From contig JAUNQD010000003.1 of the NCBI GenBank assembly GCA_030536355.1, positions 1 through 64,000 of the forward strand: a stretch of 64,000 bases of DNA. Direction: 5' to 3'. Position 1 is the stretch's first letter, and each line of letters starts with the position of its first letter. The DNA comes from Bacillota bacterium. GTDB taxonomy: Bacteria; Bacillota; Clostridia; Peptostreptococcales; Anaerovoracaceae. Under the pieces are notes generated by a model. That model was not told the DNA's origin. It did no database searches and saw only the letters and a program-made list of their open reading frames with translations. Shown one piece after another: positions 1 to 64,000 of this stretch. The translations under genes were made by a program, and so were the position numbers.

Positions 1-56
1 CTCAGCTGGAAGCAGGTATCGAAATCTTTGAAAACGCTCTGAAAGCTTGCATGTAG
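1..56 (+). CDS. 3' end of a CDS, probable class III aminotransferase C-terminus
   Basis: Only the last 17 codons are present. The third forward frame reads QLEAGIEIFENALKACM and stops with TAG at 54-56. A terminal helix of this kind, ending shortly after an LxxGIxIxExAL pattern, is typical of class III PLP aminotransferases. A 4-aminobutyrate aminotransferase would fit the 4-hydroxybutyrate genes downstream, because it would supply succinate semialdehyde. The frame and stop are seen; the family is inferred from very little sequence and the substrate only from context. Confidence 0.4.
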   Translation, partial: QLEAGIEIFENALKACM

Positions 57-100
57 GTTCAGAATTAAAAAGAGTTAGATACGGTATTGAGTGATACATG

Positions 101-736
101 TTATTTTTTAGATATTATAACAAGTAAGGTGCCGTTTTCTATGGAGATCACGGCATCTTTTTCACCTATGAATTCATTGCTAACGCATAGGGAACCTGTT
201 CGGGGTAAAGTATAGTCTGTAAGTGGATATTTGGCATTATTTATCGTCAGTCCGGTACACTTTTCAGATAGTGAAAAAACGGAAAAATAGCAGTTGTCAT
301 CATATGGAAGTACAATGCCTTTGTTTTGATTTTTATTGAGAACAAAACACTCGTTTCTGCCATCTTTCATTGTAAGAGAGTCAAAAAAATCAGTATATTG
401 AGACAGAAGCTGGATGTTGGCCATAGTATGATCGAGACGCCCGCCCATTCCGCCGATTATAGTGATGTTTTTACCATTAAGGTATATGGCTTTTTTTAAA
501 GCCAGCTCAAGATCGGTGTAGTCTTTTTCAGGTTTGAAACGTTCAATTGGAATGTTTTCGGGAAGACCACCCTTAAGAGAGTCCATATCGCCCATGATAA
601 GATCTACAGTGATGTTTTTGGCAGATGCGATGTCCCATCCACCGTCGAGACATATGATGAAATCAGCATCTTTTGTATAGGGCAATAGTGACAAATTTGT
701 ATCGATATATGATGTAATGATTACTATGTTGTTCAT
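101..736 (-). CDS. thiN: Thiamine pyrophosphokinase
   Basis: Transfers pyrophosphate from ATP to thiamine, giving thiamine diphosphate in the cytosol. The 211 residues are the normal length. Visible family motifs are CLDGGWD near residue 29, GDMDSL near 49, KDYTDLELAL near 71 and GGMGGRLDHTMANIQLL near 95, which form the metal, ATP and thiamine sites. The ATG at 736 has AAGGAAG about ten bases upstream. It is transcribed divergently from the NifU-like gene. I see no TPP riboswitch in the 106-base gap, so it looks constitutive. Confidence 0.93.
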   Translation of the reverse strand: MNNIVIITSYIDTNLSLLPYTKDADFIICLDGGWDIASAKNITVDLIMGDMDSLKGGLPENIPIERFKPEKDYTDLELALKKAIYLNGKNITIIGGMGGRLDHTMANIQLLSQYTDFFDSLTMKDGRNECFVLNKNQNKGIVLPYDDNCYFSVFSLSEKCTGLTINNAKYPLTDYTLPRTGSLCVSNEFIGEKDAVISIENGTLLVIISKK

Positions 737-781
737 TTTAATGTACTTCCTTTTTGTATTATTCTGAATAATTATAAACCC

Positions 782-810
782 TTGAAAAACAACAATGCAA
801 GTTATATAAT
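782..810 (+). promoter_or_regulatory. Predicted sigma-A promoter of the NifU-like gene
   Basis: TTGAAA at 782-787 and TATAAT at 805-810 are separated by 17 bases and lie about 30 bases upstream of the ATG at 843. This is a close consensus match, judged by eye. Confidence 0.55.
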
Positions 811-842
811 TAAGTTGTTCAAAAAATAACGAGGAGAAGCTT

Positions 843-1121
843 ATGGAGGCTAAAATTACAACAGTTTTAAAAGAGCAAGTTGATCCCGTACTGTCGACTC
901 ATTTTGGCGGTGCTGTCCTTACAGGTATCGAGGATGGGACCGTGTATGTCAAGCTTACAGGACAGTGTGCTTCTTGTCCTTCAGCCGGGGAGACCCTGGA
1001 GAGTGTCGTTAAAGAGATTTTAATGGCTGAAATCCCTGAGATCAAGGATGTGAAGCTCGACCAGACTGTAAGTGAAGACCTTTTGGAAATGGCGAGAAAA
1101 CTTTTGAACAGGGAAAAATAG
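843..1121 (+). CDS. NifU C-terminal domain Fe-S scaffold/carrier protein
   Basis: A 92-residue stand-alone NifU C-terminal (Nfu-type) domain. Proteins of this type bind a labile [4Fe-4S] cluster between subunits and pass it to apo-proteins. The cluster ligands are the CASC pair (Cys42, Cys45) in a GQCASCPSAGETLE stretch, which is the diagnostic Nfu motif. GAGGAG precedes the ATG at a good distance. The neighbouring AbfD is a [4Fe-4S] enzyme, so the pairing may be functional, but housekeeping Nfu use is equally possible. The iscS/iscU pair is far away, at 44.9 kb. Confidence 0.9.
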   Translation: MEAKITTVLKEQVDPVLSTHFGGAVLTGIEDGTVYVKLTGQCASCPSAGETLESVVKEILMAEIPEIKDVKLDQTVSEDLLEMARKLLNREK

Positions 1122-1135
1122 TTTAGGTTATCTCG

Positions 1136-1160
1136 TTCTCAGGCAATGACGCACTGAGAA
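1136..1160 (+). other. Small hairpin between the NifU-like gene and abfD
   Basis: TTCTCAG at 1136-1142 pairs perfectly with CTGAGAA at 1154-1160. The downstream tract GAGTGTATTTT is only weakly T-rich, so this may be a poor terminator, a processing site or an mRNA 5' stabiliser for abfD. Confidence 0.3.
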
Positions 1161-1191
1161 GAGTGTATTTTATCAAAGGAGTGATTTTAAT

Positions 1192-2664
1192 ATGTTAATG
1201 ACAAAAGAGCAGTATATCGAAAGCTTAAGACAGATGAAGACTAGAGTTTACATGTTCGGTGAACAGGTTGAAAATTGGGTTGACCATCCAATCATCAGAC
1301 CTTCAATCGAATGCGTAGGAATGACTTATGAACTGGCAAGCGATCCTGAATATGCAGATCTGTGCACAGCTAAGTCAAGCTACACAGGTGAAACTGTAAA
1401 CAGATTCACTCACCTGCATCAGAGCACAGATGACCTTATCAAGAAGGTTAAGATGCTGAGACTTCTGGGACAGAAGACAGCTTCATGCTTCCAGAGATGC
1501 GTAGGTATGGACGCTTTCAATGCTATGTTCTCAACTACATATGAATTAGATAAAAAGCATGGAACTAACTACCATGAAAACTTCAACAACTTCCTGAAGA
1601 TGGTACAGGAAAATGACTACGTTGTAGACGGTGCTATGACTGACCCTAAGGGCGACAGAGGCCTGGCTCCAAGCGCTCAGAAGGACCCTGATCTGTTCCT
1701 GCACATCGTTGAAAGAAGAGAAGACGGTATCGTAGTTAGAGGAGCTAAGGCTCACCAGACTGGATGCGTTAACTCACACTGGCATATCGTAATGCCTACA
1801 CAGGCTATGAGAGAAGACGATGCTGACTATGCAGTAGCATTCGCAACTCCAACTGATGCTGAAGGTATCTACATGATCTACGGAAGACAGTCATGCGATA
1901 CTAGAAAGATGGAAGAAGGCGCAGACGTTGACCTGGGTAACGCTGTATTTGGCGGACAGGAAGCTCTCGTAGTATTCGATAACGTATTTATCCCTAACGA
2001 ATACGTATTCATGGCTGGAGAATATGATTTCTCAAACATGATCGTAGAAAGATTCGCTGGTTACCACAGACAGTCATACGGCGGCTGCAAAGTTGGCGTA
2101 GGCGACGTTCTGATCGGTGCTGCTGCTCTGGCTGCAGAATACAATGGCGCTCAGAAGGCTTCACACGTTAAGGATAAGCTGATCGAAATGGTACACCTGA
2201 ATGAAACTCTGTACTGCTGCGGTATCGCTTGTTCAGCTGAAGGTCAGGCTACAGAAGCTGGTAACTACCAGATCGACCTGCTGCTGGCTAACGTATGTAA
2301 GCAGAACGTAACTAGATTCCCTTATGACATCACTAGACTGGCTGAAGACATCGCTGGTGGTCTGATGGTAACTATGCCTGCAGAATCTGACTTCAATTCA
2401 GATCTCGTAGTAGGTAATGCTGGCGAAACAGTTGGCGAAATCTGCAACAAGTACTTTGTTGGATCCCCTGCATGCACAACAGAAGAAAGAATGAGAGTTC
2501 TGAGACTTATCGAAAACATGTGCTTAGGTACTGCTGCTGTTGGATACAGAACAGAATCACTGCACGGTGCAGGATCACCTCAGGCTCAGAGAATCATGAT
2601 CGCTAGACAGGGTAACCTGGAAGCTAAGAAGGCTCTTGCTAAGAACATCGCAGGAATCAAATAA
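1192..2664 (+). CDS. abfD: 4-hydroxybutyryl-CoA dehydratase / vinylacetyl-CoA delta-isomerase
   Basis: Dehydrates 4-hydroxybutyryl-CoA to crotonyl-CoA by a radical mechanism using FAD and a [4Fe-4S] cluster; it is the key step of 4-aminobutyrate fermentation. The 490 residues align by eye almost end to end with the Clostridium aminobutyricum enzyme. The known cluster ligands fall at exactly the same numbers: Cys99, Cys103, His292 and Cys299 (SCFQRC and YHRQSYGGC). AAAGGAG lies 11 bases before the first ATG. Codon choice is very restricted (AGA for Arg, CTG for Leu), as in a highly expressed catabolic gene. Downstream genes convert its substrates. Confidence 0.97.
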   Translation: MLMTKEQYIESLRQMKTRVYMFGEQVENWVDHPIIRPSIECVGMTYELASDPEYADLCTAKSSYTGETVNRFTHLHQSTDDLIKKVKMLRLLGQKTASCFQRCVGMDAFNAMFSTTYELDKKHGTNYHENFNNFLKMVQENDYVVDGAMTDPKGDRGLAPSAQKDPDLFLHIVERREDGIVVRGAKAHQTGCVNSHWHIVMPTQAMREDDADYAVAFATPTDAEGIYMIYGRQSCDTRKMEEGADVDLGNAVFGGQEALVVFDNVFIPNEYVFMAGEYDFSNMIVERFAGYHRQSYGGCKVGVGDVLIGAAALAAEYNGAQKASHVKDKLIEMVHLNETLYCCGIACSAEGQATEAGNYQIDLLLANVCKQNVTRFPYDITRLAEDIAGGLMVTMPAESDFNSDLVVGNAGETVGEICNKYFVGSPACTTEERMRVLRLIENMCLGTAAVGYRTESLHGAGSPQAQRIMIARQGNLEAKKALAKNIAGIK

Positions 2665-2699
2665 GATTAGATAATCTGATAAAAATCAATAAAAACATT

Positions 2700-2736
2700 G
2701 AGGCCGCTTTGAAAGCCGAAGCGGTCTCATTTTAAA
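2700..2736 (+). terminator. Intrinsic terminator or attenuator inside the 4-hydroxybutyrate cluster
   Basis: A ten-pair stem (GAGGCCGCTT with AAGCGGTCTC, one G-U pair) is followed by ATTTTAAAATTT. It separates abfD from the Cys-rich gene, so abfD is probably made in excess over abfT and 4hbD. Confidence 0.7.
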
Positions 2737-2762
2737 ATTTATAGTAATGACAGAGGTTGTTT

Positions 2763-3023
2763 ATGAAGTGCGGCGTAAGATTTTGCGGAGGCTGTAACCC
2801 GAGATTTGAGAGAGGTGAAGTTTTCCGCGAATTTAAAAGAGACATAACTAATATAGAATTCACATATGCAGACGAGAACGAACACTATGATATACTCCTT
2901 GTCATAGGCGGATGTCAAAGCTGCTGCGCAGCATATGAACAATACGATGTAAAAGGCGATGTATATAAGATCTGGGATATTTCTCAGGTTGAAACGATAA
3001 AAGAAAAATTAGCTAAACTTTAA
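2763..3023 (+). CDS. Small Cys-rich protein of unknown function in the 4-hydroxybutyrate cluster
   Basis: 86 residues; function unknown. It begins MKCGVRFCGGCNPRFERGEV (Cys3, Cys8, Cys11) and has a second cluster, GGCQSCC (Cys51, Cys54, Cys55), after a hydrophobic strand. The overall pattern suggests a small alpha/beta domain whose two Cys groups could bind a metal or Fe-S cluster. AGAGG six bases upstream supports the ATG at 2763 over a TTG at 2757. It lies between abfD and abfT, 21 bases before abfT, so it is probably cotranscribed with the CoA-transferase. I recall similar CGGCNPR-type small proteins in other anaerobes but no assigned role. Confidence 0.75.
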   Translation: MKCGVRFCGGCNPRFERGEVFREFKRDITNIEFTYADENEHYDILLVIGGCQSCCAAYEQYDVKGDVYKIWDISQVETIKEKLAKL

Positions 3024-3044
3024 GTTTACGGAGGAAAATCTAAA

Positions 3045-4361
3045 ATGGATTGGAAAACTAAGTATGCAAACAAAGTGATGTCAGCTGACGAAGCAGTTAA
3101 GCTGATCCAGTCAGGCGACACTGTAGTTTTTGCTCATGCTGTAGCTGAGCCTGTAGCATTGGTTGATGCAATGGTAGCTAACAAGCACCTGTATAAGGAC
3201 ATCACTGTATCTCACATGGTAACACTGGGAAAGGGTGAATATGCTAAACCTGAAAACAGCGACGTTTTCAGATATGAAGGCTGGTTCACTTCACCTTCAG
3301 TTAGAAATTCTATCGTTGAAGGACACGGAGACTTCGTTCCTGTATTCTTCCACGAAATCCCATCACTGATCAGAAGAGACATGCTTCATGTTGACGTAAT
3401 AATGGTTACTGTAACTCCGCCGGATGAACACGGATATTGTAACGTAGGTGTATCATCTGACTACACAATGCAGTCAATCAAGTCAGCAAGAGTAGTTCTT
3501 GCTGAAATCAACGATCAGGTTCCTACAGTATTCGGTAACGCGTATGTTCACGTTGATGAAATCGATGCTATGGTAGAATTCAACAGACCACTGCCTGAAT
3601 CAAAGCCTGCAGTTATCGGTCCTGTAGAAGAAGCTATCGGTAAGAACTGTGCATCACTGATCAATGACGGTGATACTCTGCAGCTGGGTATAGGAGCTAT
3701 TCCTGACGCTGTACTGGCTCAGCTGGGCGACAAGAAGCATCTGGGTATCCATTCAGAAATGATCGCTGACGGTGTTGTTGACCTGTTTGAAAAGGGCGCT
3801 ATCGACTGTTCACAGAAGGGTATCGACGAAGGAAAGATGGTAGTAACATTCCTTATGGGTACTAAGAAGCTGTACGACTGGTGCGATAAGAACCCTATGG
3901 TTGAACTGAGAGAAGTTGACTACGTTAACCACCCAATGACAGTTTGCAATCTGAAGAACCTGGTATGTATCAATGCATGTGTACAGATCGACTTCATGGG
4001 ACAGATCGTTTCAGAATGTATCGGTACTAAGCAGATCTCAGGTGTTGGCGGACAGGTAGACTTCATCCGTGGTGCTTCAATGGCTAAGGACGGCAATGCA
4101 AGAGCTATCATCGCTATGCCATCCGTAACAGTTAAGAAGGACGGATCAATGGTTTCAAAGGTAGTTCCTTTCATTGATCACGGTGCAGCTGTAACAACTT
4201 CAAGATGTGACGCTGACTACGTTGTAACTGAATACGGTATCGCTAAACTTAAGGGAGCTAACCTGAAGGATAGAGCAAGACAGCTGATCAACATCGCTCA
4301 TCCTGACTTCAGAGAAGAACTGAAGGAACAGTTCAAGGCTAGATTCAACGCTGAATTTTAA
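3045..4361 (+). CDS. abfT: 4-hydroxybutyrate CoA-transferase
   Basis: Moves CoA from acetyl-CoA (or another acyl-CoA) to 4-hydroxybutyrate, making the substrate of AbfD. The 438 residues match the family length. The catalytic glutamate that forms the glutamyl-CoA thioester is Glu238, in GIHSEMIADG, the number used for the C. aminobutyricum enzyme. GIGAIPDAVLAQLG just upstream is the CoA-binding loop. It starts 21 bases after the small Cys-rich gene, behind GGAGG, and shares the strongly biased codon use of abfD. Confidence 0.95.
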   Translation: MDWKTKYANKVMSADEAVKLIQSGDTVVFAHAVAEPVALVDAMVANKHLYKDITVSHMVTLGKGEYAKPENSDVFRYEGWFTSPSVRNSIVEGHGDFVPVFFHEIPSLIRRDMLHVDVIMVTVTPPDEHGYCNVGVSSDYTMQSIKSARVVLAEINDQVPTVFGNAYVHVDEIDAMVEFNRPLPESKPAVIGPVEEAIGKNCASLINDGDTLQLGIGAIPDAVLAQLGDKKHLGIHSEMIADGVVDLFEKGAIDCSQKGIDEGKMVVTFLMGTKKLYDWCDKNPMVELREVDYVNHPMTVCNLKNLVCINACVQIDFMGQIVSECIGTKQISGVGGQVDFIRGASMAKDGNARAIIAMPSVTVKKDGSMVSKVVPFIDHGAAVTTSRCDADYVVTEYGIAKLKGANLKDRARQLINIAHPDFREELKEQFKARFNAEF

Positions 4362-4395
4362 TTAGATTTACAAGATATATTAGGAGGTAAATAAA

Positions 4396-5520
4396 ATGCA
4401 GGCATTAAGAGTAGTTCCGGCTATCCATTACTTTGATACTTTTAAAGAATTCAATGAAGAATTCAAACTGGGAAAAGGCGACATCCTGGTTACTAACCAG
4501 TGGATGTATGATCCATATGTAAAGCCTCTCGGAATCGACATTCCTGTTATCTATCAGGAAAAGTACGGTGCAGGCGAACCAACTGATGAAATGATGGACG
4601 CTATGAAGGTTGAAATGGACCAGTATGAATATGACAGAATCATCGCTTTCGGCGGCGGTACTATCGTTGACATCTGTAAAGTTCTGGCATGCGAAATTCC
4701 TGACAAGGCTGCTGACCTGTACACAGGAAAAATCGAAGCTAAGAGAATCAAGGAACTGGTTCTTGTTCCTACTACTTGCGGAACAGGTTCAGAAGTAACT
4801 AACGTAGCAGTAGCTTCTATTCCTTCACTGAACCTGAAGAAGGGTATCGCTACAGAAGAAACTTATGCTGACCACGCTGTACTTATCCCTGAATCACTGG
4901 CAGGACTTCCTGACAAAGTATTCGCAACTTCTTCAGTAGATGCTCTGATCCACGCAGTAGAAAGTTTCCTGTCACCAAAGGCTTCACCTTTCACTGAAAT
5001 GTATTCACTGAAGGCTATCGAAATGATCATGGAAGGATACAAGAAGATCATCGAAAGAGGCGGAAACAGCAAGGAAAACAGAGCTGACCTGCTTAAGGAC
5101 TTCGCTCTGGCTTCAAACTATGCAGGTATCGCATTCGGTAATGCAGGTTGCGGTGCTGTACATGCTCTGTCATATGCACACGGCGGTGCTTTCCACATTC
5201 CTCACGGCGAAGCTAACTTCATCTGCTTCACAGAAGTATTCAAGATGTACATGAGAAAGCAGCCTGTAGGCAAGATCCAGGAAGCTAACAAGATCTTTGC
5301 TAACGTATTAGGATGTGCAGAAGCTGATGTATATCCTGCACTGGATGAATTCCTCGGAAAGCTGATCGAACTCAAGCCACTGAGAGAATATGGAATGACT
5401 GAAGATCAGGTAGCATCATTTGCTAAGTCAACAGTTGATAATCAGCAGAGACTTCTCGGAAACAACTACGTTCCACTGACAGAAGAAGAAATCGCTGAAA
5501 TCTTCCAGAACCTGTATTAA
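4396..5520 (+). CDS. 4hbD: 4-hydroxybutyrate dehydrogenase (iron-type alcohol dehydrogenase family)
   Basis: Interconverts succinate semialdehyde and 4-hydroxybutyrate with NAD(H), linking the cluster to 4-aminobutyrate or succinate metabolism. The 374 residues have the family III alcohol dehydrogenase layout: GGGTIVDICK near 86-95 (nucleotide), TTCGTGSEVTN near 131, and the metal site in VDALIHAVESF plus the His-rich HALSYAHGGAFHIPHGEAN region. AGGAGG lies upstream. It is the last gene of the cluster, with a strong terminator 15 bases after its stop. Confidence 0.93.
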   Translation: MQALRVVPAIHYFDTFKEFNEEFKLGKGDILVTNQWMYDPYVKPLGIDIPVIYQEKYGAGEPTDEMMDAMKVEMDQYEYDRIIAFGGGTIVDICKVLACEIPDKAADLYTGKIEAKRIKELVLVPTTCGTGSEVTNVAVASIPSLNLKKGIATEETYADHAVLIPESLAGLPDKVFATSSVDALIHAVESFLSPKASPFTEMYSLKAIEMIMEGYKKIIERGGNSKENRADLLKDFALASNYAGIAFGNAGCGAVHALSYAHGGAFHIPHGEANFICFTEVFKMYMRKQPVGKIQEANKIFANVLGCAEADVYPALDEFLGKLIELKPLREYGMTEDQVASFAKSTVDNQQRLLGNNYVPLTEEEIAEIFQNLY

Positions 5521-5534
5521 TATCGATATGGACT

Positions 5535-5566
5535 AAGACCCCGAAATCATTCGGGGTCTTTTTATT
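5535..5566 (+). terminator. Terminator of the 4-hydroxybutyrate cluster
   Basis: An eleven-pair perfect stem (AAGACCCCGAA with TTCGGGGTCTT), a four-base loop and a following T tract. Confidence 0.93.
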
Positions 5567-5594
5567 AGTAAAATTTACTACTGATTGTATAAAG

Positions 5595-5624
5595 TTGACT
5601 GTTTGCGTACCTATATGGTATTAT
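5595..5624 (+). promoter_or_regulatory. Predicted promoter of the DUF975 gene
   Basis: TTGACT at 5595-5600 and TATTAT at 5619-5624 with an 18-base spacer, about 40 bases before the ATG at 5666. Confidence 0.5.
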
Positions 5625-5665
5625 AGGTTCAATAAAAGTGATTTTTGACGAAAAGAGGTTAAGAT

Positions 5666-6520
5666 ATGCAACAGAATACAATGGGACAAAATATTATTAT
5701 AACAGAACCGAGCAGCAATCTTAGAGCTTTAGGAAGGAATGCTTTGGCAGGCAAATGGAAGCTGGCAATCATAACATTGATCGTTTACCAGTTGTGCCTT
5801 CAGATTCCACCTGTTATATTAAATGCTATTTTTGGAACTAAAGCTGATATCATTGGAGATCAATCAAGCGTCAGTGTAGATATGTACAGCAGTATTTATA
5901 ATAGTATGCCGGCATACTCTACTTTAGGAAGCTTATATGTTATCCTTGTAACAGGAGCTTTGACATTAGGTGTTTCTTTGTTTTTCCTTGCTCTTTTCAG
6001 AAGACAGAGAATAGATATCGTAGATATATTCCTTGGTTTTGAACATTTTGGAAAAGCATTAGGTCTATTTCTTTTCCAGAGTTTGTTTATTTTCCTTTGG
6101 ACGTTATTATTCTTTGTTCCTGGAATAATTGCTTCTATAAGATACAGCCAGGCATTCTTTATTTTAGCAGATGATCCTACTAAGGGAATAAGACAGTGTA
6201 TGAATGAAAGTAAAGCAATGATGAAGGGCAATAAATCTAAATACTTCTGCTTATCATTATCTTTCATTGGATGGGCTATACTGGCGGCTTTACCGGCCAG
6301 CATTTTAGAAGCTATAGTTGTTGTGACCTACGCACCTGTATTTGTACAGTCTTTAGTTGCAATAATCATTTCTTTATTCACAGTTCCTGTAATGGCTTAC
6401 ATATTCTCAACAGTTACAGGATTCTATGAAATCCTTGCAGGTCATCTTATCAAGGAAACCGAACCGGCACCTGTAACTCCTGAAGAGCCTGAAAACTTCA
6501 TACCTAAAGAAGTTGAATAA
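5666..6520 (+). CDS. DUF975 family multi-pass membrane protein
   Basis: 284 residues of unknown function. The pattern is that of DUF975: an N-terminal RNALAGKWKLAI segment, then about five to six hydrophobic helices (near 36-52, 85-110, 130-155, 190-210, 225-255). FFVPGIIASIRYSQAFFILAD is the most conserved stretch of the family. The C-terminal tail is Pro/Glu-rich and cytosolic. AAAGAGG precedes the ATG. It has its own promoter and its terminator hairpin runs into the next gene. Confidence 0.8.
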   Translation: MQQNTMGQNIIITEPSSNLRALGRNALAGKWKLAIITLIVYQLCLQIPPVILNAIFGTKADIIGDQSSVSVDMYSSIYNSMPAYSTLGSLYVILVTGALTLGVSLFFLALFRRQRIDIVDIFLGFEHFGKALGLFLFQSLFIFLWTLLFFVPGIIASIRYSQAFFILADDPTKGIRQCMNESKAMMKGNKSKYFCLSLSFIGWAILAALPASILEAIVVVTYAPVFVQSLVAIIISLFTVPVMAYIFSTVTGFYEILAGHLIKETEPAPVTPEEPENFIPKEVE

Positions 6521-6540
6521 GTAATATTCGAGATATTAAC

Positions 6541-6589
6541 AACCTCCTTGCATGACTGCATATTATAGCAGATGTGAGGAGGTTTTTTT
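6541..6589 (+). terminator. Terminator whose 3' arm is the next gene's ribosome binding site
   Basis: AACCTCCT at 6541-6548 pairs with AGGAGGTT at 6577-6584, followed by a T run up to 6589. The AGGAGG at 6577-6582 is also the only Shine-Dalgarno for the ATG at 6590, seven bases away. The inter-arm segment holds a small nested CTGC/GCAG stem. Confidence 0.75.
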
Positions 6590-7576
6590 ATGGAAGGAAC
6601 AGTTAGGTATATTTTTTCCGGTGGAAATACACCGAAAGGATTCTATTCATATTACAATTATATCCTGCCGCAGGAAAAGGCAGCTCGTATATATTGTATC
6701 AAAGGCGGTCCCGGAGTTGGCAAGTCAACTATGATGAGATCAATAGGAGAATATTTTGTTTCAAAAGGTGAAGCCGTTGATATGTTTTTATGCTCGTCTG
6801 ATCCTGATTCATTAGATGGTATACTAATTAATGAAAGAAATGTTTTGATAGTTGATGGAACAGCTCCCCATATTATAGACCCTATCAACCCGGGAGCTGT
6901 TGATGAAATTATAGACCTTGCCGGCTTTCTCGATCATAAGATACTTAAGAAACAAAAGGATGAAATAATCACAACCAGTTTTAGTGTTTCCGACGCATTC
7001 AAAGCAGCATATAGATCATTGAGTAATGTGGGACTGAAATATGAACTCTTATCTGTTACAAGTGATCATCCTGTAATAAATAATTCTGACGATTTGATGA
7101 AATTACTTGATAATAAACGTACAAGAGCAGAAGGACGTGGAAATGAAAAAAGATTCTTCTCATATGCCATAACTTTTAAGGGGTTAATAGACCACACATA
7201 TACATTGATAAAAGGTATAAAAAATATTTTTACCATAGATGGTCAGCCGGGGATGAAAACAGAAAATGTTTTAATGCCTATCGCAAACCGATTGATGGAT
7301 AATGGATTTGATGTGGAACTGTATTATTCTCCAATGTGTCCTGATACAAGGGTAGAGCATATCATATCAAAAGATGCGGACATGGCAGTAATCACCGTGG
7401 GAAGCAGCAATAATGAATATATGAGAAAGCAATTGCAAAAAGTTTTCGAGCAGTTAAGCAAGGCCAAGTTGCTCCATGACGAGTTGGAAAAATACTATAT
7501 TCCGGCGATGGATTTCGATTTGGTAGAAGAAACAGGCAAGGAACTAATAAAAACAATTGAAAATGAATATAGCTAA
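6590..7576 (+). CDS. P-loop ATPase of unknown role (PRK06851-like)
   Basis: 328 residues. A Walker A motif, GGPGVGKST, lies at 39-47 after a short N-terminal SGGNTPKGFYS segment. VLIVDGTAPHIIDPINPGAVDE near 85-105 includes the probable Walker B and a conserved motif of PRK06851-type ATPases, which I recall as uncharacterised and common in sporulating Firmicutes. There are no membrane helices. The start is the ATG at 6590, whose AGGAGG sits inside the upstream terminator stem, so translation may depend on where the transcript begins. The assignment rests on recalled family similarity. Confidence 0.75.
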   Translation: MEGTVRYIFSGGNTPKGFYSYYNYILPQEKAARIYCIKGGPGVGKSTMMRSIGEYFVSKGEAVDMFLCSSDPDSLDGILINERNVLIVDGTAPHIIDPINPGAVDEIIDLAGFLDHKILKKQKDEIITTSFSVSDAFKAAYRSLSNVGLKYELLSVTSDHPVINNSDDLMKLLDNKRTRAEGRGNEKRFFSYAITFKGLIDHTYTLIKGIKNIFTIDGQPGMKTENVLMPIANRLMDNGFDVELYYSPMCPDTRVEHIISKDADMAVITVGSSNNEYMRKQLQKVFEQLSKAKLLHDELEKYYIPAMDFDLVEETGKELIKTIENEYS

Positions 7577-7590
7577 AATGAAATATATCA

Positions 7591-7622
7591 AGGCTCCTGA
7601 AAAGATGGGAGTCTTTTTTATT
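7591..7622 (+). terminator. Terminator after the P-loop ATPase gene
   Basis: AGGCTCC pairs with GGGAGTCT (one G-U) around a nine-base loop, followed by TTTTTTATT. Confidence 0.8.
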
Positions 7623-7673
7623 TGAAAGTATAAACAGGAAAATAATGATAATAATAAACATGAGGTGATATAT

Positions 7674-8069
7674 ATGTTTAGAAATACACGAAAGAAACAG
7701 TTAAGAAACAGAGTGATAGCAGCCGCTCTTGGCGTGACGGTCATGACATTTGGTATATGGTTAAATTACAAAGATCAAGCTGAAGAAACACCGGTAGAAA
7801 ATACAGTAAAAGAAATCAAAATCACAGAAACTGAAGATAATAAAGAGGAACCAAGCACAATAAACGCACCTGAATCATATTTAATCAAAGAGATCGATGG
7901 TGTAGTCAAAGTATTTCTCTGTGATGAAAATGGAAATGAAGAACTGTACCTTATAACTTCGATACCATTCGAACTATTATCCGAAAGCGACCAAAAACTA
8001 TTTATAGATGGAGTCAGACTTGATACAGAAGAAGATCTGGGAAGATTTCTCGAGAATTTTGATAGCTAG
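7674..8069 (+). CDS. BofC-like sporulation protein with N-terminal membrane anchor
   Basis: 131 residues. A basic N-terminus and one membrane helix near 13-29 (VIAAALGVTVMTFGIWL) are followed by an acidic linker and a C-terminal domain starting ESYLIKEIDGVVKVFLCDEN. This resembles the C-terminal domain of BofC, which in Bacillus sits in the intermembrane space and restrains SpoIVB. The gene directly precedes spoIVB (nine bases), which supports that reading. GAGGTG six bases upstream favours the ATG at 7674 over a GTG at 7665. The domain call is by pattern only; no Bacillus-type N-terminal BofC domain is visible. Confidence 0.65.
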   Translation: MFRNTRKKQLRNRVIAAALGVTVMTFGIWLNYKDQAEETPVENTVKEIKITETEDNKEEPSTINAPESYLIKEIDGVVKVFLCDENGNEELYLITSIPFELLSESDQKLFIDGVRLDTEEDLGRFLENFDS

Positions 8070-8078
8070 GGGGATTTG

Positions 8079-9131
8079 ATGAGAAAGATCATAAAAATCT
8101 TTTGTGTCATTTTATTTGTAAGTGTATTGATATATGCCGTCAAAGATGCTGTTTCAACAGAAATCAGAGAAGCGTCTGTACCGGTGGTATCAGAAAAAGT
8201 ATTGATTCCGGGAGGTCAGTCGATCGGTGTCAGAATGGATGTAAAAGGAGTACTTATAGTAGGATTGGAAGAAATCCAAGAAAAAGACGGCGAGAAAATA
8301 AATCCAGGCCTTCTGAGTGGTCTTCAAATCGGTGACATGATCATTTCTATAGATGGAAAAAATGTTTATCGTGCAGATGATGTTAAAGCTATGATAAACG
8401 AGAATAAAGGAGAAGTTATACTTAAGATAAAAAGAAATGATGAAATAATGAATGTAGATATAAAACCTATACTGTCAGACGAAGACAATACTTACAAGTT
8501 GGGGATATGGGTAAAAGATAAGACTGCAGGCATAGGAACGTTGACATATTATGATCCCGAAAATTCAACTTTTGGAGCACTTGGTCATGGAATAGTCGAT
8601 CCGGAGACAAATTCGATATTGTCGGTAGATACAGGACAATTGTTGGAAGTTAAGGTGCGCGATGTAAATGAAGGTAAGGAAGGTACGCCCGGAGAAATAC
8701 AGGGCATTTTTTATCATGCCGATGAACCTTTAGGAAGTCTGGAAAAGAACTGTCAATTTGGTATTTTCGGGAGCACTTATCACCCTATTGAAAATCCATA
8801 TTACAGGAAGCCTTTGTCGGTAGGCAGTAAAAGTCAGATAGAAAAAGGTAAAGCATATATCCTTTCGACATTATCCGACAACAGGATAAAGAGATTTGAG
8901 ATCGAAATCGAAAAAATAAATGATAACGATATAAATGAAGATAAGTGTATGGTGATAAAGATCACGGATAAAGAACTGCTAGAAGAAACAGGAGGAATAA
9001 TCCAGGGAATGTCAGGCAGTCCTATAATCCAAAATGACAGAATAATAGGAGCTGTAACACACGTATTTGTCAATGATCCAACAAGGGGATATGGAGTATT
9101 TATAGAGAATATGTTGGAAGCTTATGAATAA
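8079..9131 (+). CDS. spoIVB: SpoIVB peptidase (PDZ, family S55)
   Basis: Forespore-secreted serine protease that triggers processing of pro-sigma-K through the SpoIVF complex. 350 residues: membrane anchor near 6-22, PDZ domain about 55-125, then the S55 peptidase domain. His170 in FGALGHGIVDPE and Ser314 in GMSGSP are the expected catalytic residues. It is shorter than the Bacillus protein (about 426), mostly in the N-terminal part. AGGGGGAT overlaps the stop of the BofC-like gene and serves the ATG at 8079, with TTG at 8076 as the alternative. spo0A follows, the standard Clostridia order. Confidence 0.95.
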   Translation: MRKIIKIFCVILFVSVLIYAVKDAVSTEIREASVPVVSEKVLIPGGQSIGVRMDVKGVLIVGLEEIQEKDGEKINPGLLSGLQIGDMIISIDGKNVYRADDVKAMINENKGEVILKIKRNDEIMNVDIKPILSDEDNTYKLGIWVKDKTAGIGTLTYYDPENSTFGALGHGIVDPETNSILSVDTGQLLEVKVRDVNEGKEGTPGEIQGIFYHADEPLGSLEKNCQFGIFGSTYHPIENPYYRKPLSVGSKSQIEKGKAYILSTLSDNRIKRFEIEIEKINDNDINEDKCMVIKITDKELLEETGGIIQGMSGSPIIQNDRIIGAVTHVFVNDPTRGYGVFIENMLEAYE

Positions 9132-9155
9132 TGAAAGGCAATATAATATTTTGTA

Positions 9156-9163
9156 TTGTCGAA
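9156..9163 (+). promoter_or_regulatory. 0A box upstream of spo0A
   Basis: TTGTCGAA matches the Spo0A-binding consensus (TGTCGAA core) and lies 105 bases before the spo0A start. It suggests autoregulation, as known in Bacillus and Clostridium. I could not define a convincing sigma-H promoter by eye in the same gap. Confidence 0.6.
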
Positions 9164-9267
9164 TAGTGTCTTAATATGAATGAAAGTGTATAACGCTTAC
9201 CATTGATTAGACATTATCTATATTCAAAAATAATTATGTAGTAATTTTTATATGATGGAGGAGAAAA

Positions 9268-10062
9268 ATGAAGAAAATTAAAATTGGTATCGCCGACGAT
9301 AACAGAGAATTCTGTGATATCCTTACAGATCTGTTAAGCGAAAGGGAAGATATTGATTTGGTTTTCGTTTCTCACGACGGTAATAAAACTATAGAACTTA
9401 TCAAAACAAAACAACCTGACATCTTAATATTGGACATGATCATGCCTTACCTGGACGGTTTGGGCGTACTGGAAGAAATCAATGAAATGGAACTTGAAAA
9501 ATACCCGCACACTATTGTTTTATCAGCAGTGGGACAAGAACCAATCACACAAAAAGCAATAGCTCTCGGTGCAGAGTACTATTTAGTCAAACCATTTAAT
9601 CTGGAGATATTGATGAAACGTCTGAATCAGTTGGCAGGAATACATAAAGAAGAGGGTAAAATGCAATACGCTAAAGCTGTAATGAATAATGAAAATGATG
9701 ATAAATCAAGGCTCTTGGAAATTGAAATAACAAATATAATCCATGAGATAGGCGTACCTGCTCACATCAAAGGCTACCACTACCTACGAGATGCTATAAT
9801 CATGGTAGTAGAAGACATAGAACTGCTGGGTGCAGTGACAAAAGAGCTGTACCCGGCCATTGCCAGAGAAAACAACACTACGCCAAGCCGCGTAGAGAGA
9901 GCTATACGCCATGCTATAGAAGTTGCCTGGAACAGAGGCCGCATGGAGACTATAAACAATCTATTCGGCTATACAGTCCAGTGCGACAAAGGCAAGCCCA
10001 CTAACTCAGAATTCATAGCTATCATCGCTGATAAACTGAGGATAGAGAGGAAAGTTGGGTAA
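9268..10062 (+). CDS. spo0A: Stage 0 sporulation response regulator Spo0A
   Basis: Master regulator of sporulation entry; the phosphorylated form binds 0A boxes. 264 residues with a receiver domain (acidic pocket Asp10-Asp11, phospho-acceptor Asp56 in [10 protein letters not shown], Lys108 in LVKPF), a linker, and the C-terminal DNA-binding domain. The latter contains the highly conserved [18 protein letters not shown] recognition region and [24 protein letters not shown] precedes the ATG. The spoIVB-spo0A order and the upstream 0A box are classic. Confidence 0.98.
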
Positions 10063-10071
10063 ACAAATAAG

Positions 10072-10100
10072 AAACTCCGTCTTGAAAAGACGGAGTTTTT
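10072..10100 (+). terminator. Terminator of spo0A, probably bidirectional
   Basis: A twelve-pair perfect stem (10072-10083 with 10087-10098) with a GAA loop and a T run. Read from the minus strand it also ends the convergent Cys-rich gene, with a weaker T tract. Confidence 0.9.
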
Positions 10101-10112
10101 GCGTGCTCATAT

Positions 10113-11018
10113 TCAGTAGCAGCATTGATCATTGGAACTGTCATTTCTTTCAGGATACAGACCGGGACAAGTCATTACGCCTGAAATATTTTCCTGCATA
10201 GGTGCATCTGCAAATCCTGTTGATAGAACACAAAGCTGTACAGGTACCGTGATTTTCTTTTCAGCAGCTACACATATAGTTATGATCATGTTGGCTGATA
10301 CATCGCCATTACATCCTATACATAGATCTCGATTTATATTGTTCGTAGCAAGCCTTCCGCTGAATCCCACGTTGGCAAGTTCAGTTAACCTTGGAAGAAA
10401 TGCTGAATTGCTGTTATCCGGCATACATAATTCGAAGAAATTAGTAAGTATAAGAGGGCAATTTTGCTTAGCTACGCTTAATTCAGCACATAAGGTCATA
10501 GTACTTTCTCTACCGCAATTGTCACATACAGCCAGATCGAGGTATATCACTATATTCCCCCATACTTTAGCGTTTTGGGTCCCGAATATAGGTGTTCCGC
10601 AGCCACCTGACTCACATTCACTGTTTTCTGCGAAGAGCAGTTTTTCCGATGGAACACCATCAGGTCCAATAGTTTCCAATGTACCATGACAATCGTTTAC
10701 AAAACATGCACCTGAGATCCCGGTTTCCATTTCCAATGTCAGATTATCACAATCTGAGGCATTGGAAGGATCAAATACTTTTTTGATCCTTATATCAAGG
10801 ACCCTATTTATGGTGCATCCACATGGAAGAGCAGGTGAAAATCTGAGGTTCTGTACTGTCCTCATGCCTTGCATATTGAATCGTACAGCATCATATACGC
10901 TTTGAACATAAATAGGCGTAACTGTAACGTCATCAAGATTACCACTGAAGCTGCACAATTCATTGGCTCTGCAGCAAGTATCATTGCCATTTGTTTGTGA
11001 TGTACAATAACAGTTCAT
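10113..11018 (-). CDS. Cys-rich protein, possible spore-surface component
   Basis: 301 residues, about 24 of them cysteine (8%), starting MNCYCTSQTNG and ending DQCCY. There is no signal peptide, membrane segment or recognised domain. Cysteines come in pairs (CC, CxC, CxxC) between long beta-rich stretches. Two internally similar halves are suspected: IVIYLDLAVCDNCGRESTMTLCAEL and ANMIITICVAAEKKITVPVQLCVL. GGAGGTAACG precedes the ATG. An intracellularly made, disulphide-capable Cys-rich protein beside spo0A suggests a coat or exosporium role, but that is inference. A TGTCGAA sequence sits about 34 bases upstream of the start (11053-11059). Confidence 0.7.
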   Translation of the reverse strand: MNCYCTSQTNGNDTCCRANELCSFSGNLDDVTVTPIYVQSVYDAVRFNMQGMRTVQNLRFSPALPCGCTINRVLDIRIKKVFDPSNASDCDNLTLEMETGISGACFVNDCHGTLETIGPDGVPSEKLLFAENSECESGGCGTPIFGTQNAKVWGNIVIYLDLAVCDNCGRESTMTLCAELSVAKQNCPLILTNFFELCMPDNSNSAFLPRLTELANVGFSGRLATNNINRDLCIGCNGDVSANMIITICVAAEKKITVPVQLCVLSTGFADAPMQENISGVMTCPGLYPERNDSSNDQCCY

Positions 11019-11136
11019 CGTTACCTCCTTAGATGGTCTAAATATGAATTTATGTCGAATTGTTCAATGGCAGTATATGAAATAGTTGAGTTTTGTGTTA
11101 CAATACAATAACTATTTTAATGAAAGGCAAAGCAAT

Positions 11137-12387
11137 ATGGTTAAAACTAAAAAATTAAATTGCGGAACTACCGTGATCATGGAAAAGACAGATTACGTTC
11201 AGTCAGCCGCTTTAGGAATATGGATAAAAGCGGGAGCAGCAGATGAGAATGATGACGTATCAGGCGTTTCCCACTTTATAGAACATATGATGTTTAAAGG
11301 AACTGACAAACGTTCTGCTAAACAGATAGCATCGGATGTAGACAAGATCGGTGGTACATTCAATGCGTTTACAGGCAAAGAAGCAACTTGTTACTACATA
11401 AAAACACTGTCCTCAAATATATATAAAGGTGCAGAAATATTGATCGATATGCTGACAGGCTCCAAGTTCGATCCTGAAGAAATGGACAAGGAGCGACAGG
11501 TAATATTCGAAGAAATAAAAATGGTAAAGGACAGCCCTGATGATGATGTCTACGATACCATCTCTGAACTTGTATCAAGTGGTAATCCGCTTGGAAGAAG
11601 TATTCTCGGAACACAGGAAAGTCTTGCCGGTATAACACGAGAAAAAATGCTCTCTTATCTGAATGATAAATACGCACGCGACAGTATTGTTATAGCGGTG
11701 GCAGGAAATTTTGATGAAGAGAAGATCATGGAGCTTTTTGAAGGCAAGCTTGATAAATTGAAGGCTGAGAAAGTGATCGAGCCATTTGAACTCAAACCTT
11801 ATAAAGCAAGTTATGATGTCAAAGTAAAAGATATTGAGCAGACGCATATATGCCTTGCGGCACCGGGAGTATCTCTAGGTAATGATATGTATTATTCATT
11901 CGTATTAATGAATAGTATCTTTGGAGGAAGCATGAGTTCAAGGCTTTTCCAGAATATCAGAGAAGAAAAGGGCCTCGCTTATTCAGTGTGTTCGATGAAT
12001 GCTTTTTCCAGCTATTGGGGATTCTTCAGCATTTATGCGGGAGTTGCTCATGAAAAGGTCAAAGATACCATCGAAGCAATAAAATATGAACTTGATGCGC
12101 TGAAAAACAAAGGCGTTACATCAGAAGAGTTGATGATGGCAAAGGAACAAGTGAAGAGTTCCTATATTTTCGGATTGGAAAATATAAACAGCAGAATGTT
12201 CTCTATAGGTAAGAATGAACTTCTTCTCGGAAGAGTGTTCAAGCCTGAAGAGGTGCTTGAATCTTTTGATAAAGTAACACTTGAAGACATACTTAAAGCT
12301 GCAGAAATGATCGGAGACCATTCGATTTACTGCGGTGCTTCCGTTACAGGTAAAGACTTTGATTTGGAAGGAATGCTAAAAGGATGA
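11137..12387 (+). CDS. M16 family zinc metallopeptidase (processing-peptidase-like)
   Basis: 416 residues. The inverted zinc motif HxxEH is His46-Phe-Ile-Glu49-His50, with the distal glutamate in VIFEEIKM (about Glu126), so the active site is complete. The inactive-type C-terminal half (SRLFQNIREEKGLAYSV) provides the second M16 domain. It corresponds to the YmxG/MlpA-type peptidases that neighbour dut and pnp in many Firmicutes. AAAGG nine bases upstream supports the ATG at 11137; an upstream in-frame extension to 11086 has no ribosome binding site. It overlaps dut by four bases. Confidence 0.9.
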   Translation: MVKTKKLNCGTTVIMEKTDYVQSAALGIWIKAGAADENDDVSGVSHFIEHMMFKGTDKRSAKQIASDVDKIGGTFNAFTGKEATCYYIKTLSSNIYKGAEILIDMLTGSKFDPEEMDKERQVIFEEIKMVKDSPDDDVYDTISELVSSGNPLGRSILGTQESLAGITREKMLSYLNDKYARDSIVIAVAGNFDEEKIMELFEGKLDKLKAEKVIEPFELKPYKASYDVKVKDIEQTHICLAAPGVSLGNDMYYSFVLMNSIFGGSMSSRLFQNIREEKGLAYSVCSMNAFSSYWGFFSIYAGVAHEKVKDTIEAIKYELDALKNKGVTSEELMMAKEQVKSSYIFGLENINSRMFSIGKNELLLGRVFKPEEVLESFDKVTLEDILKAAEMIGDHSIYCGASVTGKDFDLEGMLKG

Positions 12388-12812
12388 TAATTAAAATCAA
12401 ATCGTTATCAGGGAACATACCACAGTATGAGACAGAAGGTTCTGCCGGTATGGATATAAAAGCATATTTAAAGGAGCCAATTAAAATAGCTCCGGGGAAA
12501 AGAGCCTTGATTCCAACAGGTCTGTTTCTTGAAATACCTACAGGATATGAAGTGCAGATCCGTGCAAGAAGCGGTCTTGCAGTCAAGTATGGTATCGGTT
12601 TAACAAACGGTATCGGAACGATCGATAGTGATTACAGAGGTGAAATCAAAGTTTCTCTCATAAATTGGGGAGAAGAAGAATTCACGGTGAATTGCGGAGA
12701 CAGGATCGCCCAAATGGTGGTTTGTCGCTATGAAAAGGTTGAGTTGGAGCCTGTAAAGGAGCTGAACGAAACGGCAAGAGGAACAGGAGGATTCGGCCAT
12801 ACAGGAATATAA
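12384..12812 (+). CDS. dut: dUTP diphosphatase (dUTPase)
   Basis: Hydrolyses dUTP to dUMP, keeping uracil out of DNA and feeding dTMP synthesis. 142 residues with all five trimeric-dUTPase motifs: GSAGMDI near 19-25, ARSGLA near 61, NGIGTIDSDYRGEI near 74-87, GDRIAQMVV near 104 and RGTGGFGHTG at the C-terminus. Its ATG overlaps the stop of the M16 peptidase gene (ATGA), so the two are translationally coupled. Confidence 0.97.
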   Translation: MIIKIKSLSGNIPQYETEGSAGMDIKAYLKEPIKIAPGKRALIPTGLFLEIPTGYEVQIRARSGLAVKYGIGLTNGIGTIDSDYRGEIKVSLINWGEEEFTVNCGDRIAQMVVCRYEKVELEPVKELNETARGTGGFGHTGI

Positions 12813-12864
12813 ATGATATATCAAAATTAAAGTCTGTCGCATATATTACCTTGAGGTGGTGTAG

Positions 12865-13821
12865 ATGACAGACTTTTTATTACCTGAAAAAATCAACAAC
12901 ATGATAAAAAGCATTCCTAAGCCAAGATTATTTTATAAAAAGGGAATTTATGTAGGAGGATTATTTCGTCCATATATGTCTTTTCAAGAATATACAACAG
13001 CTGCTATGTTTTCAGGAAGTGAAGTCATCACACCTCTTACAATAAGGTTTTCTGCGATGTTGGGAGATGAAAGCACACCGGATACAGTAAGAAACATTAA
13101 AAAAATGGAAGTCCGTTTTTTTACCTTGAAAGGTTGTTATGATATGATATGTCAGAACATACCTGTACAATTCATAAAAGATGAAAAGAAGTCGATAGAG
13201 TTATTTGAGTCATTTAAAAACAAAAGGGCGTTCGATGGCATCAACAAGAAGTCGTTTTGGCAATTCATAGTAAATAATCCGGAATCGATAAATGCAGCGT
13301 TACACTTATATTCAAACGAAGGATTGACAGATAGCTTTATAAATATAAAATGGTATTCGGTAAATTTGATGCATTGGATCAACGAAGCAGGAGAAAAGTA
13401 TTTGATCAGAATAAAGTGGGTACCTATTGTATCCAAACCTTTCGAAAAGGAGTTTCTGACCATCAAATCTGCAGAATTCATTTCAGGATTTGACCCTGAT
13501 ATCGCACATAATGAATTGATCAACAATATAGAAAATGACAGTTTCCCTAAATTGGAGTTGCAAGTTCAGATCATCGACGAAAATAATGCAGCAAATGAAG
13601 AATTATACGATCCTACACTATTGTGGAACGAGAGACAGTTCCCGTTCATACCGGTTGGTGTTTTGATGATCAATAAAATACTATCGGACACAAAGCGTAA
13701 CGAAATTTGTTTTTTAATGACCAATACAATCGAAGGAGTTGAACATTACAGTACGGGTATGAATGATGTATTTGAATTCATATATAAGTTGGAAGCAATG
13801 GAAAGGGGAATATCTTTATAA
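12865..13821 (+). CDS. Catalase-fold protein lacking the catalytic histidine and most of the heme-ligand segment
   Basis: 318 residues that follow the catalase core in order: TPLTIRFSAMLGDESTPDTV (classic xxVRFSTVxGExGSADTVRD), VRFFTLKG, QNIPVQFIKD (NNTPxFFIRD), SFWQFIVNNPESI (DFWxxxPESL), FDPDIAHNELINNI and FPFIPVGVLMINK (YPLIPVGxxxLNRN). The essential heme-side histidine of the VVHAKG motif is a tyrosine here (Tyr24 in RLFYKKG). The RxFxYxDTHRxR proximal-ligand motif is not recognisable; a lone Tyr307 lies near that place. It ends at 318 rather than about 480, and the catalase C-terminal domain is a separate overlapping gene. It is unlikely to be an active catalase. Confidence 0.8.
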   Translation: MTDFLLPEKINNMIKSIPKPRLFYKKGIYVGGLFRPYMSFQEYTTAAMFSGSEVITPLTIRFSAMLGDESTPDTVRNIKKMEVRFFTLKGCYDMICQNIPVQFIKDEKKSIELFESFKNKRAFDGINKKSFWQFIVNNPESINAALHLYSNEGLTDSFINIKWYSVNLMHWINEAGEKYLIRIKWVPIVSKPFEKEFLTIKSAEFISGFDPDIAHNELINNIENDSFPKLELQVQIIDENNAANEELYDPTLLWNERQFPFIPVGVLMINKILSDTKRNEICFLMTNTIEGVEHYSTGMNDVFEFIYKLEAMERGISL

Positions 13822-14015
13822 TGCAAAGGGCACAAGCCAAGGAATTTTATGAGTCTCTTTCCGAAAGAGAAAAAGAGCTGTTGGCGGAATCAATAGCAGA
13901 AGACATTTATTTCGAAGAGAAAGAAGCATGCAAAGAGATACTGTGCATTTTGCATGAAACGAATCGTGAGCTGACAGAACGAATTAAAAGAATTAACGGC
14001 TTTACAAGGCGATAA
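13821..14015 (+). CDS. Stand-alone catalase-related (C-terminal) domain protein
   Basis: 64 residues. The stretch AKEFYESLSEREKELLAESI matches the start of the catalase-related domain that normally closes clade catalases (pattern LYxxMSEEEKxRLIxNIA). The rest is helical and charged. The ATG shares a base with the stop of the catalase-core gene (TAATG), in a different frame, so translation is coupled. The segment that should link the two domains, including the heme-ligand helix and about 100 residues, is missing. A single frameshift therefore does not explain the split. The domain call is by pattern recognition. Confidence 0.7.
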   Translation: MQRAQAKEFYESLSEREKELLAESIAEDIYFEEKEACKEILCILHETNRELTERIKRINGFTRR

Positions 14016-14049
14016 TGGCTATGTATTATATTCTTGTACGGAGGGTAAA

Positions 14050-15063
14050 ATGAACATCAGAGAAGAAGTAGAAAAAAGAGAATATGAATATCTTTCGCCA
14101 TTTGCGACTAAATCTGCAGAAAGCAAGGGTCGTGCTATGGATGAAGAAAAGTGCAGCATAAGAACTGATTTTCAGAGGGATAGAGATAGGATAGTACATT
14201 CAAAAGCGTTCAGACGTCTTATGCATAAAACGCAAGTATTTCTGGCACCGGAAGGTGATCATTACAGAACAAGACTGACACATACGATAGAGGTCTCTCA
14301 GATAGCTAGGACTATAGCAAGAGGAGCAGGGCTCAATGAAGATCTTGCAGAAGCCATCGCTATGGGTCATGATCTTGGGCATACACCTTTTGGTCATAGT
14401 GGTGAATCTGTGCTGGCTGAAATATATCCTAAGGGTTTCAGACATAATGTTCAGAGTTTACGAGTGGTGGATGTGCTTGAGTCAGGTAGTAAGAGAAGAG
14501 GGATGAATCTGACACAGGAAGTCCGAGATGGTATCTTGAATCATACAGGAAGCACTGTGCCGATGACTCCTGAAGGACAGATCGTTAAAGTAAGCGATAG
14601 AATTGCATACATAAACCACGACATAGATGATGCCATAAGAAGCGGTATAATTACTGTTGGTGATCTCCCAAAGGAAAGTATAGAAATACTGGGCGATACT
14701 CATAAGAAGAGGATAGATACTCTTGTCAGAGATATGATAGAACATTCTTATGGTAAGCCTACAGCACAGTTAAGTGAAGAGAAAATGTCTGCAATGAATG
14801 AGCTCAGAACATTCATGTTCAAAAATGTATACCACAACAGTAATGTCAAAAAAGTAGAGGACATAAATAAAGTTAGAGATATAGTAGAGTCACTTTATAA
14901 TTATTATCTTGAAAATTGGCAGCTGCTTCCTAAGGAACTCCTAGCAATGAAAGATGAATATGATATCGAAGAACTTGTTAAGGATCATGTTGCAGGAATG
15001 ACCGATAGATATGCCATAAATACTTATGAAGAAATAACTAAAAATTATAAAAGATTTTTTTAA
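14050..15063 (+). CDS. dgt: dGTPase-like HD-domain triphosphohydrolase
   Basis: Hydrolyses dNTPs to the nucleoside and triphosphate. 337 residues, the short dgt type. Metal-binding HD residues are seen in LTHTIEVSQIARTIARG near 75-91 and AIAMGHDLGHTPFGHSGE near 105-122. RDRDRIVHSKAFRRLMHKTQ near the N-terminus is the family signature. GGAGGG lies upstream of the ATG. dgt-dnaG-rpoD is a conserved Clostridia order and suggests a replication-linked role. Confidence 0.92.
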   Translation: MNIREEVEKREYEYLSPFATKSAESKGRAMDEEKCSIRTDFQRDRDRIVHSKAFRRLMHKTQVFLAPEGDHYRTRLTHTIEVSQIARTIARGAGLNEDLAEAIAMGHDLGHTPFGHSGESVLAEIYPKGFRHNVQSLRVVDVLESGSKRRGMNLTQEVRDGILNHTGSTVPMTPEGQIVKVSDRIAYINHDIDDAIRSGIITVGDLPKESIEILGDTHKKRIDTLVRDMIEHSYGKPTAQLSEEKMSAMNELRTFMFKNVYHNSNVKKVEDINKVRDIVESLYNYYLENWQLLPKELLAMKDEYDIEELVKDHVAGMTDRYAINTYEEITKNYKRFF

Positions 15064-15129
15064 ATAATAAAAAGGAAACTGCGGATTTTTGTCGTATATA
15101 TTATTAAGTATTAATAAAGAGGGGCAAAA

Positions 15130-16872
15130 GTGAGCGGAAGAAATCAGGTAAATATTGCAGATGAAATAAAAAGCAGGTGTAATATCGTGGATGTTATTGG
15201 CCGTGTCGTTCCTTTAAAGAAGGCCGGCAGCAATTATAAAGGCGTTTGTCCTTTCCACAATGAGAAGACACCTTCTTTTGTTGTTTCTGAAACTAAACAG
15301 ATCTTTACTTGTTTTGGATGCGGGGCAACAGGCGATGTCCTAGCTTTTGTCAAGAGATACTATAATCTCGATTTCAAAGGGGCAGTCGAGATGCTAGCCA
15401 AGGAATACGGGATAAGTCTGGAAGGTGCTTTCAGAAGCAATAAAGACAAAGAAGAACTTTATGAAATAAACAGACAGGCTGCCAGATTTTTTTATAGAGC
15501 ATTGAGGGAAAAAGCAAATCCCGGATATACATATATGAAGAACCGAGGGATATCTGAAGATACTCTTAACAAATTTGGGATAGGATATGCTGATGAACAG
15601 TGGGATAGCCTGTACAAATTCCTTCTGTCCAAGGGTTACAAAGAAGATAAGCTTATGGACCTGGGGCTTATATCAAAATCAAAAGAACGATATTTTGATA
15701 AATTCAGAGGGAGAGTGATATTTCCGATATTGAATACTTCTGGCAAAGTTATAGGTTTTGGCGGAAGAATAATCGGAGATGGAGAGCCAAAGTATCTCAA
15801 TTCTCAAGAGTCGGGTGTTTTTCAGAAGAAATACAATCTGTACGGCCTAAATCTTACGGGAAAAGATGTTCGTAACGAAGATGCAATAGTTTTGGTCGAA
15901 GGATATATGGATGTTGTATCTTTGTATCAGCATGGTGTCAGAAATGTATCTGCTTCTTTAGGCACAGCCCTTACTGAAAATCAAGCCAGACTTATACGAA
16001 GATATACTAAAAATGTAATCTTATCGTATGATGCAGATCAGGCAGGGCAGAATGCCGCCCTAAGAGGATTGGATATATTATATAATGAAGGATGTCGGGC
16101 TAAAGTGCTCAAAGTAAATGATGGCAAAGACCCGGACGAATTCATCAAGAAGAATGGAAAACAAGCCTTTAAAGAACTTATTGACAAAGCTTTGCCGTAC
16201 GGTGATTTTAAACTGGGAATGGCTAAGGCAAAATACGACATAGATGATGAACAGCAGCGAATTGAATTCTTGAGAGATGCGATAGTCATTTTGAAGGAAA
16301 TGAAGCCGATGGAAGCCGACATATATATCAAAAAATTGGCGGATGATACCGGTATATCAGAAGGTGCTATAAGATTTGAGTATTCAGGCAATAATAGTCA
16401 GGAAAAGAATTCCGGTAATATAAGGCAGCAAGACGGCACGAATGAAATGAGTGCAGCGATGTCGTTGCTGGAACAGGATCTTATCAAACTGATGATAATA
16501 GATAAGAGTTTTGTTGAACTTCCCGGTGATATCAAGGATTCAGCATTTGTTTCAGAATCAGGAAACATAATGTATAACAGGATCATGGAACTGGCACCGG
16601 ATAGCAGACAGATTGATATAGACAAGCTTATAGAAGGCTTTGACGAGGAAACTTCCCGACAGTTCGATACCATAAAAGACAAGGTCATTCCTCAAGGAAG
16701 AGAAATGGACATATTCAATGAATGCATAGAACGAATAAGGAAGAGAAATCTTAAAGCTAAAGAATCTCACATAATAATGCAGCTTTCCATGGCAGACGAG
16801 GAAGATAACCATGAGGAAATCGTCAGATTGACTCGACAGTTAATGGAAATCCAGAAAAAAATAAGGGAATAA
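15130..16872 (+). CDS. dnaG: DNA primase
   Basis: Synthesises RNA primers at the replication fork with DnaB helicase. 580 residues: zinc-binding domain with Cys40, His43, Cys61 and Cys64 (CPFHNEKTPSF, CFGCGATGD), RNA polymerase/Toprim core with VEGYMDV near 256 and SYDADQAGQ near 300, and a C-terminal helicase-interaction domain. The start is a GTG at 15130 behind GAGGGG; no better ATG is nearby. It is followed after 12 bases by rpoD, so the macromolecular-synthesis operon is kept apart from rpsU. Confidence 0.97.
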   Translation: MSGRNQVNIADEIKSRCNIVDVIGRVVPLKKAGSNYKGVCPFHNEKTPSFVVSETKQIFTCFGCGATGDVLAFVKRYYNLDFKGAVEMLAKEYGISLEGAFRSNKDKEELYEINRQAARFFYRALREKANPGYTYMKNRGISEDTLNKFGIGYADEQWDSLYKFLLSKGYKEDKLMDLGLISKSKERYFDKFRGRVIFPILNTSGKVIGFGGRIIGDGEPKYLNSQESGVFQKKYNLYGLNLTGKDVRNEDAIVLVEGYMDVVSLYQHGVRNVSASLGTALTENQARLIRRYTKNVILSYDADQAGQNAALRGLDILYNEGCRAKVLKVNDGKDPDEFIKKNGKQAFKELIDKALPYGDFKLGMAKAKYDIDDEQQRIEFLRDAIVILKEMKPMEADIYIKKLADDTGISEGAIRFEYSGNNSQEKNSGNIRQQDGTNEMSAAMSLLEQDLIKLMIIDKSFVELPGDIKDSAFVSESGNIMYNRIMELAPDSRQIDIDKLIEGFDEETSRQFDTIKDKVIPQGREMDIFNECIERIRKRNLKAKESHIIMQLSMADEEDNHEEIVRLTRQLMEIQKKIRE

Positions 16873-16884
16873 GAGGAAGAAAAA

Positions 16885-18081
16885 GTGGAAAAAGAAAAAG
16901 AAATACGCGGAAACGAAAATCAGGCAGTAACTGAAGTTATGAGTGAAGAGACTAAGCAGCAGCTGATAAAGGATCTGACAGAAAAAGCTTCACGCGGCAA
17001 CAAGATGTCATTATCATACACTGACATTTCCAACAGACTTGGAGATGTGGAACTGGATAAAGACCAGATGGAAGATTTATATGAAGCTCTTATGGGAAAA
17101 GGAATAGAGGTCGTACTTGAACACGAACCTGATGATCTTGACCTTATCCAGCTTGAAAATGAAGATGTTGACGATCCGGAAGTTGATGCTGTAATTGCAG
17201 AAAACCCTGATGCCAAGGAAATCGATCTTGAAGCAACCATCTCCAAGAATATAGCTGTAGATGATCCTGTAAGAATGTATCTCAAGGAAATAGGTAAAGT
17301 TCCTTTGCTTACAGCTGAAGAAGAAAAAGAACTGGCAAAAAGGATGGAAGCAGGAGATGAAGCTGCTAAACAGAAGCTTTGTGAAGCAAATCTGAGATTG
17401 GTTGTAAGTATTGCCAAGAAATACGTTGGAAGAGGAATGCTCTTCCTCGACTTGATCCAGGAAGGAAACTTGGGTCTGATCAAAGCTGTAGATAAATTTG
17501 ACTGGGAAAGAGGATTCAAGTTCAGTACTTATGCTACATGGTGGATCAGACAAGCTATCACAAGATCCATTGCAGACCAAGCTAGAACCATCAGAATCCC
17601 TGTTCACATGGTTGAAACCATCAATAAGCTAATAAGAGTATCGAGACAGCTCCTTCAGGAAGAAGGAAGAGAGCCTACCCCGGATGAAATAGCTGCAGAA
17701 ATGGGTATATCTGTAGAAAAGGTGAGAGAGATCCTCAAGATCGCACAAGAACCTGTTTCTCTCGAAACACCTATCGGAGAAGAAGAAGACAGCCATCTGG
17801 GAGACTTTATTCCTGACGAAGACGCACCTGCTCCTGCAGAAGCAGCTGCATTTTCCATGCTGAAAGAACAGTTGGTGGATGTTCTGGGAACCCTTACAGA
17901 AAGAGAACAGAAAGTACTCAAGTTGAGATTTGGCCTTGAGGACGGCAGAGCTCGCACCCTTGAAGAAGTAGGTAAGAAGTTCGACGTTACAAGAGAAAGA
18001 ATCAGACAGATAGAAGCTAAGGCTCTCAGAAAACTGAGACATCCAACCAGAAGTAAGAAGCTGAAGGATTACTTGGAGTAA
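16885..18081 (+). CDS. rpoD: Primary sigma factor RpoD (SigA)
   Basis: Housekeeping sigma factor. 398 residues: acidic N-terminal region 1.1 (up to about 120), region 1.2 near 128, region 2 ([32 protein letters not shown]) for -10 recognition and melting, region 3 ([14 protein letters not shown]) and region 4.2 ([20 protein letters not shown]) for -35 recognition. GTG start behind GAGGAAG. Cotranscribed with dnaG; trmK follows after four bases. Confidence 0.98.
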
Positions 18082-18085
18082 AAAT

Positions 18086-18835
18086 ATGATCAAACTGAGC
18101 GACAGATTACAATTGATCGCCAACAGAATAAATGAAAAAGAAACCATGGCCGATATTGGGACCGACCATGGTTTTTTACCAATATATCTTAAATTATCCG
18201 GTAAAAGCCCTAAGGTGGTGATGTGCGATGTCAGCATACCATCTTTGCAAAAAGCTAAAGATAATGCGGATCTGTATGCAGCAAGTGAAAATGGGATGTA
18301 TTTCAGAGCTGGAGACGGGCTTCAAGTTTTGGAAAATGGTGAAGTAAATACCGTTGTGATAGCCGGTATGGGCGGCAAGCTTATCAGGGATATCATGGCC
18401 CATGATCTTGACCATACTCGTTCATTCAAAAAATTTATCTTACAGCCGCGTATAGGACAGGGACATTTGAGAAAGTGGCTCATCGAAAATGGGTTTAGAA
18501 TTGTGTCTGAAGATGTGGTGATCGAGGGCGACTACATACCTGAGATAATAACAGCCATATCTCCGGGAAACATCGTTGAAAATGATATGACTTGTGTTAT
18601 ATCTAATGTGTTTGATGGTGATTCCCTGATTTGGAAGATACCGCCTTGGATCATCGATGCAGGAGGTCCGGTCGGAGATTTTCTCGATAGAAATATAAGC
18701 CTTCACGAAGAAAAGCTTAATAATGTTAGGAAAGCTAAAAAGAGAAATATAGAACTTGAAGAAGGTATAGGTAAAGATATAGAGTATCTGAAAAAACTTC
18801 GAAAGGAGTGGGAAGATGGAAAACATATTCGTTAA
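18086..18835 (+). CDS. trmK: tRNA (adenine(22)-N1)-methyltransferase
   Basis: Methylates A22 of tRNA using S-adenosylmethionine. 249 residues; the SAM-binding motif is MADIGTDHGFLPIYL at 21-35, with VVIAGMGGKLI near 91 as the conserved catalytic-site loop of the TrmK/YqfN family. The C-terminal coiled helices (LHEEKLNNVRKAKKRNIEL) are normal for the family. It begins four bases after rpoD and overlaps the Nif3-like gene by 20 bases, matching the rpoD-yqfN-yqfO order of Bacillus. Confidence 0.94.
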   Translation: MIKLSDRLQLIANRINEKETMADIGTDHGFLPIYLKLSGKSPKVVMCDVSIPSLQKAKDNADLYAASENGMYFRAGDGLQVLENGEVNTVVIAGMGGKLIRDIMAHDLDHTRSFKKFILQPRIGQGHLRKWLIENGFRIVSEDVVIEGDYIPEIITAISPGNIVENDMTCVISNVFDGDSLIWKIPPWIIDAGGPVGDFLDRNISLHEEKLNNVRKAKKRNIELEEGIGKDIEYLKKLRKEWEDGKHIR

Positions 18836-19670
18836 GAGCAATGATACGTACAAAGTCGGTGATATAGTAGCCGTTATTGAGAAATCGGTGCCACTGGCGC
18901 TTCAGGAAGAATGGGACAACAGCGGTCTTATTATCGGTTTCGAAGATAATAAGGTAAATACTATCCTTACTTGCCTTGAAATAGATGATAAAGTATTAAA
19001 AGAAGCCAAAGATATCGGTGCAGATATGATAATCACACATCATCCATTGATTTTTGGCGGCATTAATTCGTTAAATGATGGTAATTACAAAGATGCTGTC
19101 ATAATGGATATCATTTCATCAGGTATTTCTGTATATTCATGTCATACACCTTTTGATAAGGTGAAAGGTGGTAATAATGACATTTTGATGGCATTGCTGG
19201 AACTCCAATCTGTTAAAAATTTGTGCGGACAAGATGTGGTTTCGGCTGCTAAGATGATAGATCGCCATGAAGAAGCCGATATAGGAAGAACCGGGGAGCT
19301 TAAAGAAATGATGCTTTTCAGGGATGTTATCGGATTGGTGGCTGATAAGCTGGATATGAGTATAAGACAGATCCATGCGGCAGGAGATCTTGATAAGATG
19401 ATTTCTAAAATTGGATGCTGCAGTGGTGCCGGTTCGGATCTGGCACATCTGGCGGCAGGCTGCGGATGTCAATTGTTTATAACAGGGGATGTTAAGTATC
19501 ATGAAGCGCAGGATGTTGTTCAAGCAGGACTATGTATCATCGATGCGGGTCATTACGGCACGGAAAAGTTCTTTGGTAAAGCCATGAAGGATATGCTTGA
19601 TAAGAAGCTTGATAACAAGGTATCGGTCGTTGCTTCGGAAGTTGTGTTGGATCCGTTTGTGGTGCTGTAG
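18816..19670 (+). CDS. Nif3-like dinuclear metal centre protein
   Basis: 284 residues, the short Nif3/YqfO form without the central insertion seen in Bacillus YqfO. Metal ligands: THHPLIFGG (His75, His76), SVYSCHTPFD (His in the third ligand region) and DAGHYGTE with a terminal glutamate. The biochemical role is unresolved; GTP cyclohydrolase type 1 labels on this family are doubtful. GGAGTGG lies within the end of trmK, so the two are coupled. Confidence 0.92.
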   Translation: MENIFVKSNDTYKVGDIVAVIEKSVPLALQEEWDNSGLIIGFEDNKVNTILTCLEIDDKVLKEAKDIGADMIITHHPLIFGGINSLNDGNYKDAVIMDIISSGISVYSCHTPFDKVKGGNNDILMALLELQSVKNLCGQDVVSAAKMIDRHEEADIGRTGELKEMMLFRDVIGLVADKLDMSIRQIHAAGDLDKMISKIGCCSGAGSDLAHLAAGCGCQLFITGDVKYHEAQDVVQAGLCIIDAGHYGTEKFFGKAMKDMLDKKLDNKVSVVASEVVLDPFVVL

Positions 19671-19702
19671 GTATAGGTTCGAATATCAATATATACATAA
19701 AT

Positions 19703-19730
19703 AAAAAAGCTGGTCTATTGACCAGCTTCT
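19703..19730 (-). terminator. Terminator after tRNA-Leu (minus strand)
   Basis: A nine-pair perfect stem (19707-19715 with 19720-19728) and, read on the minus strand, a following TTTTTTATTTA. It may also end the Nif3-like gene on the plus strand. Confidence 0.85.
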
Positions 19731-19735
19731 TTATT

Positions 19736-19823
19736 TGGTGCGGATAAGAGGATTCGAACCTCCACGTCGTCAACCAACACACGGACCTGAACCGTGCGCG
19801 TCTGCCAATTCCGCCATATCCGC
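19736..19823 (-). tRNA. tRNA-Leu (anticodon CAG)
   Basis: 88 bases including an encoded CCA. The acceptor stem is GCGGATA/TATCCGC with discriminator A. The anticodon loop TTCAGGT is enclosed by CACGG/CCGTG, giving anticodon CAG. The long variable arm and GGTTCGAATCC T-arm are typical of class II leucine tRNA. It decodes CTG, the favoured leucine codon of the highly expressed genes in this window. Confidence 0.95.
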
Positions 19824-19917
19824 ACATCAGCATCGCTTTGTTCACGCGACTTTTTTATTATACATCATTTGAGAATAAATGCAAGTACAAATTTGATTTT
19901 TTTAAAAATATTTTTTG

Positions 19918-20262
19918 GGCAAGACATAAGCCGGGTTCTGTATTAGACGATCATCTATCTCGACTTACCGTTACCGGCAAGCTCCAGCCACCTACCTCCC
20001 GGGCAGCGACGGGCAGCCGCTTTTTGTGCCCTATTTGGTGTTGCTCCGGATGGGGTTTACACGAGAAATATGTTACCATATCTCCCTGTGAGCTCTTACC
20101 TCACAATTTCAACCTTACCACGGCATTATCCGTTTCGGCGGAATGTTTCTGTTGCACTTTCCCTATAGTTACCTACGCCGGACGTTATCCGGCATCCTTG
20201 CCCTATGGAGCCCGGACTTTCCTCATACATCCCGAAGATGTACGCGATCGTCTGTCTTACCC
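19918..20262 (-). ncRNA. rnpB: RNase P RNA, A type
   Basis: Catalytic RNA of RNase P, which trims the 5' leader of tRNAs. Read on the minus strand it contains GAGGAAAGTCCGGGCTCC near the 5' end (conserved CR-I/P4 region) and ACAGAACCCGGCTTATGTCT at the 3' end, the invariant closing P4/P1 strand. GGGTAAGACAGACGATCG and the 3' segment mark approximate ends; the exact limits are estimated. An open frame on the plus strand here is accidental. Confidence 0.93.
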
Positions 20263-20344
20263 AAATAATATACGATTTAAGTCAATTGTTTATATCACAA
20301 ATATGATCTTTTGTAAACTAATTTGTTTATTTCATGCCTAAATA

Positions 20345-20373
20345 TTGATTAAGACTGATAAAAATGTTATAAA
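20345..20373 (+). promoter_or_regulatory. Predicted promoter of the polysaccharide deacetylase gene
   Basis: TTGATT at 20345-20350 and TATAAA at 20368-20373 with a 17-base spacer. Confidence 0.5.
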
Positions 20374-20392
20374 ATTTAAGGACGTTAAAATC

Positions 20393-20422
20393 ATGGAATG
20401 TTTATTTAAAACCAATTTATGA
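20393..20422 (+). CDS. Possible nine-codon leader peptide overlapping the deacetylase start
   Basis: AAGGA at 20378-20382 is ten bases before an ATG that opens a nine-codon frame, MECLFKTNL, whose TGA overlaps the ATG of the deacetylase gene (ATGA). The deacetylase itself has no Shine-Dalgarno, so coupled re-initiation would explain its translation. Seen in sequence; function is inference. Confidence 0.35.
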   Translation: MECLFKTNL

Positions 20423-21837
20423 AACAGAATTATAAGTCACTTGAAAACAATAGTTTTAAAACAAACAGAGCTCTATTTATAGCATTTGTTGCAGCTGCTA
20501 TCGTAACATATGTGATATGGACCATGTCTCAGACAACCACTGATACATATAATGATGAAGAGGAGTTTATAAAGTATGCAGATGGACAGTTTGAGATGAG
20601 TCAGAGCTTTCAGATGACAGGCGTGGAACGTACCGAGTATGAGTATGGAGAGCCGATTTCTTATGCTGTAGATTATGCTTCATGTGATTATGACAATGTC
20701 GCAGCATTTAGAGATATTCAAATAGAAAACATGAAAACTTCTTATAGCGAAAGTATCGATCCTGAAGATGATCAACAGAAGGCACTCCTTCTTAAGACAG
20801 GCGTAACTTCAACTGAAATGGACGCAGTAAATCTTATGATATTTGAAAGAAGGACTGCTGAGGTAGAGGAAGATATGACAACTGTATATAAGAATATGCA
20901 TACATATCAGTTCTCAACTAAAACGGGAGATCAGCTTGTCCCTGAGCAAATTTTCAAACCTGATTACAAGGAACATTGTTCGGAATATTTCTATGATTAT
21001 TTCAGTGAGAATTATGATAAGGATCAGCTGTCTAAAGCTTGGAAAACTTATATTAAACCAAATGAAGATAATTTCAATGAATTCATTATAACAGATGCAG
21101 GTATTTCATTCTTCTTTGATGAAGGAACAGTTTTGGAAAAATCTGAAGGGATAGTATATGTCGGCATAGCGAAAGCCCTTGCAGATGACATCTTGAGAAA
21201 AAAAATAATACATAGATACATCGATCCTAATAAGCCGATGGTGGCACTTACTTATGATGATGGTCCCGGACTTGTGTCTGAAGACAGGATATTGAACTGT
21301 TTAGATAGTTATGGTGCGGTAGCAACATTCTTCTATCAAGGAACTTTCATCAGCGGCAGAGAAGATAAAATCGCCAGAGCCAAAGAACTGGGCTGTGAAT
21401 TGGGAAACCATACATGGAGCCATCCTGTGCTTACAAGTCTGAATGATGCAGAGCTTAACGCACAAGTTGTCAATACAAATGAAGCCATAAAAGCTGCATG
21501 TGGTAAATATCCTACTGTATTCAGACCTAGTTACGGTGAATCAAATGATAAAGTCCATGCAGCATTTGGGCTGCCGGTTATATTATGGACTGTAGATACT
21601 CTTGACTGGGAAAGCAGGGATGGCAAAAAAATATTTGATCATGTTACTAGTCAAGGAAATTTAGACGGTAAAATAATACTAATGCATTCGATCCATGATG
21701 CAACTGCAGATGCAACAGAAAAAATGATCCCATGGCTCAAAGCTCAGGGTTACCAGCTCGTAACAGTATCAGAACTTATCAAATACAAAACAGGTGCTGA
21801 TCCTGTACCGGGAAAAGTATATAGAACCTTTGAATAA
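20419..21837 (+). CDS. Membrane-anchored polysaccharide deacetylase (PdaC-like)
   Basis: 472 residues. A single N-terminal membrane helix near 18-34 is followed by an extracytoplasmic domain resembling the DUF4163/DUF3298 (RsiV-like) module to about 260, then a NodB deacetylase domain. NodB motifs are intact: TYDDGP (catalytic Asp pair), NHTWSHP (metal histidines), RPSYGE, WTVDTLDW and ILMHSIH. This order and length match Bacillus PdaC, which deacetylates peptidoglycan MurNAc and affects lysozyme resistance. The ATG has no good ribosome binding site, but a short upstream frame overlaps it. Confidence 0.88.
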   Translation: MKQNYKSLENNSFKTNRALFIAFVAAAIVTYVIWTMSQTTTDTYNDEEEFIKYADGQFEMSQSFQMTGVERTEYEYGEPISYAVDYASCDYDNVAAFRDIQIENMKTSYSESIDPEDDQQKALLLKTGVTSTEMDAVNLMIFERRTAEVEEDMTTVYKNMHTYQFSTKTGDQLVPEQIFKPDYKEHCSEYFYDYFSENYDKDQLSKAWKTYIKPNEDNFNEFIITDAGISFFFDEGTVLEKSEGIVYVGIAKALADDILRKKIIHRYIDPNKPMVALTYDDGPGLVSEDRILNCLDSYGAVATFFYQGTFISGREDKIARAKELGCELGNHTWSHPVLTSLNDAELNAQVVNTNEAIKAACGKYPTVFRPSYGESNDKVHAAFGLPVILWTVDTLDWESRDGKKIFDHVTSQGNLDGKIILMHSIHDATADATEKMIPWLKAQGYQLVTVSELIKYKTGADPVPGKVYRTFE

Positions 21838-21842
21838 ACTTC

Positions 21843-21871
21843 TTGTTTTATATAGACTTATATGGTATAGT
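21843..21871 (+). promoter_or_regulatory. Predicted promoter of the Rrf2 regulator
   Basis: TTGTTT at 21843-21848 and TATAGT at 21866-21871 with a 17-base spacer, about 34 bases before the gene. The A/T-rich dyad-like core could also be an Rrf2 operator. Confidence 0.5.
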
Positions 21872-21904
21872 TAAGTAAATCAATTCCCCGAAAGGAGAAA
21901 AACT

Positions 21905-22297
21905 ATGCTCATAACAAGAAGAAGCGACTACGCCATGAGAATATGCAGAGTTCTTAGAGACGGCAAAGTACACAATGTAAGAGAAATCTGCGAAAAAGAA
22001 GATATCCCGAAGGCTTTTGCATATAAAATATTGAGAGAGCTGGAAATGGCCGACTTGGTAAAATCAGAAAGAGGGAACCAGGGAGGGTATTATCTGGAGA
22101 AATCTCTTGAAGAGCTTACTTTATATGATGTAGTAAGCATTACAGAGGGGGATCTTGCAATACTTCATTGCATGAAAGAAGACTGTGAAAGAAATCCATC
22201 GGACATGCCTTGCAAGGTACATATGGAGATCGAGAGAATACAGGACATTTTAATAGACGAAATGAAGAAAAAAACAATAGCAGATATCATGGGGTAG
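21905..22297 (+). CDS. Rrf2 family transcriptional regulator
   Basis: 130 residues: an N-terminal winged helix (ITRRSDYAMRICRVL, then ICEKEDIPKAFAYKILREL as the recognition helix and GNQGGYYL as the wing) and a C-terminal segment with Cys89, Cys94 and Cys103 in the spacing used by IscR/NsrR-type Fe-S sensors. It may therefore sense Fe-S status, redox or NO. The isc genes are not adjacent (44.9 kb), so the target is unknown. AAAGGAG precedes the ATG. Single-gene unit with a strong terminator. Confidence 0.9.
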   Translation: MLITRRSDYAMRICRVLRDGKVHNVREICEKEDIPKAFAYKILRELEMADLVKSERGNQGGYYLEKSLEELTLYDVVSITEGDLAILHCMKEDCERNPSDMPCKVHMEIERIQDILIDEMKKKTIADIMG

Positions 22298-22319
22298 TGA
22301 TATCTGCTTCTGCTTTTTT
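22279..22319 (+). terminator. Terminator of the Rrf2 gene
   Basis: An eleven-pair perfect stem (22279-22289 with 22298-22308) whose left arm lies inside the end of the gene, followed by TTCTGCTTTTTT. Confidence 0.85.
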
Positions 22320-22331
22320 GATATATTTGGT

Positions 22332-23222
22332 TTACTGCGATAGTTTTTCTATCGCTTTTTTCATGTCATCGGGTATTGGTGCCTCGAAGGTGACTTTTTC
22401 TTTAGTCATCGGATGTGTAAAGGTCAGCTTGGCGGCATGAAGAGCTTGTCTGTCTATGAGTAAGGGGTTTAATCCTTCATAGAGCCAGTCACCTAATACA
22501 GGATGACCTATATGGGACATATGTACTCTTATCTGATGAGTCCTGCCTGTTTCAAGCAATAATTCAACAAGACTGTACCCATTATATCGATCAATGACTT
22601 TATAATGAGTGACAGAAGGGGCACCATCTTCCATGACACCGCGTCTCACATGGTCAGGATCAGGTCTTCCTATAGGAAGGTCTATTGTTCCTTCGTCAGA
22701 TTCAACGATTCCTTTAACTACTGCCATGTATCTTTTTTCTACAGTGTTTTCTTTCATCTGTTTTGTGTAATCATTCTGAGTGTAGGAATTCTTAGCGACT
22801 ACCAAAAGCCCGGAAGTATCCATATCGAGACGATTTACAAAACGTATCTTGAACGGTTTACCTGTCTGCTCCATGTAATACATGAGGGCATTGGCGACGG
22901 TCCCTGTAGGATGTCCCTTAGTAGGATGGACGATGAGTCCCGGCTGTTTATTTATGATCATAAGATCATCATCTTCATAAACGATATCCAGAGGGATGTT
23001 CTGTGGCTCGAATCCACTGGTCTCATCGGGAAGGGTGATCCTTATTTCAGAACCGACTGGAGGCTTTTTCCAGCCGGGTGTTGATACTCCGTCTACCATG
23101 ACCAGCTTCTCGCGCTTTATCCTGTTTCTGAGTCTCGCAGAAAAATCAAAATGCTCTCGCATTATCTCCCTGAGTTCAAGACCTTCATCTTCAGTTGTGA
23201 CTTTATGATAAAATTCAGTCAT
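22332..23222 (-). CDS. RluD-type 23S rRNA pseudouridine synthase
   Basis: 296 residues: an N-terminal S4-like domain (LRNRIKREKLVMVDG) followed by the RluA/RluD catalytic domain. The catalytic aspartate is Asp133 in RFVNRLDMDTSGLLV, and GRTHQIRVHM near 235 is the conserved C-terminal motif. The modified uridine cannot be told from sequence. It is the last gene of a minus-strand run pepF-nadK-rluD. Confidence 0.92.
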   Translation of the reverse strand: MTEFYHKVTTEDEGLELREIMREHFDFSARLRNRIKREKLVMVDGVSTPGWKKPPVGSEIRITLPDETSGFEPQNIPLDIVYEDDDLMIINKQPGLIVHPTKGHPTGTVANALMYYMEQTGKPFKIRFVNRLDMDTSGLLVVAKNSYTQNDYTKQMKENTVEKRYMAVVKGIVESDEGTIDLPIGRPDPDHVRRGVMEDGAPSVTHYKVIDRYNGYSLVELLLETGRTHQIRVHMSHIGHPVLGDWLYEGLNPLLIDRQALHAAKLTFTHPMTKEKVTFEAPIPDDMKKAIEKLSQ

Positions 23223-23251
23223 TATCTTATATGCCTTTCATAATTGATGGA

Positions 23252-24058
23252 TCAAAGGAACTTTGTTTTAACCTTGTTCCAGAAGTCATAATCCTTTAAT
23301 CTGAGTAGTTTTACACACGTATCGGACATTTTTACCTTGATATCAGTTACATCAGTATAAATCGTTTCTATACCGTCATTGATGATAGCTATCCTGTTTT
23401 CATATTGTTTTTCAGGAACGACTCCCAGGGACAATTCCGCAGGAAGCAGGATACTTGATGTGAATGAGCGGTATGCCGTAGTATTCATTGGAGCAATAGG
23501 AGTTACCTGAAGCAGTTTGATCCTTGGGTCTACTATGGAGCCGCCTAGAGAGTAGTTATATGCAGTACTTCCGGCAGGTGTTGCGATCAGTATACCGTCT
23601 CCGCTGAATTTTTCGATTGGCATATCATCGATGGAGATATATAGATGTATGGTATATGAAGGACGTCCTTCGATAACGATCTCATTAAGACCAACATGAT
23701 CATATTTATGACCATCTTTAGTTGTGATGGTCGCCATAACTGTGTTGAGTTCCTGGATACTGTACTGATGATTCTCATAATCATTTATGAATCTGTCTAG
23801 ATCTTCGGGGCGAACCTCCTGGAAAAACCCCAGATGTCCTGTGTTTATACCTATTACGGGACATTGAGGAAAGTCACATGAATGTATTGCCTTCAGAAGG
23901 GCACCGTCACCACCGATGCAAATTATAAGCTCTGCATCCTTGGAGAATTCACTAGTTACAGCATAACCGCGTTCAGAGAGCTTTTTAGTAAGCTCTGTTT
24001 TTGTGTCCAGCGATATATTGGTATTGTTTGTAAATATATTGACTAATTTCTTGTTCAT
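23252..24058 (-). CDS. nadK: NAD kinase
   Basis: Phosphorylates NAD to NADP using ATP or polyphosphate. 268 residues with GGDGALLKAIH at 49-59 (GGDG motif), GINTGHLGF near 75, NEIVIEG near 128 and PAGSTAYNYSLGGSIVDP near 165. GGAG is six bases before the ATG. It is flanked by pepF (28 bases upstream) and the pseudouridine synthase (29 bases downstream) on the same strand. Confidence 0.95.
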   Translation of the reverse strand: MNKKLVNIFTNNTNISLDTKTELTKKLSERGYAVTSEFSKDAELIICIGGDGALLKAIHSCDFPQCPVIGINTGHLGFFQEVRPEDLDRFINDYENHQYSIQELNTVMATITTKDGHKYDHVGLNEIVIEGRPSYTIHLYISIDDMPIEKFSGDGILIATPAGSTAYNYSLGGSIVDPRIKLLQVTPIAPMNTTAYRSFTSSILLPAELSLGVVPEKQYENRIAIINDGIETIYTDVTDIKVKMSDTCVKLLRLKDYDFWNKVKTKFL

Positions 24059-24086
24059 TTTTTACTCCGTAGATCGATATCATGCA

Positions 24087-25892
24087 TCATCCAACAAGTT
24101 TTTCGAATTCAACGAGAAGAGCATTGAAAGTTTCCATAGCCTTTTCGATAGGTTCAGGTGTGCTCATATCTACGCCTGCGATCTTGAGAAGTTCAATAGG
24201 GTAGTCACTTTCTCCTGTCTTGAGGAATTCGATGTATTTATCTGCTGCAGGCTTGCCTTCTGACAATATCTTATTTGAGATAGCAGTCGCAGCGGAATAT
24301 CCTGTAGCATATTTGTAAACATAAAACGCATTGTAGAAGTGAGGTATACGGGCCCATTCATATTTGATGGTATCATCCTTTTCCACAGCAGGTCCATAGT
24401 ATTTGGCATTGAGTGCTTCATACTGTTCGCACATCCATTCGGCAGTGAGAACTTGACCTGCTTCGATCGCTTTATGAGTGATATCTTCAAATTCTGCGAA
24501 CATGGTCTGTCTGAAGAGAGTAGTTCTGAATTCTTCGAGATGGAGATTCAGCAGATACTTTCTCATTTCGATATCGTTATCCTTGCCGAGAAGATGCTGC
24601 ATAAGCAAACTTTCATTCACTGTTGATGCAACTTCAGCAGTGAATATGGAATGGCTGCCGTAGATATAAGGCTGCTCATCTCTAGTATATCTTGAGTGCA
24701 TGGAATGACCCATTTCATGGACGATGGTAAATACATCCTTTAATGTATCTGTGTAGTTGAGAAGGATGTAAGGGAAGCTGTCATAACTTCCGAAACTGTA
24801 AGCTCCGCTTGTCTTACCTTTGTTTTCATAAACATCGATCCAGCCTTCAGCAAGACCTGCATTCATCTTAGTGATATATTCCTCACCTAGAGGAGCAAGA
24901 CCTTCTCTCATCATGTCCAGAGCTTCCTCATAAGAGATAACAGTTTTAGGTAGTTCGATGAGAGGCACATACATATCGTACATGTACATCTTGTCTACAC
25001 CCAGCATCTTCTTTCTCAACTCAACATATCTATGCATAGCAGGGAGGTTATCATTAACTACAGAAATAAGGTTATCGTAAACCTCTCCCGGGATATTGTC
25101 TCCGGATAGTGCAGCTGCTCTTGCAGATTCGTATTTTCTTATCCTTGCACCTACGACATCTGTTTTAGTGTTGTAATTATATGTTGTTGCAATAGTATTG
25201 ATCAGATCCTTGTATGAATCATACATCGCATTATATGCAGCTTCTCTGACGTCTCGGTCATGGCTTTCCATGAATTTGATGTAGTTGCCGTGTGTTACCT
25301 CAACTTCATCGCCGTCTTCGTCCTTGATAGAAGCGAATTTGATATCAGCGTTGTTGAGCATTGTGAAGATATCGTTGGTAGCTTTTGTTATTTCGCTCAT
25401 CTGTGCCAATAAGTTTTCTTCTGCTTCTGTAAGTATATGTTCCTTTTGACGAAGTGTATCTTTAATGGCAAACTCATACTCCTTGAGTCCTTCGTTTTGT
25501 TCGATATATCCAAGTATGATATCGTCTGATGAAGCCAGTAGTTCAGGGGTGAAGAAGGACATCGAAGCTGATACGGCGGCAATAACAGCACCGCATTTAT
25601 CACTCATGGCCTGATATTTGCTTTCAGCATTGTTTTCGTCTCTTCTCATACGTGAATATACATAGATGTTTTCCAGCTTACGCCAAATGGCATCCCTGTC
25701 CTTATATGCTTTAAGAAGAATATCTGCACTTTGCGTGAGCTTGCCTGCAAACTCTTCGGCATAAGCGGAAGCCTGCACCTTTATATCTTCAAGATCCTTA
25801 TCTATGGTGGATTCGTCGGCTATCATAGCCTCTATATTCCATTTGTATTTCTTATCGATTTGATCCCTTGTTTTTAAATCTTTTGACCCCAT
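24087..25892 (-). CDS. pepF: Oligoendopeptidase F
   Basis: Cytosolic M3B zinc peptidase that degrades peptides of about 7-17 residues. 601 residues, the normal length. The zinc motif is HEMGHSMHSRYT near residue 390 (HExxH), with the third ligand in the following EVASTVNE helix. AGGAGG sits six bases before the ATG. First gene of the minus-strand trio with nadK and rluD; the 119-base gap to the divergent murI holds both promoters. Confidence 0.95.
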   Translation of the reverse strand: MGSKDLKTRDQIDKKYKWNIEAMIADESTIDKDLEDIKVQASAYAEEFAGKLTQSADILLKAYKDRDAIWRKLENIYVYSRMRRDENNAESKYQAMSDKCGAVIAAVSASMSFFTPELLASSDDIILGYIEQNEGLKEYEFAIKDTLRQKEHILTEAEENLLAQMSEITKATNDIFTMLNNADIKFASIKDEDGDEVEVTHGNYIKFMESHDRDVREAAYNAMYDSYKDLINTIATTYNYNTKTDVVGARIRKYESARAAALSGDNIPGEVYDNLISVVNDNLPAMHRYVELRKKMLGVDKMYMYDMYVPLIELPKTVISYEEALDMMREGLAPLGEEYITKMNAGLAEGWIDVYENKGKTSGAYSFGSYDSFPYILLNYTDTLKDVFTIVHEMGHSMHSRYTRDEQPYIYGSHSIFTAEVASTVNESLLMQHLLGKDNDIEMRKYLLNLHLEEFRTTLFRQTMFAEFEDITHKAIEAGQVLTAEWMCEQYEALNAKYYGPAVEKDDTIKYEWARIPHFYNAFYVYKYATGYSAATAISNKILSEGKPAADKYIEFLKTGESDYPIELLKIAGVDMSTPEPIEKAMETFNALLVEFEKLVG

Positions 25893-26011
25893 TATTTTAC
25901 CTCCTGATAATTTACTTTGAGCTGTTCTTATTGTATAATAATTTAGTTGTGTTGTGCAATATCAACATACAGATAATAGTATAACATAAAATTGAAAGGA
26001 TTATCATCTTT

Positions 26012-26842
26012 ATGGATAACAGACCTATAGGTTTTTTTGATTCAGGCCTTGGAGGACTTACATGTATTCCTTATCTTATGAAGGCGCTGCCTGAAGAAAA
26101 AATAATATATTTCGGTGACACCGCAAGAACTCCTTACGGTTCCAAGGCGACTTCTACTATCATGAACTTTTCAAGAGAGATAGCAGATTTTCTTGTGATG
26201 AGCAATGTGAAAATGATCGTTATTGCCTGCAATACTGTCAGCGCTACTTGTCTTGAAGATCTTCGCGAAAGGTTCCCACAGATACCTATACTGGGAATAA
26301 TAGATCCGGCCGCTAAGAAAGTTGCTGAGGATTTCGGATCTGATGATAATGTAGGGATCATAGGAACTAAGGTCACTATCGCCAGCAAGGCATATGAGAG
26401 ATGTATAGACGAGCATGAGGGGAAAGTGAATATCCATGAAGTGGCATGTCCTGCTTTCGTACCGCTTATAGAAGAAGGAATAATAGAAAACGACATCATG
26501 GATCTGACTATCAAGTATTACATGGATGATTTTGTCAAGAACAATGATCTTGATGCAGTTATATTGGGATGTACACATTATCCGCTCATAAAAGATAATA
26601 TCAAACGTATATATCCTGATCTTGAAATAATAAATCCTTCAAGTATCATCGTTAATGATATCAAGAAAGTTCTTGAAGAGAATGATATGTTAGCGGATAG
26701 ATCCGACTTCAGAAATGTGTTTTATGCCAGTGACCTTTCTGAGAACTTTATAAACATGATCGATCACATTTTTGAAAATGAAAGTGAAGAAGCGAAGGTG
26801 AAGTTCCTTAACTTCGACCTTGAGCGTGGGGAGGGTAAGTAA
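26012..26842 (+). CDS. murI: Glutamate racemase
   Basis: Makes D-glutamate for peptidoglycan. 276 residues; IGFFDSGLGGLT at 6-17 (Asp10, Ser11), the first catalytic cysteine Cys73 in IACNTVSAT, and the second in ILGCTHYPL near 187. Both catalytic cysteines are therefore present. GAAAGGATTATC precedes the ATG. Its stop overlaps the next start (TAATG). Confidence 0.96.
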   Translation: MDNRPIGFFDSGLGGLTCIPYLMKALPEEKIIYFGDTARTPYGSKATSTIMNFSREIADFLVMSNVKMIVIACNTVSATCLEDLRERFPQIPILGIIDPAAKKVAEDFGSDDNVGIIGTKVTIASKAYERCIDEHEGKVNIHEVACPAFVPLIEEGIIENDIMDLTIKYYMDDFVKNNDLDAVILGCTHYPLIKDNIKRIYPDLEIINPSSIIVNDIKKVLEENDMLADRSDFRNVFYASDLSENFINMIDHIFENESEEAKVKFLNFDLERGEGK

Positions 26843-27426
26843 TGGACTTTTATGAATTACTTGAATATCTGGATCTTGAAGATGCAGGACAGTTTGAGTA
26901 TTTTGAAGCAATGGCTGACCTTATCGAAAGTGAAGAGTATATAGAACAGGAAGCTATGTATCAATTGTTCGAAGGCGCTGATAATACTATGATCGAAGAG
27001 CTGCTTCAGGATTATTTCGAAGATATCCTTGATGGTCTTCCTGAGAATTCAGGAGAGATTTTTTCTCTGCTCCATCAGATCAAGCTGAGCCTTATCGGCA
27101 TGATATCTCATGCTGAAGATGATTCTGATATGAGAAGATTTACGGACGAGTTTTACAGATTCCAGACATGGTATTCCCATGAGTCTGAAGTGGAACTTCA
27201 GCCTGAAGAAGGCGGGGCACCTATATATAATAACGTGAGAGATGCCATAACTGCTTCAAGAATGGAGAATCTTGGCGGTGACAAATACAGATATGATTTC
27301 GAGAATGCTCTCGACTATCAGCTGGACAGTTACACTATGTCTTTTGCCGAACTTATGGAAGCTGAAAACGAAAACGACGGAACTATAGTATTTTCACCTG
27401 AGGATGAAGGCGGTTACGATGAGTAG
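26842..27426 (+). CDS. Acidic protein of unknown function coupled to murI
   Basis: 194 residues, strongly acidic and mostly helical, with no signal, membrane segment or recognised motif. It starts MDFYELLEYLDLEDAGQFEY and ends in an acidic tail. The ATG shares a base with the murI stop, and the next gene overlaps its 3' end by 8 bases, so it is in one translationally coupled unit with murI and the transporter fusion. A CheC-like or regulatory helical-bundle role is conceivable but I cannot support it. Confidence 0.7.
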   Translation: MDFYELLEYLDLEDAGQFEYFEAMADLIESEEYIEQEAMYQLFEGADNTMIEELLQDYFEDILDGLPENSGEIFSLLHQIKLSLIGMISHAEDDSDMRRFTDEFYRFQTWYSHESEVELQPEEGGAPIYNNVRDAITASRMENLGGDKYRYDFENALDYQLDSYTMSFAELMEAENENDGTIVFSPEDEGGYDE

Positions 27427-29260
27427 GACATATAAAATCGGGTTGATCTGCGCTATCGGGTGTGCTGTACTCTGGGGAGTGCTGCCTATATACTGGCAGG
27501 CATTGAAACCTATAGATTCTTTTGTGATCATATTCTATAGAATATTTTTAGTAGGTTTGGTTTCAGGAATAGCTTCACTCAAATTATACGGCAGGAAAGA
27601 AGTCAAGAAATATACAGGACCGGGAAGTTCAAGCTTCAAGTTTTTTATGGCCGGTGTTCTCATAACAGCTAATTGGAGCATATATATATGGGCCGTCAAT
27701 GCAGATCATGTTATACAGACTTGTATAGGCTATTATATTGAACCTTTGATGGTATGTGTATTCGGTATCATTTTTTTTAAGGAAAAGCTCACAAAACATA
27801 AGCTGATAGCCTTGATATTCGCATCGATCGGAGTTGTCGTAATACTTCTTCATTTCATGCAGGTGCCTCTTATCGCTTTGAGTTTGGCTATAACATTCGC
27901 TACTTATGCGGCACTTAAAAAGAGCTTCAGCATACCATCGGTATTGTCTCTCTTTCTTGAAACAAGACATTTGATGCTGCCTGCCTTAGCAGTAGTCATT
28001 TATCTGGAATGCACCGGAAAAGGAGCATTGGCCGTTGCTGAACCTTATCAATATGCGTTACTGTTCTTATGCGGTCCGCTCACAGCACTGCCTTTAGGGC
28101 TTTTTGCTGAAGCTGCCAATAAGATCTCGCTGGTGACTTTGGGTGTCACAGAATATATCTCGCCATCTATTTCATTAGTCATAGGTATATTCCTGTTTAA
28201 AGAACCATTCGACCTCGTTCAGTTTATAGCATTCGTCATAGTTTGGATAGGACTTGTATTCTTCACAGTAGGTGAAGCTAAAGAAAGTAAGAAAATGGAG
28301 AATATAGAAATGACAAATAAAGAAAAACCGACGATAAATGATTGTGCTCTTTTCAGTATCTTTGGAGATGATCATGACAGATTCAGCTTCCCTATAGATG
28401 CACATAGAGTGACTTCCGGCAGCGGCGGAGAAACGATTCTTGTATTTGGCAGCGAGAAGACTCTGCTTTATGACTGCGGCATGGCATATTGCGGATGGCA
28501 TACAGTTGAAAATATCAAAAACAAGCTTGCTGAAAAGGGCAGAGATACCCTTGATTATATAATACTGAGCCATTCTCATTACGACCATATGGGAGCTCTT
28601 CCTTATATAAAACAGGCTTTTCCTGATGCGAAGGTCCATGCCAGTGAAAAGGCTGCAAGGATATTTGAAAAGCCAAGTGCTAAAGTGCTTATGAGGGATC
28701 TTGGCACTTCAGCAAGAGACCTGTTCATGCCGGGCAGTAAGGAAGAAATATTAGTTGATGGTATAGCAGTGGATGTGATCTTGAAAGATGGTGATGAGAT
28801 CGATCTTGGAGATATCACAGTCAAGGCTATGGAGACTAAAGGGCATACTGATTGTTCCATGAGCTATGCGTTCGAACCTACGAAACTGCTGTTTGCAAGC
28901 GAAAGCACAGGTATAGTAGAAGGAAAGAAATTTATACATACACCTTTCTTAAAAGATTGCAATGATGCCATCGTTTCAAGGGAAAAGTGTAAGGCTTACG
29001 GAGCTGAGTATATCAGCCTGCCGCATTTCGGCATGCTCCCTAAGGATTTTAATGAAACGTACTGGAAGATGCTCGAGGAAGAGACTGATATCAAAAAGGA
29101 ATTTATCGGTAAGATGGTTGAAGAAGGTCTCGATGATGAGCAGATGCTTGAAAGGTATTATGAAAAATACTGGGATCCTGATATGGAAGAAGTACAGCCA
29201 AAAGATGCGTTCATCATCAATTCAAAAGCTATAATAAAAGCTTTCCTGAAAGCGATATAA
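27419..29260 (+). CDS. RarD-like EamA transporter fused to a metallo-beta-lactamase-fold hydrolase
   Basis: 613 residues in one frame. Residues 1 to about 285 are a RarD-type EamA/DMT permease with about ten hydrophobic helices (AIGCAVLWGVLPIYWQALK at the start, WIGLVFFTVGEAKES at the end). A charged linker (KKMENIEMTNKEKP) leads to a cytosolic metallo-beta-lactamase domain with SHSHYDHMGALP near 383-394 and ETKGHTDCSMSY near 471, the HxHxDH and second-His metal ligands. No stop or frameshift separates them. Internal ATGs in the linker could allow separate hydrolase synthesis. The ATG at 27419 is favoured over 27404. Substrates are unknown. Confidence 0.85.
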   Translation: MSRTYKIGLICAIGCAVLWGVLPIYWQALKPIDSFVIIFYRIFLVGLVSGIASLKLYGRKEVKKYTGPGSSSFKFFMAGVLITANWSIYIWAVNADHVIQTCIGYYIEPLMVCVFGIIFFKEKLTKHKLIALIFASIGVVVILLHFMQVPLIALSLAITFATYAALKKSFSIPSVLSLFLETRHLMLPALAVVIYLECTGKGALAVAEPYQYALLFLCGPLTALPLGLFAEAANKISLVTLGVTEYISPSISLVIGIFLFKEPFDLVQFIAFVIVWIGLVFFTVGEAKESKKMENIEMTNKEKPTINDCALFSIFGDDHDRFSFPIDAHRVTSGSGGETILVFGSEKTLLYDCGMAYCGWHTVENIKNKLAEKGRDTLDYIILSHSHYDHMGALPYIKQAFPDAKVHASEKAARIFEKPSAKVLMRDLGTSARDLFMPGSKEEILVDGIAVDVILKDGDEIDLGDITVKAMETKGHTDCSMSYAFEPTKLLFASESTGIVEGKKFIHTPFLKDCNDAIVSREKCKAYGAEYISLPHFGMLPKDFNETYWKMLEEETDIKKEFIGKMVEEGLDDEQMLERYYEKYWDPDMEEVQPKDAFIINSKAIIKAFLKAI

Positions 29261-29347
29261 TGGAAGCATAATTCACTTCTCAGCATTTTTGTTGGGACAG
29301 TAGTATATATGCTGCTTGTACAGATGGTGTTTTAAGGAGGTTATCTT

Positions 29348-29875
29348 ATGAAAGCATTGATCGTAGTAGATATGCAGAACGATTTCATTGACGGAGCTCT
29401 AGGCACGCCGGAGGCGGAAGCGATCGTAGACAATGTGAAAGCCAAGATAGATGCATATCGCAAGAATAATGTTACTGTGATCTTTACACGAGATACTCAC
29501 TCAGAAAATTATATGGAAACTCAGGAGGGCAGTAAGCTGCCTGTACCACACTGCATAGAAGGAAGTCACGGATGGCAGATAAGAGCTGAGCTTGATCCTG
29601 CTGACTGCCTGATAATAGATAAGCCGACTTTTGGATCATATGAACTGGTAGACAGCTTGAGAGAGCTTGATGAAGAAACTCCTCTTGAATCTATCGAGAT
29701 TATAGGATTATGTACAGATATATGCGTTATTTCAAATGCAATGATGATAAAGGCTGCGTTCCTGGAGATTCCGGTGATCGTCGATGCATCGTGCTGCGCG
29801 GGTGTCACTCCGGCAAGTCATGATAATGCACTTGATGCGATGGGAATGTGCCAGATAGAAGTGACCGGGAGGTAA
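29348..29875 (+). CDS. Isochorismatase-fold cysteine hydrolase, probably nicotinamidase
   Basis: 175 residues. The catalytic triad is Asp8 (VVDMQNDFIDG), Lys92 (DKPTFGSY) and Cys126 (GLCTDICVISN). Asp49, His51 and His68 (TRDTHSE, PVPHCIEGSHGW) are placed like the zinc ligands of PncA-type nicotinamidases. With nadE starting two bases after its stop, conversion of nicotinamide to nicotinate for NAD salvage is the likely role. AAGGAGG precedes the ATG. Other amidohydrolase substrates cannot be excluded. Confidence 0.88.
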   Translation: MKALIVVDMQNDFIDGALGTPEAEAIVDNVKAKIDAYRKNNVTVIFTRDTHSENYMETQEGSKLPVPHCIEGSHGWQIRAELDPADCLIIDKPTFGSYELVDSLRELDEETPLESIEIIGLCTDICVISNAMMIKAAFLEIPVIVDASCCAGVTPASHDNALDAMGMCQIEVTGR

Positions 29876-29877
29876 AT

Positions 29878-30624
29878 ATGTATAAATTTGATGCTGGTAA
29901 AGTTAAAAATGATGTTGTGAAGTGGATACGTGACTGGTTTGAAATCAACGGTAAAGGCTGCAAAGCAGTTATCGGCATTTCAGGCGGTAAAGACAGTTCA
30001 GTAGTTGCTGCACTATGTGTAGAAGCGCTCGGTAAGGAAAATGTATTCGGTGTTCTGATGCCAAACGGTGAACAGTTCGATATCGACGTTTCTCTGAAGC
30101 TTGTCGAACATCTGGGAATAGAACACGTAGTGATAAATATCAAGGATGCTTACGAAGGAATGGTTGGTCAGCTGGTAAAAAACTTTGATTCCTTCGAAGG
30201 ACAAGCTAAAGTGAATCTGCCTCCAAGACTTCGTATGGCTGCTCTTTATGCTGTTTCACAGACTGTCAACGGCAGAGTTGCCAACACATGCAATTTATCA
30301 GAAGATTGGGTTGGTTATTCTACTCGCTACGGCGATATGGCAGGCGATTTCAGTCCATTGTCACATCTTACTGTACAGGAAGTCAAGGCTGTAGGTCGTG
30401 AATGCGGGCTGCCGTCATTATTCGTAGATAAGGTTCCTATTGACGGATTGTGCGGATATACTGATGAAGATAACCTGGGATTCACATATGCCGTTCTTGA
30501 TAAATATATCAGAGAAGGTATCTGCGAGGATGAAGAAACAAAGGCTAAGATAGACAGAAAGCATGAAATGAATCTTTTCAAGCTTCAGCCTATGCCTGCA
30601 TTTGAGTTTGAACCGAAGAAATAA
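29878..30624 (+). CDS. nadE: NH3-dependent NAD synthetase
   Basis: Amidates deamido-NAD with ammonia and ATP, the last step of NAD synthesis. 248 residues; the PP-loop is GISGGKDSS at 33-41, with GDMAGDFSPLSHLTV near 151 and GLCGYTDEDNLGF near 195 as conserved substrate motifs. There is no glutaminase domain. GGGAGG eight bases upstream supports the ATG at 29878 over 29848, which would overlap the preceding gene. Confidence 0.95.
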   Translation: MYKFDAGKVKNDVVKWIRDWFEINGKGCKAVIGISGGKDSSVVAALCVEALGKENVFGVLMPNGEQFDIDVSLKLVEHLGIEHVVINIKDAYEGMVGQLVKNFDSFEGQAKVNLPPRLRMAALYAVSQTVNGRVANTCNLSEDWVGYSTRYGDMAGDFSPLSHLTVQEVKAVGRECGLPSLFVDKVPIDGLCGYTDEDNLGFTYAVLDKYIREGICEDEETKAKIDRKHEMNLFKLQPMPAFEFEPKK

Positions 30625-30645
30625 GACAAAAATAATATTTGAAAA

Positions 30646-30691
30646 GAAAAATATCTCTTCAGCATTTTATAAAATGAAGAGATATTTTTTA
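30646..30691 (+). terminator. Terminator after nadE
   Basis: A long A/T-rich stem (AATATCTCTTCA with TGAAGAGATATT) followed by a T run. The 180 bases from here to the next gene hold nothing else I can name. Confidence 0.88.
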
Positions 30692-30874
30692 TTTGTTGTT
30701 TTAGCTTCATTACATAAAAATAAATCCGATTTTATGTGTATCAACAAAAAATATTCGAAAAAATATGAAATAATTGATAATTCAAACAAATCCTGTATTG
30801 ACATGGATATATCTATCACTTATTCTTATTACATTAATATATTAAAGTGATGTAAAGATAAATTCAAAGGTAAG

Positions 30875-31612
30875 ATGATGTTAGATATGTTAAAGAATCA
30901 CAGCAGTTTATTACTCTGTTCTCTGACCGGTAATTTGATCCTATGCGGTATAGGGATATTGGTTGCACCGATATTTTACAGGTTCATAAGAGTGCATGCA
31001 GACATCAGAGCAGTGCTTTTTTTATTGATGCTGATCTTGATTATGGCAGCAGCTTTTATATTTTTCTCCTTGATGGGCCATATAGCAGGAAAATACACGA
31101 TCAGAGGAGACAAGGAGACTTTCGTAGAGAGTTTAAAAAGCAGCAGTAAGTTTATGCTGTTTTTTGTGTCTATAACAGTAGTTTACGCACTACTATGCGG
31201 GCTGATGTCAAGCTTGATATATTTCGTGCTGCACTCATTTGTTCAGTATGATGTAATAAAGCAAATCATAAATATACTTACTCATATAACTACTGTAGCT
31301 GTAATACCTGTGGTGATTATGGAATTATTGTCTTTTTCTCTCAGCAGGCTTGAGACAAAAGATGCCATCAGAGCAGGCTTGGCCGGATCAAAGGAAGCAT
31401 ATTTCAAGCTCCTGTTGATCATAGTAGTTTTTTTGATTGCAGGAGCTACACTGTCATTAATAACAGGAATGATAGGCAATTCCTTGATAAAAGCAATAAC
31501 AGAAGTAATAGGATACACAATAATAGGAGGACTAGGAACGTACATAGTCTATAGAATTGGGATAAAGACATATACAACACCAAGGCGCAGAAAGTACGAG
31601 AGGGAGTATTAA
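30875..31612 (+). CDS. Multi-pass membrane protein of unknown function
   Basis: 245 residues with about six hydrophobic helices (near 11-33, 44-68, 92-118, 130-152, 170-195, 205-228) and a basic, cytosolic C-terminus. The fold resembles the DUF975-type protein at 5666-6520 in layout, but I see no clear shared motif. AAAGG precedes the ATG at 30875; ATG 30878 is an alternative. It ends four bases before the RHS gene and is probably cotranscribed, so it may help export or anchor the RHS protein, which is inference. Confidence 0.65.
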   Translation: MMLDMLKNHSSLLLCSLTGNLILCGIGILVAPIFYRFIRVHADIRAVLFLLMLILIMAAAFIFFSLMGHIAGKYTIRGDKETFVESLKSSSKFMLFFVSITVVYALLCGLMSSLIYFVLHSFVQYDVIKQIINILTHITTVAVIPVVIMELLSFSLSRLETKDAIRAGLAGSKEAYFKLLLIIVVFLIAGATLSLITGMIGNSLIKAITEVIGYTIIGGLGTYIVYRIGIKTYTTPRRRKYEREY

Positions 31613-31616
31613 ATAT

Positions 31617-34600
31617 ATGAAGAAACATAAAACGGTAATAAGTATAGTCATGGTTATCATCATGTCTGTAACATTGATCCCACATGGCATATTCGCTTCG
31701 GAAAACAGCAGCATACTTACTAAGCAGGAATTGGCGCAGCAAAAAGCCGAGTTCGAAGAAGATAAGATGGATAAGGCACAGCAGGAGGAACAGCATAACA
31801 ATGCTGCGCAGGGGATCTCCACAAAAGAAAATGCCGATACATCTAATGAAGAGCTGTTGAGAGAGCCCGACCTTGTAGAGGATTATGAGAAAATAGACGG
31901 GCGTATCATAGATTATGATGAAGCTTCGATAACTTATGAAACTGCTGAAAACAGCTATGTAACAAGGATATTCGCAGATCCGATAACATATACAGATAAA
32001 TACGGCAATGAGAAGCTGATAGATAATACCATCAAAGAAAAATTAAGAAAGTATGAGAATACAGAAAACTCATACGATCTTACGCTGCCTAAAAAAGGCG
32101 ATGAGATCACCATAGAAGAAAACGATATCAGCCTTAAAATATCACCAATGTTTGGGACGCTTAGCGACGGTCTGGCAGAAGAGAACGCTGTAAGATATAA
32201 TGATGTGACTCAAGGTATAGACTTGCAGTACACAGCTCTCGGCAGCGCGGTGAAGGAAGACATCATCCTGATGCAGCCTACAGAAATGACTGAGTTCAAA
32301 TACAGTATTGAAGTCAAAGGTAATGAAGACAAGAAGATCACATATAAGCTGGAGAACAATGTCCTCAATGTATATAGGGGACAGAAAGTTATATATACCA
32401 TAAGCGCACCTATGATGGAGGATGCGGACGGAAATGTATCAGATAAGATAACACTAGAGCTTAACGAAGAAAAAGGAAGGACGATCCTTAGCCTGATCCC
32501 CGACAGTATATGGCTGGCAGATCCGCAGAGGGTATATCCTGTGAAGATAGATCCTACCATCGCACTCAATAAATCTAACCTTGAGTGGCATATGGTCGAA
32601 AACGGCAGAAGCGGAGGCAACTACGGGGCGGGTCCTAATGTGGATCATAAGAGAGTGACATATCTTTATGTAGGATTTGAAGACGGCAGCCTGCTGGGTT
32701 CTGCCGCACAGGCTGCAGGCGCATATTATGGGCAGACCAGATCATACCTGAAGCTGAATTATGACTTCGCAGGTAATCTGCCGGATGATGCTATCATAAC
32801 TGCTTACCTAAAAGGATATAAATATGCAGGAAATCCTCCTTCAGGGACTAAAGTATACTGCAAGACGGTAAACAGCGGCTGGAGAGGCAGTTCATATACA
32901 TGGAATACCCAACCAACAAGCCACAGCATAATATCAGATGCGGTAGATGTTTCAAGTAACGGATGGAAGACATGGGATATATCGACCGCAGTAAGAGAGT
33001 GGAAGAACGGTGCGGCCAATCACGGGCTAGTGCTTGCACCTGTAAGTGAATCCCAGAAGGCAGTATGCTTTTCGGGACCGGGCAACTCTACAGGCGGCAG
33101 AGCCATGTACCTTGATATCTACTGGACAGTACCTAATGCAGTAGATGAGAATATGCCGCTTAACGAGCCGGCAGTAAACCTCAGACCATTGACTCTTCAT
33201 GACGACAGTCTGCAGCTTTTCACAGGTCTTATAGCCGATGGGATCGTAAGACCTCAGCTTGATGTGTCATATTCATTAAAAAAGAGCGAAGATGATGAAG
33301 ATATCGCAGAAGGGACATTCAAAAAGGCTTACTGGGGCAGGAAATTCCCGAATACAGAACTGATAAAGGGACAGATACCGTTTACCCTTGGATATACCGG
33401 CCTGTTCGAAAGCAATTGGCAGTCTGCAGGGATACCGGCATCACTAATGGAGGAGGTAACACCTTACTATATATCAGCCATAGCAAGCGGTCAGGCAGGA
33501 ACTACGCCTGAGGGCAGGAGCGATGAGTTCATCATTTATGAATTCACTAAGAAAGACACCTATCCTTATGTAGCGAAATATTACGGCACCACCGTGGAAC
33601 AGATCGTCAAGGATAACAGACCTCACGATTATCTCGGAACTGCCGGAAGCACTATATTCATAAGAAATCCTAAGCAAAACAAGACTACGGAATATACAAG
33701 GGATGCTAAACTCAGCGAAGAACACAGCTGGGAGTTGGTATATGCCAATTTAGGGCGCGGCAGCTGTACTGAATTCGACCTGGAGCCTATCAACACATCG
33801 ACAGGAAACTTCTGGTTTGAATCAGCAGATGCAGAGAACGCTGATTACACCGACAGCTTCACCTTCGCCAGGACATATAACTCTATAGGAGACAAGCAGA
33901 GCGGACTTTTCGGTTACGGATGGAATTTCGAATACGAGCAGAGCATAACGAGAGATGAAAATGGCTATATCTATAACGCAGGAGACGGTGCACGTTTTGT
34001 TTTCGAGAAAGACAGCAATGATAAGTATACATGCGAACATTCTCCATATATGGTTTTAACAACTGATATAGATGAGAAAGCACCTGAAAAAACCACATTC
34101 TCCATAAAAGATACACAGGAGAAACTCGTCTATAAATTCAACTGTTACGGGTTGCTTACCTCTGTGACCGATGAGAAAGGCTTATCTGTAACTATATTAT
34201 ACGACGAAAAACATATGATCAAATCAGTTACTACCAAAAGCGGTAAAGCTTACACCTTCACAGTAAACGATGAAGGTCTGGTAACTGAAGTGACTATGCC
34301 TTCCGGTCATAAGATGTACTACCAATATGAAGACAACTGCCTCACATCTTTTACCAATGCAGACGGCGATAAGCTAACATATGAGTATGACAAGAACCAT
34401 TTTATGATATGGTGGAGCGATGGCAACGGTGTCAAGCAGATAGAAAACACTTATGATGAATATGGAAGAGTAATCAAACAGAAGGATGCGTCGGGAGGAA
34501 CTTCTACACTCACATATAAAAACGGCGAGACAACGATCACTGATGCTGAAGGCAATGTGAGGACATACGAGTATGATGACATGCTCAGAACAGAGAACAT

Positions 34601-37600
34601 GCAGAAGGGATCAGCTTCAGACGACAGACAGTATGACGATGCAGGAAATCTGATAAGCTATACCGATGCAGAAGGAAATCGTACTCAATATACATATGAT
34701 GCAAAGGGCAATCTCACGAAGGAGCAAAGGTCGGGCGGCAGAGTCTGGACCGGTACTTATGATGCATCCGGCAATCTTATAGAGGAAACTGACTTCAACG
34801 GCAATACCACCAAGAGGACATACGATGATAGAGGCAATATGCTCACAGAAACATATGCCGACGGAAGCAGCATATCGTACACCTATGACAGCTTCGGAAG
34901 AAAGACTTCCTTCACCAATGAAGAAGGAACAAAAAAGACCATAACATATGATGGTATTTCATCCATGACAGTAACCGACAGCAGCGGAAGCAGCATCACT
35001 TATTACGATGCCATGGGAAGAGAAATAAATACAGTAGATGAAGAAGGCATAGAACATAAGATCATATACAGCCCTGCCGGAAAGAAAACAGGAACGTGGA
35101 TAACAGGCGGTTTTTCAGAAAGTTATTCATATGATCATGCAGGGAACTGTGTCCGCATAGTCGATGGAACAGGTAATGTCAGCAGTTTTGATTATGACAA
35201 ACAAAACAATATAATCTCCGTAACAGACGGCAACGGAGACACCACAAGATACGGATACGATAAAACAGGAAACAAGATATGGGAAGAAAACCCGGAAGGT
35301 GAGAAGACTTCCTATACTTATGATGCCCGTGGCAATATGATAAGTATGACAGATGGAGAAGGTCATACTACATATAACGAATACGACGGACTTGACAGAC
35401 TCATCAAAACCACCAATCCGGCAGGTGGCATCAGTACATATGATTACTATGAGGATACTGCCAATATAACAGAAGAGAAGGGTGAAAGCGGCACCATATC
35501 ATATACATATGACAAGAACGGTAATCAGATCACTGTCAAGACTCAGTCAGGCGCAGTCACAGAGAGGGTCTTCGATAACAGAGACAGGCTTCTCGGCGTC
35601 ACCTATCCGAGCGGTCTAATGGAAGCTCATAAATACAGCTCGGCAGGAAATCTCACATTAACTAAGGACAGCAACGGAAGAGAATATTCAAATACTTACG
35701 ATGATGAGGGCAATATCCTGACAGAGACAGATGCACATGGAAACATTACATCATATGCGTATGATAAGACAGGAAAGCTTATAAATATGACTGATGCATC
35801 AGGAAATAATTTCTCATATGAGTACGACGGTGCAGGAAATCTCATCAAGACAACAAATCCTGACGGAAGTTTCAGTACATACAAATACGATCAGGCATCA
35901 CGACTTATAGAAACAACAGATGAGAACGGTAATGTGACATCTTATGAATACGATGGTATCGGTCAGCTGATCAAGCAAAAAGATGCCTTAGGCGGCGTAA
36001 CTATCTATACATATGACAATGCCGAAAAACTAATAAAAGTAACCGATACGAGGGGATATACAGAAAGTTACAGCTATGATAAAGCAGGAAATCTAAGAGG
36101 GTATACAGATAAAGAAGGAGCTCATTACGAGACGAAGTCGGATGCCTTTGGCAATCCTCTCAAGGTGACGGCACCGGACGGTGGAGAAATATTAAGCGAA
36201 TATGATGAATACGGCAGAGTTATCGAGGAATCTGATAAAGAAGGCTACGTCAGAGAGTATGAATATGATAAGTCAGGAAGGCTTGTAAAAGAAGTCGATA
36301 ATTCAGGAAGTTCACTAATTTATTCATATGATAAAGAAGGTAAGCTCATAGCTAAGGAAGATGCTATAGGAAGGAAAGCATCATTTGAATACGATATATA
36401 CGGCAACCTGATAAAAGAGATCACCTTCGATAATGATCAGATATCATATGAATACGATAAAGCTGATAACATTGTTAAGATAACAGAAAACGACGGAAGC
36501 ATTACTGAGATGACTTATGATGCCTTAGGAAACATCATAAGTGAGAAATTACCTCTAGAAAGAGAATATTCGTATATTTATGACTATGCAGGAAGATTAT
36601 TACAGGAAACCAACCCTATAGGAGAAAAGACAGCATATTCTTACGATAATGCAGGAAATATCTTAAAGGAAACTTATGCGGACGGCAGCAGCATCTCATA
36701 TACTTATGATGCTTTGAACAGAGTAACATCATATACTGATGCAGAAGGCGGCAGCTCTCTGTACAGTTACGATACCGAAGGGAATCTCACTAAAGAAACA
36801 GATCCTGAAGGAGGCGCGAAAGAATACATATATGACGGCAGAGGCAACCTTCTCAAGGAGATGGACAGGCGTGGTGCAGTCACAGAATATCAATATGATG
36901 TTATCGGCAACCCGTCGAAAACCATTTACCCTAATGGAGGAGAAGAACACTATACATATGACACTAAAGGAAACCTGCTGAGCGAAAAGAACAGATCCGG
37001 CGCAGTCACAACGTATGCATACGAAGCAGACGGTAAACTGCTCCAACAAAAAAATGACAACGGATACACCATATCTTATGCATACGACAAAGCAGGCAGA
37101 GTAACAAAAACAGAGACAAGCGAAGGAGCAGTAAGGTCCTTCACTTATGATGCATGCGGCAATATATCCAAGTTAAAGGAAGAAACAGGCAATATCCTTA
37201 AATACACTTACGATGAAGGACACCGTATCCTATCACAGGAAGACAGCAAGGGCGCTAAACTGAGATATGAATATGATGAGGCAGGCAACAACACCAAGAT
37301 AATATATCCTACAGGCGGCAGTATCACTTATACATACGATAAACTTGACAGAGTAATAAGCGAGAAAGAAAGCTCACTTGCCAAGATAAATTACACATAT
37401 GATGCAGCAGGCAACATCATCGATAAGACACAGAAGGACAAAACCGAGAAATTTACTTATGACAAGACAGGAAACCTCATTACCGAGCTTACTGCTGAAG
37501 GAAGACAAAACTCATATACATATGATAAGCGAGGGCTTGTGACATCCATGACAGATCCTCTAGGCAGGAAAACATCTTATGAATATGATAAGAACGGCAA

Positions 37601-40600
37601 CCTCACATCATATACAGATGCAGCAGGCGGTAAAGTAAACTACGCATACGACGAAGAAAACAATATTCTCGGCGAAGAAAACCAGATGGGCGAAACCTTT
37701 ACCTATGTTTATGACAAAGCAGGAAGGCTCACAGAGGCAACAGACGCCATAGGAAGGACAGTTAAATATCAATACGATAAGATGGACAACCTGACAGCCA
37801 GGATCGAAGGAGACGGAAGTCAGACAAATTATTCTTATGACAAGATGGGTAACCTTATCAAAGAAGAAACACCATCCGGCAAAATAACCAAATACACCTA
37901 CGATGCAGCAGGCAGGATGACAGCCAAGATAAACCCGGACGGCAGCAGGATAAAATACGATTATGATGTCTTGAGCAACCTCGTAAGCAAGCAATACTCA
38001 GACGGAACAAAATCAACGATATACGGATATGATGCCGCAGGGAATCTGATAACTATGGATGATGAATCAGGTAAGAGCCGTACCGCTTACGACGAATTGG
38101 GACGTGTCAGCACCATAACAGATGCCAACGGACAAAAATTGAAGTATACATATGACGAATATGACCGCATAAGCAAGATCACATATCCAAAAGGCAGAGA
38201 AGTAGTATATACTTATGATAGAGATGATAACATCACAAAAGTATCAGATAATAAAGGCATAACAGCAGCTTATACCTATGATGCTGCAGGAAACATCATC
38301 ACCTGCAGCAGAAGCGACGGAACAACCACAAGCTACAGTTATGATGCCAAAAACAACCTGACAAACCTCGTTAACACAAGAGGCAACCACATCATCTCAA
38401 GTTACACCTACGAATACGATAAAGCCGACAGGATAATCAAGGAGACAGAACGAAAAGACAGCATAGTCATAACAACAAGTTTCACCTACGACAAAGCAGG
38501 GCAGCTGACAGGATATATCGAAAACGAAGACGGCAAGCTGAGGAGCACAACGTATACGTACAACGCAGCAGGTAATCGTGTCTCTGTAACTAAAGGAGGT
38601 AATGAAGGCACTATCACTGTCACATATAACAGTGACGATCAGGTGGTGAGCGAAACCAATAGCAAAACTAAAGATAAGATCAAGTATATCTATGATGATA
38701 ACGGTAATCTGGTCAAGAAGAAGTCAAAGGGCAAGAGCATAGTTTATGAATATGACATAGAAAACAGACTACGCTCAGTATCACAGGGCGGACAGCTTCT
38801 TATGGCTGCTACTTATGACGGTATGGATAATAAGGTCTTCCAGATGAGCCGTAAGCTCATAGAAAGAGATGTACCTAAAGAAGATGATGATGGAGAGGAT
38901 GATGAAGACTCAGAGATAGGAGGCACCTTCTTCGACCCTGACATGTTCATGTACGGCTTCATGCAGGGCGGTATGAAGATGGGAGCATCCACATCACCTA
39001 CCCTTGTGGCAGGAATAGGAGATAAGCTTTGCGATATCTGGGACGGCATCAGGACATACTTCACAGGCAAGATCGAGTATGTAGATCCTGAAGAGCTTGC
39101 AGACATAGTAGTTCCGGGAACAGAACGAGGCATATTCATAACATACGACATCACCAACTATCTCAACGACACAGTATTCAATGAATACACACAGGTGATG
39201 TATCAGTATGATGAAAACAAAAGAGAGAAAGCAAGCTACATCTACGGACCTTCAGACGAACGACTCTCTGCAGACAAAACAAGAAGAGCCGTAAACTATG
39301 TCGCAGACAAACCGGGAAGCTATACATACATGTACGACGGACATGGAAGCGTGACCCAGGAGCTCAGAAGCGGTAAGGAAGTAAACAGCTACTACTACGA
39401 CCCATACGGAGCAGTAGAACGTGGAACAGAAGAAAACGACATCATCTTCGGCTACAACGGTGAGGAATATACAGAAGCGACACAGCTTCAGTACCTGAGA
39501 CAAAGACACTACGCACCGGAAATCGGTTCATTCCTTACACAGGACATGTATCGAGGCGATCTGTACGAACCAAACAGCCAGAACAGATACACCTATGCAG
39601 GAAACGACCCAGTAAACTATAACGATCCGGGAGGAGATAAACGAAGGAGCGTAGCAGATAAGACAAGTTATGGAGGAAGCAACAGGCGAGGCGCCAACAA
39701 AGCAGAGACAATAGCAGCAGCAAATGCCAACCTTAATAAAGCTTTGAGCACAGTATCAGGAGCAGCTAAAAACCTGTATAACACACTGACCTCAAGCGCA
39801 ACCACATCTGCTCATAACTCAGCAAGAAACACATCTAACGGCAAGAAGACATCTGTCACCACATATACAAGACAGCAGATGGCAAAGCAAGCTGTAGAAA
39901 GCTTCAAGACCAGCAACAACCTGTTCAGTATGGCAGAATACCTGCAGCAAGGCTTCGCATGTGACGGAGACAAGGGCGGGACCCCTAATATAGCGGATCA
40001 CAAGAGGAAGCTGACAGAAGAAGCCAAACTGCAGCAGCTCAAGGAAGTAGCATCAAACGGCCTTCCTAAGTTCATGTACAACATGTCCGAAGCCTTCGTA
40101 GGGACCCTCACCTTCGGCCAGTCATACAAGGGAGAAGACACGACCACTCCATACTATGATGATATACACAGCGGAGCAGCAGCAACCATAGGAAGCTTCG
40201 CAGGCTCAGGCCTAGGCTATGCAGCATACTACACCATAGGCGGCCCGATATTCAGCGGCATATCAAAAGCAGCAGGAGGAGGCATCAAGGGAGCACTAGT
40301 AAGCAGTGCGACAGGAGACCTTACTATAGGGCTGGGACAGTCCATAGGCATGGCAAGCGTGCAAGGACTTGAAGGAGAAGAAGCTGCTAAATATGTAGCT
40401 GCTAACCTAGCTATTGATCTATTCCTCAGTGGTGGAATAGAAGCACTTAACGGCTCACTAAAAGGAAGTGGCGATGAAGTTCGGCAGCTGTTTGAGAAGC
40501 TGTTTAGGAAGAATGGTAGTGAGGGTGGTTTAAAGTCAAAAACAGTAATTGATTATTCCAAACGTTTTGAGGATAGTTTAGAGAATGATTTCAATTTTGG

Positions 40601-40940
40601 TACAGAAGTAAGATCTATTGTACAAGAGGATATGATTATAGTTCAATTCAGTTCTACTGCTCCAAATGCATCATTAAGGTATTGGACTACCATTGATGAA
40701 GCAAATAAAATTTCAACAATTGATGAATATATGAATAAGATGGCATTGTCAACTGAGTGGGGAGATAGAAATGTAGTAAAAGTAGCTAGGGTTCCAAAAG
40801 GCACAAAGGTAAAACATGCAATTGGAACGGCAAAAGCTCAAATGAAAATCATTGACCCAAGACCTGGAAATGGCAAACAGATATTATTTAACCAATTTGA
40901 TAAAGATTGGATTACCGAAGTAAGAAATATTACGGAATAG
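31617..40940 (+). CDS. Secreted giant RHS/YD-repeat polymorphic toxin (WapA-like)
   Basis: 3107 residues. Signal peptide 1-27 (basic start, hydrophobic core, cleavage near FAS-EN). About 330-510 resembles a DNRLRE carbohydrate-binding-type module; 648-688 resembles LysM (YPYVAKYYGTTVEQIV). 718-782 is the RHS entry domain (STGNFWFESAD, GYGWNFEY). About 830-2400 is a long array of YD repeats (GNL-x-YxYDxxGNL). The RHS core signature lies near 2590-2675 (YYYDPYGAVERG, YLRQRHYAPEIGSFLTQD, YTYAGNDPVNYNDPGG). After a Gly/Ala-rich hydrophobic stretch (about 2855-2918) comes a variable tip, 2932-3107, whose fold I do not recognise. The layout is that of a contact-dependent toxin with its immunity gene directly after. 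Confidence 0.93.
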   Translation: MKKHKTVISIVMVIIMSVTLIPHGIFASENSSILTKQELAQQKAEFEEDKMDKAQQEEQHNNAAQGISTKENADTSNEELLREPDLVEDYEKIDGRIIDYDEASITYETAENSYVTRIFADPITYTDKYGNEKLIDNTIKEKLRKYENTENSYDLTLPKKGDEITIEENDISLKISPMFGTLSDGLAEENAVRYNDVTQGIDLQYTALGSAVKEDIILMQPTEMTEFKYSIEVKGNEDKKITYKLENNVLNVYRGQKVIYTISAPMMEDADGNVSDKITLELNEEKGRTILSLIPDSIWLADPQRVYPVKIDPTIALNKSNLEWHMVENGRSGGNYGAGPNVDHKRVTYLYVGFEDGSLLGSAAQAAGAYYGQTRSYLKLNYDFAGNLPDDAIITAYLKGYKYAGNPPSGTKVYCKTVNSGWRGSSYTWNTQPTSHSIISDAVDVSSNGWKTWDISTAVREWKNGAANHGLVLAPVSESQKAVCFSGPGNSTGGRAMYLDIYWTVPNAVDENMPLNEPAVNLRPLTLHDDSLQLFTGLIADGIVRPQLDVSYSLKKSEDDEDIAEGTFKKAYWGRKFPNTELIKGQIPFTLGYTGLFESNWQSAGIPASLMEEVTPYYISAIASGQAGTTPEGRSDEFIIYEFTKKDTYPYVAKYYGTTVEQIVKDNRPHDYLGTAGSTIFIRNPKQNKTTEYTRDAKLSEEHSWELVYANLGRGSCTEFDLEPINTSTGNFWFESADAENADYTDSFTFARTYNSIGDKQSGLFGYGWNFEYEQSITRDENGYIYNAGDGARFVFEKDSNDKYTCEHSPYMVLTTDIDEKAPEKTTFSIKDTQEKLVYKFNCYGLLTSVTDEKGLSVTILYDEKHMIKSVTTKSGKAYTFTVNDEGLVTEVTMPSGHKMYYQYEDNCLTSFTNADGDKLTYEYDKNHFMIWWSDGNGVKQIENTYDEYGRVIKQKDASGGTSTLTYKNGETTITDAEGNVRTYEYDDMLRTENMQKGSASDDRQYDDAGNLISYTDAEGNRTQYTYDAKGNLTKEQRSGGRVWTGTYDASGNLIEETDFNGNTTKRTYDDRGNMLTETYADGSSISYTYDSFGRKTSFTNEEGTKKTITYDGISSMTVTDSSGSSITYYDAMGREINTVDEEGIEHKIIYSPAGKKTGTWITGGFSESYSYDHAGNCVRIVDGTGNVSSFDYDKQNNIISVTDGNGDTTRYGYDKTGNKIWEENPEGEKTSYTYDARGNMISMTDGEGHTTYNEYDGLDRLIKTTNPAGGISTYDYYEDTANITEEKGESGTISYTYDKNGNQITVKTQSGAVTERVFDNRDRLLGVTYPSGLMEAHKYSSAGNLTLTKDSNGREYSNTYDDEGNILTETDAHGNITSYAYDKTGKLINMTDASGNNFSYEYDGAGNLIKTTNPDGSFSTYKYDQASRLIETTDENGNVTSYEYDGIGQLIKQKDALGGVTIYTYDNAEKLIKVTDTRGYTESYSYDKAGNLRGYTDKEGAHYETKSDAFGNPLKVTAPDGGEILSEYDEYGRVIEESDKEGYVREYEYDKSGRLVKEVDNSGSSLIYSYDKEGKLIAKEDAIGRKASFEYDIYGNLIKEITFDNDQISYEYDKADNIVKITENDGSITEMTYDALGNIISEKLPLEREYSYIYDYAGRLLQETNPIGEKTAYSYDNAGNILKETYADGSSISYTYDALNRVTSYTDAEGGSSLYSYDTEGNLTKETDPEGGAKEYIYDGRGNLLKEMDRRGAVTEYQYDVIGNPSKTIYPNGGEEHYTYDTKGNLLSEKNRSGAVTTYAYEADGKLLQQKNDNGYTISYAYDKAGRVTKTETSEGAVRSFTYDACGNISKLKEETGNILKYTYDEGHRILSQEDSKGAKLRYEYDEAGNNTKIIYPTGGSITYTYDKLDRVISEKESSLAKINYTYDAAGNIIDKTQKDKTEKFTYDKTGNLITELTAEGRQNSYTYDKRGLVTSMTDPLGRKTSYEYDKNGNLTSYTDAAGGKVNYAYDEENNILGEENQMGETFTYVYDKAGRLTEATDAIGRTVKYQYDKMDNLTARIEGDGSQTNYSYDKMGNLIKEETPSGKITKYTYDAAGRMTAKINPDGSRIKYDYDVLSNLVSKQYSDGTKSTIYGYDAAGNLITMDDESGKSRTAYDELGRVSTITDANGQKLKYTYDEYDRISKITYPKGREVVYTYDRDDNITKVSDNKGITAAYTYDAAGNIITCSRSDGTTTSYSYDAKNNLTNLVNTRGNHIISSYTYEYDKADRIIKETERKDSIVITTSFTYDKAGQLTGYIENEDGKLRSTTYTYNAAGNRVSVTKGGNEGTITVTYNSDDQVVSETNSKTKDKIKYIYDDNGNLVKKKSKGKSIVYEYDIENRLRSVSQGGQLLMAATYDGMDNKVFQMSRKLIERDVPKEDDDGEDDEDSEIGGTFFDPDMFMYGFMQGGMKMGASTSPTLVAGIGDKLCDIWDGIRTYFTGKIEYVDPEELADIVVPGTERGIFITYDITNYLNDTVFNEYTQVMYQYDENKREKASYIYGPSDERLSADKTRRAVNYVADKPGSYTYMYDGHGSVTQELRSGKEVNSYYYDPYGAVERGTEENDIIFGYNGEEYTEATQLQYLRQRHYAPEIGSFLTQDMYRGDLYEPNSQNRYTYAGNDPVNYNDPGGDKRRSVADKTSYGGSNRRGANKAETIAAANANLNKALSTVSGAAKNLYNTLTSSATTSAHNSARNTSNGKKTSVTTYTRQQMAKQAVESFKTSNNLFSMAEYLQQGFACDGDKGGTPNIADHKRKLTEEAKLQQLKEVASNGLPKFMYNMSEAFVGTLTFGQSYKGEDTTTPYYDDIHSGAAATIGSFAGSGLGYAAYYTIGGPIFSGISKAAGGGIKGALVSSATGDLTIGLGQSIGMASVQGLEGEEAAKYVAANLAIDLFLSGGIEALNGSLKGSGDEVRQLFEKLFRKNGSEGGLKSKTVIDYSKRFEDSLENDFNFGTEVRSIVQEDMIIVQFSSTAPNASLRYWTTIDEANKISTIDEYMNKMALSTEWGDRNVVKVARVPKGTKVKHAIGTAKAQMKIIDPRPGNGKQILFNQFDKDWITEVRNITE
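39324..40408 (+). repeat. RHS end repeat, copy 1 (within the full-length toxin gene)
   Basis: 1085 bases matching 41639-42723 at a constant offset of 2315 with no indels. By eye I count about 15 mismatches, one in the first 860 bases and the rest in the last 230. Confidence 0.95.
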
Positions 40941-40951
40941 ATGGTGAAATA

Positions 40952-41242
40952 ATGAAACAAGAAATAATGAAAGAAAAAATGATAATCTTTTGTAAAGAAC
41001 TTGGATTGGCAAAGGTAATGGTAGATGAGTATACAGTACGATATGTAAATAGTTTGGAAATTTTGGTATTTGAATTATTAGAAAAGCTAGACTTAAATGA
41101 GTTAGAACCTTCAGATGGCTGTGGATTAGGGTTTAGACGTGCAATACTTGAATATGATGATTTGGCAGAAATTGATTCATTGTATGTGGCTGCATGTGAA
41201 ATAGATTCTTTCTATAGTAATGAGTGTCAAAGTTGGGATTAG
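40952..41242 (+). CDS. Candidate immunity protein for the RHS toxin tip 1
   Basis: 96 residues, acidic, no signal peptide and no family I recognise. It starts MKQEIMKEKMIIFCKELGLA and contains a notable GCGLGFRRAILEYDDLAEID stretch. GGTGA lies just upstream, and it begins 12 bases after the toxin stop. Position, size, charge and AT-rich composition like that of the toxin tip are all typical of immunity genes in polymorphic toxin loci. The role is inferred from context only. Confidence 0.65.
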   Translation: MKQEIMKEKMIIFCKELGLAKVMVDEYTVRYVNSLEILVFELLEKLDLNELEPSDGCGLGFRRAILEYDDLAEIDSLYVAACEIDSFYSNECQSWD

Positions 41243-41638
41243 GTGTAATTACATTTGCTGAACTCATTGTATTACTGTTTCTTTTAAAAATACAGTTGGC
41301 ATATGCGTAGCAAAATTATTTTCTAGTTGACTTCTGCAAGTGAGATTAAAAGCATTTATTAACTTTCTCCTATCTGCTCTTCCCAAAGGGAACAATCCGC
41401 AGGAGTGACAGAGTCAAGAGGGTGGCTTGAGCTGAGGGTTTGGCTAGACTTCTTCGTACTGTTTGAGTAGCAAATGTTGCTGCGAGTTTACGAAGAGTCC
41501 CAAACCCTGCGAAAGGCATCCCATGACTCTCAGCGACGAGGACGTGAGTCTTGGGAATGGCAGAAAGTATTGAAATCTAGAAAATCTTTGACGTTCCATA
41601 AGCCTTAGCAGACTAATAGACTGCGCTTTGCATAAAAA
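41243..41638 (+). other. Cassette spacer with a long imperfect hairpin
   Basis: A 396-base non-coding spacer. It holds a block at 41381-41416 that recurs at 43849-43885, and a near-palindrome at 41411-41529. In the palindrome 41435-41443 pairs with 41500-41508, and 41447-41458 with 41489-41499 (one bulge). GAGTCA/TGACTC lie at the outer ends and AGCAA/TTGCT in the loop. No gene or ribosome binding site is evident. Confidence 0.75.
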
Positions 41639-42723
41639 ACATACATGTACGACGGACATGGAAGCGTGACCCAGGAACTCAGAAGCGGTAAGGAAGTAAA
41701 CAGCTACTACTACGACCCATACGGAGCAGTAGAACGTGGAACAGAAGAAAACGACATCATCTTCGGCTACAACGGTGAGGAATATACAGAAGCGACACAG
41801 CTTCAGTACCTGAGACAAAGACACTACGCACCGGAAATCGGTTCATTCCTTACACAGGACATGTATCGAGGCGATCTGTACGAACCAAACAGCCAGAACA
41901 GATACACCTATGCAGGAAACGACCCAGTAAACTATAACGATCCGGGAGGAGATAAACGAAGGAGCGTAGCAGATAAGACAAGTTATGGAGGAAGCAACAG
42001 GCGAGGCGCCAACAAAGCAGAGACAATAGCAGCAGCAAATGCCAACCTTAATAAAGCTTTGAGCACAGTATCAGGAGCAGCTAAAAACCTGTATAACACA
42101 CTGACCTCAAGCGCAACCACATCTGCTCATAACTCAGCAAGAAACACATCTAACGGCAAGAAGACATCTGTCACCACATATACAAGACAGCAGATGGCAA
42201 AGCAAGCTGTAGAAAGCTTCAAGACCAGCAACAACCTGTTCAGTATGGCAGAATACCTGCAGCAAGGCTTCGCATGTGACGGAGACAAGGGCGGGACCCC
42301 TAATATAGCGGATCACAAGAGGAAGCTGACAGAAGAAGCCAAACTGCAGCAGCTCAAGGAAGTAGCATCAAACGGCCTTCCTAAGTTCATGTACAACATG
42401 TCCGAAGCCTTCGTAGGGACCCTCACCTTCGGCCAGTCATACAAGGGAGAAGACACGACCACTCCATACTATGATGATATACACAGCGGAGCAGCAGCGA
42501 TCATAGGAAACTTCGCAGGCTCAGGCCTAGGCTATGCAGCATACTACACCATAGGAGGCCCGATATTCAGCAGCATATCAAAAGCAGCAGGAGGAGGCAT
42601 CAAGGGAGCCCTAGTAAGCAGTGCTACAGGCGATCTTACTATAGGGCTGGGACAGTCATTAGGCATGGCAAGCGTGCAAGGCCTAGAAGGAGAAGAAGCT
42701 GCTAAGTATGTAGCTGCTAACCT
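41639..42723 (+). repeat. RHS end repeat, copy 2 (orphan cassette)
   Basis: Second copy of 39324-40408. The match begins abruptly after spacer sequence and ends where the two toxin tips diverge. Confidence 0.95.
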
Positions 42724-43219
42724 TGCGATCGACTTGACATTAGGAACCGGGTTAGGATGGCTTGGTGATGTTGGTAAGGGCGGTAAATATTCTGCATTTG
42801 GAAAAATGTCAGAAGCGGATGGTATTAGATATAAGGAATGGAATTATGATAAAATATATGAAATATCTATTCATAATCCAAATTCTAATAGTATGACATT
42901 AGGCAAATACTTTGATGGCACTCTTGAATCTAGCTCATATGTTGCAAGAGCTGAATTGACGGGTGACACATATTTTAGCTTAGGAGATAAATGGAATGAT
43001 ATAAAAAATACATATGGTTTATCAGATAAAGAAATGTTTGATATATTTAACACTAGAGCTTTAGATGATGCAGTTATGCAAGGAAAAACTATTAGGTTCA
43101 GTCAAAACCCTAAAGAATATCCCAATTCAGCTTTAGAAGATGAGTGGGAATATTTACAGGGGAAGCATAACTATCATGATATAATAAAGAAAGGAGAATA
43201 TTGGTATGCAATTAAGTGA
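41645..43219 (+). CDS. Orphan RHS C-terminal cassette with a different toxin tip
   Basis: 524 residues. Residues 1 to about 360 repeat the RHS core, linker and hydrophobic stretch of the full-length toxin, then change to an unrelated tip (about 360-524) rich in Asn, Tyr and Lys. The tip includes NSMTLGKYFDGTLESSSYVA, TYFSLGDKWNDIKNTYGLSD and IRFSQNPKEYPNSA. I recall this pattern (YFxLxxW, fSxNP, final WyAi) at the ends of other secreted proteins but cannot name the activity. There is no signal peptide and no ribosome binding site before the ATG at 41645. It is therefore probably a silent donor tip that becomes active only after recombination with the upstream gene. Confidence 0.8.
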   Translation: MYDGHGSVTQELRSGKEVNSYYYDPYGAVERGTEENDIIFGYNGEEYTEATQLQYLRQRHYAPEIGSFLTQDMYRGDLYEPNSQNRYTYAGNDPVNYNDPGGDKRRSVADKTSYGGSNRRGANKAETIAAANANLNKALSTVSGAAKNLYNTLTSSATTSAHNSARNTSNGKKTSVTTYTRQQMAKQAVESFKTSNNLFSMAEYLQQGFACDGDKGGTPNIADHKRKLTEEAKLQQLKEVASNGLPKFMYNMSEAFVGTLTFGQSYKGEDTTTPYYDDIHSGAAAIIGNFAGSGLGYAAYYTIGGPIFSSISKAAGGGIKGALVSSATGDLTIGLGQSLGMASVQGLEGEEAAKYVAANLAIDLTLGTGLGWLGDVGKGGKYSAFGKMSEADGIRYKEWNYDKIYEISIHNPNSNSMTLGKYFDGTLESSSYVARAELTGDTYFSLGDKWNDIKNTYGLSDKEMFDIFNTRALDDAVMQGKTIRFSQNPKEYPNSALEDEWEYLQGKHNYHDIIKKGEYWYAIK

Positions 43220-43550
43220 AACAGATAAAATGGCGTTGAAGTTTAATAATATTGTGAGAGAAAATTGGGGAGATAGAGTTGATAATTTTGTCATAGAAAA
43301 TGTAATCGATGATCCAAATTTTAGATCTTTTGAAATAACTTTTGAGGCATATAATTATTTTAATATTAGAATGAGCTATGATAAAGGGAGATTTGGCTGG
43401 AGTATCTATGGGGGGAAACAAATGATCGGATTAAAGAGTTCTCAACAATGGTTTGAAACTGCTGATTTAGGTGTTTTTTTAGATGAAATGAAAGATGAAA
43501 TAGAATCTAGAATACCAGATAAATTTCTTGAAAAACATGGATGGTTATAA
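43206..43550 (+). CDS. Candidate immunity protein for orphan toxin tip 2
   Basis: 114 residues, no signal peptide, family not recognised. It contains an aromatic-rich beta pattern (FEAYNYFNIRMSYDKGRFGW) and ends LEKHGWL. The ATG overlaps the end of the orphan tip by 14 bases, with AAGGAG about nine bases upstream, so it is well placed for expression even if the tip is silent. That would protect the cell against siblings using tip 2. The role is inferred from position. Confidence 0.65.
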   Translation: MQLSETDKMALKFNNIVRENWGDRVDNFVIENVIDDPNFRSFEITFEAYNYFNIRMSYDKGRFGWSIYGGKQMIGLKSSQQWFETADLGVFLDEMKDEIESRIPDKFLEKHGWL

Positions 43551-43596
43551 CATTAATATATAGCAATCGGAAATAGTAAAATAATTTGCCTAACTC

Positions 43597-43704
43597 CTCC
43601 GCTCAGTTTAGCAAAGCTGTCTTCGCCGCTTTGAGTTAACTGAGCGGAGCGTGCCGTGGGTCAAAAGATCCACGCCCATATTTTGCCTTTTGCAAGGCAA
43701 AATA
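43597..43704 (+). other. Three consecutive hairpins after the orphan cassette
   Basis: A twelve-pair perfect stem (43597-43608 with 43638-43649, with an inner AAAGC/GCTTT stem), a seven-pair stem (43656-43662 with 43667-43673) and an eleven-pair stem (43679-43689 with 43694-43704). None is followed by a T run, so they are not ordinary terminators. Confidence 0.7.
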
Positions 43705-43848
43705 TATGCATATCATTTCTTTAAAATTACTGAAATATTACATATAAAACCTGATAAATTACATCTTCTCTGCTCCAACTCCCTTTGGTCGATGTTGTCC
43801 GTTTTCTCAACAAATCTCTTAGCTGTGATAATGATATCTTTCTGCCCA

Positions 43849-43970
43849 TCCCAAAGGGAACAATCCGCAGGAGCGAACAGAGTCATGGGATGCCTCTCAG
43901 CGACGAACCTTTTTTTCCAAACAGCCAGAACAGATATACATATGTAGGAAACGACCCTGTAAACTCTTGA
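43849..43970 (+). pseudogene. Decayed third RHS cassette remnant with spacer block
   Basis: 43849-43885 repeats the spacer block of 41381-41416. Downstream, 43919-43966 is a diverged piece of the RHS core: one frame reads NSQNRYTYVGNDPVNS, against NSQNRYTYAGNDPVNY in both other copies. Everything between and after is missing. It is non-coding debris of a third cassette. Confidence 0.8.
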
Positions 43971-44043
43971 CATAATCAAATGCTTTAGATATTATTATTC
44001 AAGTCGATAAGAACAATAGTATTTGTAATATATGGAGGAAATC

Positions 44044-44268
44044 ATGCTGGAAAAAAGCAGACTTGACAGAATAAATGAACTTGCTAAAAAGGCCAAGACA
44101 GAGGGGCTTACTGAAGAAGAAAAGAAAGAACAGGAACAACTGAGAAAAGAATATATCGAGAAGTTCAGAGAAAATTTCAAAGGTCAGCTCAAGAAGATAA
44201 AATTCGTTGAAGACCTTTCTGAAGAGGAGCTTAACGAGATCGCGAAAGAAAAAATGAAGCAAAACTAG
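44044..44268 (+). CDS. DUF896 family small protein (YnzC-like)
   Basis: 74 residues, highly charged helical hairpin: KSRLDRINELAKKAKTEGLT followed by EEEKKEQEQLRKEYIEKFR is the DUF896 signature. Bacillus YnzC is linked to the SOS/yneA locus, but this copy stands alone. GGAGG five bases upstream fixes the ATG at 44044. A good terminator follows. Confidence 0.9.
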   Translation: MLEKSRLDRINELAKKAKTEGLTEEEKKEQEQLRKEYIEKFRENFKGQLKKIKFVEDLSEEELNEIAKEKMKQN

Positions 44269-44277
44269 CCCTATTAC

Positions 44278-44315
44278 GACAGCGGGAAACTACATGTTTC
44301 TCGCTGTCTTTATTT
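44278..44315 (+). terminator. Terminator of the DUF896 gene
   Basis: A thirteen-pair stem (44278-44290 with 44296-44308, one G-U pair), loop TACAT, then TTTATTTTAT. Confidence 0.9.
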
Positions 44316-44348
44316 TATCATGAGCGTATGATAAAGGGGGACAGGGTA

Positions 44349-44801
44349 ATGGCTGATCGATATATCAAATTGATTTGTGTCTTAATGACTGCTTGTATAA
44401 TTCTTTTTTTGATGCTGGGTGCAGGATATAATAAAGATGAAGATAAAGTGGAAGAACTTATAAATAAGAGAACAGATATAATCAACTGTGTACTAAACGA
44501 AGAAATTACACTTAATGAAGCTAAAAAACGATTAAAGGAAATAGAAACAGGAAAATTATATAGTGATGATATCGATTCAATCGTTTCAGCCATGAACACT
44601 GACCAGGAGAAAATCATTGGTATGAGAATAGTATCAACGGTAAAAAAACACCATGTTGCAGATATTATATGCTATGAGACCGTGATACAATGGCAATACT
44701 ATGGCAATGTTGGTAATTCAAGTGAAGTATGTCATTATAATGTTGGTGTTAAGGAAGATGATAAAGAAAGAAAGCTAGTATCTTTTGAATTGATAGAATA
44801 A
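44349..44801 (+). CDS. Small membrane-anchored protein of unknown function
   Basis: 150 residues. One hydrophobic helix near 6-26 (IKLICVLMTACIILFLMLGA) could be a signal anchor, and a Cys-free start argues against a lipoprotein. The rest is an extracytoplasmic charged domain (KVEELINKRTDIINCVLNEE) with a beta-rich end (CYETVIQWQYYGNVGNSSEV). GACAGGG just before the ATG at 44349 is preferred over 44328. AT-rich and next to the RHS region, so possibly acquired with it. No family recognised. Confidence 0.6.
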   Translation: MADRYIKLICVLMTACIILFLMLGAGYNKDEDKVEELINKRTDIINCVLNEEITLNEAKKRLKEIETGKLYSDDIDSIVSAMNTDQEKIIGMRIVSTVKKHHVADIICYETVIQWQYYGNVGNSSEVCHYNVGVKEDDKERKLVSFELIE

Positions 44802-44806
44802 ATATA

Positions 44807-44835
44807 TTGCAATCTTCACTAAAATAGTGTAATAT
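44807..44835 (+). promoter_or_regulatory. Predicted promoter of the iscS-iscU-mnmA operon
   Basis: TTGCAA at 44807-44812 and TAATAT at 44830-44835 with a 17-base spacer, about 54 bases before iscS. Confidence 0.5.
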
Positions 44836-44888
44836 AAAACCAGCATAATAGATAATACAAAAATTAACATAAAAAAAGGAGACAAAAT

Positions 44889-46058
44889 ATGAAGCAGATA
44901 TACTTAGACTATTCGGCAACGACTCCTGTAAAAGAAGATGTAGTAAAGGAAATGATTCCTTATTATACAGAAGTTTACGGAAACCCTTCCAGCTTGTATT
45001 CTGTAGGACTTGAAGCTAAGCAAGGATTGGAACTGGCAAGAGAAAGAGTTGCTAAACTGATCAATGCGCAACCTGCAGAAATCAGATTCACTTCTTGCGG
45101 AACAGAAGCAGACAACTGGGTTCTGGAAGGTGTTGCTGATGCACTGAAGAATAAAGGCAATCACATCATCACAAGCAAGATCGAACACCATGCGATCCTT
45201 CACACATGTGAACATCTTGAAAAACAAGGTTTCGAAGTAACTTACCTTGACGTAGACAGCGAAGGGTTCGTTAAACCTGAAGTTTTGGAAGCGGCAATCA
45301 AGGACACTACGATCCTTGTAAGTATCATGATGGTGAATAACGAAGTAGGAACTGTAGAGCCTATCAAAGAACTGGCAGCAGTTGCGAAGGCGCACGGCGT
45401 GCTTTTCCATACGGATGCCGTTCAGGCATTGGGCAATGTTCCTATTGATGTAAAAGATCTGGGTGTAGATTTCCTTAGCATGTCAGCCCATAAGATCTAC
45501 GGACCGAAGGGAGTAGGTGCCCTTTACATCAGAAAGGGTGCAAGGATCAATAACTACATGCACGGCGGAGGCCAGGAAAATAGAAAACGTGCCGGCACTG
45601 AAAACATGGCAGGCATCGTGGGCTTCGGCAAGGCGGCTGAATTGAGCATGGTAAATCTGGATAACCATATCGAACACTGCAGCACACTTAGAAACAAGCT
45701 GATGGAAAAGATCAAGGCAGAGATTCCTAATGTGCAGATAAATGGCTCTGTTGATAAGAGACATCCGGGAAATCTGAATGTGTCATTTGACTATATCGAA
45801 GGCGAAGCTATCCTGCTCCTGCTGGATGCTCACGGTATCTGTGTATCAACGGGTTCTGCTTGCTCATCAGGTTCACTGGCACCTTCACAGGTACTTGAAG
45901 CTATGGGCGTACCGATCACTAAGATGAATGGAACCATCAGATTCACCGTAGGTGATTTCACAACTGATGAAGACATAGACAATGTAGTAGAAGTATTATC
46001 AAAAGTGGTAGCAAGACTTAGAGAAATGTCCCCTGTAACAGGGAAGGAAGGATGGTAA
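44889..46058 (+). CDS. iscS: Cysteine desulfurase (NifS/IscS)
   Basis: PLP enzyme that takes sulfur from cysteine to a persulfide for Fe-S assembly and tRNA thiolation. 389 residues; PLP lysine Lys202 in SAHKIYGPKG, substrate-loop cysteine Cys325 in STGSACSSGSL, typical of the IscS/NifS group. AAGGAG precedes the ATG. The next genes, iscU (three bases on) and mnmA, are the two main sulfur acceptors, so the operon couples both uses. Unlike many isc operons, no iscR is adjacent; an Rrf2 gene lies at 21.9 kb. Confidence 0.96.
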   Translation: MKQIYLDYSATTPVKEDVVKEMIPYYTEVYGNPSSLYSVGLEAKQGLELARERVAKLINAQPAEIRFTSCGTEADNWVLEGVADALKNKGNHIITSKIEHHAILHTCEHLEKQGFEVTYLDVDSEGFVKPEVLEAAIKDTTILVSIMMVNNEVGTVEPIKELAAVAKAHGVLFHTDAVQALGNVPIDVKDLGVDFLSMSAHKIYGPKGVGALYIRKGARINNYMHGGGQENRKRAGTENMAGIVGFGKAAELSMVNLDNHIEHCSTLRNKLMEKIKAEIPNVQINGSVDKRHPGNLNVSFDYIEGEAILLLLDAHGICVSTGSACSSGSLAPSQVLEAMGVPITKMNGTIRFTVGDFTTDEDIDNVVEVLSKVVARLREMSPVTGKEGW

Positions 46059-46061
46059 ATC

Positions 46062-46514
46062 ATGGCTTTATATAACGAAACAGTAATGGAACATTTCATG
46101 AATCCGCATAACGTAGGAGAAATAGAAAATCCTGATGGCAAGGGTACTTACGGAAGCCCTGTCTGCGGTGACATGATGCAGATAACTATCAAGGTAGATG
46201 AAGAAGAGAAGATCGTTGATGCCAAGTTCAAGACTTTTGGATGCGGAAGTGCTATCGCATCTTCAAGTATGGCGACAGATATGATCATCGGAATGAGTGT
46301 TGAAGAAGCTCTTGATCTTTCAAATAAGAAGATCGTAGATGAGCTGGGAGGTCTGCCTCCTGCCAAGATCCACTGCTCAGTTCTGGCAGAACATGCGATC
46401 AAGTCAGCGATCTATGACTATGCAACTAAGTACGGCAAGACTTATGCAGGGCTTGAAGGATTCGATCCTGATGCAGAAGAGGATCATCATCATGATGACA
46501 TTGAAGAAGAATAA
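46062..46514 (+). CDS. iscU: IscU/NifU-type Fe-S cluster scaffold
   Basis: Scaffold on which [2Fe-2S] and [4Fe-4S] clusters are built. 150 residues with the three cysteine ligands Cys35 (GSPVCGD), Cys61 (FGCGSAIASSS) and Cys105 (KIHCSVLAE), and Asp37. The tail is acidic with a HHHHDD stretch, which could bind metal. It starts three bases after iscS and overlaps mnmA by 23 bases, so all three are translated from one mRNA. Confidence 0.95.
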   Translation: MALYNETVMEHFMNPHNVGEIENPDGKGTYGSPVCGDMMQITIKVDEEEKIVDAKFKTFGCGSAIASSSMATDMIIGMSVEEALDLSNKKIVDELGGLPPAKIHCSVLAEHAIKSAIYDYATKYGKTYAGLEGFDPDAEEDHHHDDIEEE

Positions 46515-47592
46515 AGTAGTATTGGGCCTTAGCGGCGGAGTGGACAGCACTGCCGCCGCTTTATTATTACAGGAAAAAGGCTATGAAGTAGTAGGCTTGT
46601 ATTTTGATATCCAGCCTGAAGGCTCTGCATGCAAAGGGCATGAAGATGGTTTATCGGGGCGTGAGCGTGCCGAAAAGGTGGCTGATCAATTAGGCATTGG
46701 ATTCATCTATAAAAATGTTGCAGATTTATTTGATGAGATTGTTATTGGTAATTTCTGCAGCGAATACAAATGTGGCAGAACACCTAATCCATGCATCGTA
46801 TGTAATCCTGCAGTGAAATTCAAAACACTTCTTGATACAGCAGATGAAGTCGGTGCATATCATATAGCTACAGGTCATTATGCAGACACTTATTACGATG
46901 AAGAGACTGAACTATGGTATATCAAAAAGGCAGCTAACGAGAAGAAAGACCAGTCGTATATGCTTTATCGTCTCGGGCAAGACGCTATATCAAGGTTGCT
47001 GCTGCCGTTGAATGAGATCGATGATAAAGAGCAGGTTCGGGAGATGGCTCGTGAAAAGGCCTTGATAAATGCCGATGCCAAAGACAGCCAGGAAATCTGT
47101 TTTATCGATGCAGATGATAATTATAAGGATTTCCTAAGACGCCGCGGTATAACAGCCTCAAAAGGTGATTTTGTAGATCCTGAGGGTAATATATTAGGTG
47201 AACATAAAGGAATATTAGATTACACCATAGGACAGAGAAAGGGTCTTGGCATTGCTCTTGGAAAACCTGCTTTTGTGACTAAGATAGATGGTGATAACAA
47301 TCAAGTAGTTCTTGGTGATAATAGCGATTTATTTAAACATGAGGTTATTTCATCTTCGAATATTTTATTTGGATATGAATTAAATGATGAACCGTATGAT
47401 GCATCATCAATAATTGATAAAGTAACGGCTAAGATACGTTACGCAGCAAAACCGGCTGAAGCAGACATATGCCTTTTGGAAGATGGAAGGATAAAAACTG
47501 TTTTCAAAGATGCCCAGAGGGCACCGACACCGGGACAATCTATAGTTTTTTATGACGGCGATCTTGTGATCGGCGGAGGATTCATAGAATAA
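46492..47592 (+). CDS. mnmA: tRNA-specific 2-thiouridylase MnmA
   Basis: Thiolates U34 of tRNA Lys, Glu and Gln using sulfur relayed from IscS. 366 residues; PP-loop GLSGGVDST at 12-20, first catalytic cysteine in NPCIVCNPAVKF near 98, ATGHYA near 121 and second catalytic cysteine in SQEICFIDADDNY near 200. AGAGGA lies about eight bases before ATG 46492 (46495 is the alternative). The start lies inside the 3' end of iscU. An open extension further upstream in this frame is antiparallel to no signal and is rejected. Confidence 0.95.
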   Translation: MMTLKKNKVVLGLSGGVDSTAAALLLQEKGYEVVGLYFDIQPEGSACKGHEDGLSGRERAEKVADQLGIGFIYKNVADLFDEIVIGNFCSEYKCGRTPNPCIVCNPAVKFKTLLDTADEVGAYHIATGHYADTYYDEETELWYIKKAANEKKDQSYMLYRLGQDAISRLLLPLNEIDDKEQVREMAREKALINADAKDSQEICFIDADDNYKDFLRRRGITASKGDFVDPEGNILGEHKGILDYTIGQRKGLGIALGKPAFVTKIDGDNNQVVLGDNSDLFKHEVISSSNILFGYELNDEPYDASSIIDKVTAKIRYAAKPAEADICLLEDGRIKTVFKDAQRAPTPGQSIVFYDGDLVIGGGFIE

Positions 47593-47613
47593 AAACAACA
47601 AGGAGGAACAGAT

Positions 47614-47991
47614 ATGACACTTAAGAAGATCCACACAGAAAAAGCACCTGCAGCAGTAGGACCATATTCACAGGCGATCGAAGTAAACGGTATGGTATTC
47701 ACTTCAGGACAGATCCCTCTGGATCCTGTAACAGGAGAACTGGTAGAAGGAGATGTACAGGCACAGGCTCATCAGGTATTCAAAAACCTGACTGCTGTTC
47801 TGGAAGAAGCAGGCACATCAATGGATAAGGCAGTAAAGACACTCTGCTTCCTGGATGATATGGCTGATTTCGCAGCTTTTAATGAAGTATATGCTCAGTA
47901 CTTCACAGAAAAGCCTGCAAGATCATGCTTCGCAGTTAAAGCTCTTCCAAAGGGCGCACTCTGCGAAGTAGAAGTTATCGCAGTAAAATAA
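47614..47991 (+). CDS. ridA: RidA/YjgF family enamine/imine deaminase
   Basis: Hydrolyses reactive enamine/imine products of PLP enzymes such as threonine dehydratase, protecting PLP enzymes from damage. 125 residues; [20 protein letters not shown] near 11-30 and the C-terminal [18 protein letters not shown] with the substrate-binding arginine are diagnostic. AAGGAGG upstream. A catabolic threonine dehydratase is in the same window (63.2 kb). Confidence 0.94.
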
Positions 47992-48008
47992 GAATTAAGA
48001 ACAAGCAA

Positions 48009-48041
48009 AAAGCCGCCTCTTTGGCGGCTTTAGTATTTTTT
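48009..48041 (+). terminator. Bidirectional terminator between ridA and the aldo/keto reductase
   Basis: A nine-pair perfect stem (48009-48017 with 48023-48031). T-rich on the plus strand, and TTTTTG follows on the minus strand, serving both convergent genes. Confidence 0.9.
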
Positions 48042-48050
48042 GATTAAGAT

Positions 48051-49034
48051 TTACCACATAATGATCGCTCTCACAGGGCATACAGGAGCGCAGTATCCGC
48101 ATGTGAGGCAGATGTCATGATTTACAACAGCGATATCCGCGCCATTGATCTTATCCATGAAGATAGCCTTGTTAGGGCATCTTTCGATACATGTACCGCA
48201 TCCTTCGCAGTCACCTGTGTCGATGTGGATCTTTTTCTTACTTACATCAGGCTGGAAGTCTTCAGGAAGTTCTCCATTGGCGTAGGATACCAGTGTGTCG
48301 ATTTCTTCGGTTTTGCCGATACCGACCATGATTGAGTCGATTCCCGGAAGATCTCTGACGAAGTTGAGTGATTTCATATATGTTCCTGTCAGATTGCCGC
48401 CGCCGAAGGCTTTCATGGCGAATACGCCTTTACCTGCATCGGCGCATTTCTTGATGGCATCAGCCATTTCCTCAGGAGTGCCGTGGTCTGCACCTTTGCG
48501 TATGCCAAGACCTGCATAGTTTATAAGAGGGAAGACCACATCGCATTCAGGGACTTCAGCCATTCTTTCGGTAACGTCTACGTGATGAGTGGATACTCCT
48601 ATATATCGTATAACGCCTTTAGCCTTGTAGTCTTGGAGACATTGCCATGCAGCTGCTTTATCATCCCAGTCAGGATCTTGTCTCACTTCGTGGAGCAGGA
48701 AAATGTCTATCACTTCAATGTCCATTTCTCGGAGAGCTTCTTCTATGGCAAATTCCATCTCCTTATATGTATAGTCAAGTGACTTGGTGCATATTATCGG
48801 TCTGTCAGGATTATCTGCAGACATATCGATATCTTTCAGTGCTTCCTTGAGGTATGGATATGTTTCATAATACTGGGCTGTATCAAAGAAATTTATTCCT
48901 TTATCGATGGCATATTTGATTAGCTCAGCACCTTCGGATACAGGTAGGTTGAGCTGTGTATTTCCTACAGTCAGAACGCCGAAAGCTACAGGTGAAACGT
49001 AGAGTTCTGTATTTCCCAATCTGTTTTTCTTCAT
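48051..49034 (-). CDS. Aldo/keto reductase with C-terminal 2x[4Fe-4S] ferredoxin domain
   Basis: 327 residues. The N-terminal TIM barrel has the aldo/keto reductase tetrad region (FFDTAQYYE near 55, CTKSLDY near 85, LLHEVRQD near 120). The last 55 residues carry two clusters: CEGCGTCIERCPNKAI and CLTCGYCAPVCPVRAI. Such fusions are common in anaerobes and probably take electrons from ferredoxin rather than only NAD(P)H. AGGAGG before ATG 49034 excludes the upstream ATG at 49094. Substrate unknown. Confidence 0.92.
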   Translation of the reverse strand: MKKNRLGNTELYVSPVAFGVLTVGNTQLNLPVSEGAELIKYAIDKGINFFDTAQYYETYPYLKEALKDIDMSADNPDRPIICTKSLDYTYKEMEFAIEEALREMDIEVIDIFLLHEVRQDPDWDDKAAAWQCLQDYKAKGVIRYIGVSTHHVDVTERMAEVPECDVVFPLINYAGLGIRKGADHGTPEEMADAIKKCADAGKGVFAMKAFGGGNLTGTYMKSLNFVRDLPGIDSIMVGIGKTEEIDTLVSYANGELPEDFQPDVSKKKIHIDTGDCEGCGTCIERCPNKAIFMDKINGADIAVVNHDICLTCGYCAPVCPVRAIIMW

Positions 49035-49122
49035 AAAAACCTCCTGTGATGGATCATCAAATCGATCAAAATATCGTTGATAAAATTCTACCACAGAAGG
49101 GTGTTCAATACAATTATACTAT

Positions 49123-49557
49123 TTACAAATACAGCCTCAATTCTTCAGTCAGATCTTCCTCAAGCTTTATAAGCTTTTTAGCCGTGTCGGCCGCTGCAGG
49201 ATCGGCACCTGCATACTGATTGATATACTTGTGAAGGTTTTTAGCACCCATGTCACATCCTTTAGTTATGATGTCAGCGATGACTCTGTCGCTGTTTTCC
49301 ATACTCATCTTCCAGTTGGTTTCCATCCATGCCATACCTTTAGCCATCATAGGCGGTTCTTCTTCATAGCTGCCAAGAGCTTTTAAAAGATCGCCTGTTT
49401 CATTCTTAAGCCTCTTATGGTCGTTTCTTGAGTCTGTGATGATCTTTTTAAGTGCAGGATCATGGACATCGTCAATCAGCTGATCGAATGAAAAAATGGC
49501 CATCTGGACGCCTTTGTCAGTCTCTTTCAACAGTTCTATAGAATCTTTATTAGTCAT
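49123..49557 (-). CDS. Helical (ferritin-like or DUF2383-like) protein of unknown function
   Basis: 144 residues, predicted all-helical. DKGVQMAIFSFDQLIDDVHD, KIITDSRNDHKRLKNETGDL and NSDRVIADIITKGCDMGAKNL form three to four amphipathic helices with Glu/His spacing like ferritin-like bundles, but I cannot confirm a di-iron ExxH pair. GGAGATAAACG precedes the ATG. It precedes the aldo/keto reductase on the same strand with an 88-base gap. Confidence 0.6.
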   Translation of the reverse strand: MTNKDSIELLKETDKGVQMAIFSFDQLIDDVHDPALKKIITDSRNDHKRLKNETGDLLKALGSYEEEPPMMAKGMAWMETNWKMSMENSDRVIADIITKGCDMGAKNLHKYINQYAGADPAAADTAKKLIKLEEDLTEELRLYL

Positions 49558-49700
49558 TTCGTTTATCTCCTCATATATATGATTTTATGATTATTATGCC
49601 CAATTAGGAGTTTCATAAAACATTAAAATGTATTATAATGTAATTGTAATCTGCACTCCACTAATGCTTTACTATAATAAATAAGATTTGAGGTGAAATC

Positions 49701-50993
49701 GTGAAAAAAATATTAGTTTTAGGAGTTGGAGCACAGGGCAGCGCAGCTGCAAAAAGACTTGATAAAGAACCAAAAGTTGAAGAAATCATTTGTGCAGATT
49801 ACGATATGAAAGCGGTAGAAAGTGTAGTGGCTTCTATCACAAAGGGGAAGGGCGTTTTCGTAGATGCTCATGACAGACAGAGCATTATAGACGCCGCACA
49901 AGGCGTTGATCTTATCCTTAACGGGCTTCCGCTGGAATGTACAGAAAATGTTCTAGAAGCGGCTCTTGCGGTGAAGGCCAACTATCAGGATTATGCCGGT
50001 ACTACGGAATTGTATAATATGTGGTACGAAAGTGATCTCGGCAAAATGCCGGAAAAAAATCCTCCGCATTTTGGCGAAAAGTATACGACACAATGGTATT
50101 ATAGTGTAAAAGCCATGTATGAGCTGTATGGACCTAGATTCAAAGCTATTGACAGGCTGGCATTGTTTGGCACAGGTTCGGCACCCGGACTTATATGTGC
50201 AGCCACAAGAGATGCAATGAGATATCTCGATTCCTGCGAGACTATATATAATATCGTATGGGAAGGCGTTTATGCGAAGAGATTCTTGCCGTTTTGGTGG
50301 TCTCCGATCACAGCTCTTACAGATATGAGCGAAATGGCACTTGCTTATGAAAACGGTATGTTCATAAGTACACCTGCATTCGGACTTCCTATGCAGCGAC
50401 AGTATGAATATATGGATGAGCCAGTGACTTTCTATGAACATTGTCATGATGAACCGCTGCAGTATGGCATGAATGCCGAGAAGTATTTCAAAGGCTGCAA
50501 AAATGCATATTTCAAATATGCCGGAGCAGGTATGGATTTTGCCAAGTCATTTTATCAGACAGGTATGCTGAGTCATGATCCTGTAGTTTATGACGGCAAA
50601 GAGATAGTACCATTTGATTTCGTATTGAGTTTCGTACCTCCTGCACCTAAATATAAGGAAGAAATACAAGAGATAATAGATGAAGGTCTCGTATCAGACT
50701 CCGGCTGCATGGTTATCGAGGCTTACGGTAAGAAAGACGGCAAGGATGTTCTCGTAGAAACACATGTATTTGCTCCGGGACTTGTTGAATCATTCGAGAA
50801 AGCCGGTATAACTGCCGAAATGTATCTGACCGGCCAAGGCGGATATCTGTTCTCTAAACTTTTTGTAAATGATCAGCTTGATCAGAAAGGCGTAATTTCT
50901 TCAGATATGCTGACCTTCGAACAGGTAGATACATACTTCAAGTACGCCGCAGAACTCGATATAACACTTGATACAAAAATTAAAGAATTATAA
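49701..50993 (+). CDS. Saccharopine dehydrogenase-like NAD(P)-binding protein
   Basis: 430 residues. An N-terminal Rossmann fold with GVGAQGSAAAKRL near 8-20 and DLILNGLPLECTENVLEAAL near 75 matches the saccharopine dehydrogenase superfamily. The middle and C-terminal parts are the catalytic domain (GTGSAPGLICAATRDA near 157). The true substrate could be an amino-acid/2-oxo-acid pair, or the protein could act in polyamine or lysine metabolism. GTG start behind GAGGTG. Single-gene unit. Confidence 0.88.
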   Translation: MKKILVLGVGAQGSAAAKRLDKEPKVEEIICADYDMKAVESVVASITKGKGVFVDAHDRQSIIDAAQGVDLILNGLPLECTENVLEAALAVKANYQDYAGTTELYNMWYESDLGKMPEKNPPHFGEKYTTQWYYSVKAMYELYGPRFKAIDRLALFGTGSAPGLICAATRDAMRYLDSCETIYNIVWEGVYAKRFLPFWWSPITALTDMSEMALAYENGMFISTPAFGLPMQRQYEYMDEPVTFYEHCHDEPLQYGMNAEKYFKGCKNAYFKYAGAGMDFAKSFYQTGMLSHDPVVYDGKEIVPFDFVLSFVPPAPKYKEEIQEIIDEGLVSDSGCMVIEAYGKKDGKDVLVETHVFAPGLVESFEKAGITAEMYLTGQGGYLFSKLFVNDQLDQKGVISSDMLTFEQVDTYFKYAAELDITLDTKIKEL

Positions 50994-51026
50994 ATATAAC
51001 AAATATTGGATTCAATTATTTTTTTG

Positions 51027-51055
51027 TTGACACGACATAATCGTTATGGTATAAA
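51027..51055 (+). promoter_or_regulatory. Strong promoter of the pyr operon
   Basis: A perfect TTGACA at 51027-51032 and TATAAA at 51050-51055 with an ideal 17-base spacer. Transcription would start near 51061. Confidence 0.8.
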
Positions 51056-51058
51056 AGT

Positions 51059-51084
51059 AAGGATGTCAAATTCAAGGCATCCTT
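51059..51084 (+). promoter_or_regulatory. 5'-terminal hairpin of the pyr mRNA
   Basis: AAGGATG at 51059-51065 pairs with CATCCTT at 51078-51084 at the very start of the predicted transcript. There is no T run after it, so it is more likely a stabiliser or regulatory stem than a terminator. No PyrR-type binding loop consensus is seen. Confidence 0.45.
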
Positions 51085-51120
51085 ACAGTTAATTTGATGA
51101 TTATTAATATGGAGAAAATA

Positions 51121-52335
51121 ATGAGAAGAGTTGTTACTGATTTTGTGAAGATAAAGGACCTGAACGAGACTGAGAGGGGACGTATTTCTTCATTTGGTAT
51201 TGATGTTTCTATTTTTTCTGATTGTTATATTTTGCCCGGTTTTGCAGATGTACACGTACATTTGAGAGAGCCGGGTTTTTTATATAAGGAAACAGTTGCT
51301 ACAGGAACTGCATCTGCTGCAGCAGGCGGATTCACTGACATCATGTCGATGCCTAATCTTTCACCATGTCCAGACAGCATCGAAAACCTGCAGGTACAGA
51401 TTGATGCTATAGAAAAAGATGCTCTCGTCAATGTATATCCCTACGGAGCTATCACTGTAGGAGAGATGGGAGAGGAGATGGCTGACCTTGAAGGTATCGC
51501 AGATAAAGTGATTGCTTTCACAGATGATGGAAAGGGCGTAGCGTCTGAAGATATGATGCTTGATGCTATGCAAAGGGCAAAGGTGCTCGGCAAGCTGATC
51601 GTTGCTCACTGCGAAGATGAGTCTTATCCAAAGGATGCTCCCGAAGCTGAGTGGAAGCAGCTGGAAAGAGACCTGGAGCTTGTAAGAAAGACAGGATGCA
51701 GTTACCATGTATGTCATATATCAACTAAAGAATCTGTTGAGCTGGTCAGAGCAGCCAAGGCTGAGGGACTCGATGTTACTTGTGAGACAGCTCCTCATTA
51801 TCTGACTATATCAAACGATGAGATCGATGACCATGGAAGGTTCAAGATGAATCCTCCGATCAAGACAGCTGAAGATAAGGCTATCCTCATAGATGCACTT
51901 AAAGATGGTACTATCGATATGATAGCGACAGATCATGCGCCGCATAGCGAAGAAGAAAAGAGCAAGGGCTTTGCGGGAAGTGCATTCGGTATCATAGGCA
52001 TGGAAACAGCATTTCCTGTGATGTATAAGAAATTGGTTGATACAGGTATCATTTCCCTGGAAAAGCTGGTTGAAACCCTTTATAAGAATCCAAGAGAGCG
52101 TTTCGGACTTACAGCCTGTTCTTTGGAAGAGGAATTGATGAAAGAAAAACCTACCTTTGCTGTATGGGATCTTGAAGAAGAATATGTTATAGATCCGGAA
52201 AAATTCCTTTCCAAGGGAAGAAGTACGCCGTTTGACGGATGGGAAGTAAAAGGCAGATGCGTGGCTACAGTTATAGATGGCAATTTGATTCAGGAGTATA
52301 AGGATGAAAGACATCAGATTCACGATATTAAGTAA
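51121..52335 (+). CDS. pyrC: Dihydroorotase
   Basis: Cyclises carbamoyl aspartate to dihydroorotate. 404 residues, class I type; zinc ligands in DVHVHLREPG (His45, His47), with VAHCEDESYP and ATDHAPHSEEEK giving further histidines and the metal aspartate. GGAG six bases before ATG 51121 makes this start better than ATG 51097 or 51109. First gene of a seven-gene pyr operon; it overlaps pyrK by 32 bases. Confidence 0.95.
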   Translation: MRRVVTDFVKIKDLNETERGRISSFGIDVSIFSDCYILPGFADVHVHLREPGFLYKETVATGTASAAAGGFTDIMSMPNLSPCPDSIENLQVQIDAIEKDALVNVYPYGAITVGEMGEEMADLEGIADKVIAFTDDGKGVASEDMMLDAMQRAKVLGKLIVAHCEDESYPKDAPEAEWKQLERDLELVRKTGCSYHVCHISTKESVELVRAAKAEGLDVTCETAPHYLTISNDEIDDHGRFKMNPPIKTAEDKAILIDALKDGTIDMIATDHAPHSEEEKSKGFAGSAFGIIGMETAFPVMYKKLVDTGIISLEKLVETLYKNPRERFGLTACSLEEELMKEKPTFAVWDLEEEYVIDPEKFLSKGRSTPFDGWEVKGRCVATVIDGNLIQEYKDERHQIHDIK

Positions 52336-53047
52336 TAAGAAGCTTGCAGACAGGACTTATGAGATGGTTCTTAGCTGTGAGAAAGGTGCTCACGGTGTTT
52401 TAAGACCGGGCCAGTTCATAAATATAAGACTTGACGGTCTCTATTTAAGAAGACCGATCTCTGTTTGTGACTGGACTGAAGATACAGTGACTATCATATA
52501 TAAGACTGTAGGTAAGGGGACTGAGCAGATGAGCCTTATAGCTGAAGGAGAGACTCTTGATGTTCTGACTCCTCTCGGCAACGGCTATGATACTGCCAAG
52601 ACAGGTGACAGACCTGTTCTCGTAGGCGGAGGCGCAGGTGTACCGCCTATGTACGGACTTTGCAAAGCTCTGCTGGCTGAAGGCAAAAAGCCGATGGTAG
52701 TTCTCGGCTTCAATAAGGAAAATGAGATCTTCTACGTTGAAAAGTTCGAAGAGCTGGGTGCGGAAGTATATGTTGCGACGGCTGACGGAAGTGTCGGCAC
52801 TAAAGGCTTTGTTACAGATGTGGTGAAAACGTTGGAATTCAGCCATTTCTGCACATGTGGACCTGAGCCTATGCTGAAGGCACTTGATAATGTGATAGAT
52901 AAAAATACAGATGGACAGCTCAGTTTCGAAGAACGTATGGGATGCGGCTTCGGAGCATGTATGGGATGTTCATGTGAGACAAAGTATGGACATAAGAGGA
53001 TATGCAAGGATGGTCCTGTAATGGAAAGAGGTGAGATCATATGGTAA
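52304..53047 (+). CDS. pyrK: Dihydroorotate dehydrogenase B electron transfer subunit
   Basis: FAD/[2Fe-2S] subunit that lets PyrD use NAD+ as electron acceptor. 247 residues: FAD-binding barrel (YLRRPISVCDW near 46), NAD-binding region (VLVGGGAGVPPMYGLCKAL near 105) and the C-terminal cluster motif CGFGACMGCSCET plus a following Cys. AGGAG lies within the end of pyrC. Overlaps both neighbours, so stoichiometric synthesis with PyrD is likely. Confidence 0.96.
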   Translation: MKDIRFTILSNKKLADRTYEMVLSCEKGAHGVLRPGQFINIRLDGLYLRRPISVCDWTEDTVTIIYKTVGKGTEQMSLIAEGETLDVLTPLGNGYDTAKTGDRPVLVGGGAGVPPMYGLCKALLAEGKKPMVVLGFNKENEIFYVEKFEELGAEVYVATADGSVGTKGFVTDVVKTLEFSHFCTCGPEPMLKALDNVIDKNTDGQLSFEERMGCGFGACMGCSCETKYGHKRICKDGPVMERGEIIW

Positions 53048-53967
53048 AAGAAATGAACACTAAGGTGGAGCTCTGTGGTATCACGATGGACAATCCTGTG
53101 ATGGCTGCCAGCGGAACGTTCGGTTATGGATATGAGTTCGCTGAGCTTTATGATATCAATGTGCTGGGAAGCTTCTCTTTTAAGGGTACTACACTGGAAC
53201 CTAGATTCGGAAATCCTCTTCCTAGGATAGCAGAATGCAATGAAGGACTTATCAATTCTATCGGACTTCAGAATCCGGGAGTTGACAAAGTCATTTCAGA
53301 TGAATTACCTAAACTTGCCGAATGTTTACATAAAAAAGTTATGGCAAATGTAGGTGGATTTTCTGTTGAAGAGTATGCTGAAGTCAGCAGAAGACTTGAT
53401 GGATGTGAGCAGGTAGGCTGGATCGAAGTAAATGTATCATGTCCGAATGTTCATGACGGAGGTATAGCTTTCGGCACTGATCCTGATGCTGCAGCATCAG
53501 TTGTGAGAGCTGTCAAAGCTGTAGTAACTAAGCCTGTGATCGTTAAATTATCACCGAATGTGACAGATATAGTTGCTATCGCTATGGCTTGTGAGGAAGC
53601 AGGTGCTGACGGAATAGCACTTATCAACACGATGCTGGGAATGAGGATAGATCTGAAGACTAAAAAGCCTGTTATCGCCAATAAAATGGGGGGATTCTCC
53701 GGTCCTGCAGTCTTCCCTGTAGCTGTGAGAATGGTATATCAAGTATATGAGGCAGTAGATATCCCTGTAATCGGAATAGGCGGTATTTCAACTGCTGAAG
53801 ATGTTATAGAAATGATGCTGGCAGGAGCTACTGCTATAGAAGTAGGTGCTGCTAATCTGGTAGATCCATATGTATGTAAAAAGATCGTAGAGGATCTGCT
53901 GAGAGTAATGGATAAATACGGGATCACTGATTTGAAAGATATTATCGGAGGTGCACATAATGGGTAG
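53041..53967 (+). CDS. pyrD: Dihydroorotate dehydrogenase B catalytic subunit
   Basis: FMN enzyme oxidising dihydroorotate to orotate. 308 residues, class 1B; the active-site base is the cysteine in VNVSCPNVHDGG near 134, and FMN-phosphate residues are in GIGGISTAEDVIEM near 245. Begins inside the last codons of pyrK behind GAGGTGAG, and pyrF begins eight bases before its stop. Confidence 0.96.
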   Translation: MVKEMNTKVELCGITMDNPVMAASGTFGYGYEFAELYDINVLGSFSFKGTTLEPRFGNPLPRIAECNEGLINSIGLQNPGVDKVISDELPKLAECLHKKVMANVGGFSVEEYAEVSRRLDGCEQVGWIEVNVSCPNVHDGGIAFGTDPDAAASVVRAVKAVVTKPVIVKLSPNVTDIVAIAMACEEAGADGIALINTMLGMRIDLKTKKPVIANKMGGFSGPAVFPVAVRMVYQVYEAVDIPVIGIGGISTAEDVIEMMLAGATAIEVGAANLVDPYVCKKIVEDLLRVMDKYGITDLKDIIGGAHNG

Positions 53968-54658
53968 AGACGTTATAATCGCTTGTGATTTTGACAGCAA
54001 AGAACAGACACTGGATTTTCTCGATAAGCTGGGCGATCATAAGCCTTATGTGAAGATCGGAATGGAGCTGTATTATGCAGAAGGACCTTCCATCGTTAAG
54101 GCGCTTAAAGAACGTGGATATAAGATATTCCTGGATCTGAAGCTGCACGATATTCCTAATACTGTTAAAAAGGCAATGAAAGTCTTATCTAATCTCGATG
54201 TTGATATGTGTAATCTCCACGCTGCAGGAACTTGCAAGATGATGGAAGCCGCTCTTGAAGGACTCACCAGAGAAGACGGCTCAAGACCTCTGCTTATTGC
54301 CGTTACTCAGCTGACATCTACTACTCAGGAAAGAATGGAAGCTGACATGCTCATCGACGAGCCGATGGAAAAAGTCGTTTCACATTATGCATCAAACGCG
54401 AAGAACAGCGGACTTGACGGAGTCGTTTGCTCACCTCTGGAATCTGGCAAAGTACACGAAGTATGCGGCGAAGGATTCCTGACGGTCACACCGGGAGTGC
54501 GCTTTGCAGATGATGACAAGGGAGATCAGGCAAGAGTTACTACTCCTGCCAAAGCTAAGGAACTTGGTTCAGACTACATCGTAGTAGGCAGAAGCATCAC
54601 TGCAGCAGCAGATCCTAAGGCTGCATATGAAAGATGCATTGCTGAATTCGTAGGTTAA
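53960..54658 (+). CDS. pyrF: Orotidine 5'-phosphate decarboxylase
   Basis: Decarboxylates OMP to UMP. 232 residues; the catalytic Asp-Lys-Asp array is Asp59-Lys61-Asp64 in FLDLKLHDIPNT, and GVRFADDDKGDQ near 175 is the phosphate-loop region. GGAGG just upstream supports ATG 53960 over the GTG at 53951. The operon order places it between PyrD and PyrE, so the last two steps are adjacent. Confidence 0.95.
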   Translation: MGRDVIIACDFDSKEQTLDFLDKLGDHKPYVKIGMELYYAEGPSIVKALKERGYKIFLDLKLHDIPNTVKKAMKVLSNLDVDMCNLHAAGTCKMMEAALEGLTREDGSRPLLIAVTQLTSTTQERMEADMLIDEPMEKVVSHYASNAKNSGLDGVVCSPLESGKVHEVCGEGFLTVTPGVRFADDDKGDQARVTTPAKAKELGSDYIVVGRSITAAADPKAAYERCIAEFVG

Positions 54659-54703
54659 AGTCATAAACGTTTTAATTATAGATTTGATGAAGAGGAGAAA
54701 AAG

Positions 54704-55333
54704 ATGAAGAAAGAAATCGCTAAAGGACTTCTGGATATCGAAGCAGTATTTTTAAGACCTGATGATCCGTTCACATGGGCAAGCGGGATCAAGAGCCCTA
54801 TCTACTGTGATAACAGACTGATACTGACTGCACCTGAAATGAGAACAAAGGTAGAAAATGCTATCGCCGATACAGTGAAGGAACATTACCCTGATGCTGA
54901 AGTACTGATGGGAACAAGTACTGCAGGTATCGCACATGCTGCTATCGCAGGTCATATCCTTGATATCCCTATGGGATATGTGCGCTCAGGAGCTAAAGAT
55001 CATGGAAGAAACAACCGTATCGAAGGAAGACTTGAAAAAGGCCAGAAAGTCGTTGTGATCGAAGATCTGATTTCTACAGGCGGAAGTGTGATCGAAGTAG
55101 TTGAAGCTCTGAGAGAAGCAGGCGCAGATGTCCTTGGCGTAGTGAGCATCTTTACTTACGGAATGAAGAAGGGCCTTGAAAGACTGGCGGCTGCCGATGT
55201 TAAAAACGTAAGCCTGTCAGATTTTGATGCAGTTGCTGAAGTAGCTGCTGAAACAGGATATATCAAGCAGGAAGACATCGCTAGACTCATGGCATTCAGA
55301 GATAATCCGCAGGATGAAAGCTGGATCGGTTAA
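54704..55333 (+). CDS. pyrE: Orotate phosphoribosyltransferase
   Basis: Joins orotate and PRPP to OMP. 209 residues; the PRPP-binding motif is [13 protein letters not shown] near 115, with [13 protein letters not shown] preceding it as the flexible catalytic loop (Lys, His). GAGGAG before the ATG. Separated from pyrF by 45 bases without a visible promoter. Confidence 0.96.
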
Positions 55334-55366
55334 TAATTAAAATATATATAGATTTAGGAGGAAGTA

Positions 55367-56281
55367 ATGAAACATCTTATCGACATTATGGAACTGACAG
55401 TGGAAGAGATCGATGAAATGATCGCTGTTGCAAAAGACATCATAGCAGATCCCGACAAATACGCAGAAAAGTGTAAGAGAAAGAAGTTGGCTACTTTATT
55501 CTTCGAGCCTTCAACAAGAACAAGACTGAGCTTTGAAGCAGCTATGTATGAACTGGGCGGAAACGTTATAGGTTTCTCAGAAGCTCAGAGTTCATCAGCA
55601 GCTAAGGGCGAAAGCGTAGCAGATACTATCAGAACAGTAGGCGCTTATGCAGATATCATCGCAATGAGACATCCTAAGGAAGGGGCCCCGCTGGCAGCAT
55701 CAAGAAAGACTATCGTTCCTATCATCAATGCAGGAGACGGCGGACATAACCATCCTACACAGACTTTGACAGACCTGCTGACTATAAGCAGAGAAAAGGG
55801 CAGATTCAACGATCTTACCATCGGACTTTGCGGAGACCTGAAGTTCGGCAGAACTGTTCACTCACTGATCAGTGCTATGTCAAGATATGAAAACGTTAAA
55901 TTCGTCCTCATTTCACCTGATGAACTGAAGATCCCAGAATATCTGAAGGAAGAAGTTCTTATCAAGAACAATATCGAATTCGTTGAAACTGCTGATCTTG
56001 AAGAAGCAATGCCTCAGCTTGATGTACTGTATATGACAAGAGTACAGAGAGAAAGATTCTTCAATGAACAGGATTACTTAAGACTGAAGGACAGCTATAT
56101 CCTGACTCCTGATAAGCTGGTCAACGCTAAGGAAGATCTGAGCATCCTTCATCCGCTGCCAAGAGTAAACGAGATCTCAACTGCCGTTGATGATGACCCT
56201 AGAGCTGTTTACTTCGAACAGGTACTTAACGGCAAATATATCAGAATGGCTCTTATCCTTAAACTTCTGGAGGTGAAATAA
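55367..56281 (+). CDS. pyrB: Aspartate carbamoyltransferase catalytic subunit
   Basis: Condenses carbamoyl phosphate with aspartate. 304 residues; STRT carbamoyl-phosphate motif in [13 protein letters not shown] at 46-58, [11 protein letters not shown] near 133 and HPLPRVNEI near 263. AGGAGG lies upstream. Stop overlaps the pyrI start (TAATG), coupling the two subunits. carA/carB are not in the window. Confidence 0.97.
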
Positions 56282-56697
56282 TGAGAATCGATAAAATAGA
56301 AAACGGAATCGTTATCGACCACATCAAATCAGGACAGGCTATGGAATTATATAAGATGCTTGGTCTTGAAAAGCTGGACTGTCAGGTTGCTATCATCAAG
56401 AACGCTGAATCCGGCAAGATGGGAAGAAAGGACATCATCAAGATCGACCAGATGATAGACCTGAATCTGGATATCATCGGATACGTAGATCCTGAAATCA
56501 CTGTTAACATTATCAGAAACGGCGAAAGAGAAAAGGTTGCTCATATCGAGCTTCCTGATGAAGTGGTAGATATCATCAAGTGCAAGAATCCTAGATGCAT
56601 CACTACTACAGAACAGGAACTGCCTCACGTATTCAAACTTACTGATAAGGACAACAGAGTTTACAGATGTCTGTATTGTGAAAGTAAGGCGAAATAA
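56281..56697 (+). CDS. pyrI: Aspartate carbamoyltransferase regulatory subunit
   Basis: Allosteric chain that binds CTP/ATP and holds the catalytic trimers together. 138 residues: N-terminal nucleotide-binding domain (VIDHIKSGQAMELYKMLGL) and a C-terminal zinc domain with Cys101, Cys106, Cys130 and Cys133 (CKNPRC, CLYC). Its presence means the pathway is controlled by allostery as well as by any transcriptional control. Confidence 0.97.
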   Translation: MRIDKIENGIVIDHIKSGQAMELYKMLGLEKLDCQVAIIKNAESGKMGRKDIIKIDQMIDLNLDIIGYVDPEITVNIIRNGEREKVAHIELPDEVVDIIKCKNPRCITTTEQELPHVFKLTDKDNRVYRCLYCESKAK

Positions 56698-56733
56698 GAA
56701 GCATAGAAACTGAATATACTTAAGAAGAAATCT

Positions 56734-56766
56734 GCTCGTCATTGTTGAAATGGCGGGCTTTTTCTG
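56734..56766 (+). terminator. Terminator of the pyr operon
   Basis: A ten-pair stem with G-U pairs (56734-56743 with 56749-56758), then TTTTTCTG. Confidence 0.8.
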
Positions 56767-56813
56767 TTAAAATATTTAATTAGGTATTGAATAAAAACAG
56801 AGGAGAAAAGACT

Positions 56814-59435
56814 ATGAAAAAGATGGGCTTAAATGAATTACGTGAAAAGTTTTTAAGCTTCTATGAATCAAAGGAACATTACAGAAGACAGAGCTTCTCT
56901 CTTATTCCTGAAAAGGACAAGAGTCTGCTTATCATAAATTCAGGTATGGCACCACTGAAGCCATACTTCGCAGGACTGGAAACTCCTCCTAGCAAGAGAA
57001 TGACTACTTGCCAGAAGTGCATCAGAACAGGTGACATCGAAAACGTTGGCTTCACTTCAAGACATGGTACATTCTTCGAAATGCTGGGAAGTTTTTCATT
57101 CGGAGATTACTTCAAGCATGAATCACTGAACTGGGGATGGGAATTCATCACAGAAGTTTTACAGATGCCTACTGACAAACTGTGGGCTACAGTGTATGAA
57201 GATGACGATCAGGCATATAACATCTGGAAAGATGAGATCGGCATGCCTGAAGAAAGAATAGTACGTCTCGGTAAAGACGATAACTTCTGGGAAATCGGAA
57301 CAGGTCCATGCGGTCCATGCTCAGAAATTTATTTCGACAGAGGCGAAAAATACGGATGTGATAATCCTGACTGCAAGCCGGGATGTGACTGTGACAGATA
57401 TGTAGAATTCTGGAACCACGTATTCACACAGTTCAACAGAGATGACGAAGGAAACTACACAGATCTGGCTCATCCTAACATCGATACAGGTATGGGTCTG
57501 GAAAGACTTGCATGCGTTATGCAGGGAGTAGAATCAATCTTTGATATCGACACTATCCAGTACGTATTGGAAGGCGTTGTTAAGAAATCAGGCGTTGAAT
57601 ATAAGAATGGTGAAGCACCTGAAGATATCTCCATCAGGATCATTACAGATCACTTAAGATCAATGACATTCATGATCGGCGATACTATCCTGCCAAGTAA
57701 TGAAGGCAGAGGATATGTTCTCAGAAGAATCATCCGTCGTGCTGCAAGACACGGTAAGGTCCTTGGAATCGAAGGACCATTCCTTGCTGAACTTTGCGAT
57801 AGAGTAATAGATATCTCCGGTAAAGCATATCCTGAATTGGAAGAACGTCGTGTTGCTATCAAGAAGGTAGTTGGCGTAGAAGAACAGAAATTCGCTGCAA
57901 CTATCGATCAGGGTATGAAGATCATCAATGGTCATATCGACGAGCTGAAAGCGGCAGGTGAAACAGTTCTTGAAGGCGAAAAGGCATTCAAGCTTCATGA
58001 TACTTATGGATTCCCGATCGATCTGACAAGAGAAATCTTGGAAGAATCAGGATATACAGTTGATCTGGACGGATTCAAGGCAGCTATGGAAGAGCAGAAG
58101 AAACGTTCACAGGTTGAACAGGAAATGGAAGGAGCAGGCTGGAAAGAAGCGTCTGCAGACTTTGCAATAGAAGGTGAAACAGTATTCACAGGATACGAAA
58201 CACTTGTAGATACAGGTGTTGTGAAAGCTCTTTTCTGGGATCAGAAGCCACTTGAAGAAGTTTCTGAAGGCGATGTATGCAGAGTAGTTCTCGATAAGAC
58301 TCCGTTCTACGCAGAAAGCGGCGGGCAGACTTACGATACAGGTGTGATCTACAATGATGATTTCATGGCAACTGTTGAAGAAGTAGTTAAGTTCCAGAAT
58401 GTATTCGCACATAAGATCACTGTTAAAGAGGGGACTATCAAACTGGGTGCAGAAGTTAACGCTATGCCTCATGCTCCTACAAGAAATAAGATCGCTGCTA
58501 ACCATACTGCAACACATCTGCTTCACAAGGCACTTAAGGAAGTCCTTGGTGAACATGTTAAGCAGGCAGGTTCATCTGTAACTAAGGATGCTCTGCGTTT
58601 TGACTTCAATCATTTCGAAGCGATGACTGCTGAAGAAGTGAAGAGGGTGGAAGATATCGTTAACGATAAGATCAGCCACTTCCTGGACGTAGAGACTAAA
58701 GAAATGCCTATCAAGGAAGCATTTGCAGAAGGTGTTACTGCATTGTTCGGTGAAAAATACGGCGATGTAGTAAGAGTAGTTTCAGTTGGAAGCTACAGCA
58801 AGGAACTGTGCGGCGGTACACATGTCAAGAATTCAGGACAGATCGGTGCGTTCAAGATCTTGAGCGAAGCAGGCGTTGCGTCAGGCGTAAGAAGAATTGA
58901 AGCCGTTACAGGCCTCGGCGTTCTCGCTAAATACAACGAAGATGAAGAACTTATCGCGAAGACTTCAGGCGCACTCAAGTCAAATAGAGACAACATGGCA
59001 GACAGATCAGCTGCTCTCGTTGAAGAAGTGAAGGCTCTTAAGAAAGAAATCGAAGAACTGAAGAAGGCTGAAATGAGTAAGGGTCTGGGTTCACTGGTCG
59101 ATGGAGCTAAGGAAATCAACGGTGTGAAGCTGATCACTCAGCAGTTCGAAGACTACAACATCAACGATCTGAGAGGGCTTTCTGACCAGATAAAGGCCGA
59201 AAATAAGGGTGTAGCAATGGTATTTGCAACAGTTTCAGGTGGTAAAGTGACATTCCTTGTATCCCTTACTGATGATCTGGTTGAAAAGGGTCTTCATGCA
59301 GGTAAGATGATCAAGGAAATCGCAGCAGCTGCAGGCGGTGGCGGCGGTGGTAAGGCTGACATGGCTCAGGCAGGTGCTAAGGACCCAAGCAAGATCGGAG
59401 ATGCATTTGCCAAGGCTGAAGAATTGATTGGTTAA
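56814..59435 (+). CDS. alaS: Alanyl-tRNA synthetase
   Basis: Charges tRNA-Ala. 873 residues: aminoacylation core (RHGTFFEMLGSFSFGDYFK near 84), editing domain with zinc motif HTATHLLHKAL near 563 and CGGTH near 665, and a C-Ala domain with a glycine run near 843. GAGGAG is eight bases before ATG 56814; an in-frame extension to 56787 lacks a site. No T-box leader is seen in the 116-base gap. ireB and ruvX follow, a conserved Firmicutes order. Confidence 0.97.
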   Translation: MKKMGLNELREKFLSFYESKEHYRRQSFSLIPEKDKSLLIINSGMAPLKPYFAGLETPPSKRMTTCQKCIRTGDIENVGFTSRHGTFFEMLGSFSFGDYFKHESLNWGWEFITEVLQMPTDKLWATVYEDDDQAYNIWKDEIGMPEERIVRLGKDDNFWEIGTGPCGPCSEIYFDRGEKYGCDNPDCKPGCDCDRYVEFWNHVFTQFNRDDEGNYTDLAHPNIDTGMGLERLACVMQGVESIFDIDTIQYVLEGVVKKSGVEYKNGEAPEDISIRIITDHLRSMTFMIGDTILPSNEGRGYVLRRIIRRAARHGKVLGIEGPFLAELCDRVIDISGKAYPELEERRVAIKKVVGVEEQKFAATIDQGMKIINGHIDELKAAGETVLEGEKAFKLHDTYGFPIDLTREILEESGYTVDLDGFKAAMEEQKKRSQVEQEMEGAGWKEASADFAIEGETVFTGYETLVDTGVVKALFWDQKPLEEVSEGDVCRVVLDKTPFYAESGGQTYDTGVIYNDDFMATVEEVVKFQNVFAHKITVKEGTIKLGAEVNAMPHAPTRNKIAANHTATHLLHKALKEVLGEHVKQAGSSVTKDALRFDFNHFEAMTAEEVKRVEDIVNDKISHFLDVETKEMPIKEAFAEGVTALFGEKYGDVVRVVSVGSYSKELCGGTHVKNSGQIGAFKILSEAGVASGVRRIEAVTGLGVLAKYNEDEELIAKTSGALKSNRDNMADRSAALVEEVKALKKEIEELKKAEMSKGLGSLVDGAKEINGVKLITQQFEDYNINDLRGLSDQIKAENKGVAMVFATVSGGKVTFLVSLTDDLVEKGLHAGKMIKEIAAAAGGGGGGKADMAQAGAKDPSKIGDAFAKAEELIG

Positions 59436-59516
59436 TAATAACTATATTATGTAAACTAATTTAACTCTTGTAATAAACTGGAAAAGAATGTATAATGAAA
59501 TAAATGGAGGTGTAGT

Positions 59517-59765
59517 ATGGATAGACAGACAAGAATGTATGATAACTTTGATAGAGTAGAACAGAGAACTATCGAAGAAATCTTAAACATAGTATATGAT
59601 TCTCTGGAAGAAAGAGGTTACAATGCCATCGATCAGATGGTAGGTTATATCCTGTCCGGAGATCCATCATATATCACAAGCCACAACAATGCTAGAAATA
59701 TCATGGGCAGAATCGAGAGAGATGACCTGGTAGAAGAACTGATCAGAGCATATCTCCGTAAATAA
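59517..59765 (+). CDS. ireB: IreB family regulatory protein (DUF965)
   Basis: 82 residues; IEEILNIVYDSLEERGYNAI and GDPSYITSHNNARNIMGRIE are the family signature. In Enterococcus, IreB is a substrate of the Ser/Thr kinase IreK and affects cephalosporin resistance; the N-terminal MDRQTRMYD holds the phosphorylatable Thr. GGAGG precedes the ATG. Sits in the conserved alaS-ireB-ruvX order. Confidence 0.93.
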   Translation: MDRQTRMYDNFDRVEQRTIEEILNIVYDSLEERGYNAIDQMVGYILSGDPSYITSHNNARNIMGRIERDDLVEELIRAYLRK

Positions 59766-59779
59766 TTGAGTTTCAATTG

Positions 59780-59807
59780 GCGGGCAGAAATGCCCGCTTT
59801 GTTTTTT
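59780..59807 (+). terminator. Terminator between ireB and ruvX
   Basis: GCGGGCA/TGCCCGC stem with GAAA tetraloop and a following T run, ending just before the GAGGAG of ruvX. Confidence 0.88.
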
Positions 59808-59819
59808 GAGGAGAGTATA

Positions 59820-60251
59820 ATGAAGAAATTAGCTTTAGACGTAGGGGACAAGACTATAGGAGTGGCAGTAAGCGATGCCCTTAACATCACTGCACAAGGA
59901 GTGACCACCATTGAGAGAGTAGGGATACGCAAAGATGCCGGGAAAGTCATGGACTATATCAAAGAATTTGATTGTGATACAGTCGTTATAGGGCTTCCTA
60001 AGAAGCTTGACGGAACAGACAGTCCCCAGACTGAGAAAGTATACGAGTTCAAGACTATGCTGGAAAATAAGATGAGAAGCACAGGGATGGCTTATATAAA
60101 AGTTGAGTTCTATGATGAGAGACTAACTACTGTAATGGCAGAAAAGGTCCTTATAGAAGCAGATGTGAGCCGAAAAGGGCGTAAGAAAGTAATAGATAAA
60201 CAGGCAGCAGTGTTGATTTTGCAAGGATATCTTGACAGAGGAGGATTCTAG
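59820..60251 (+). CDS. ruvX: Holliday junction resolvase-like RuvX (YqgF)
   Basis: RNase H-fold nuclease tied to pre-16S rRNA maturation and possibly junction resolution. 143 residues; catalytic aspartate in LALDVGDKTIGVAVSD near 4-19, VVIGLPKKLDGTDSPQ near 57 and DERLTT near 101. GAGGAG serves ATG 59820; an upstream ATG at 59766 would read through the terminator and is rejected. Confidence 0.95.
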   Translation: MKKLALDVGDKTIGVAVSDALNITAQGVTTIERVGIRKDAGKVMDYIKEFDCDTVVIGLPKKLDGTDSPQTEKVYEFKTMLENKMRSTGMAYIKVEFYDERLTTVMAEKVLIEADVSRKGRKKVIDKQAAVLILQGYLDRGGF

Positions 60252-60252
60252 A

Positions 60253-60675
60253 ATGAGTTATTATATCGACTTTTGGAAACGCGCGTTCGATTTTAAAGGA
60301 GTAGCATCACGCAAAGAATACTGGATAGCTTTTTTATTCAATATAATAGTAGTGTTCGTTATTGGTCTTGTTTTAGCATTCGTATCGGATGAGGCGCTGA
60401 ATGTTTTTCAAGGAATATACAGCCTGTTGATAATAATACCTAGCATATCCATAAGCGTACGAAGACTACACGATTCAAACAAGTCAGGGTTGTGGTATCT
60501 TCTTTCATTGATTCCTGTAATAGGAGGGCTTATTGTATTTATCTTCATGTTGATGGGAACAGTTAGACTGAATAACAGATGGCGTATGTATGATATACAT
60601 CGCGGAAAGATCAGAGAAGATATATTTGAAGAACCATTAAGTGAAACTGCTAAATGGACTTATAAGGAAATGTAA
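60253..60675 (+). CDS. DUF805 family inner-membrane protein
   Basis: 140 residues; YIDFWKRAFDFKGVASRKEY and RRLHDSNKSGLWYLLSLIP are the DUF805 signature, with three to four membrane helices (near 24-46, 53-72, 85-105). Function unknown, often found near export or stress genes. GAGGAGG before ATG 60253 lies in the end of ruvX, so the two are one unit. The ATG is one base after the ruvX stop. Confidence 0.9.
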   Translation: MSYYIDFWKRAFDFKGVASRKEYWIAFLFNIIVVFVIGLVLAFVSDEALNVFQGIYSLLIIIPSISISVRRLHDSNKSGLWYLLSLIPVIGGLIVFIFMLMGTVRLNNRWRMYDIHRGKIREDIFEEPLSETAKWTYKEM

Positions 60676-60688
60676 AAAATAATATATT

Positions 60689-60725
60689 AATAACCTCTTA
60701 TAATATTTAAGAGGTTATTTTATTG
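60689..60725 (+). terminator. Terminator of the DUF805 gene
   Basis: A twelve-pair stem (60689-60700 with 60708-60719) followed by a T tract. Confidence 0.85.
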
Positions 60726-60769
60726 TATAATGTAGATAAGTTATTATAAAAAAAATAGAAAGTAAATAT

Positions 60770-62284
60770 ATGAATAGCAAACTTATAGTCGGAATTACTG
60801 ATTTAAAAACTACATATCCATATATCGCTAAAGAATGGGATTATCAATTAAATGAAGGGAATCCAGAAGACTATTTTTATGGTTCAACTAAGCATATACA
60901 TTGGATATGTTCAAAATGTGGACATAAATGGAATGCAACAATTAGATCTAGAACTAATAAAGGAACGGGATGCCCCAAATGCGCTATACAAAAAAGAGCA
61001 AACAAAAGAAACGAAACATATATAGCTAAACATGGATCAATTAATGACCCTGTATTATTAAAAGAATGGGACTATGAAAAAAATCTAAGCTCACCTAACA
61101 AATATTCAAAAGGTAGCAATAAAAAAGTACATTGGATATGTTCAAAATGTGGTTATTCCTACGAATCTAAAATAAACAATAGAACATACTTAAATAGAGG
61201 ATGTCCATTATGTAGTAATCAGATTGTTGTTAAAGGGAAAAATGATTTAGCCACAACACACCCTAATATTGCAAAAGAATGGGATTATGATAAAAATGGA
61301 ATATTAACACCATATAATACTACGCATGGTAGTGGAAAGAAAGTATGGTGGAAATGTCCTGAAGGGCATTCATATTGCGCCACTATATTGCATAGAACAA
61401 ATGGTGGAACTAATTGTCCTATATGCAATTCAGGTAGACAAACGTCATTTGCTGAGCAAGCTATATTTTATTATATAAAGTTACTTTATCCAGATGCCAT
61501 TAATAGATATAAAGATATATTTAATAATGGAATGGAGCTTGATATATATATACCATCAATAAAGCTTGGCATAGAATATGATGGAATGGCATGGCATAAG
61601 AAAGAGAATAAAGAAAGAGAACTAAAAAAATATAACATATGTAAGTTTAATGGTATTAAACTATTTAGAATAATAGAGGGAGAGCTAGATGAGTTTAATA
61701 TTGCCGCAGATTATTATTTACATATGGATAAGATATATGAGCATAAGAATTTAGAAAAAGCAATAAGAATAATTGCAGATAAACTTGATCCAGAATCGAA
61801 TCCGTTCACAAGAAGAAAAGTACATATGTTCCATAGTACGTTAGATATTAACATTAATAGAGACGAAAAAGAAATACGCTCATATATGACAAAAATAAAT
61901 AATAACTTTGAAGAAAAATACCCATTGATAGCAGAGGAATGGCATCCAACAAAAAACGGCAAGTTAAAACCTAACATGTTTAAATCGGGTTCAGATATTA
62001 AAGTTTTTTGGCTATGTTCAAAATGTGGTTTTGAGTATAAAACATCAATAGGGCATAGGACAGCAGGTACAGGATGTCCTAAATGCGCCATAAAAAGAAA
62101 TAATGAAGCTAAAATGAAAGCAGTAGTTATGATGGATCCTCAAAATGGCAGGCAGATAAAAACATACAAGTCAATAACAGAAGCAAGTAAAGAGACTGGA
62201 ATCAATAGTTCAAATATTTCAATGGTATGTAGAGGTCAACGAAATAAAGCTGGCGGATATATTTGGAAATATAAAAACGAATAG
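60770..62284 (+). CDS. Zinc-ribbon / PD-(D/E)XK nuclease / NUMOD1 multidomain protein
   Basis: 504 residues. Three DUF4379-type zinc ribbons at about 1-80 (Cys47, Cys50, Cys68, Cys71), 84-150 (Cys124, Cys127, Cys145, Cys148) and 160-220 (Cys196, Cys216, Cys219, the fourth ligand altered to His or Cys). Each begins with an xxIAKEWDY-type motif. 225-310 is a Vsr/DUF559-like PD-(D/E)XK core (Glu229, Asp258, Glu269, Asp271, Trp275-His276). A fourth ribbon spans 382-440 (Cys416, Cys419, Cys436, Cys439). 455-504 matches NUMOD1, the DNA-binding tail of homing endonucleases (YKSITEASKETGINSSNIS, GGYIWKY). AT-rich, own terminator, no partner genes: probably a mobile, site-specific nuclease. Confidence 0.8.
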   Translation: MNSKLIVGITDLKTTYPYIAKEWDYQLNEGNPEDYFYGSTKHIHWICSKCGHKWNATIRSRTNKGTGCPKCAIQKRANKRNETYIAKHGSINDPVLLKEWDYEKNLSSPNKYSKGSNKKVHWICSKCGYSYESKINNRTYLNRGCPLCSNQIVVKGKNDLATTHPNIAKEWDYDKNGILTPYNTTHGSGKKVWWKCPEGHSYCATILHRTNGGTNCPICNSGRQTSFAEQAIFYYIKLLYPDAINRYKDIFNNGMELDIYIPSIKLGIEYDGMAWHKKENKERELKKYNICKFNGIKLFRIIEGELDEFNIAADYYLHMDKIYEHKNLEKAIRIIADKLDPESNPFTRRKVHMFHSTLDININRDEKEIRSYMTKINNNFEEKYPLIAEEWHPTKNGKLKPNMFKSGSDIKVFWLCSKCGFEYKTSIGHRTAGTGCPKCAIKRNNEAKMKAVVMMDPQNGRQIKTYKSITEASKETGINSSNISMVCRGQRNKAGGYIWKYKNE

Positions 62285-62500
62285 AGACCTTGGTAAAAAG
62301 ATGATGAAAAACCAAAGCCTCTAAATAGTGAGAGGGCATATAAGTAACATAAATATTTAATTTGAAGAGAAACGCAACTATTCCTATAATCATAATTAAG
62401 GGAAGAGATGTTGTGATCAGCCGGAGAAATAAGCATGTTAAGCTTCAAATGGCTTGATTTCAATGATTCTCAAACACATCATAATTAATATAATAAATAA
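62285..62500 (+). other. Non-coding AT-rich tract after the nuclease gene
   Basis: A 216-base gap before the terminator. It contains short inverted repeats (ACCTTGGT near 62289 with ACCAAAGC near 62311, and AAGC/AGCTT near 62430-62450). It could be a structured 3' region, but I recognise no group I or II intron core, and no ribosome binding site. The following 160 bases to the LysM gene hold only a terminator. Confidence 0.35.
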
Positions 62501-62550
62501 AAATACCCCGTATATTAATTGTAATAAATTATTACGGAGTATTTTTTATT
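62501..62550 (+). terminator. Terminator after the nuclease gene
   Basis: A twelve-pair stem with one mismatch (62501-62512 with 62533-62544), then a long T tract. Confidence 0.75.
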
Positions 62551-62714
62551 AAGATTATGTATTGTAGGTATATTTATTATTCCCCTTATTTTGTTCAAAA
62601 AAACGAGGCTCTAATTTTCGATTTAAGCGATTTTATTTATAATGGTCGATACTTATTACCTCTTGATTTTCGCCTGTTACAGCGTAAATTTGTCTTCAAT
62701 GGGACATGATGGTT

Positions 62715-63044
62715 TTACAGGTTGTCAGGCACTAAAATCACCATTCCGGGCTCTAAATCTGAAGCAGACATATCGTTTGCTTTACAGATTTCATATACTG
62801 CGCGTCTTGTATCGGTTTTATCATTTTTATATGTATTGGCAATGTCCCATAAAGTATCACCATAGCAAACTTCAACCTCGATCGGCTCAGATTTGACCAA
62901 AGCAAATGATGTATCGGAGCCTAACACATAATTGATTCCGCTGACCATAAGCCCGATCATAACTATCAATGATGTTATGAATCTGAACTTGGATTTGATT
63001 CTGTATTTTCTTTTTCTGTTGTTTGATCTATTCTCTGTTCTCAT
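62715..63044 (-). CDS. Small LysM membrane protein, probable YneA-type SOS cell-division inhibitor
   Basis: 109 residues: a strongly basic N-terminus (NNRKRKYRIKSKFRF), a membrane helix near 22-40 and an extracytoplasmic LysM domain (EVCYGDTLWDIANTYKN near 58, ending GMVILVPDNL). Size and layout match YneA of Bacillus, which delays septation after DNA damage. Three LexA-box-like sites lie within about 110 bases upstream, which supports that. AGAGAGG before ATG 63044 excludes an upstream ATG at 63143. No lexA is adjacent. Confidence 0.75.
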   Translation of the reverse strand: MRTENRSNNRKRKYRIKSKFRFITSLIVMIGLMVSGINYVLGSDTSFALVKSEPIEVEVCYGDTLWDIANTYKNDKTDTRRAVYEICKANDMSASDLEPGMVILVPDNL

Positions 63045-63072
63045 ATCGGACCTCTCTTTCCTGCCCCTCTTC

Positions 63073-63149
63073 AAACGTTTGTTCTTTTGTTGTAAACACA
63101 GTATATCAGAATATATGTTCGCAGTCAACACTAAATTAAACATTTGTTC
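63073..63149 (-). promoter_or_regulatory. Three LexA-box-like sites upstream of the LysM gene
   Basis: On the minus strand: GAACAAATGTTT (63138-63149), GAACATATATTC (63109-63120) and GAACAAACGTTT (63073-63084). Each fits the Gram-positive LexA pattern GAAC-N4-GTTC with one or two changes. Centres are 29 and 36 bases apart. Confidence 0.65.
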
Positions 63150-63157
63150 GCATAAAT

Positions 63158-63190
63158 TATAAAAAAAGAGAACATTATTATCATGTTCCC
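63158..63190 (-). terminator. Terminator of the threonine dehydratase gene
   Basis: Read on the minus strand, GGGAACAT pairs with ATGTTCTC (one G-U) around a seven-base loop, followed by TTTTTTTATA. Confidence 0.85.
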
Positions 63191-63222
63191 TTCTATTCCA
63201 ATATTATTGTTTCTGTTTTCTG

Positions 63223-64000
63223 TTATACTCTTTCGGTCACCAATTCAAATCCTGCCTCAGTAAGCTCTTTCTTGATCTGCTCTATCTGTGCCCTGTCTCT
63301 TGTTTCAAGAGCCAGCTTAAGGAAACAGCTTGTAATTGCCATATTAACATCTGCTCTGTCATGATGAACTGCAACAACGTTGCCGCCGCATCTCGCGATG
63401 ATTTCAGATACTTCTTGAAGCTGTCCAGGTTTATCTGTCAGAGCTATAGTGATATTGAAGCTTCTGCCGCTTGTAACGAGGCCTCTCTGGATAACTCTGC
63501 TGAGAATGTTAACATCGATATTACCGCCCGAAACTATACATACGACTTTCTTGCCGGCTACAGGCAGTTTATCAAACAGTACGGCTGTAACTGCTACTGC
63601 TCCTGCACCTTCTGCGATGACCTTCTGCTTTTCTATCAGAGCCAGTATTGCCGCAGCGATCTCATCCTCTGTTACTGTAACGATATCATCTACATACTTT
63701 TCTACAAGTTCAAATGTCAGGTCTCCCGGGTGTTTTACAGCGATACCGTCGGCAAATGTAGCTGCTGAATCTAATGTTATAAGTTTACCGGCCCTATGGC
63801 TTTCGAACATTCCCGCCGCGCCTGCTGCTTGAACACCGTAAACCTTGACTTTAGGGTTTAGCTGTTTTATAGCATAAGCAACACCTGAAATTAGTCCGCC
63901 ACCGCCGATAGGAACTACGACAGCATCCACATCTTCCAGCTGATCAAGAATCTCGAGTCCAATGGTACCCTGACCGGCAATAACTTCTTCATCATCGAAC
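63223..64000 (-). CDS. Threonine dehydratase, catabolic type (5' end outside window)
   Basis: PLP enzyme deaminating threonine to 2-oxobutyrate. 259 codons including the stop are in view, reading in from the right edge with FDDEEVIAGQGTIGLEIL, a segment typical of the short (catabolic/TdcB-like) branch. VVVPIGGGGLISG is the PLP-phosphate glycine loop. The last 80 residues form an ACT domain (FNITIALTDKPGQLQEVSEI), suggesting amino-acid regulation. The N-terminus with the PLP lysine is outside. RidA, which cleans up its enamine product, is at 47.6 kb. Confidence 0.93.
   Translation of the reverse strand, partial: FDDEEVIAGQGTIGLEILDQLEDVDAVVVPIGGGGLISGVAYAIKQLNPKVKVYGVQAAGAAGMFESHRAGKLITLDSAATFADGIAVKHPGDLTFELVEKYVDDIVTVTEDEIAAAILALIEKQKVIAEGAGAVAVTAVLFDKLPVAGKKVVCIVSGGNIDVNILSRVIQRGLVTSGRSFNITIALTDKPGQLQEVSEIIARCGGNVVAVHHDRADVNMAITSCFLKLALETRDRAQIEQIKKELTEAGFELVTERV

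Follow-up and report, generated by a model that had tools for sequence, protein, structure and literature searches.

A gene pair in an Anaerovoracaceae genome reads as a catalase cut in two, and raises the question of whether such a pair still encodes a catalase, is the residue of one, or makes a different protein on a catalase scaffold. The pair lies in the 64,000-nucleotide stretch of DNA analysed here (hereafter, the window), which belongs to a host genome of 1.83 Mb that is 97.8% complete. It has constant neighbours on the same, forward strand, namely a dut-like gene upstream (dUTPase, positions 12384-12812) and a dgt-like gene downstream (dGTPase, 14050-15063), both of which we take to be such from their sequences and from known family motifs rather than from a library match.

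A catalase fold divided between two overlapping genes

The first gene of the pair, ORF1 (12865-13821, forward strand), encodes 318 residues that comprise the catalase beta-barrel domain and a stub of helix 9, with the catalytic and heme-ligand residues lost. The original prediction had described it as a catalase core, and its residues 1-294 indeed match the Pfam Catalase family (PF00199) with an E-value of 2.8e-54 and a score of 185 bits against a cut-off of 25. A weak structure model (pLDDT 61) adopts the catalase fold, its top Foldseek matches in the PDB being catalases (E 1.5e-20). The second gene, ORF2 (13821-14015, forward strand), encodes the C-terminal helical domain of catalases (Catalase-rel, PF06628) as a 64-residue protein of its own. 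Taken alone, the window copy is under the Pfam cut-off (4.8e-5); the family is matched by 20 of the 21 ORF2 orthologues, the best at 8.1e-16, and ORF2 is thus the lone Catalase-rel domain that it had been thought to be. The two genes are in different frames and have one base in common, within the stop/start overlap TAATG (13819-13823, forward strand; TAA at 13819-13821, ATG at 13821-13823).

Each gene is preceded by a likely ribosome-binding site, GAGGTGG for ORF1 (12853-12859) and AAAGGGG for ORF2 (13802-13808), both on the forward strand. The latter, which has a similar G-rich counterpart 5' of ORF2 in relatives, lies over the codons for Arg314, an invariant residue, and for Gly315, so that this stretch is simultaneously under protein and translation constraint. 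In catalases, the wrapping domain that leads from helix 9 to the helical domain measures 104-126 residues (PMC9687031). Here, ORF1 stops just past the Arg of helix 9, the helical domain opens ORF2, and the wrapping domain is mostly missing, in agreement with the estimate of about 100 absent linking residues. The C-terminal helix of ORF1, approximately residues 298-317, is the surviving helix-9 segment.

Distribution, descent and selection

An alignment search located the ORF1/ORF2 pair in 8 of 49 genomes of the window's genus, succeeding on contigs in which a single-sequence scan had given no matches. Four of these relatives, at 43-47% identity, have the same two genes, and the arrangement is therefore not due to chance. 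ORF2 stands directly 3' of ORF1 in every split relative examined, the junction being a 4-base ATGA-type overlap or the 1-base TAATG overlap; three g90 genomes have 4 bases between the genes instead. Both the split and the overlap are thus common to relatives, and a frameshift or sequencing error as their origin, already doubted from the sequence of the window, is ruled out, since independent genomes show the same split and have kept the coupling. In genomes where ORF1 and ORF2 are both absent, dut and dgt adjoin each other; in the closest of these, dgt is 87% identical to that of the window, indicating that the two genes were gained or lost as a unit.

A wider family search returned homologues of three sizes: split proteins of about 296-327 residues, fused proteins of 366-454 residues and canonical catalases of about 490-545 residues. 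The 38 split or fused orthologues that we studied come from across the Anaerovoracaceae, Anaerovorax odorimutans SL.3.17, which is placed in this family, being among the named related loci, and they sit between dut and dgt. Wherever split or fused loci have enough flank, the gene order is M16 peptidase, dut, pseudo-catalase, dgt, dnaG and rpoD, with the exception of locus L070, where dut and the peptidase gene are on the opposite strand. Canonical catalases are found elsewhere in the genomes. In several genera, a gene for a PhoU-like (DUF47) protein and one for a phosphate transporter (PHO4) lie between the pseudo-catalase and dgt (L017, 7225-8833; L086; L087; L064; L065), and in g54 (L069, L091) the DUF47 gene alone was seen there. 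Outside the Anaerovoracaceae, 297 genomes of the order and 391 of the class were sampled and yielded no orthologue; full-length matches in these genomes were ordinary catalases, accompanied by a few short fragments and weak matches of 338-349 residues. The latter (G414, G430 and G436; f4, g135) are frames that resemble the second half of the barrel, with E-values of 8e-6 to 3e-4.

In maximum-likelihood trees that included human catalase and E. coli HPII, all 38 split and fused proteins form a single clade (support 100/99), within which the 21 split proteins form one clade (100/99) nested in a grade of fused ones. On this topology, the gene was split once, after heme ligation had been lost. The window genus is on long branches, consistent with faster evolution.

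Most pairs of closely related ORF1 or fused genes have a dN/dS of 0.05-0.10, with about 0.2 for one ORF1 pair of the fast-evolving window genus; ORF2 gives 0.05-0.16 where dS is measurable, and the canonical catalase pair that could be measured gives 0.055. Many more distant pairs were saturated. Frames are open in all relatives examined, and the window copy was judged by its own intact frames and by these relatives. Both genes are thus under purifying selection, as expected of a working protein and not of a dead gene, and the low ratios exclude a decaying pseudogene for the clade as a whole. Neither of the observations that would have spoken for recent decay was made: dN/dS is far from 1, and at this locus the closest full-length relatives, instead of being catalases with the histidine in place, already lack the heme ligand.

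The heme pocket and the supply of heme

With HPII and human catalase (whose sequence is identical to that of PDB 1f4j) as rulers, two residues of the iron side are lost in all 38 proteins, namely the proximal Arg354, by which the ligand Tyr is activated, and the catalytic Asn (N148/N201), replaced by Gln97 in the window. The ligand Tyr358 is lost in 35 and present in three, the window copy and two relatives. The distal His75 is lost in 22 and kept in 16; the window has Tyr24 (codon 12934-12936, forward strand) at this position, which corresponds to H75 of the human enzyme and H128 of HPII, and the replacement initially read from the sequence is thereby confirmed. The further proposal that the heme-ligand segment had gone holds for the residues, given the losses of Arg and Tyr, and not for the segment itself, which persists as the C-terminal helix of ORF1 and carries Tyr307 (codon 13783-13785, forward strand), aligned with the proximal ligand Tyr (human Y358, HPII Y415). 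Relatives vary here: the position is S, L, I or F in 19 of the 38 proteins, H, Y or C in 14 of the 21 split copies, and L, H, C or F in the close relatives of the window; among the nine split copies with a distal His, seven also have His at this place.

The other side of the pocket has fared differently. Arg112, Arg365 and Ser114 are kept in all 38 proteins and Arg72 in 33, the window counterparts of the three Arg being R21, R61 and R314. In catalases, three conserved Arg form salt bridges with the heme propionates and the ligand Tyr is on helix 9 (PMC9687031); the Arg listed for coral allene oxide synthase, R64, R102 and R360 (PMC5617202), match R72, R112 and R365. The iron side has therefore decayed and the carboxylate side has not. 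Of 91 columns invariant in canonical catalases, 24 are retained, and retention of all three Arg has a probability of about 0.017 by counting, a figure which, these residues having been chosen post hoc, is only mildly unusual. Where the gene is split, the Arg314-Gly codons double as the ribosome-binding site of ORF2; unsplit proteins keep this Arg too. Positions conserved specifically in the pseudo-catalases (Y37-M38, P187 and E204-F205) are candidates for residues of a new site. An NADPH site as the retained function is ruled out, since the positions that decide binding in clade 3 catalases, Arg203 and His/Gln305 (PMC9687031), are not kept, being E152 and E256 in the window.

On the tree, no fewer than five changes are needed to explain the losses of the distal His. 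The pattern across these sequences indicates that the His was lost after Asn and Arg, and repeatedly, the window copy included; His loss as a first, recent step is ruled out by the 16 proteins that retain it and the absence of Asn and Arg from all. Among the remaining catalases that we examined in the order and class, all keep His, Arg and Tyr, and three of those listed are without Asn. These three (L149, L163 and L167, about 690-734 residues, from other families of the order or class) have Leu for the catalytic Asn.

Ferrochelatase was found in none of 31 carrier genomes, with 8 of 14 control genomes positive. HemB is absent from the window genome and from 7 of the 8 carriers in its genus, and family-wide 10 of the 24 carriers tested have it; in the window genome, a siroheme-dependent route to heme would thus miss a required enzyme. 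Judged by gene content, the carriers belong to a family of gut bacteria that appears unable to make heme, the step catalysed by ferrochelatase being absent. Four genomes additionally have a canonical catalase, so the pseudo-catalase is not simply their catalase, and scavenged heme may be available to such carriers.

A catalase scaffold probably without iron ligation

Taken together, these data suggest that ORF1 and ORF2 probably each encode half of a single protein derived from catalase, one that is independent of heme and is not a catalase, possibly with another anionic or tetrapyrrole ligand. Its ancestry places it in the catalase superfamily; by its residues, it would not be a catalase. The proposal of a two-subunit, non-catalase protein, made at the outset, gains support from the shared split and overlap, the lost ligand residues and the low dN/dS, the assembly of the two products being presumed. 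The sequences show that, in an ancestral Anaerovoracaceae gene fixed between dut and dgt, the proximal Arg, the catalytic Asn and the ligand Tyr disappeared and the wrapping domain was then shortened; in one branch, a single split placed the barrel and the helical domain on separate genes with overlapping stop and start. Both polypeptides would be co-produced through translational coupling and would dock as barrel and helical domain do in catalases. Such a unit would neither ligate heme iron nor dismutate hydrogen peroxide, in hosts without ferrochelatase. The propionate-binding Arg at the old pocket would most likely hold some other anionic ligand, perhaps a scavenged porphyrin or heme bound through its carboxylates, and the product would then be a binding, carrier or sensing protein; this is the weakest step of the scheme.

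An alternative reading is that of a re-purposed heme enzyme, in which heme would still be held axially by a His, Cys or Tyr in the old Tyr place and would serve a different reaction, as in allene oxide synthase. The retained propionate-binding Arg suit it, and so do the 14 split copies with H, Y or C, residues that can all bind iron, among them the Tyr307 of the window, and the seven in which His stands on both sides; the 14 copies and Tyr307 also count against our explanation. Nevertheless, the axial residue is not conserved, half of the proteins having S, L, I or F, the universal loss of proximal Arg and distal Asn is without parallel in allene oxide synthase, which keeps all these residues, and ferrochelatase is missing from the carriers, so that we regard such an enzyme as unlikely. 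A working two-piece catalase that uses Tyr307, aligned with the ligand Tyr and accompanied by all the propionate Arg, is very improbable given that the distal His, Asn and proximal Arg are all missing, that the Tyr is replaced by L, H, C or F in close relatives, and that neither ferrochelatase in the carriers nor HemB in the window genome was found.

The neighbours dut and dgt, and the PhoU-like and phosphate transporter genes, are hints of nucleotide or phosphate metabolism, and the protein could be a partner or regulator of dUTPase, dGTPase or phosphate transport, its fold serving as a scaffold with no small ligand. Orthologues with enough flank retain the dut-dgt locus (L070 being rearranged), and several genomes add a PhoU-like gene, usually with the transporter, before dgt. 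However, most genomes of the genus have dut and dgt together without the gene, so its position may just be inherited, and neither domain nor any motif indicates nucleotides; we consider this role slightly more doubtful than that of a heme enzyme. The notion of a decaying catalase pseudogene could appeal to the vanished catalytic residues and to the long branches and one higher dN/dS of the window genus, but is refuted by the low ratios, the open frames and the conserved split, coupling and ribosome-binding sites of an old clade, and we give it hardly any credence.

Compared with monofunctional heme catalases (PF00199 plus PF06628, on the clade 1/2 side, e.g., E. coli HPII), the pair shares the barrel, the helix-9 stub, the helical domain, the propionate-binding Arg and Ser114, and residue 217 is bulky in the family as in clade 1 and 2 enzymes; it differs in the absent Asn, proximal Arg and distal His, the unconserved ligand Tyr, the curtailed wrapping domain and the helical domain encoded as a gene apart. 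Minimal catalases and catalase-related peroxidases, of about 300 residues, have a short catalase core like that of ORF1 and keep distal His and proximal Tyr, whereas in the window family neither residue is essential and the helical domain persists on a gene of its own. Coral allene oxide synthase and hydroperoxide lyase likewise employ the catalase scaffold for a non-catalase job, yet they retain heme, H67, N137, Y353 and the three Arg (PMC5617202), and the window pair does not present the equivalents of H67, N137 and Y353 with heme. The analogy with allene oxide synthase, drawn in the original prediction, is therefore apt for the reuse of the scaffold and weaker for the chemistry, as the Anaerovoracaceae family lacks the iron-side residues.

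A literature search limited to open-licence papers found no description of such a family. A 2021 catalase survey set a minimum length for typical catalases, 450 residues in clades 1 and 3 and 600 in clade 2, and dropped shorter ones (PMC8017148), a filter that may explain why the family is undescribed; annotation pipelines would label its genes catalase, and surveys would miss them. Catalase is a textbook heme enzyme and its known re-uses keep heme; here, the scaffold outlives iron ligation, the losses follow an order whose stages (canonical, fused and split) all survive today, and it becomes testable what the catalase barrel can do without heme. More tentatively, and with considerable doubt, this might be the first branch of the catalase fold to be independent of heme, its propionate pocket kept for a non-heme ligand, obligately two-subunit since the single split, and with a role tied to the nucleotide-pool locus of dut and dgt.

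Two other features of the window deserve mention. On the reverse strand, opposite to its neighbours, a gene at 10113-11018 encodes a Cys-rich protein of 301 residues with no Pfam match, perhaps a spore-coat protein; it adjoins spo0A-like and spoIVB-like genes and occurs in the same place in most relatives with enough flank. On the forward strand, 31617-40940 encodes a protein of 3107 residues in which 32 RHS-repeat stretches are accompanied by a DUF6531 domain and by a partial match to the teneurin YD-shell; this giant RHS/YD protein is possibly a polymorphic toxin or an adhesin.
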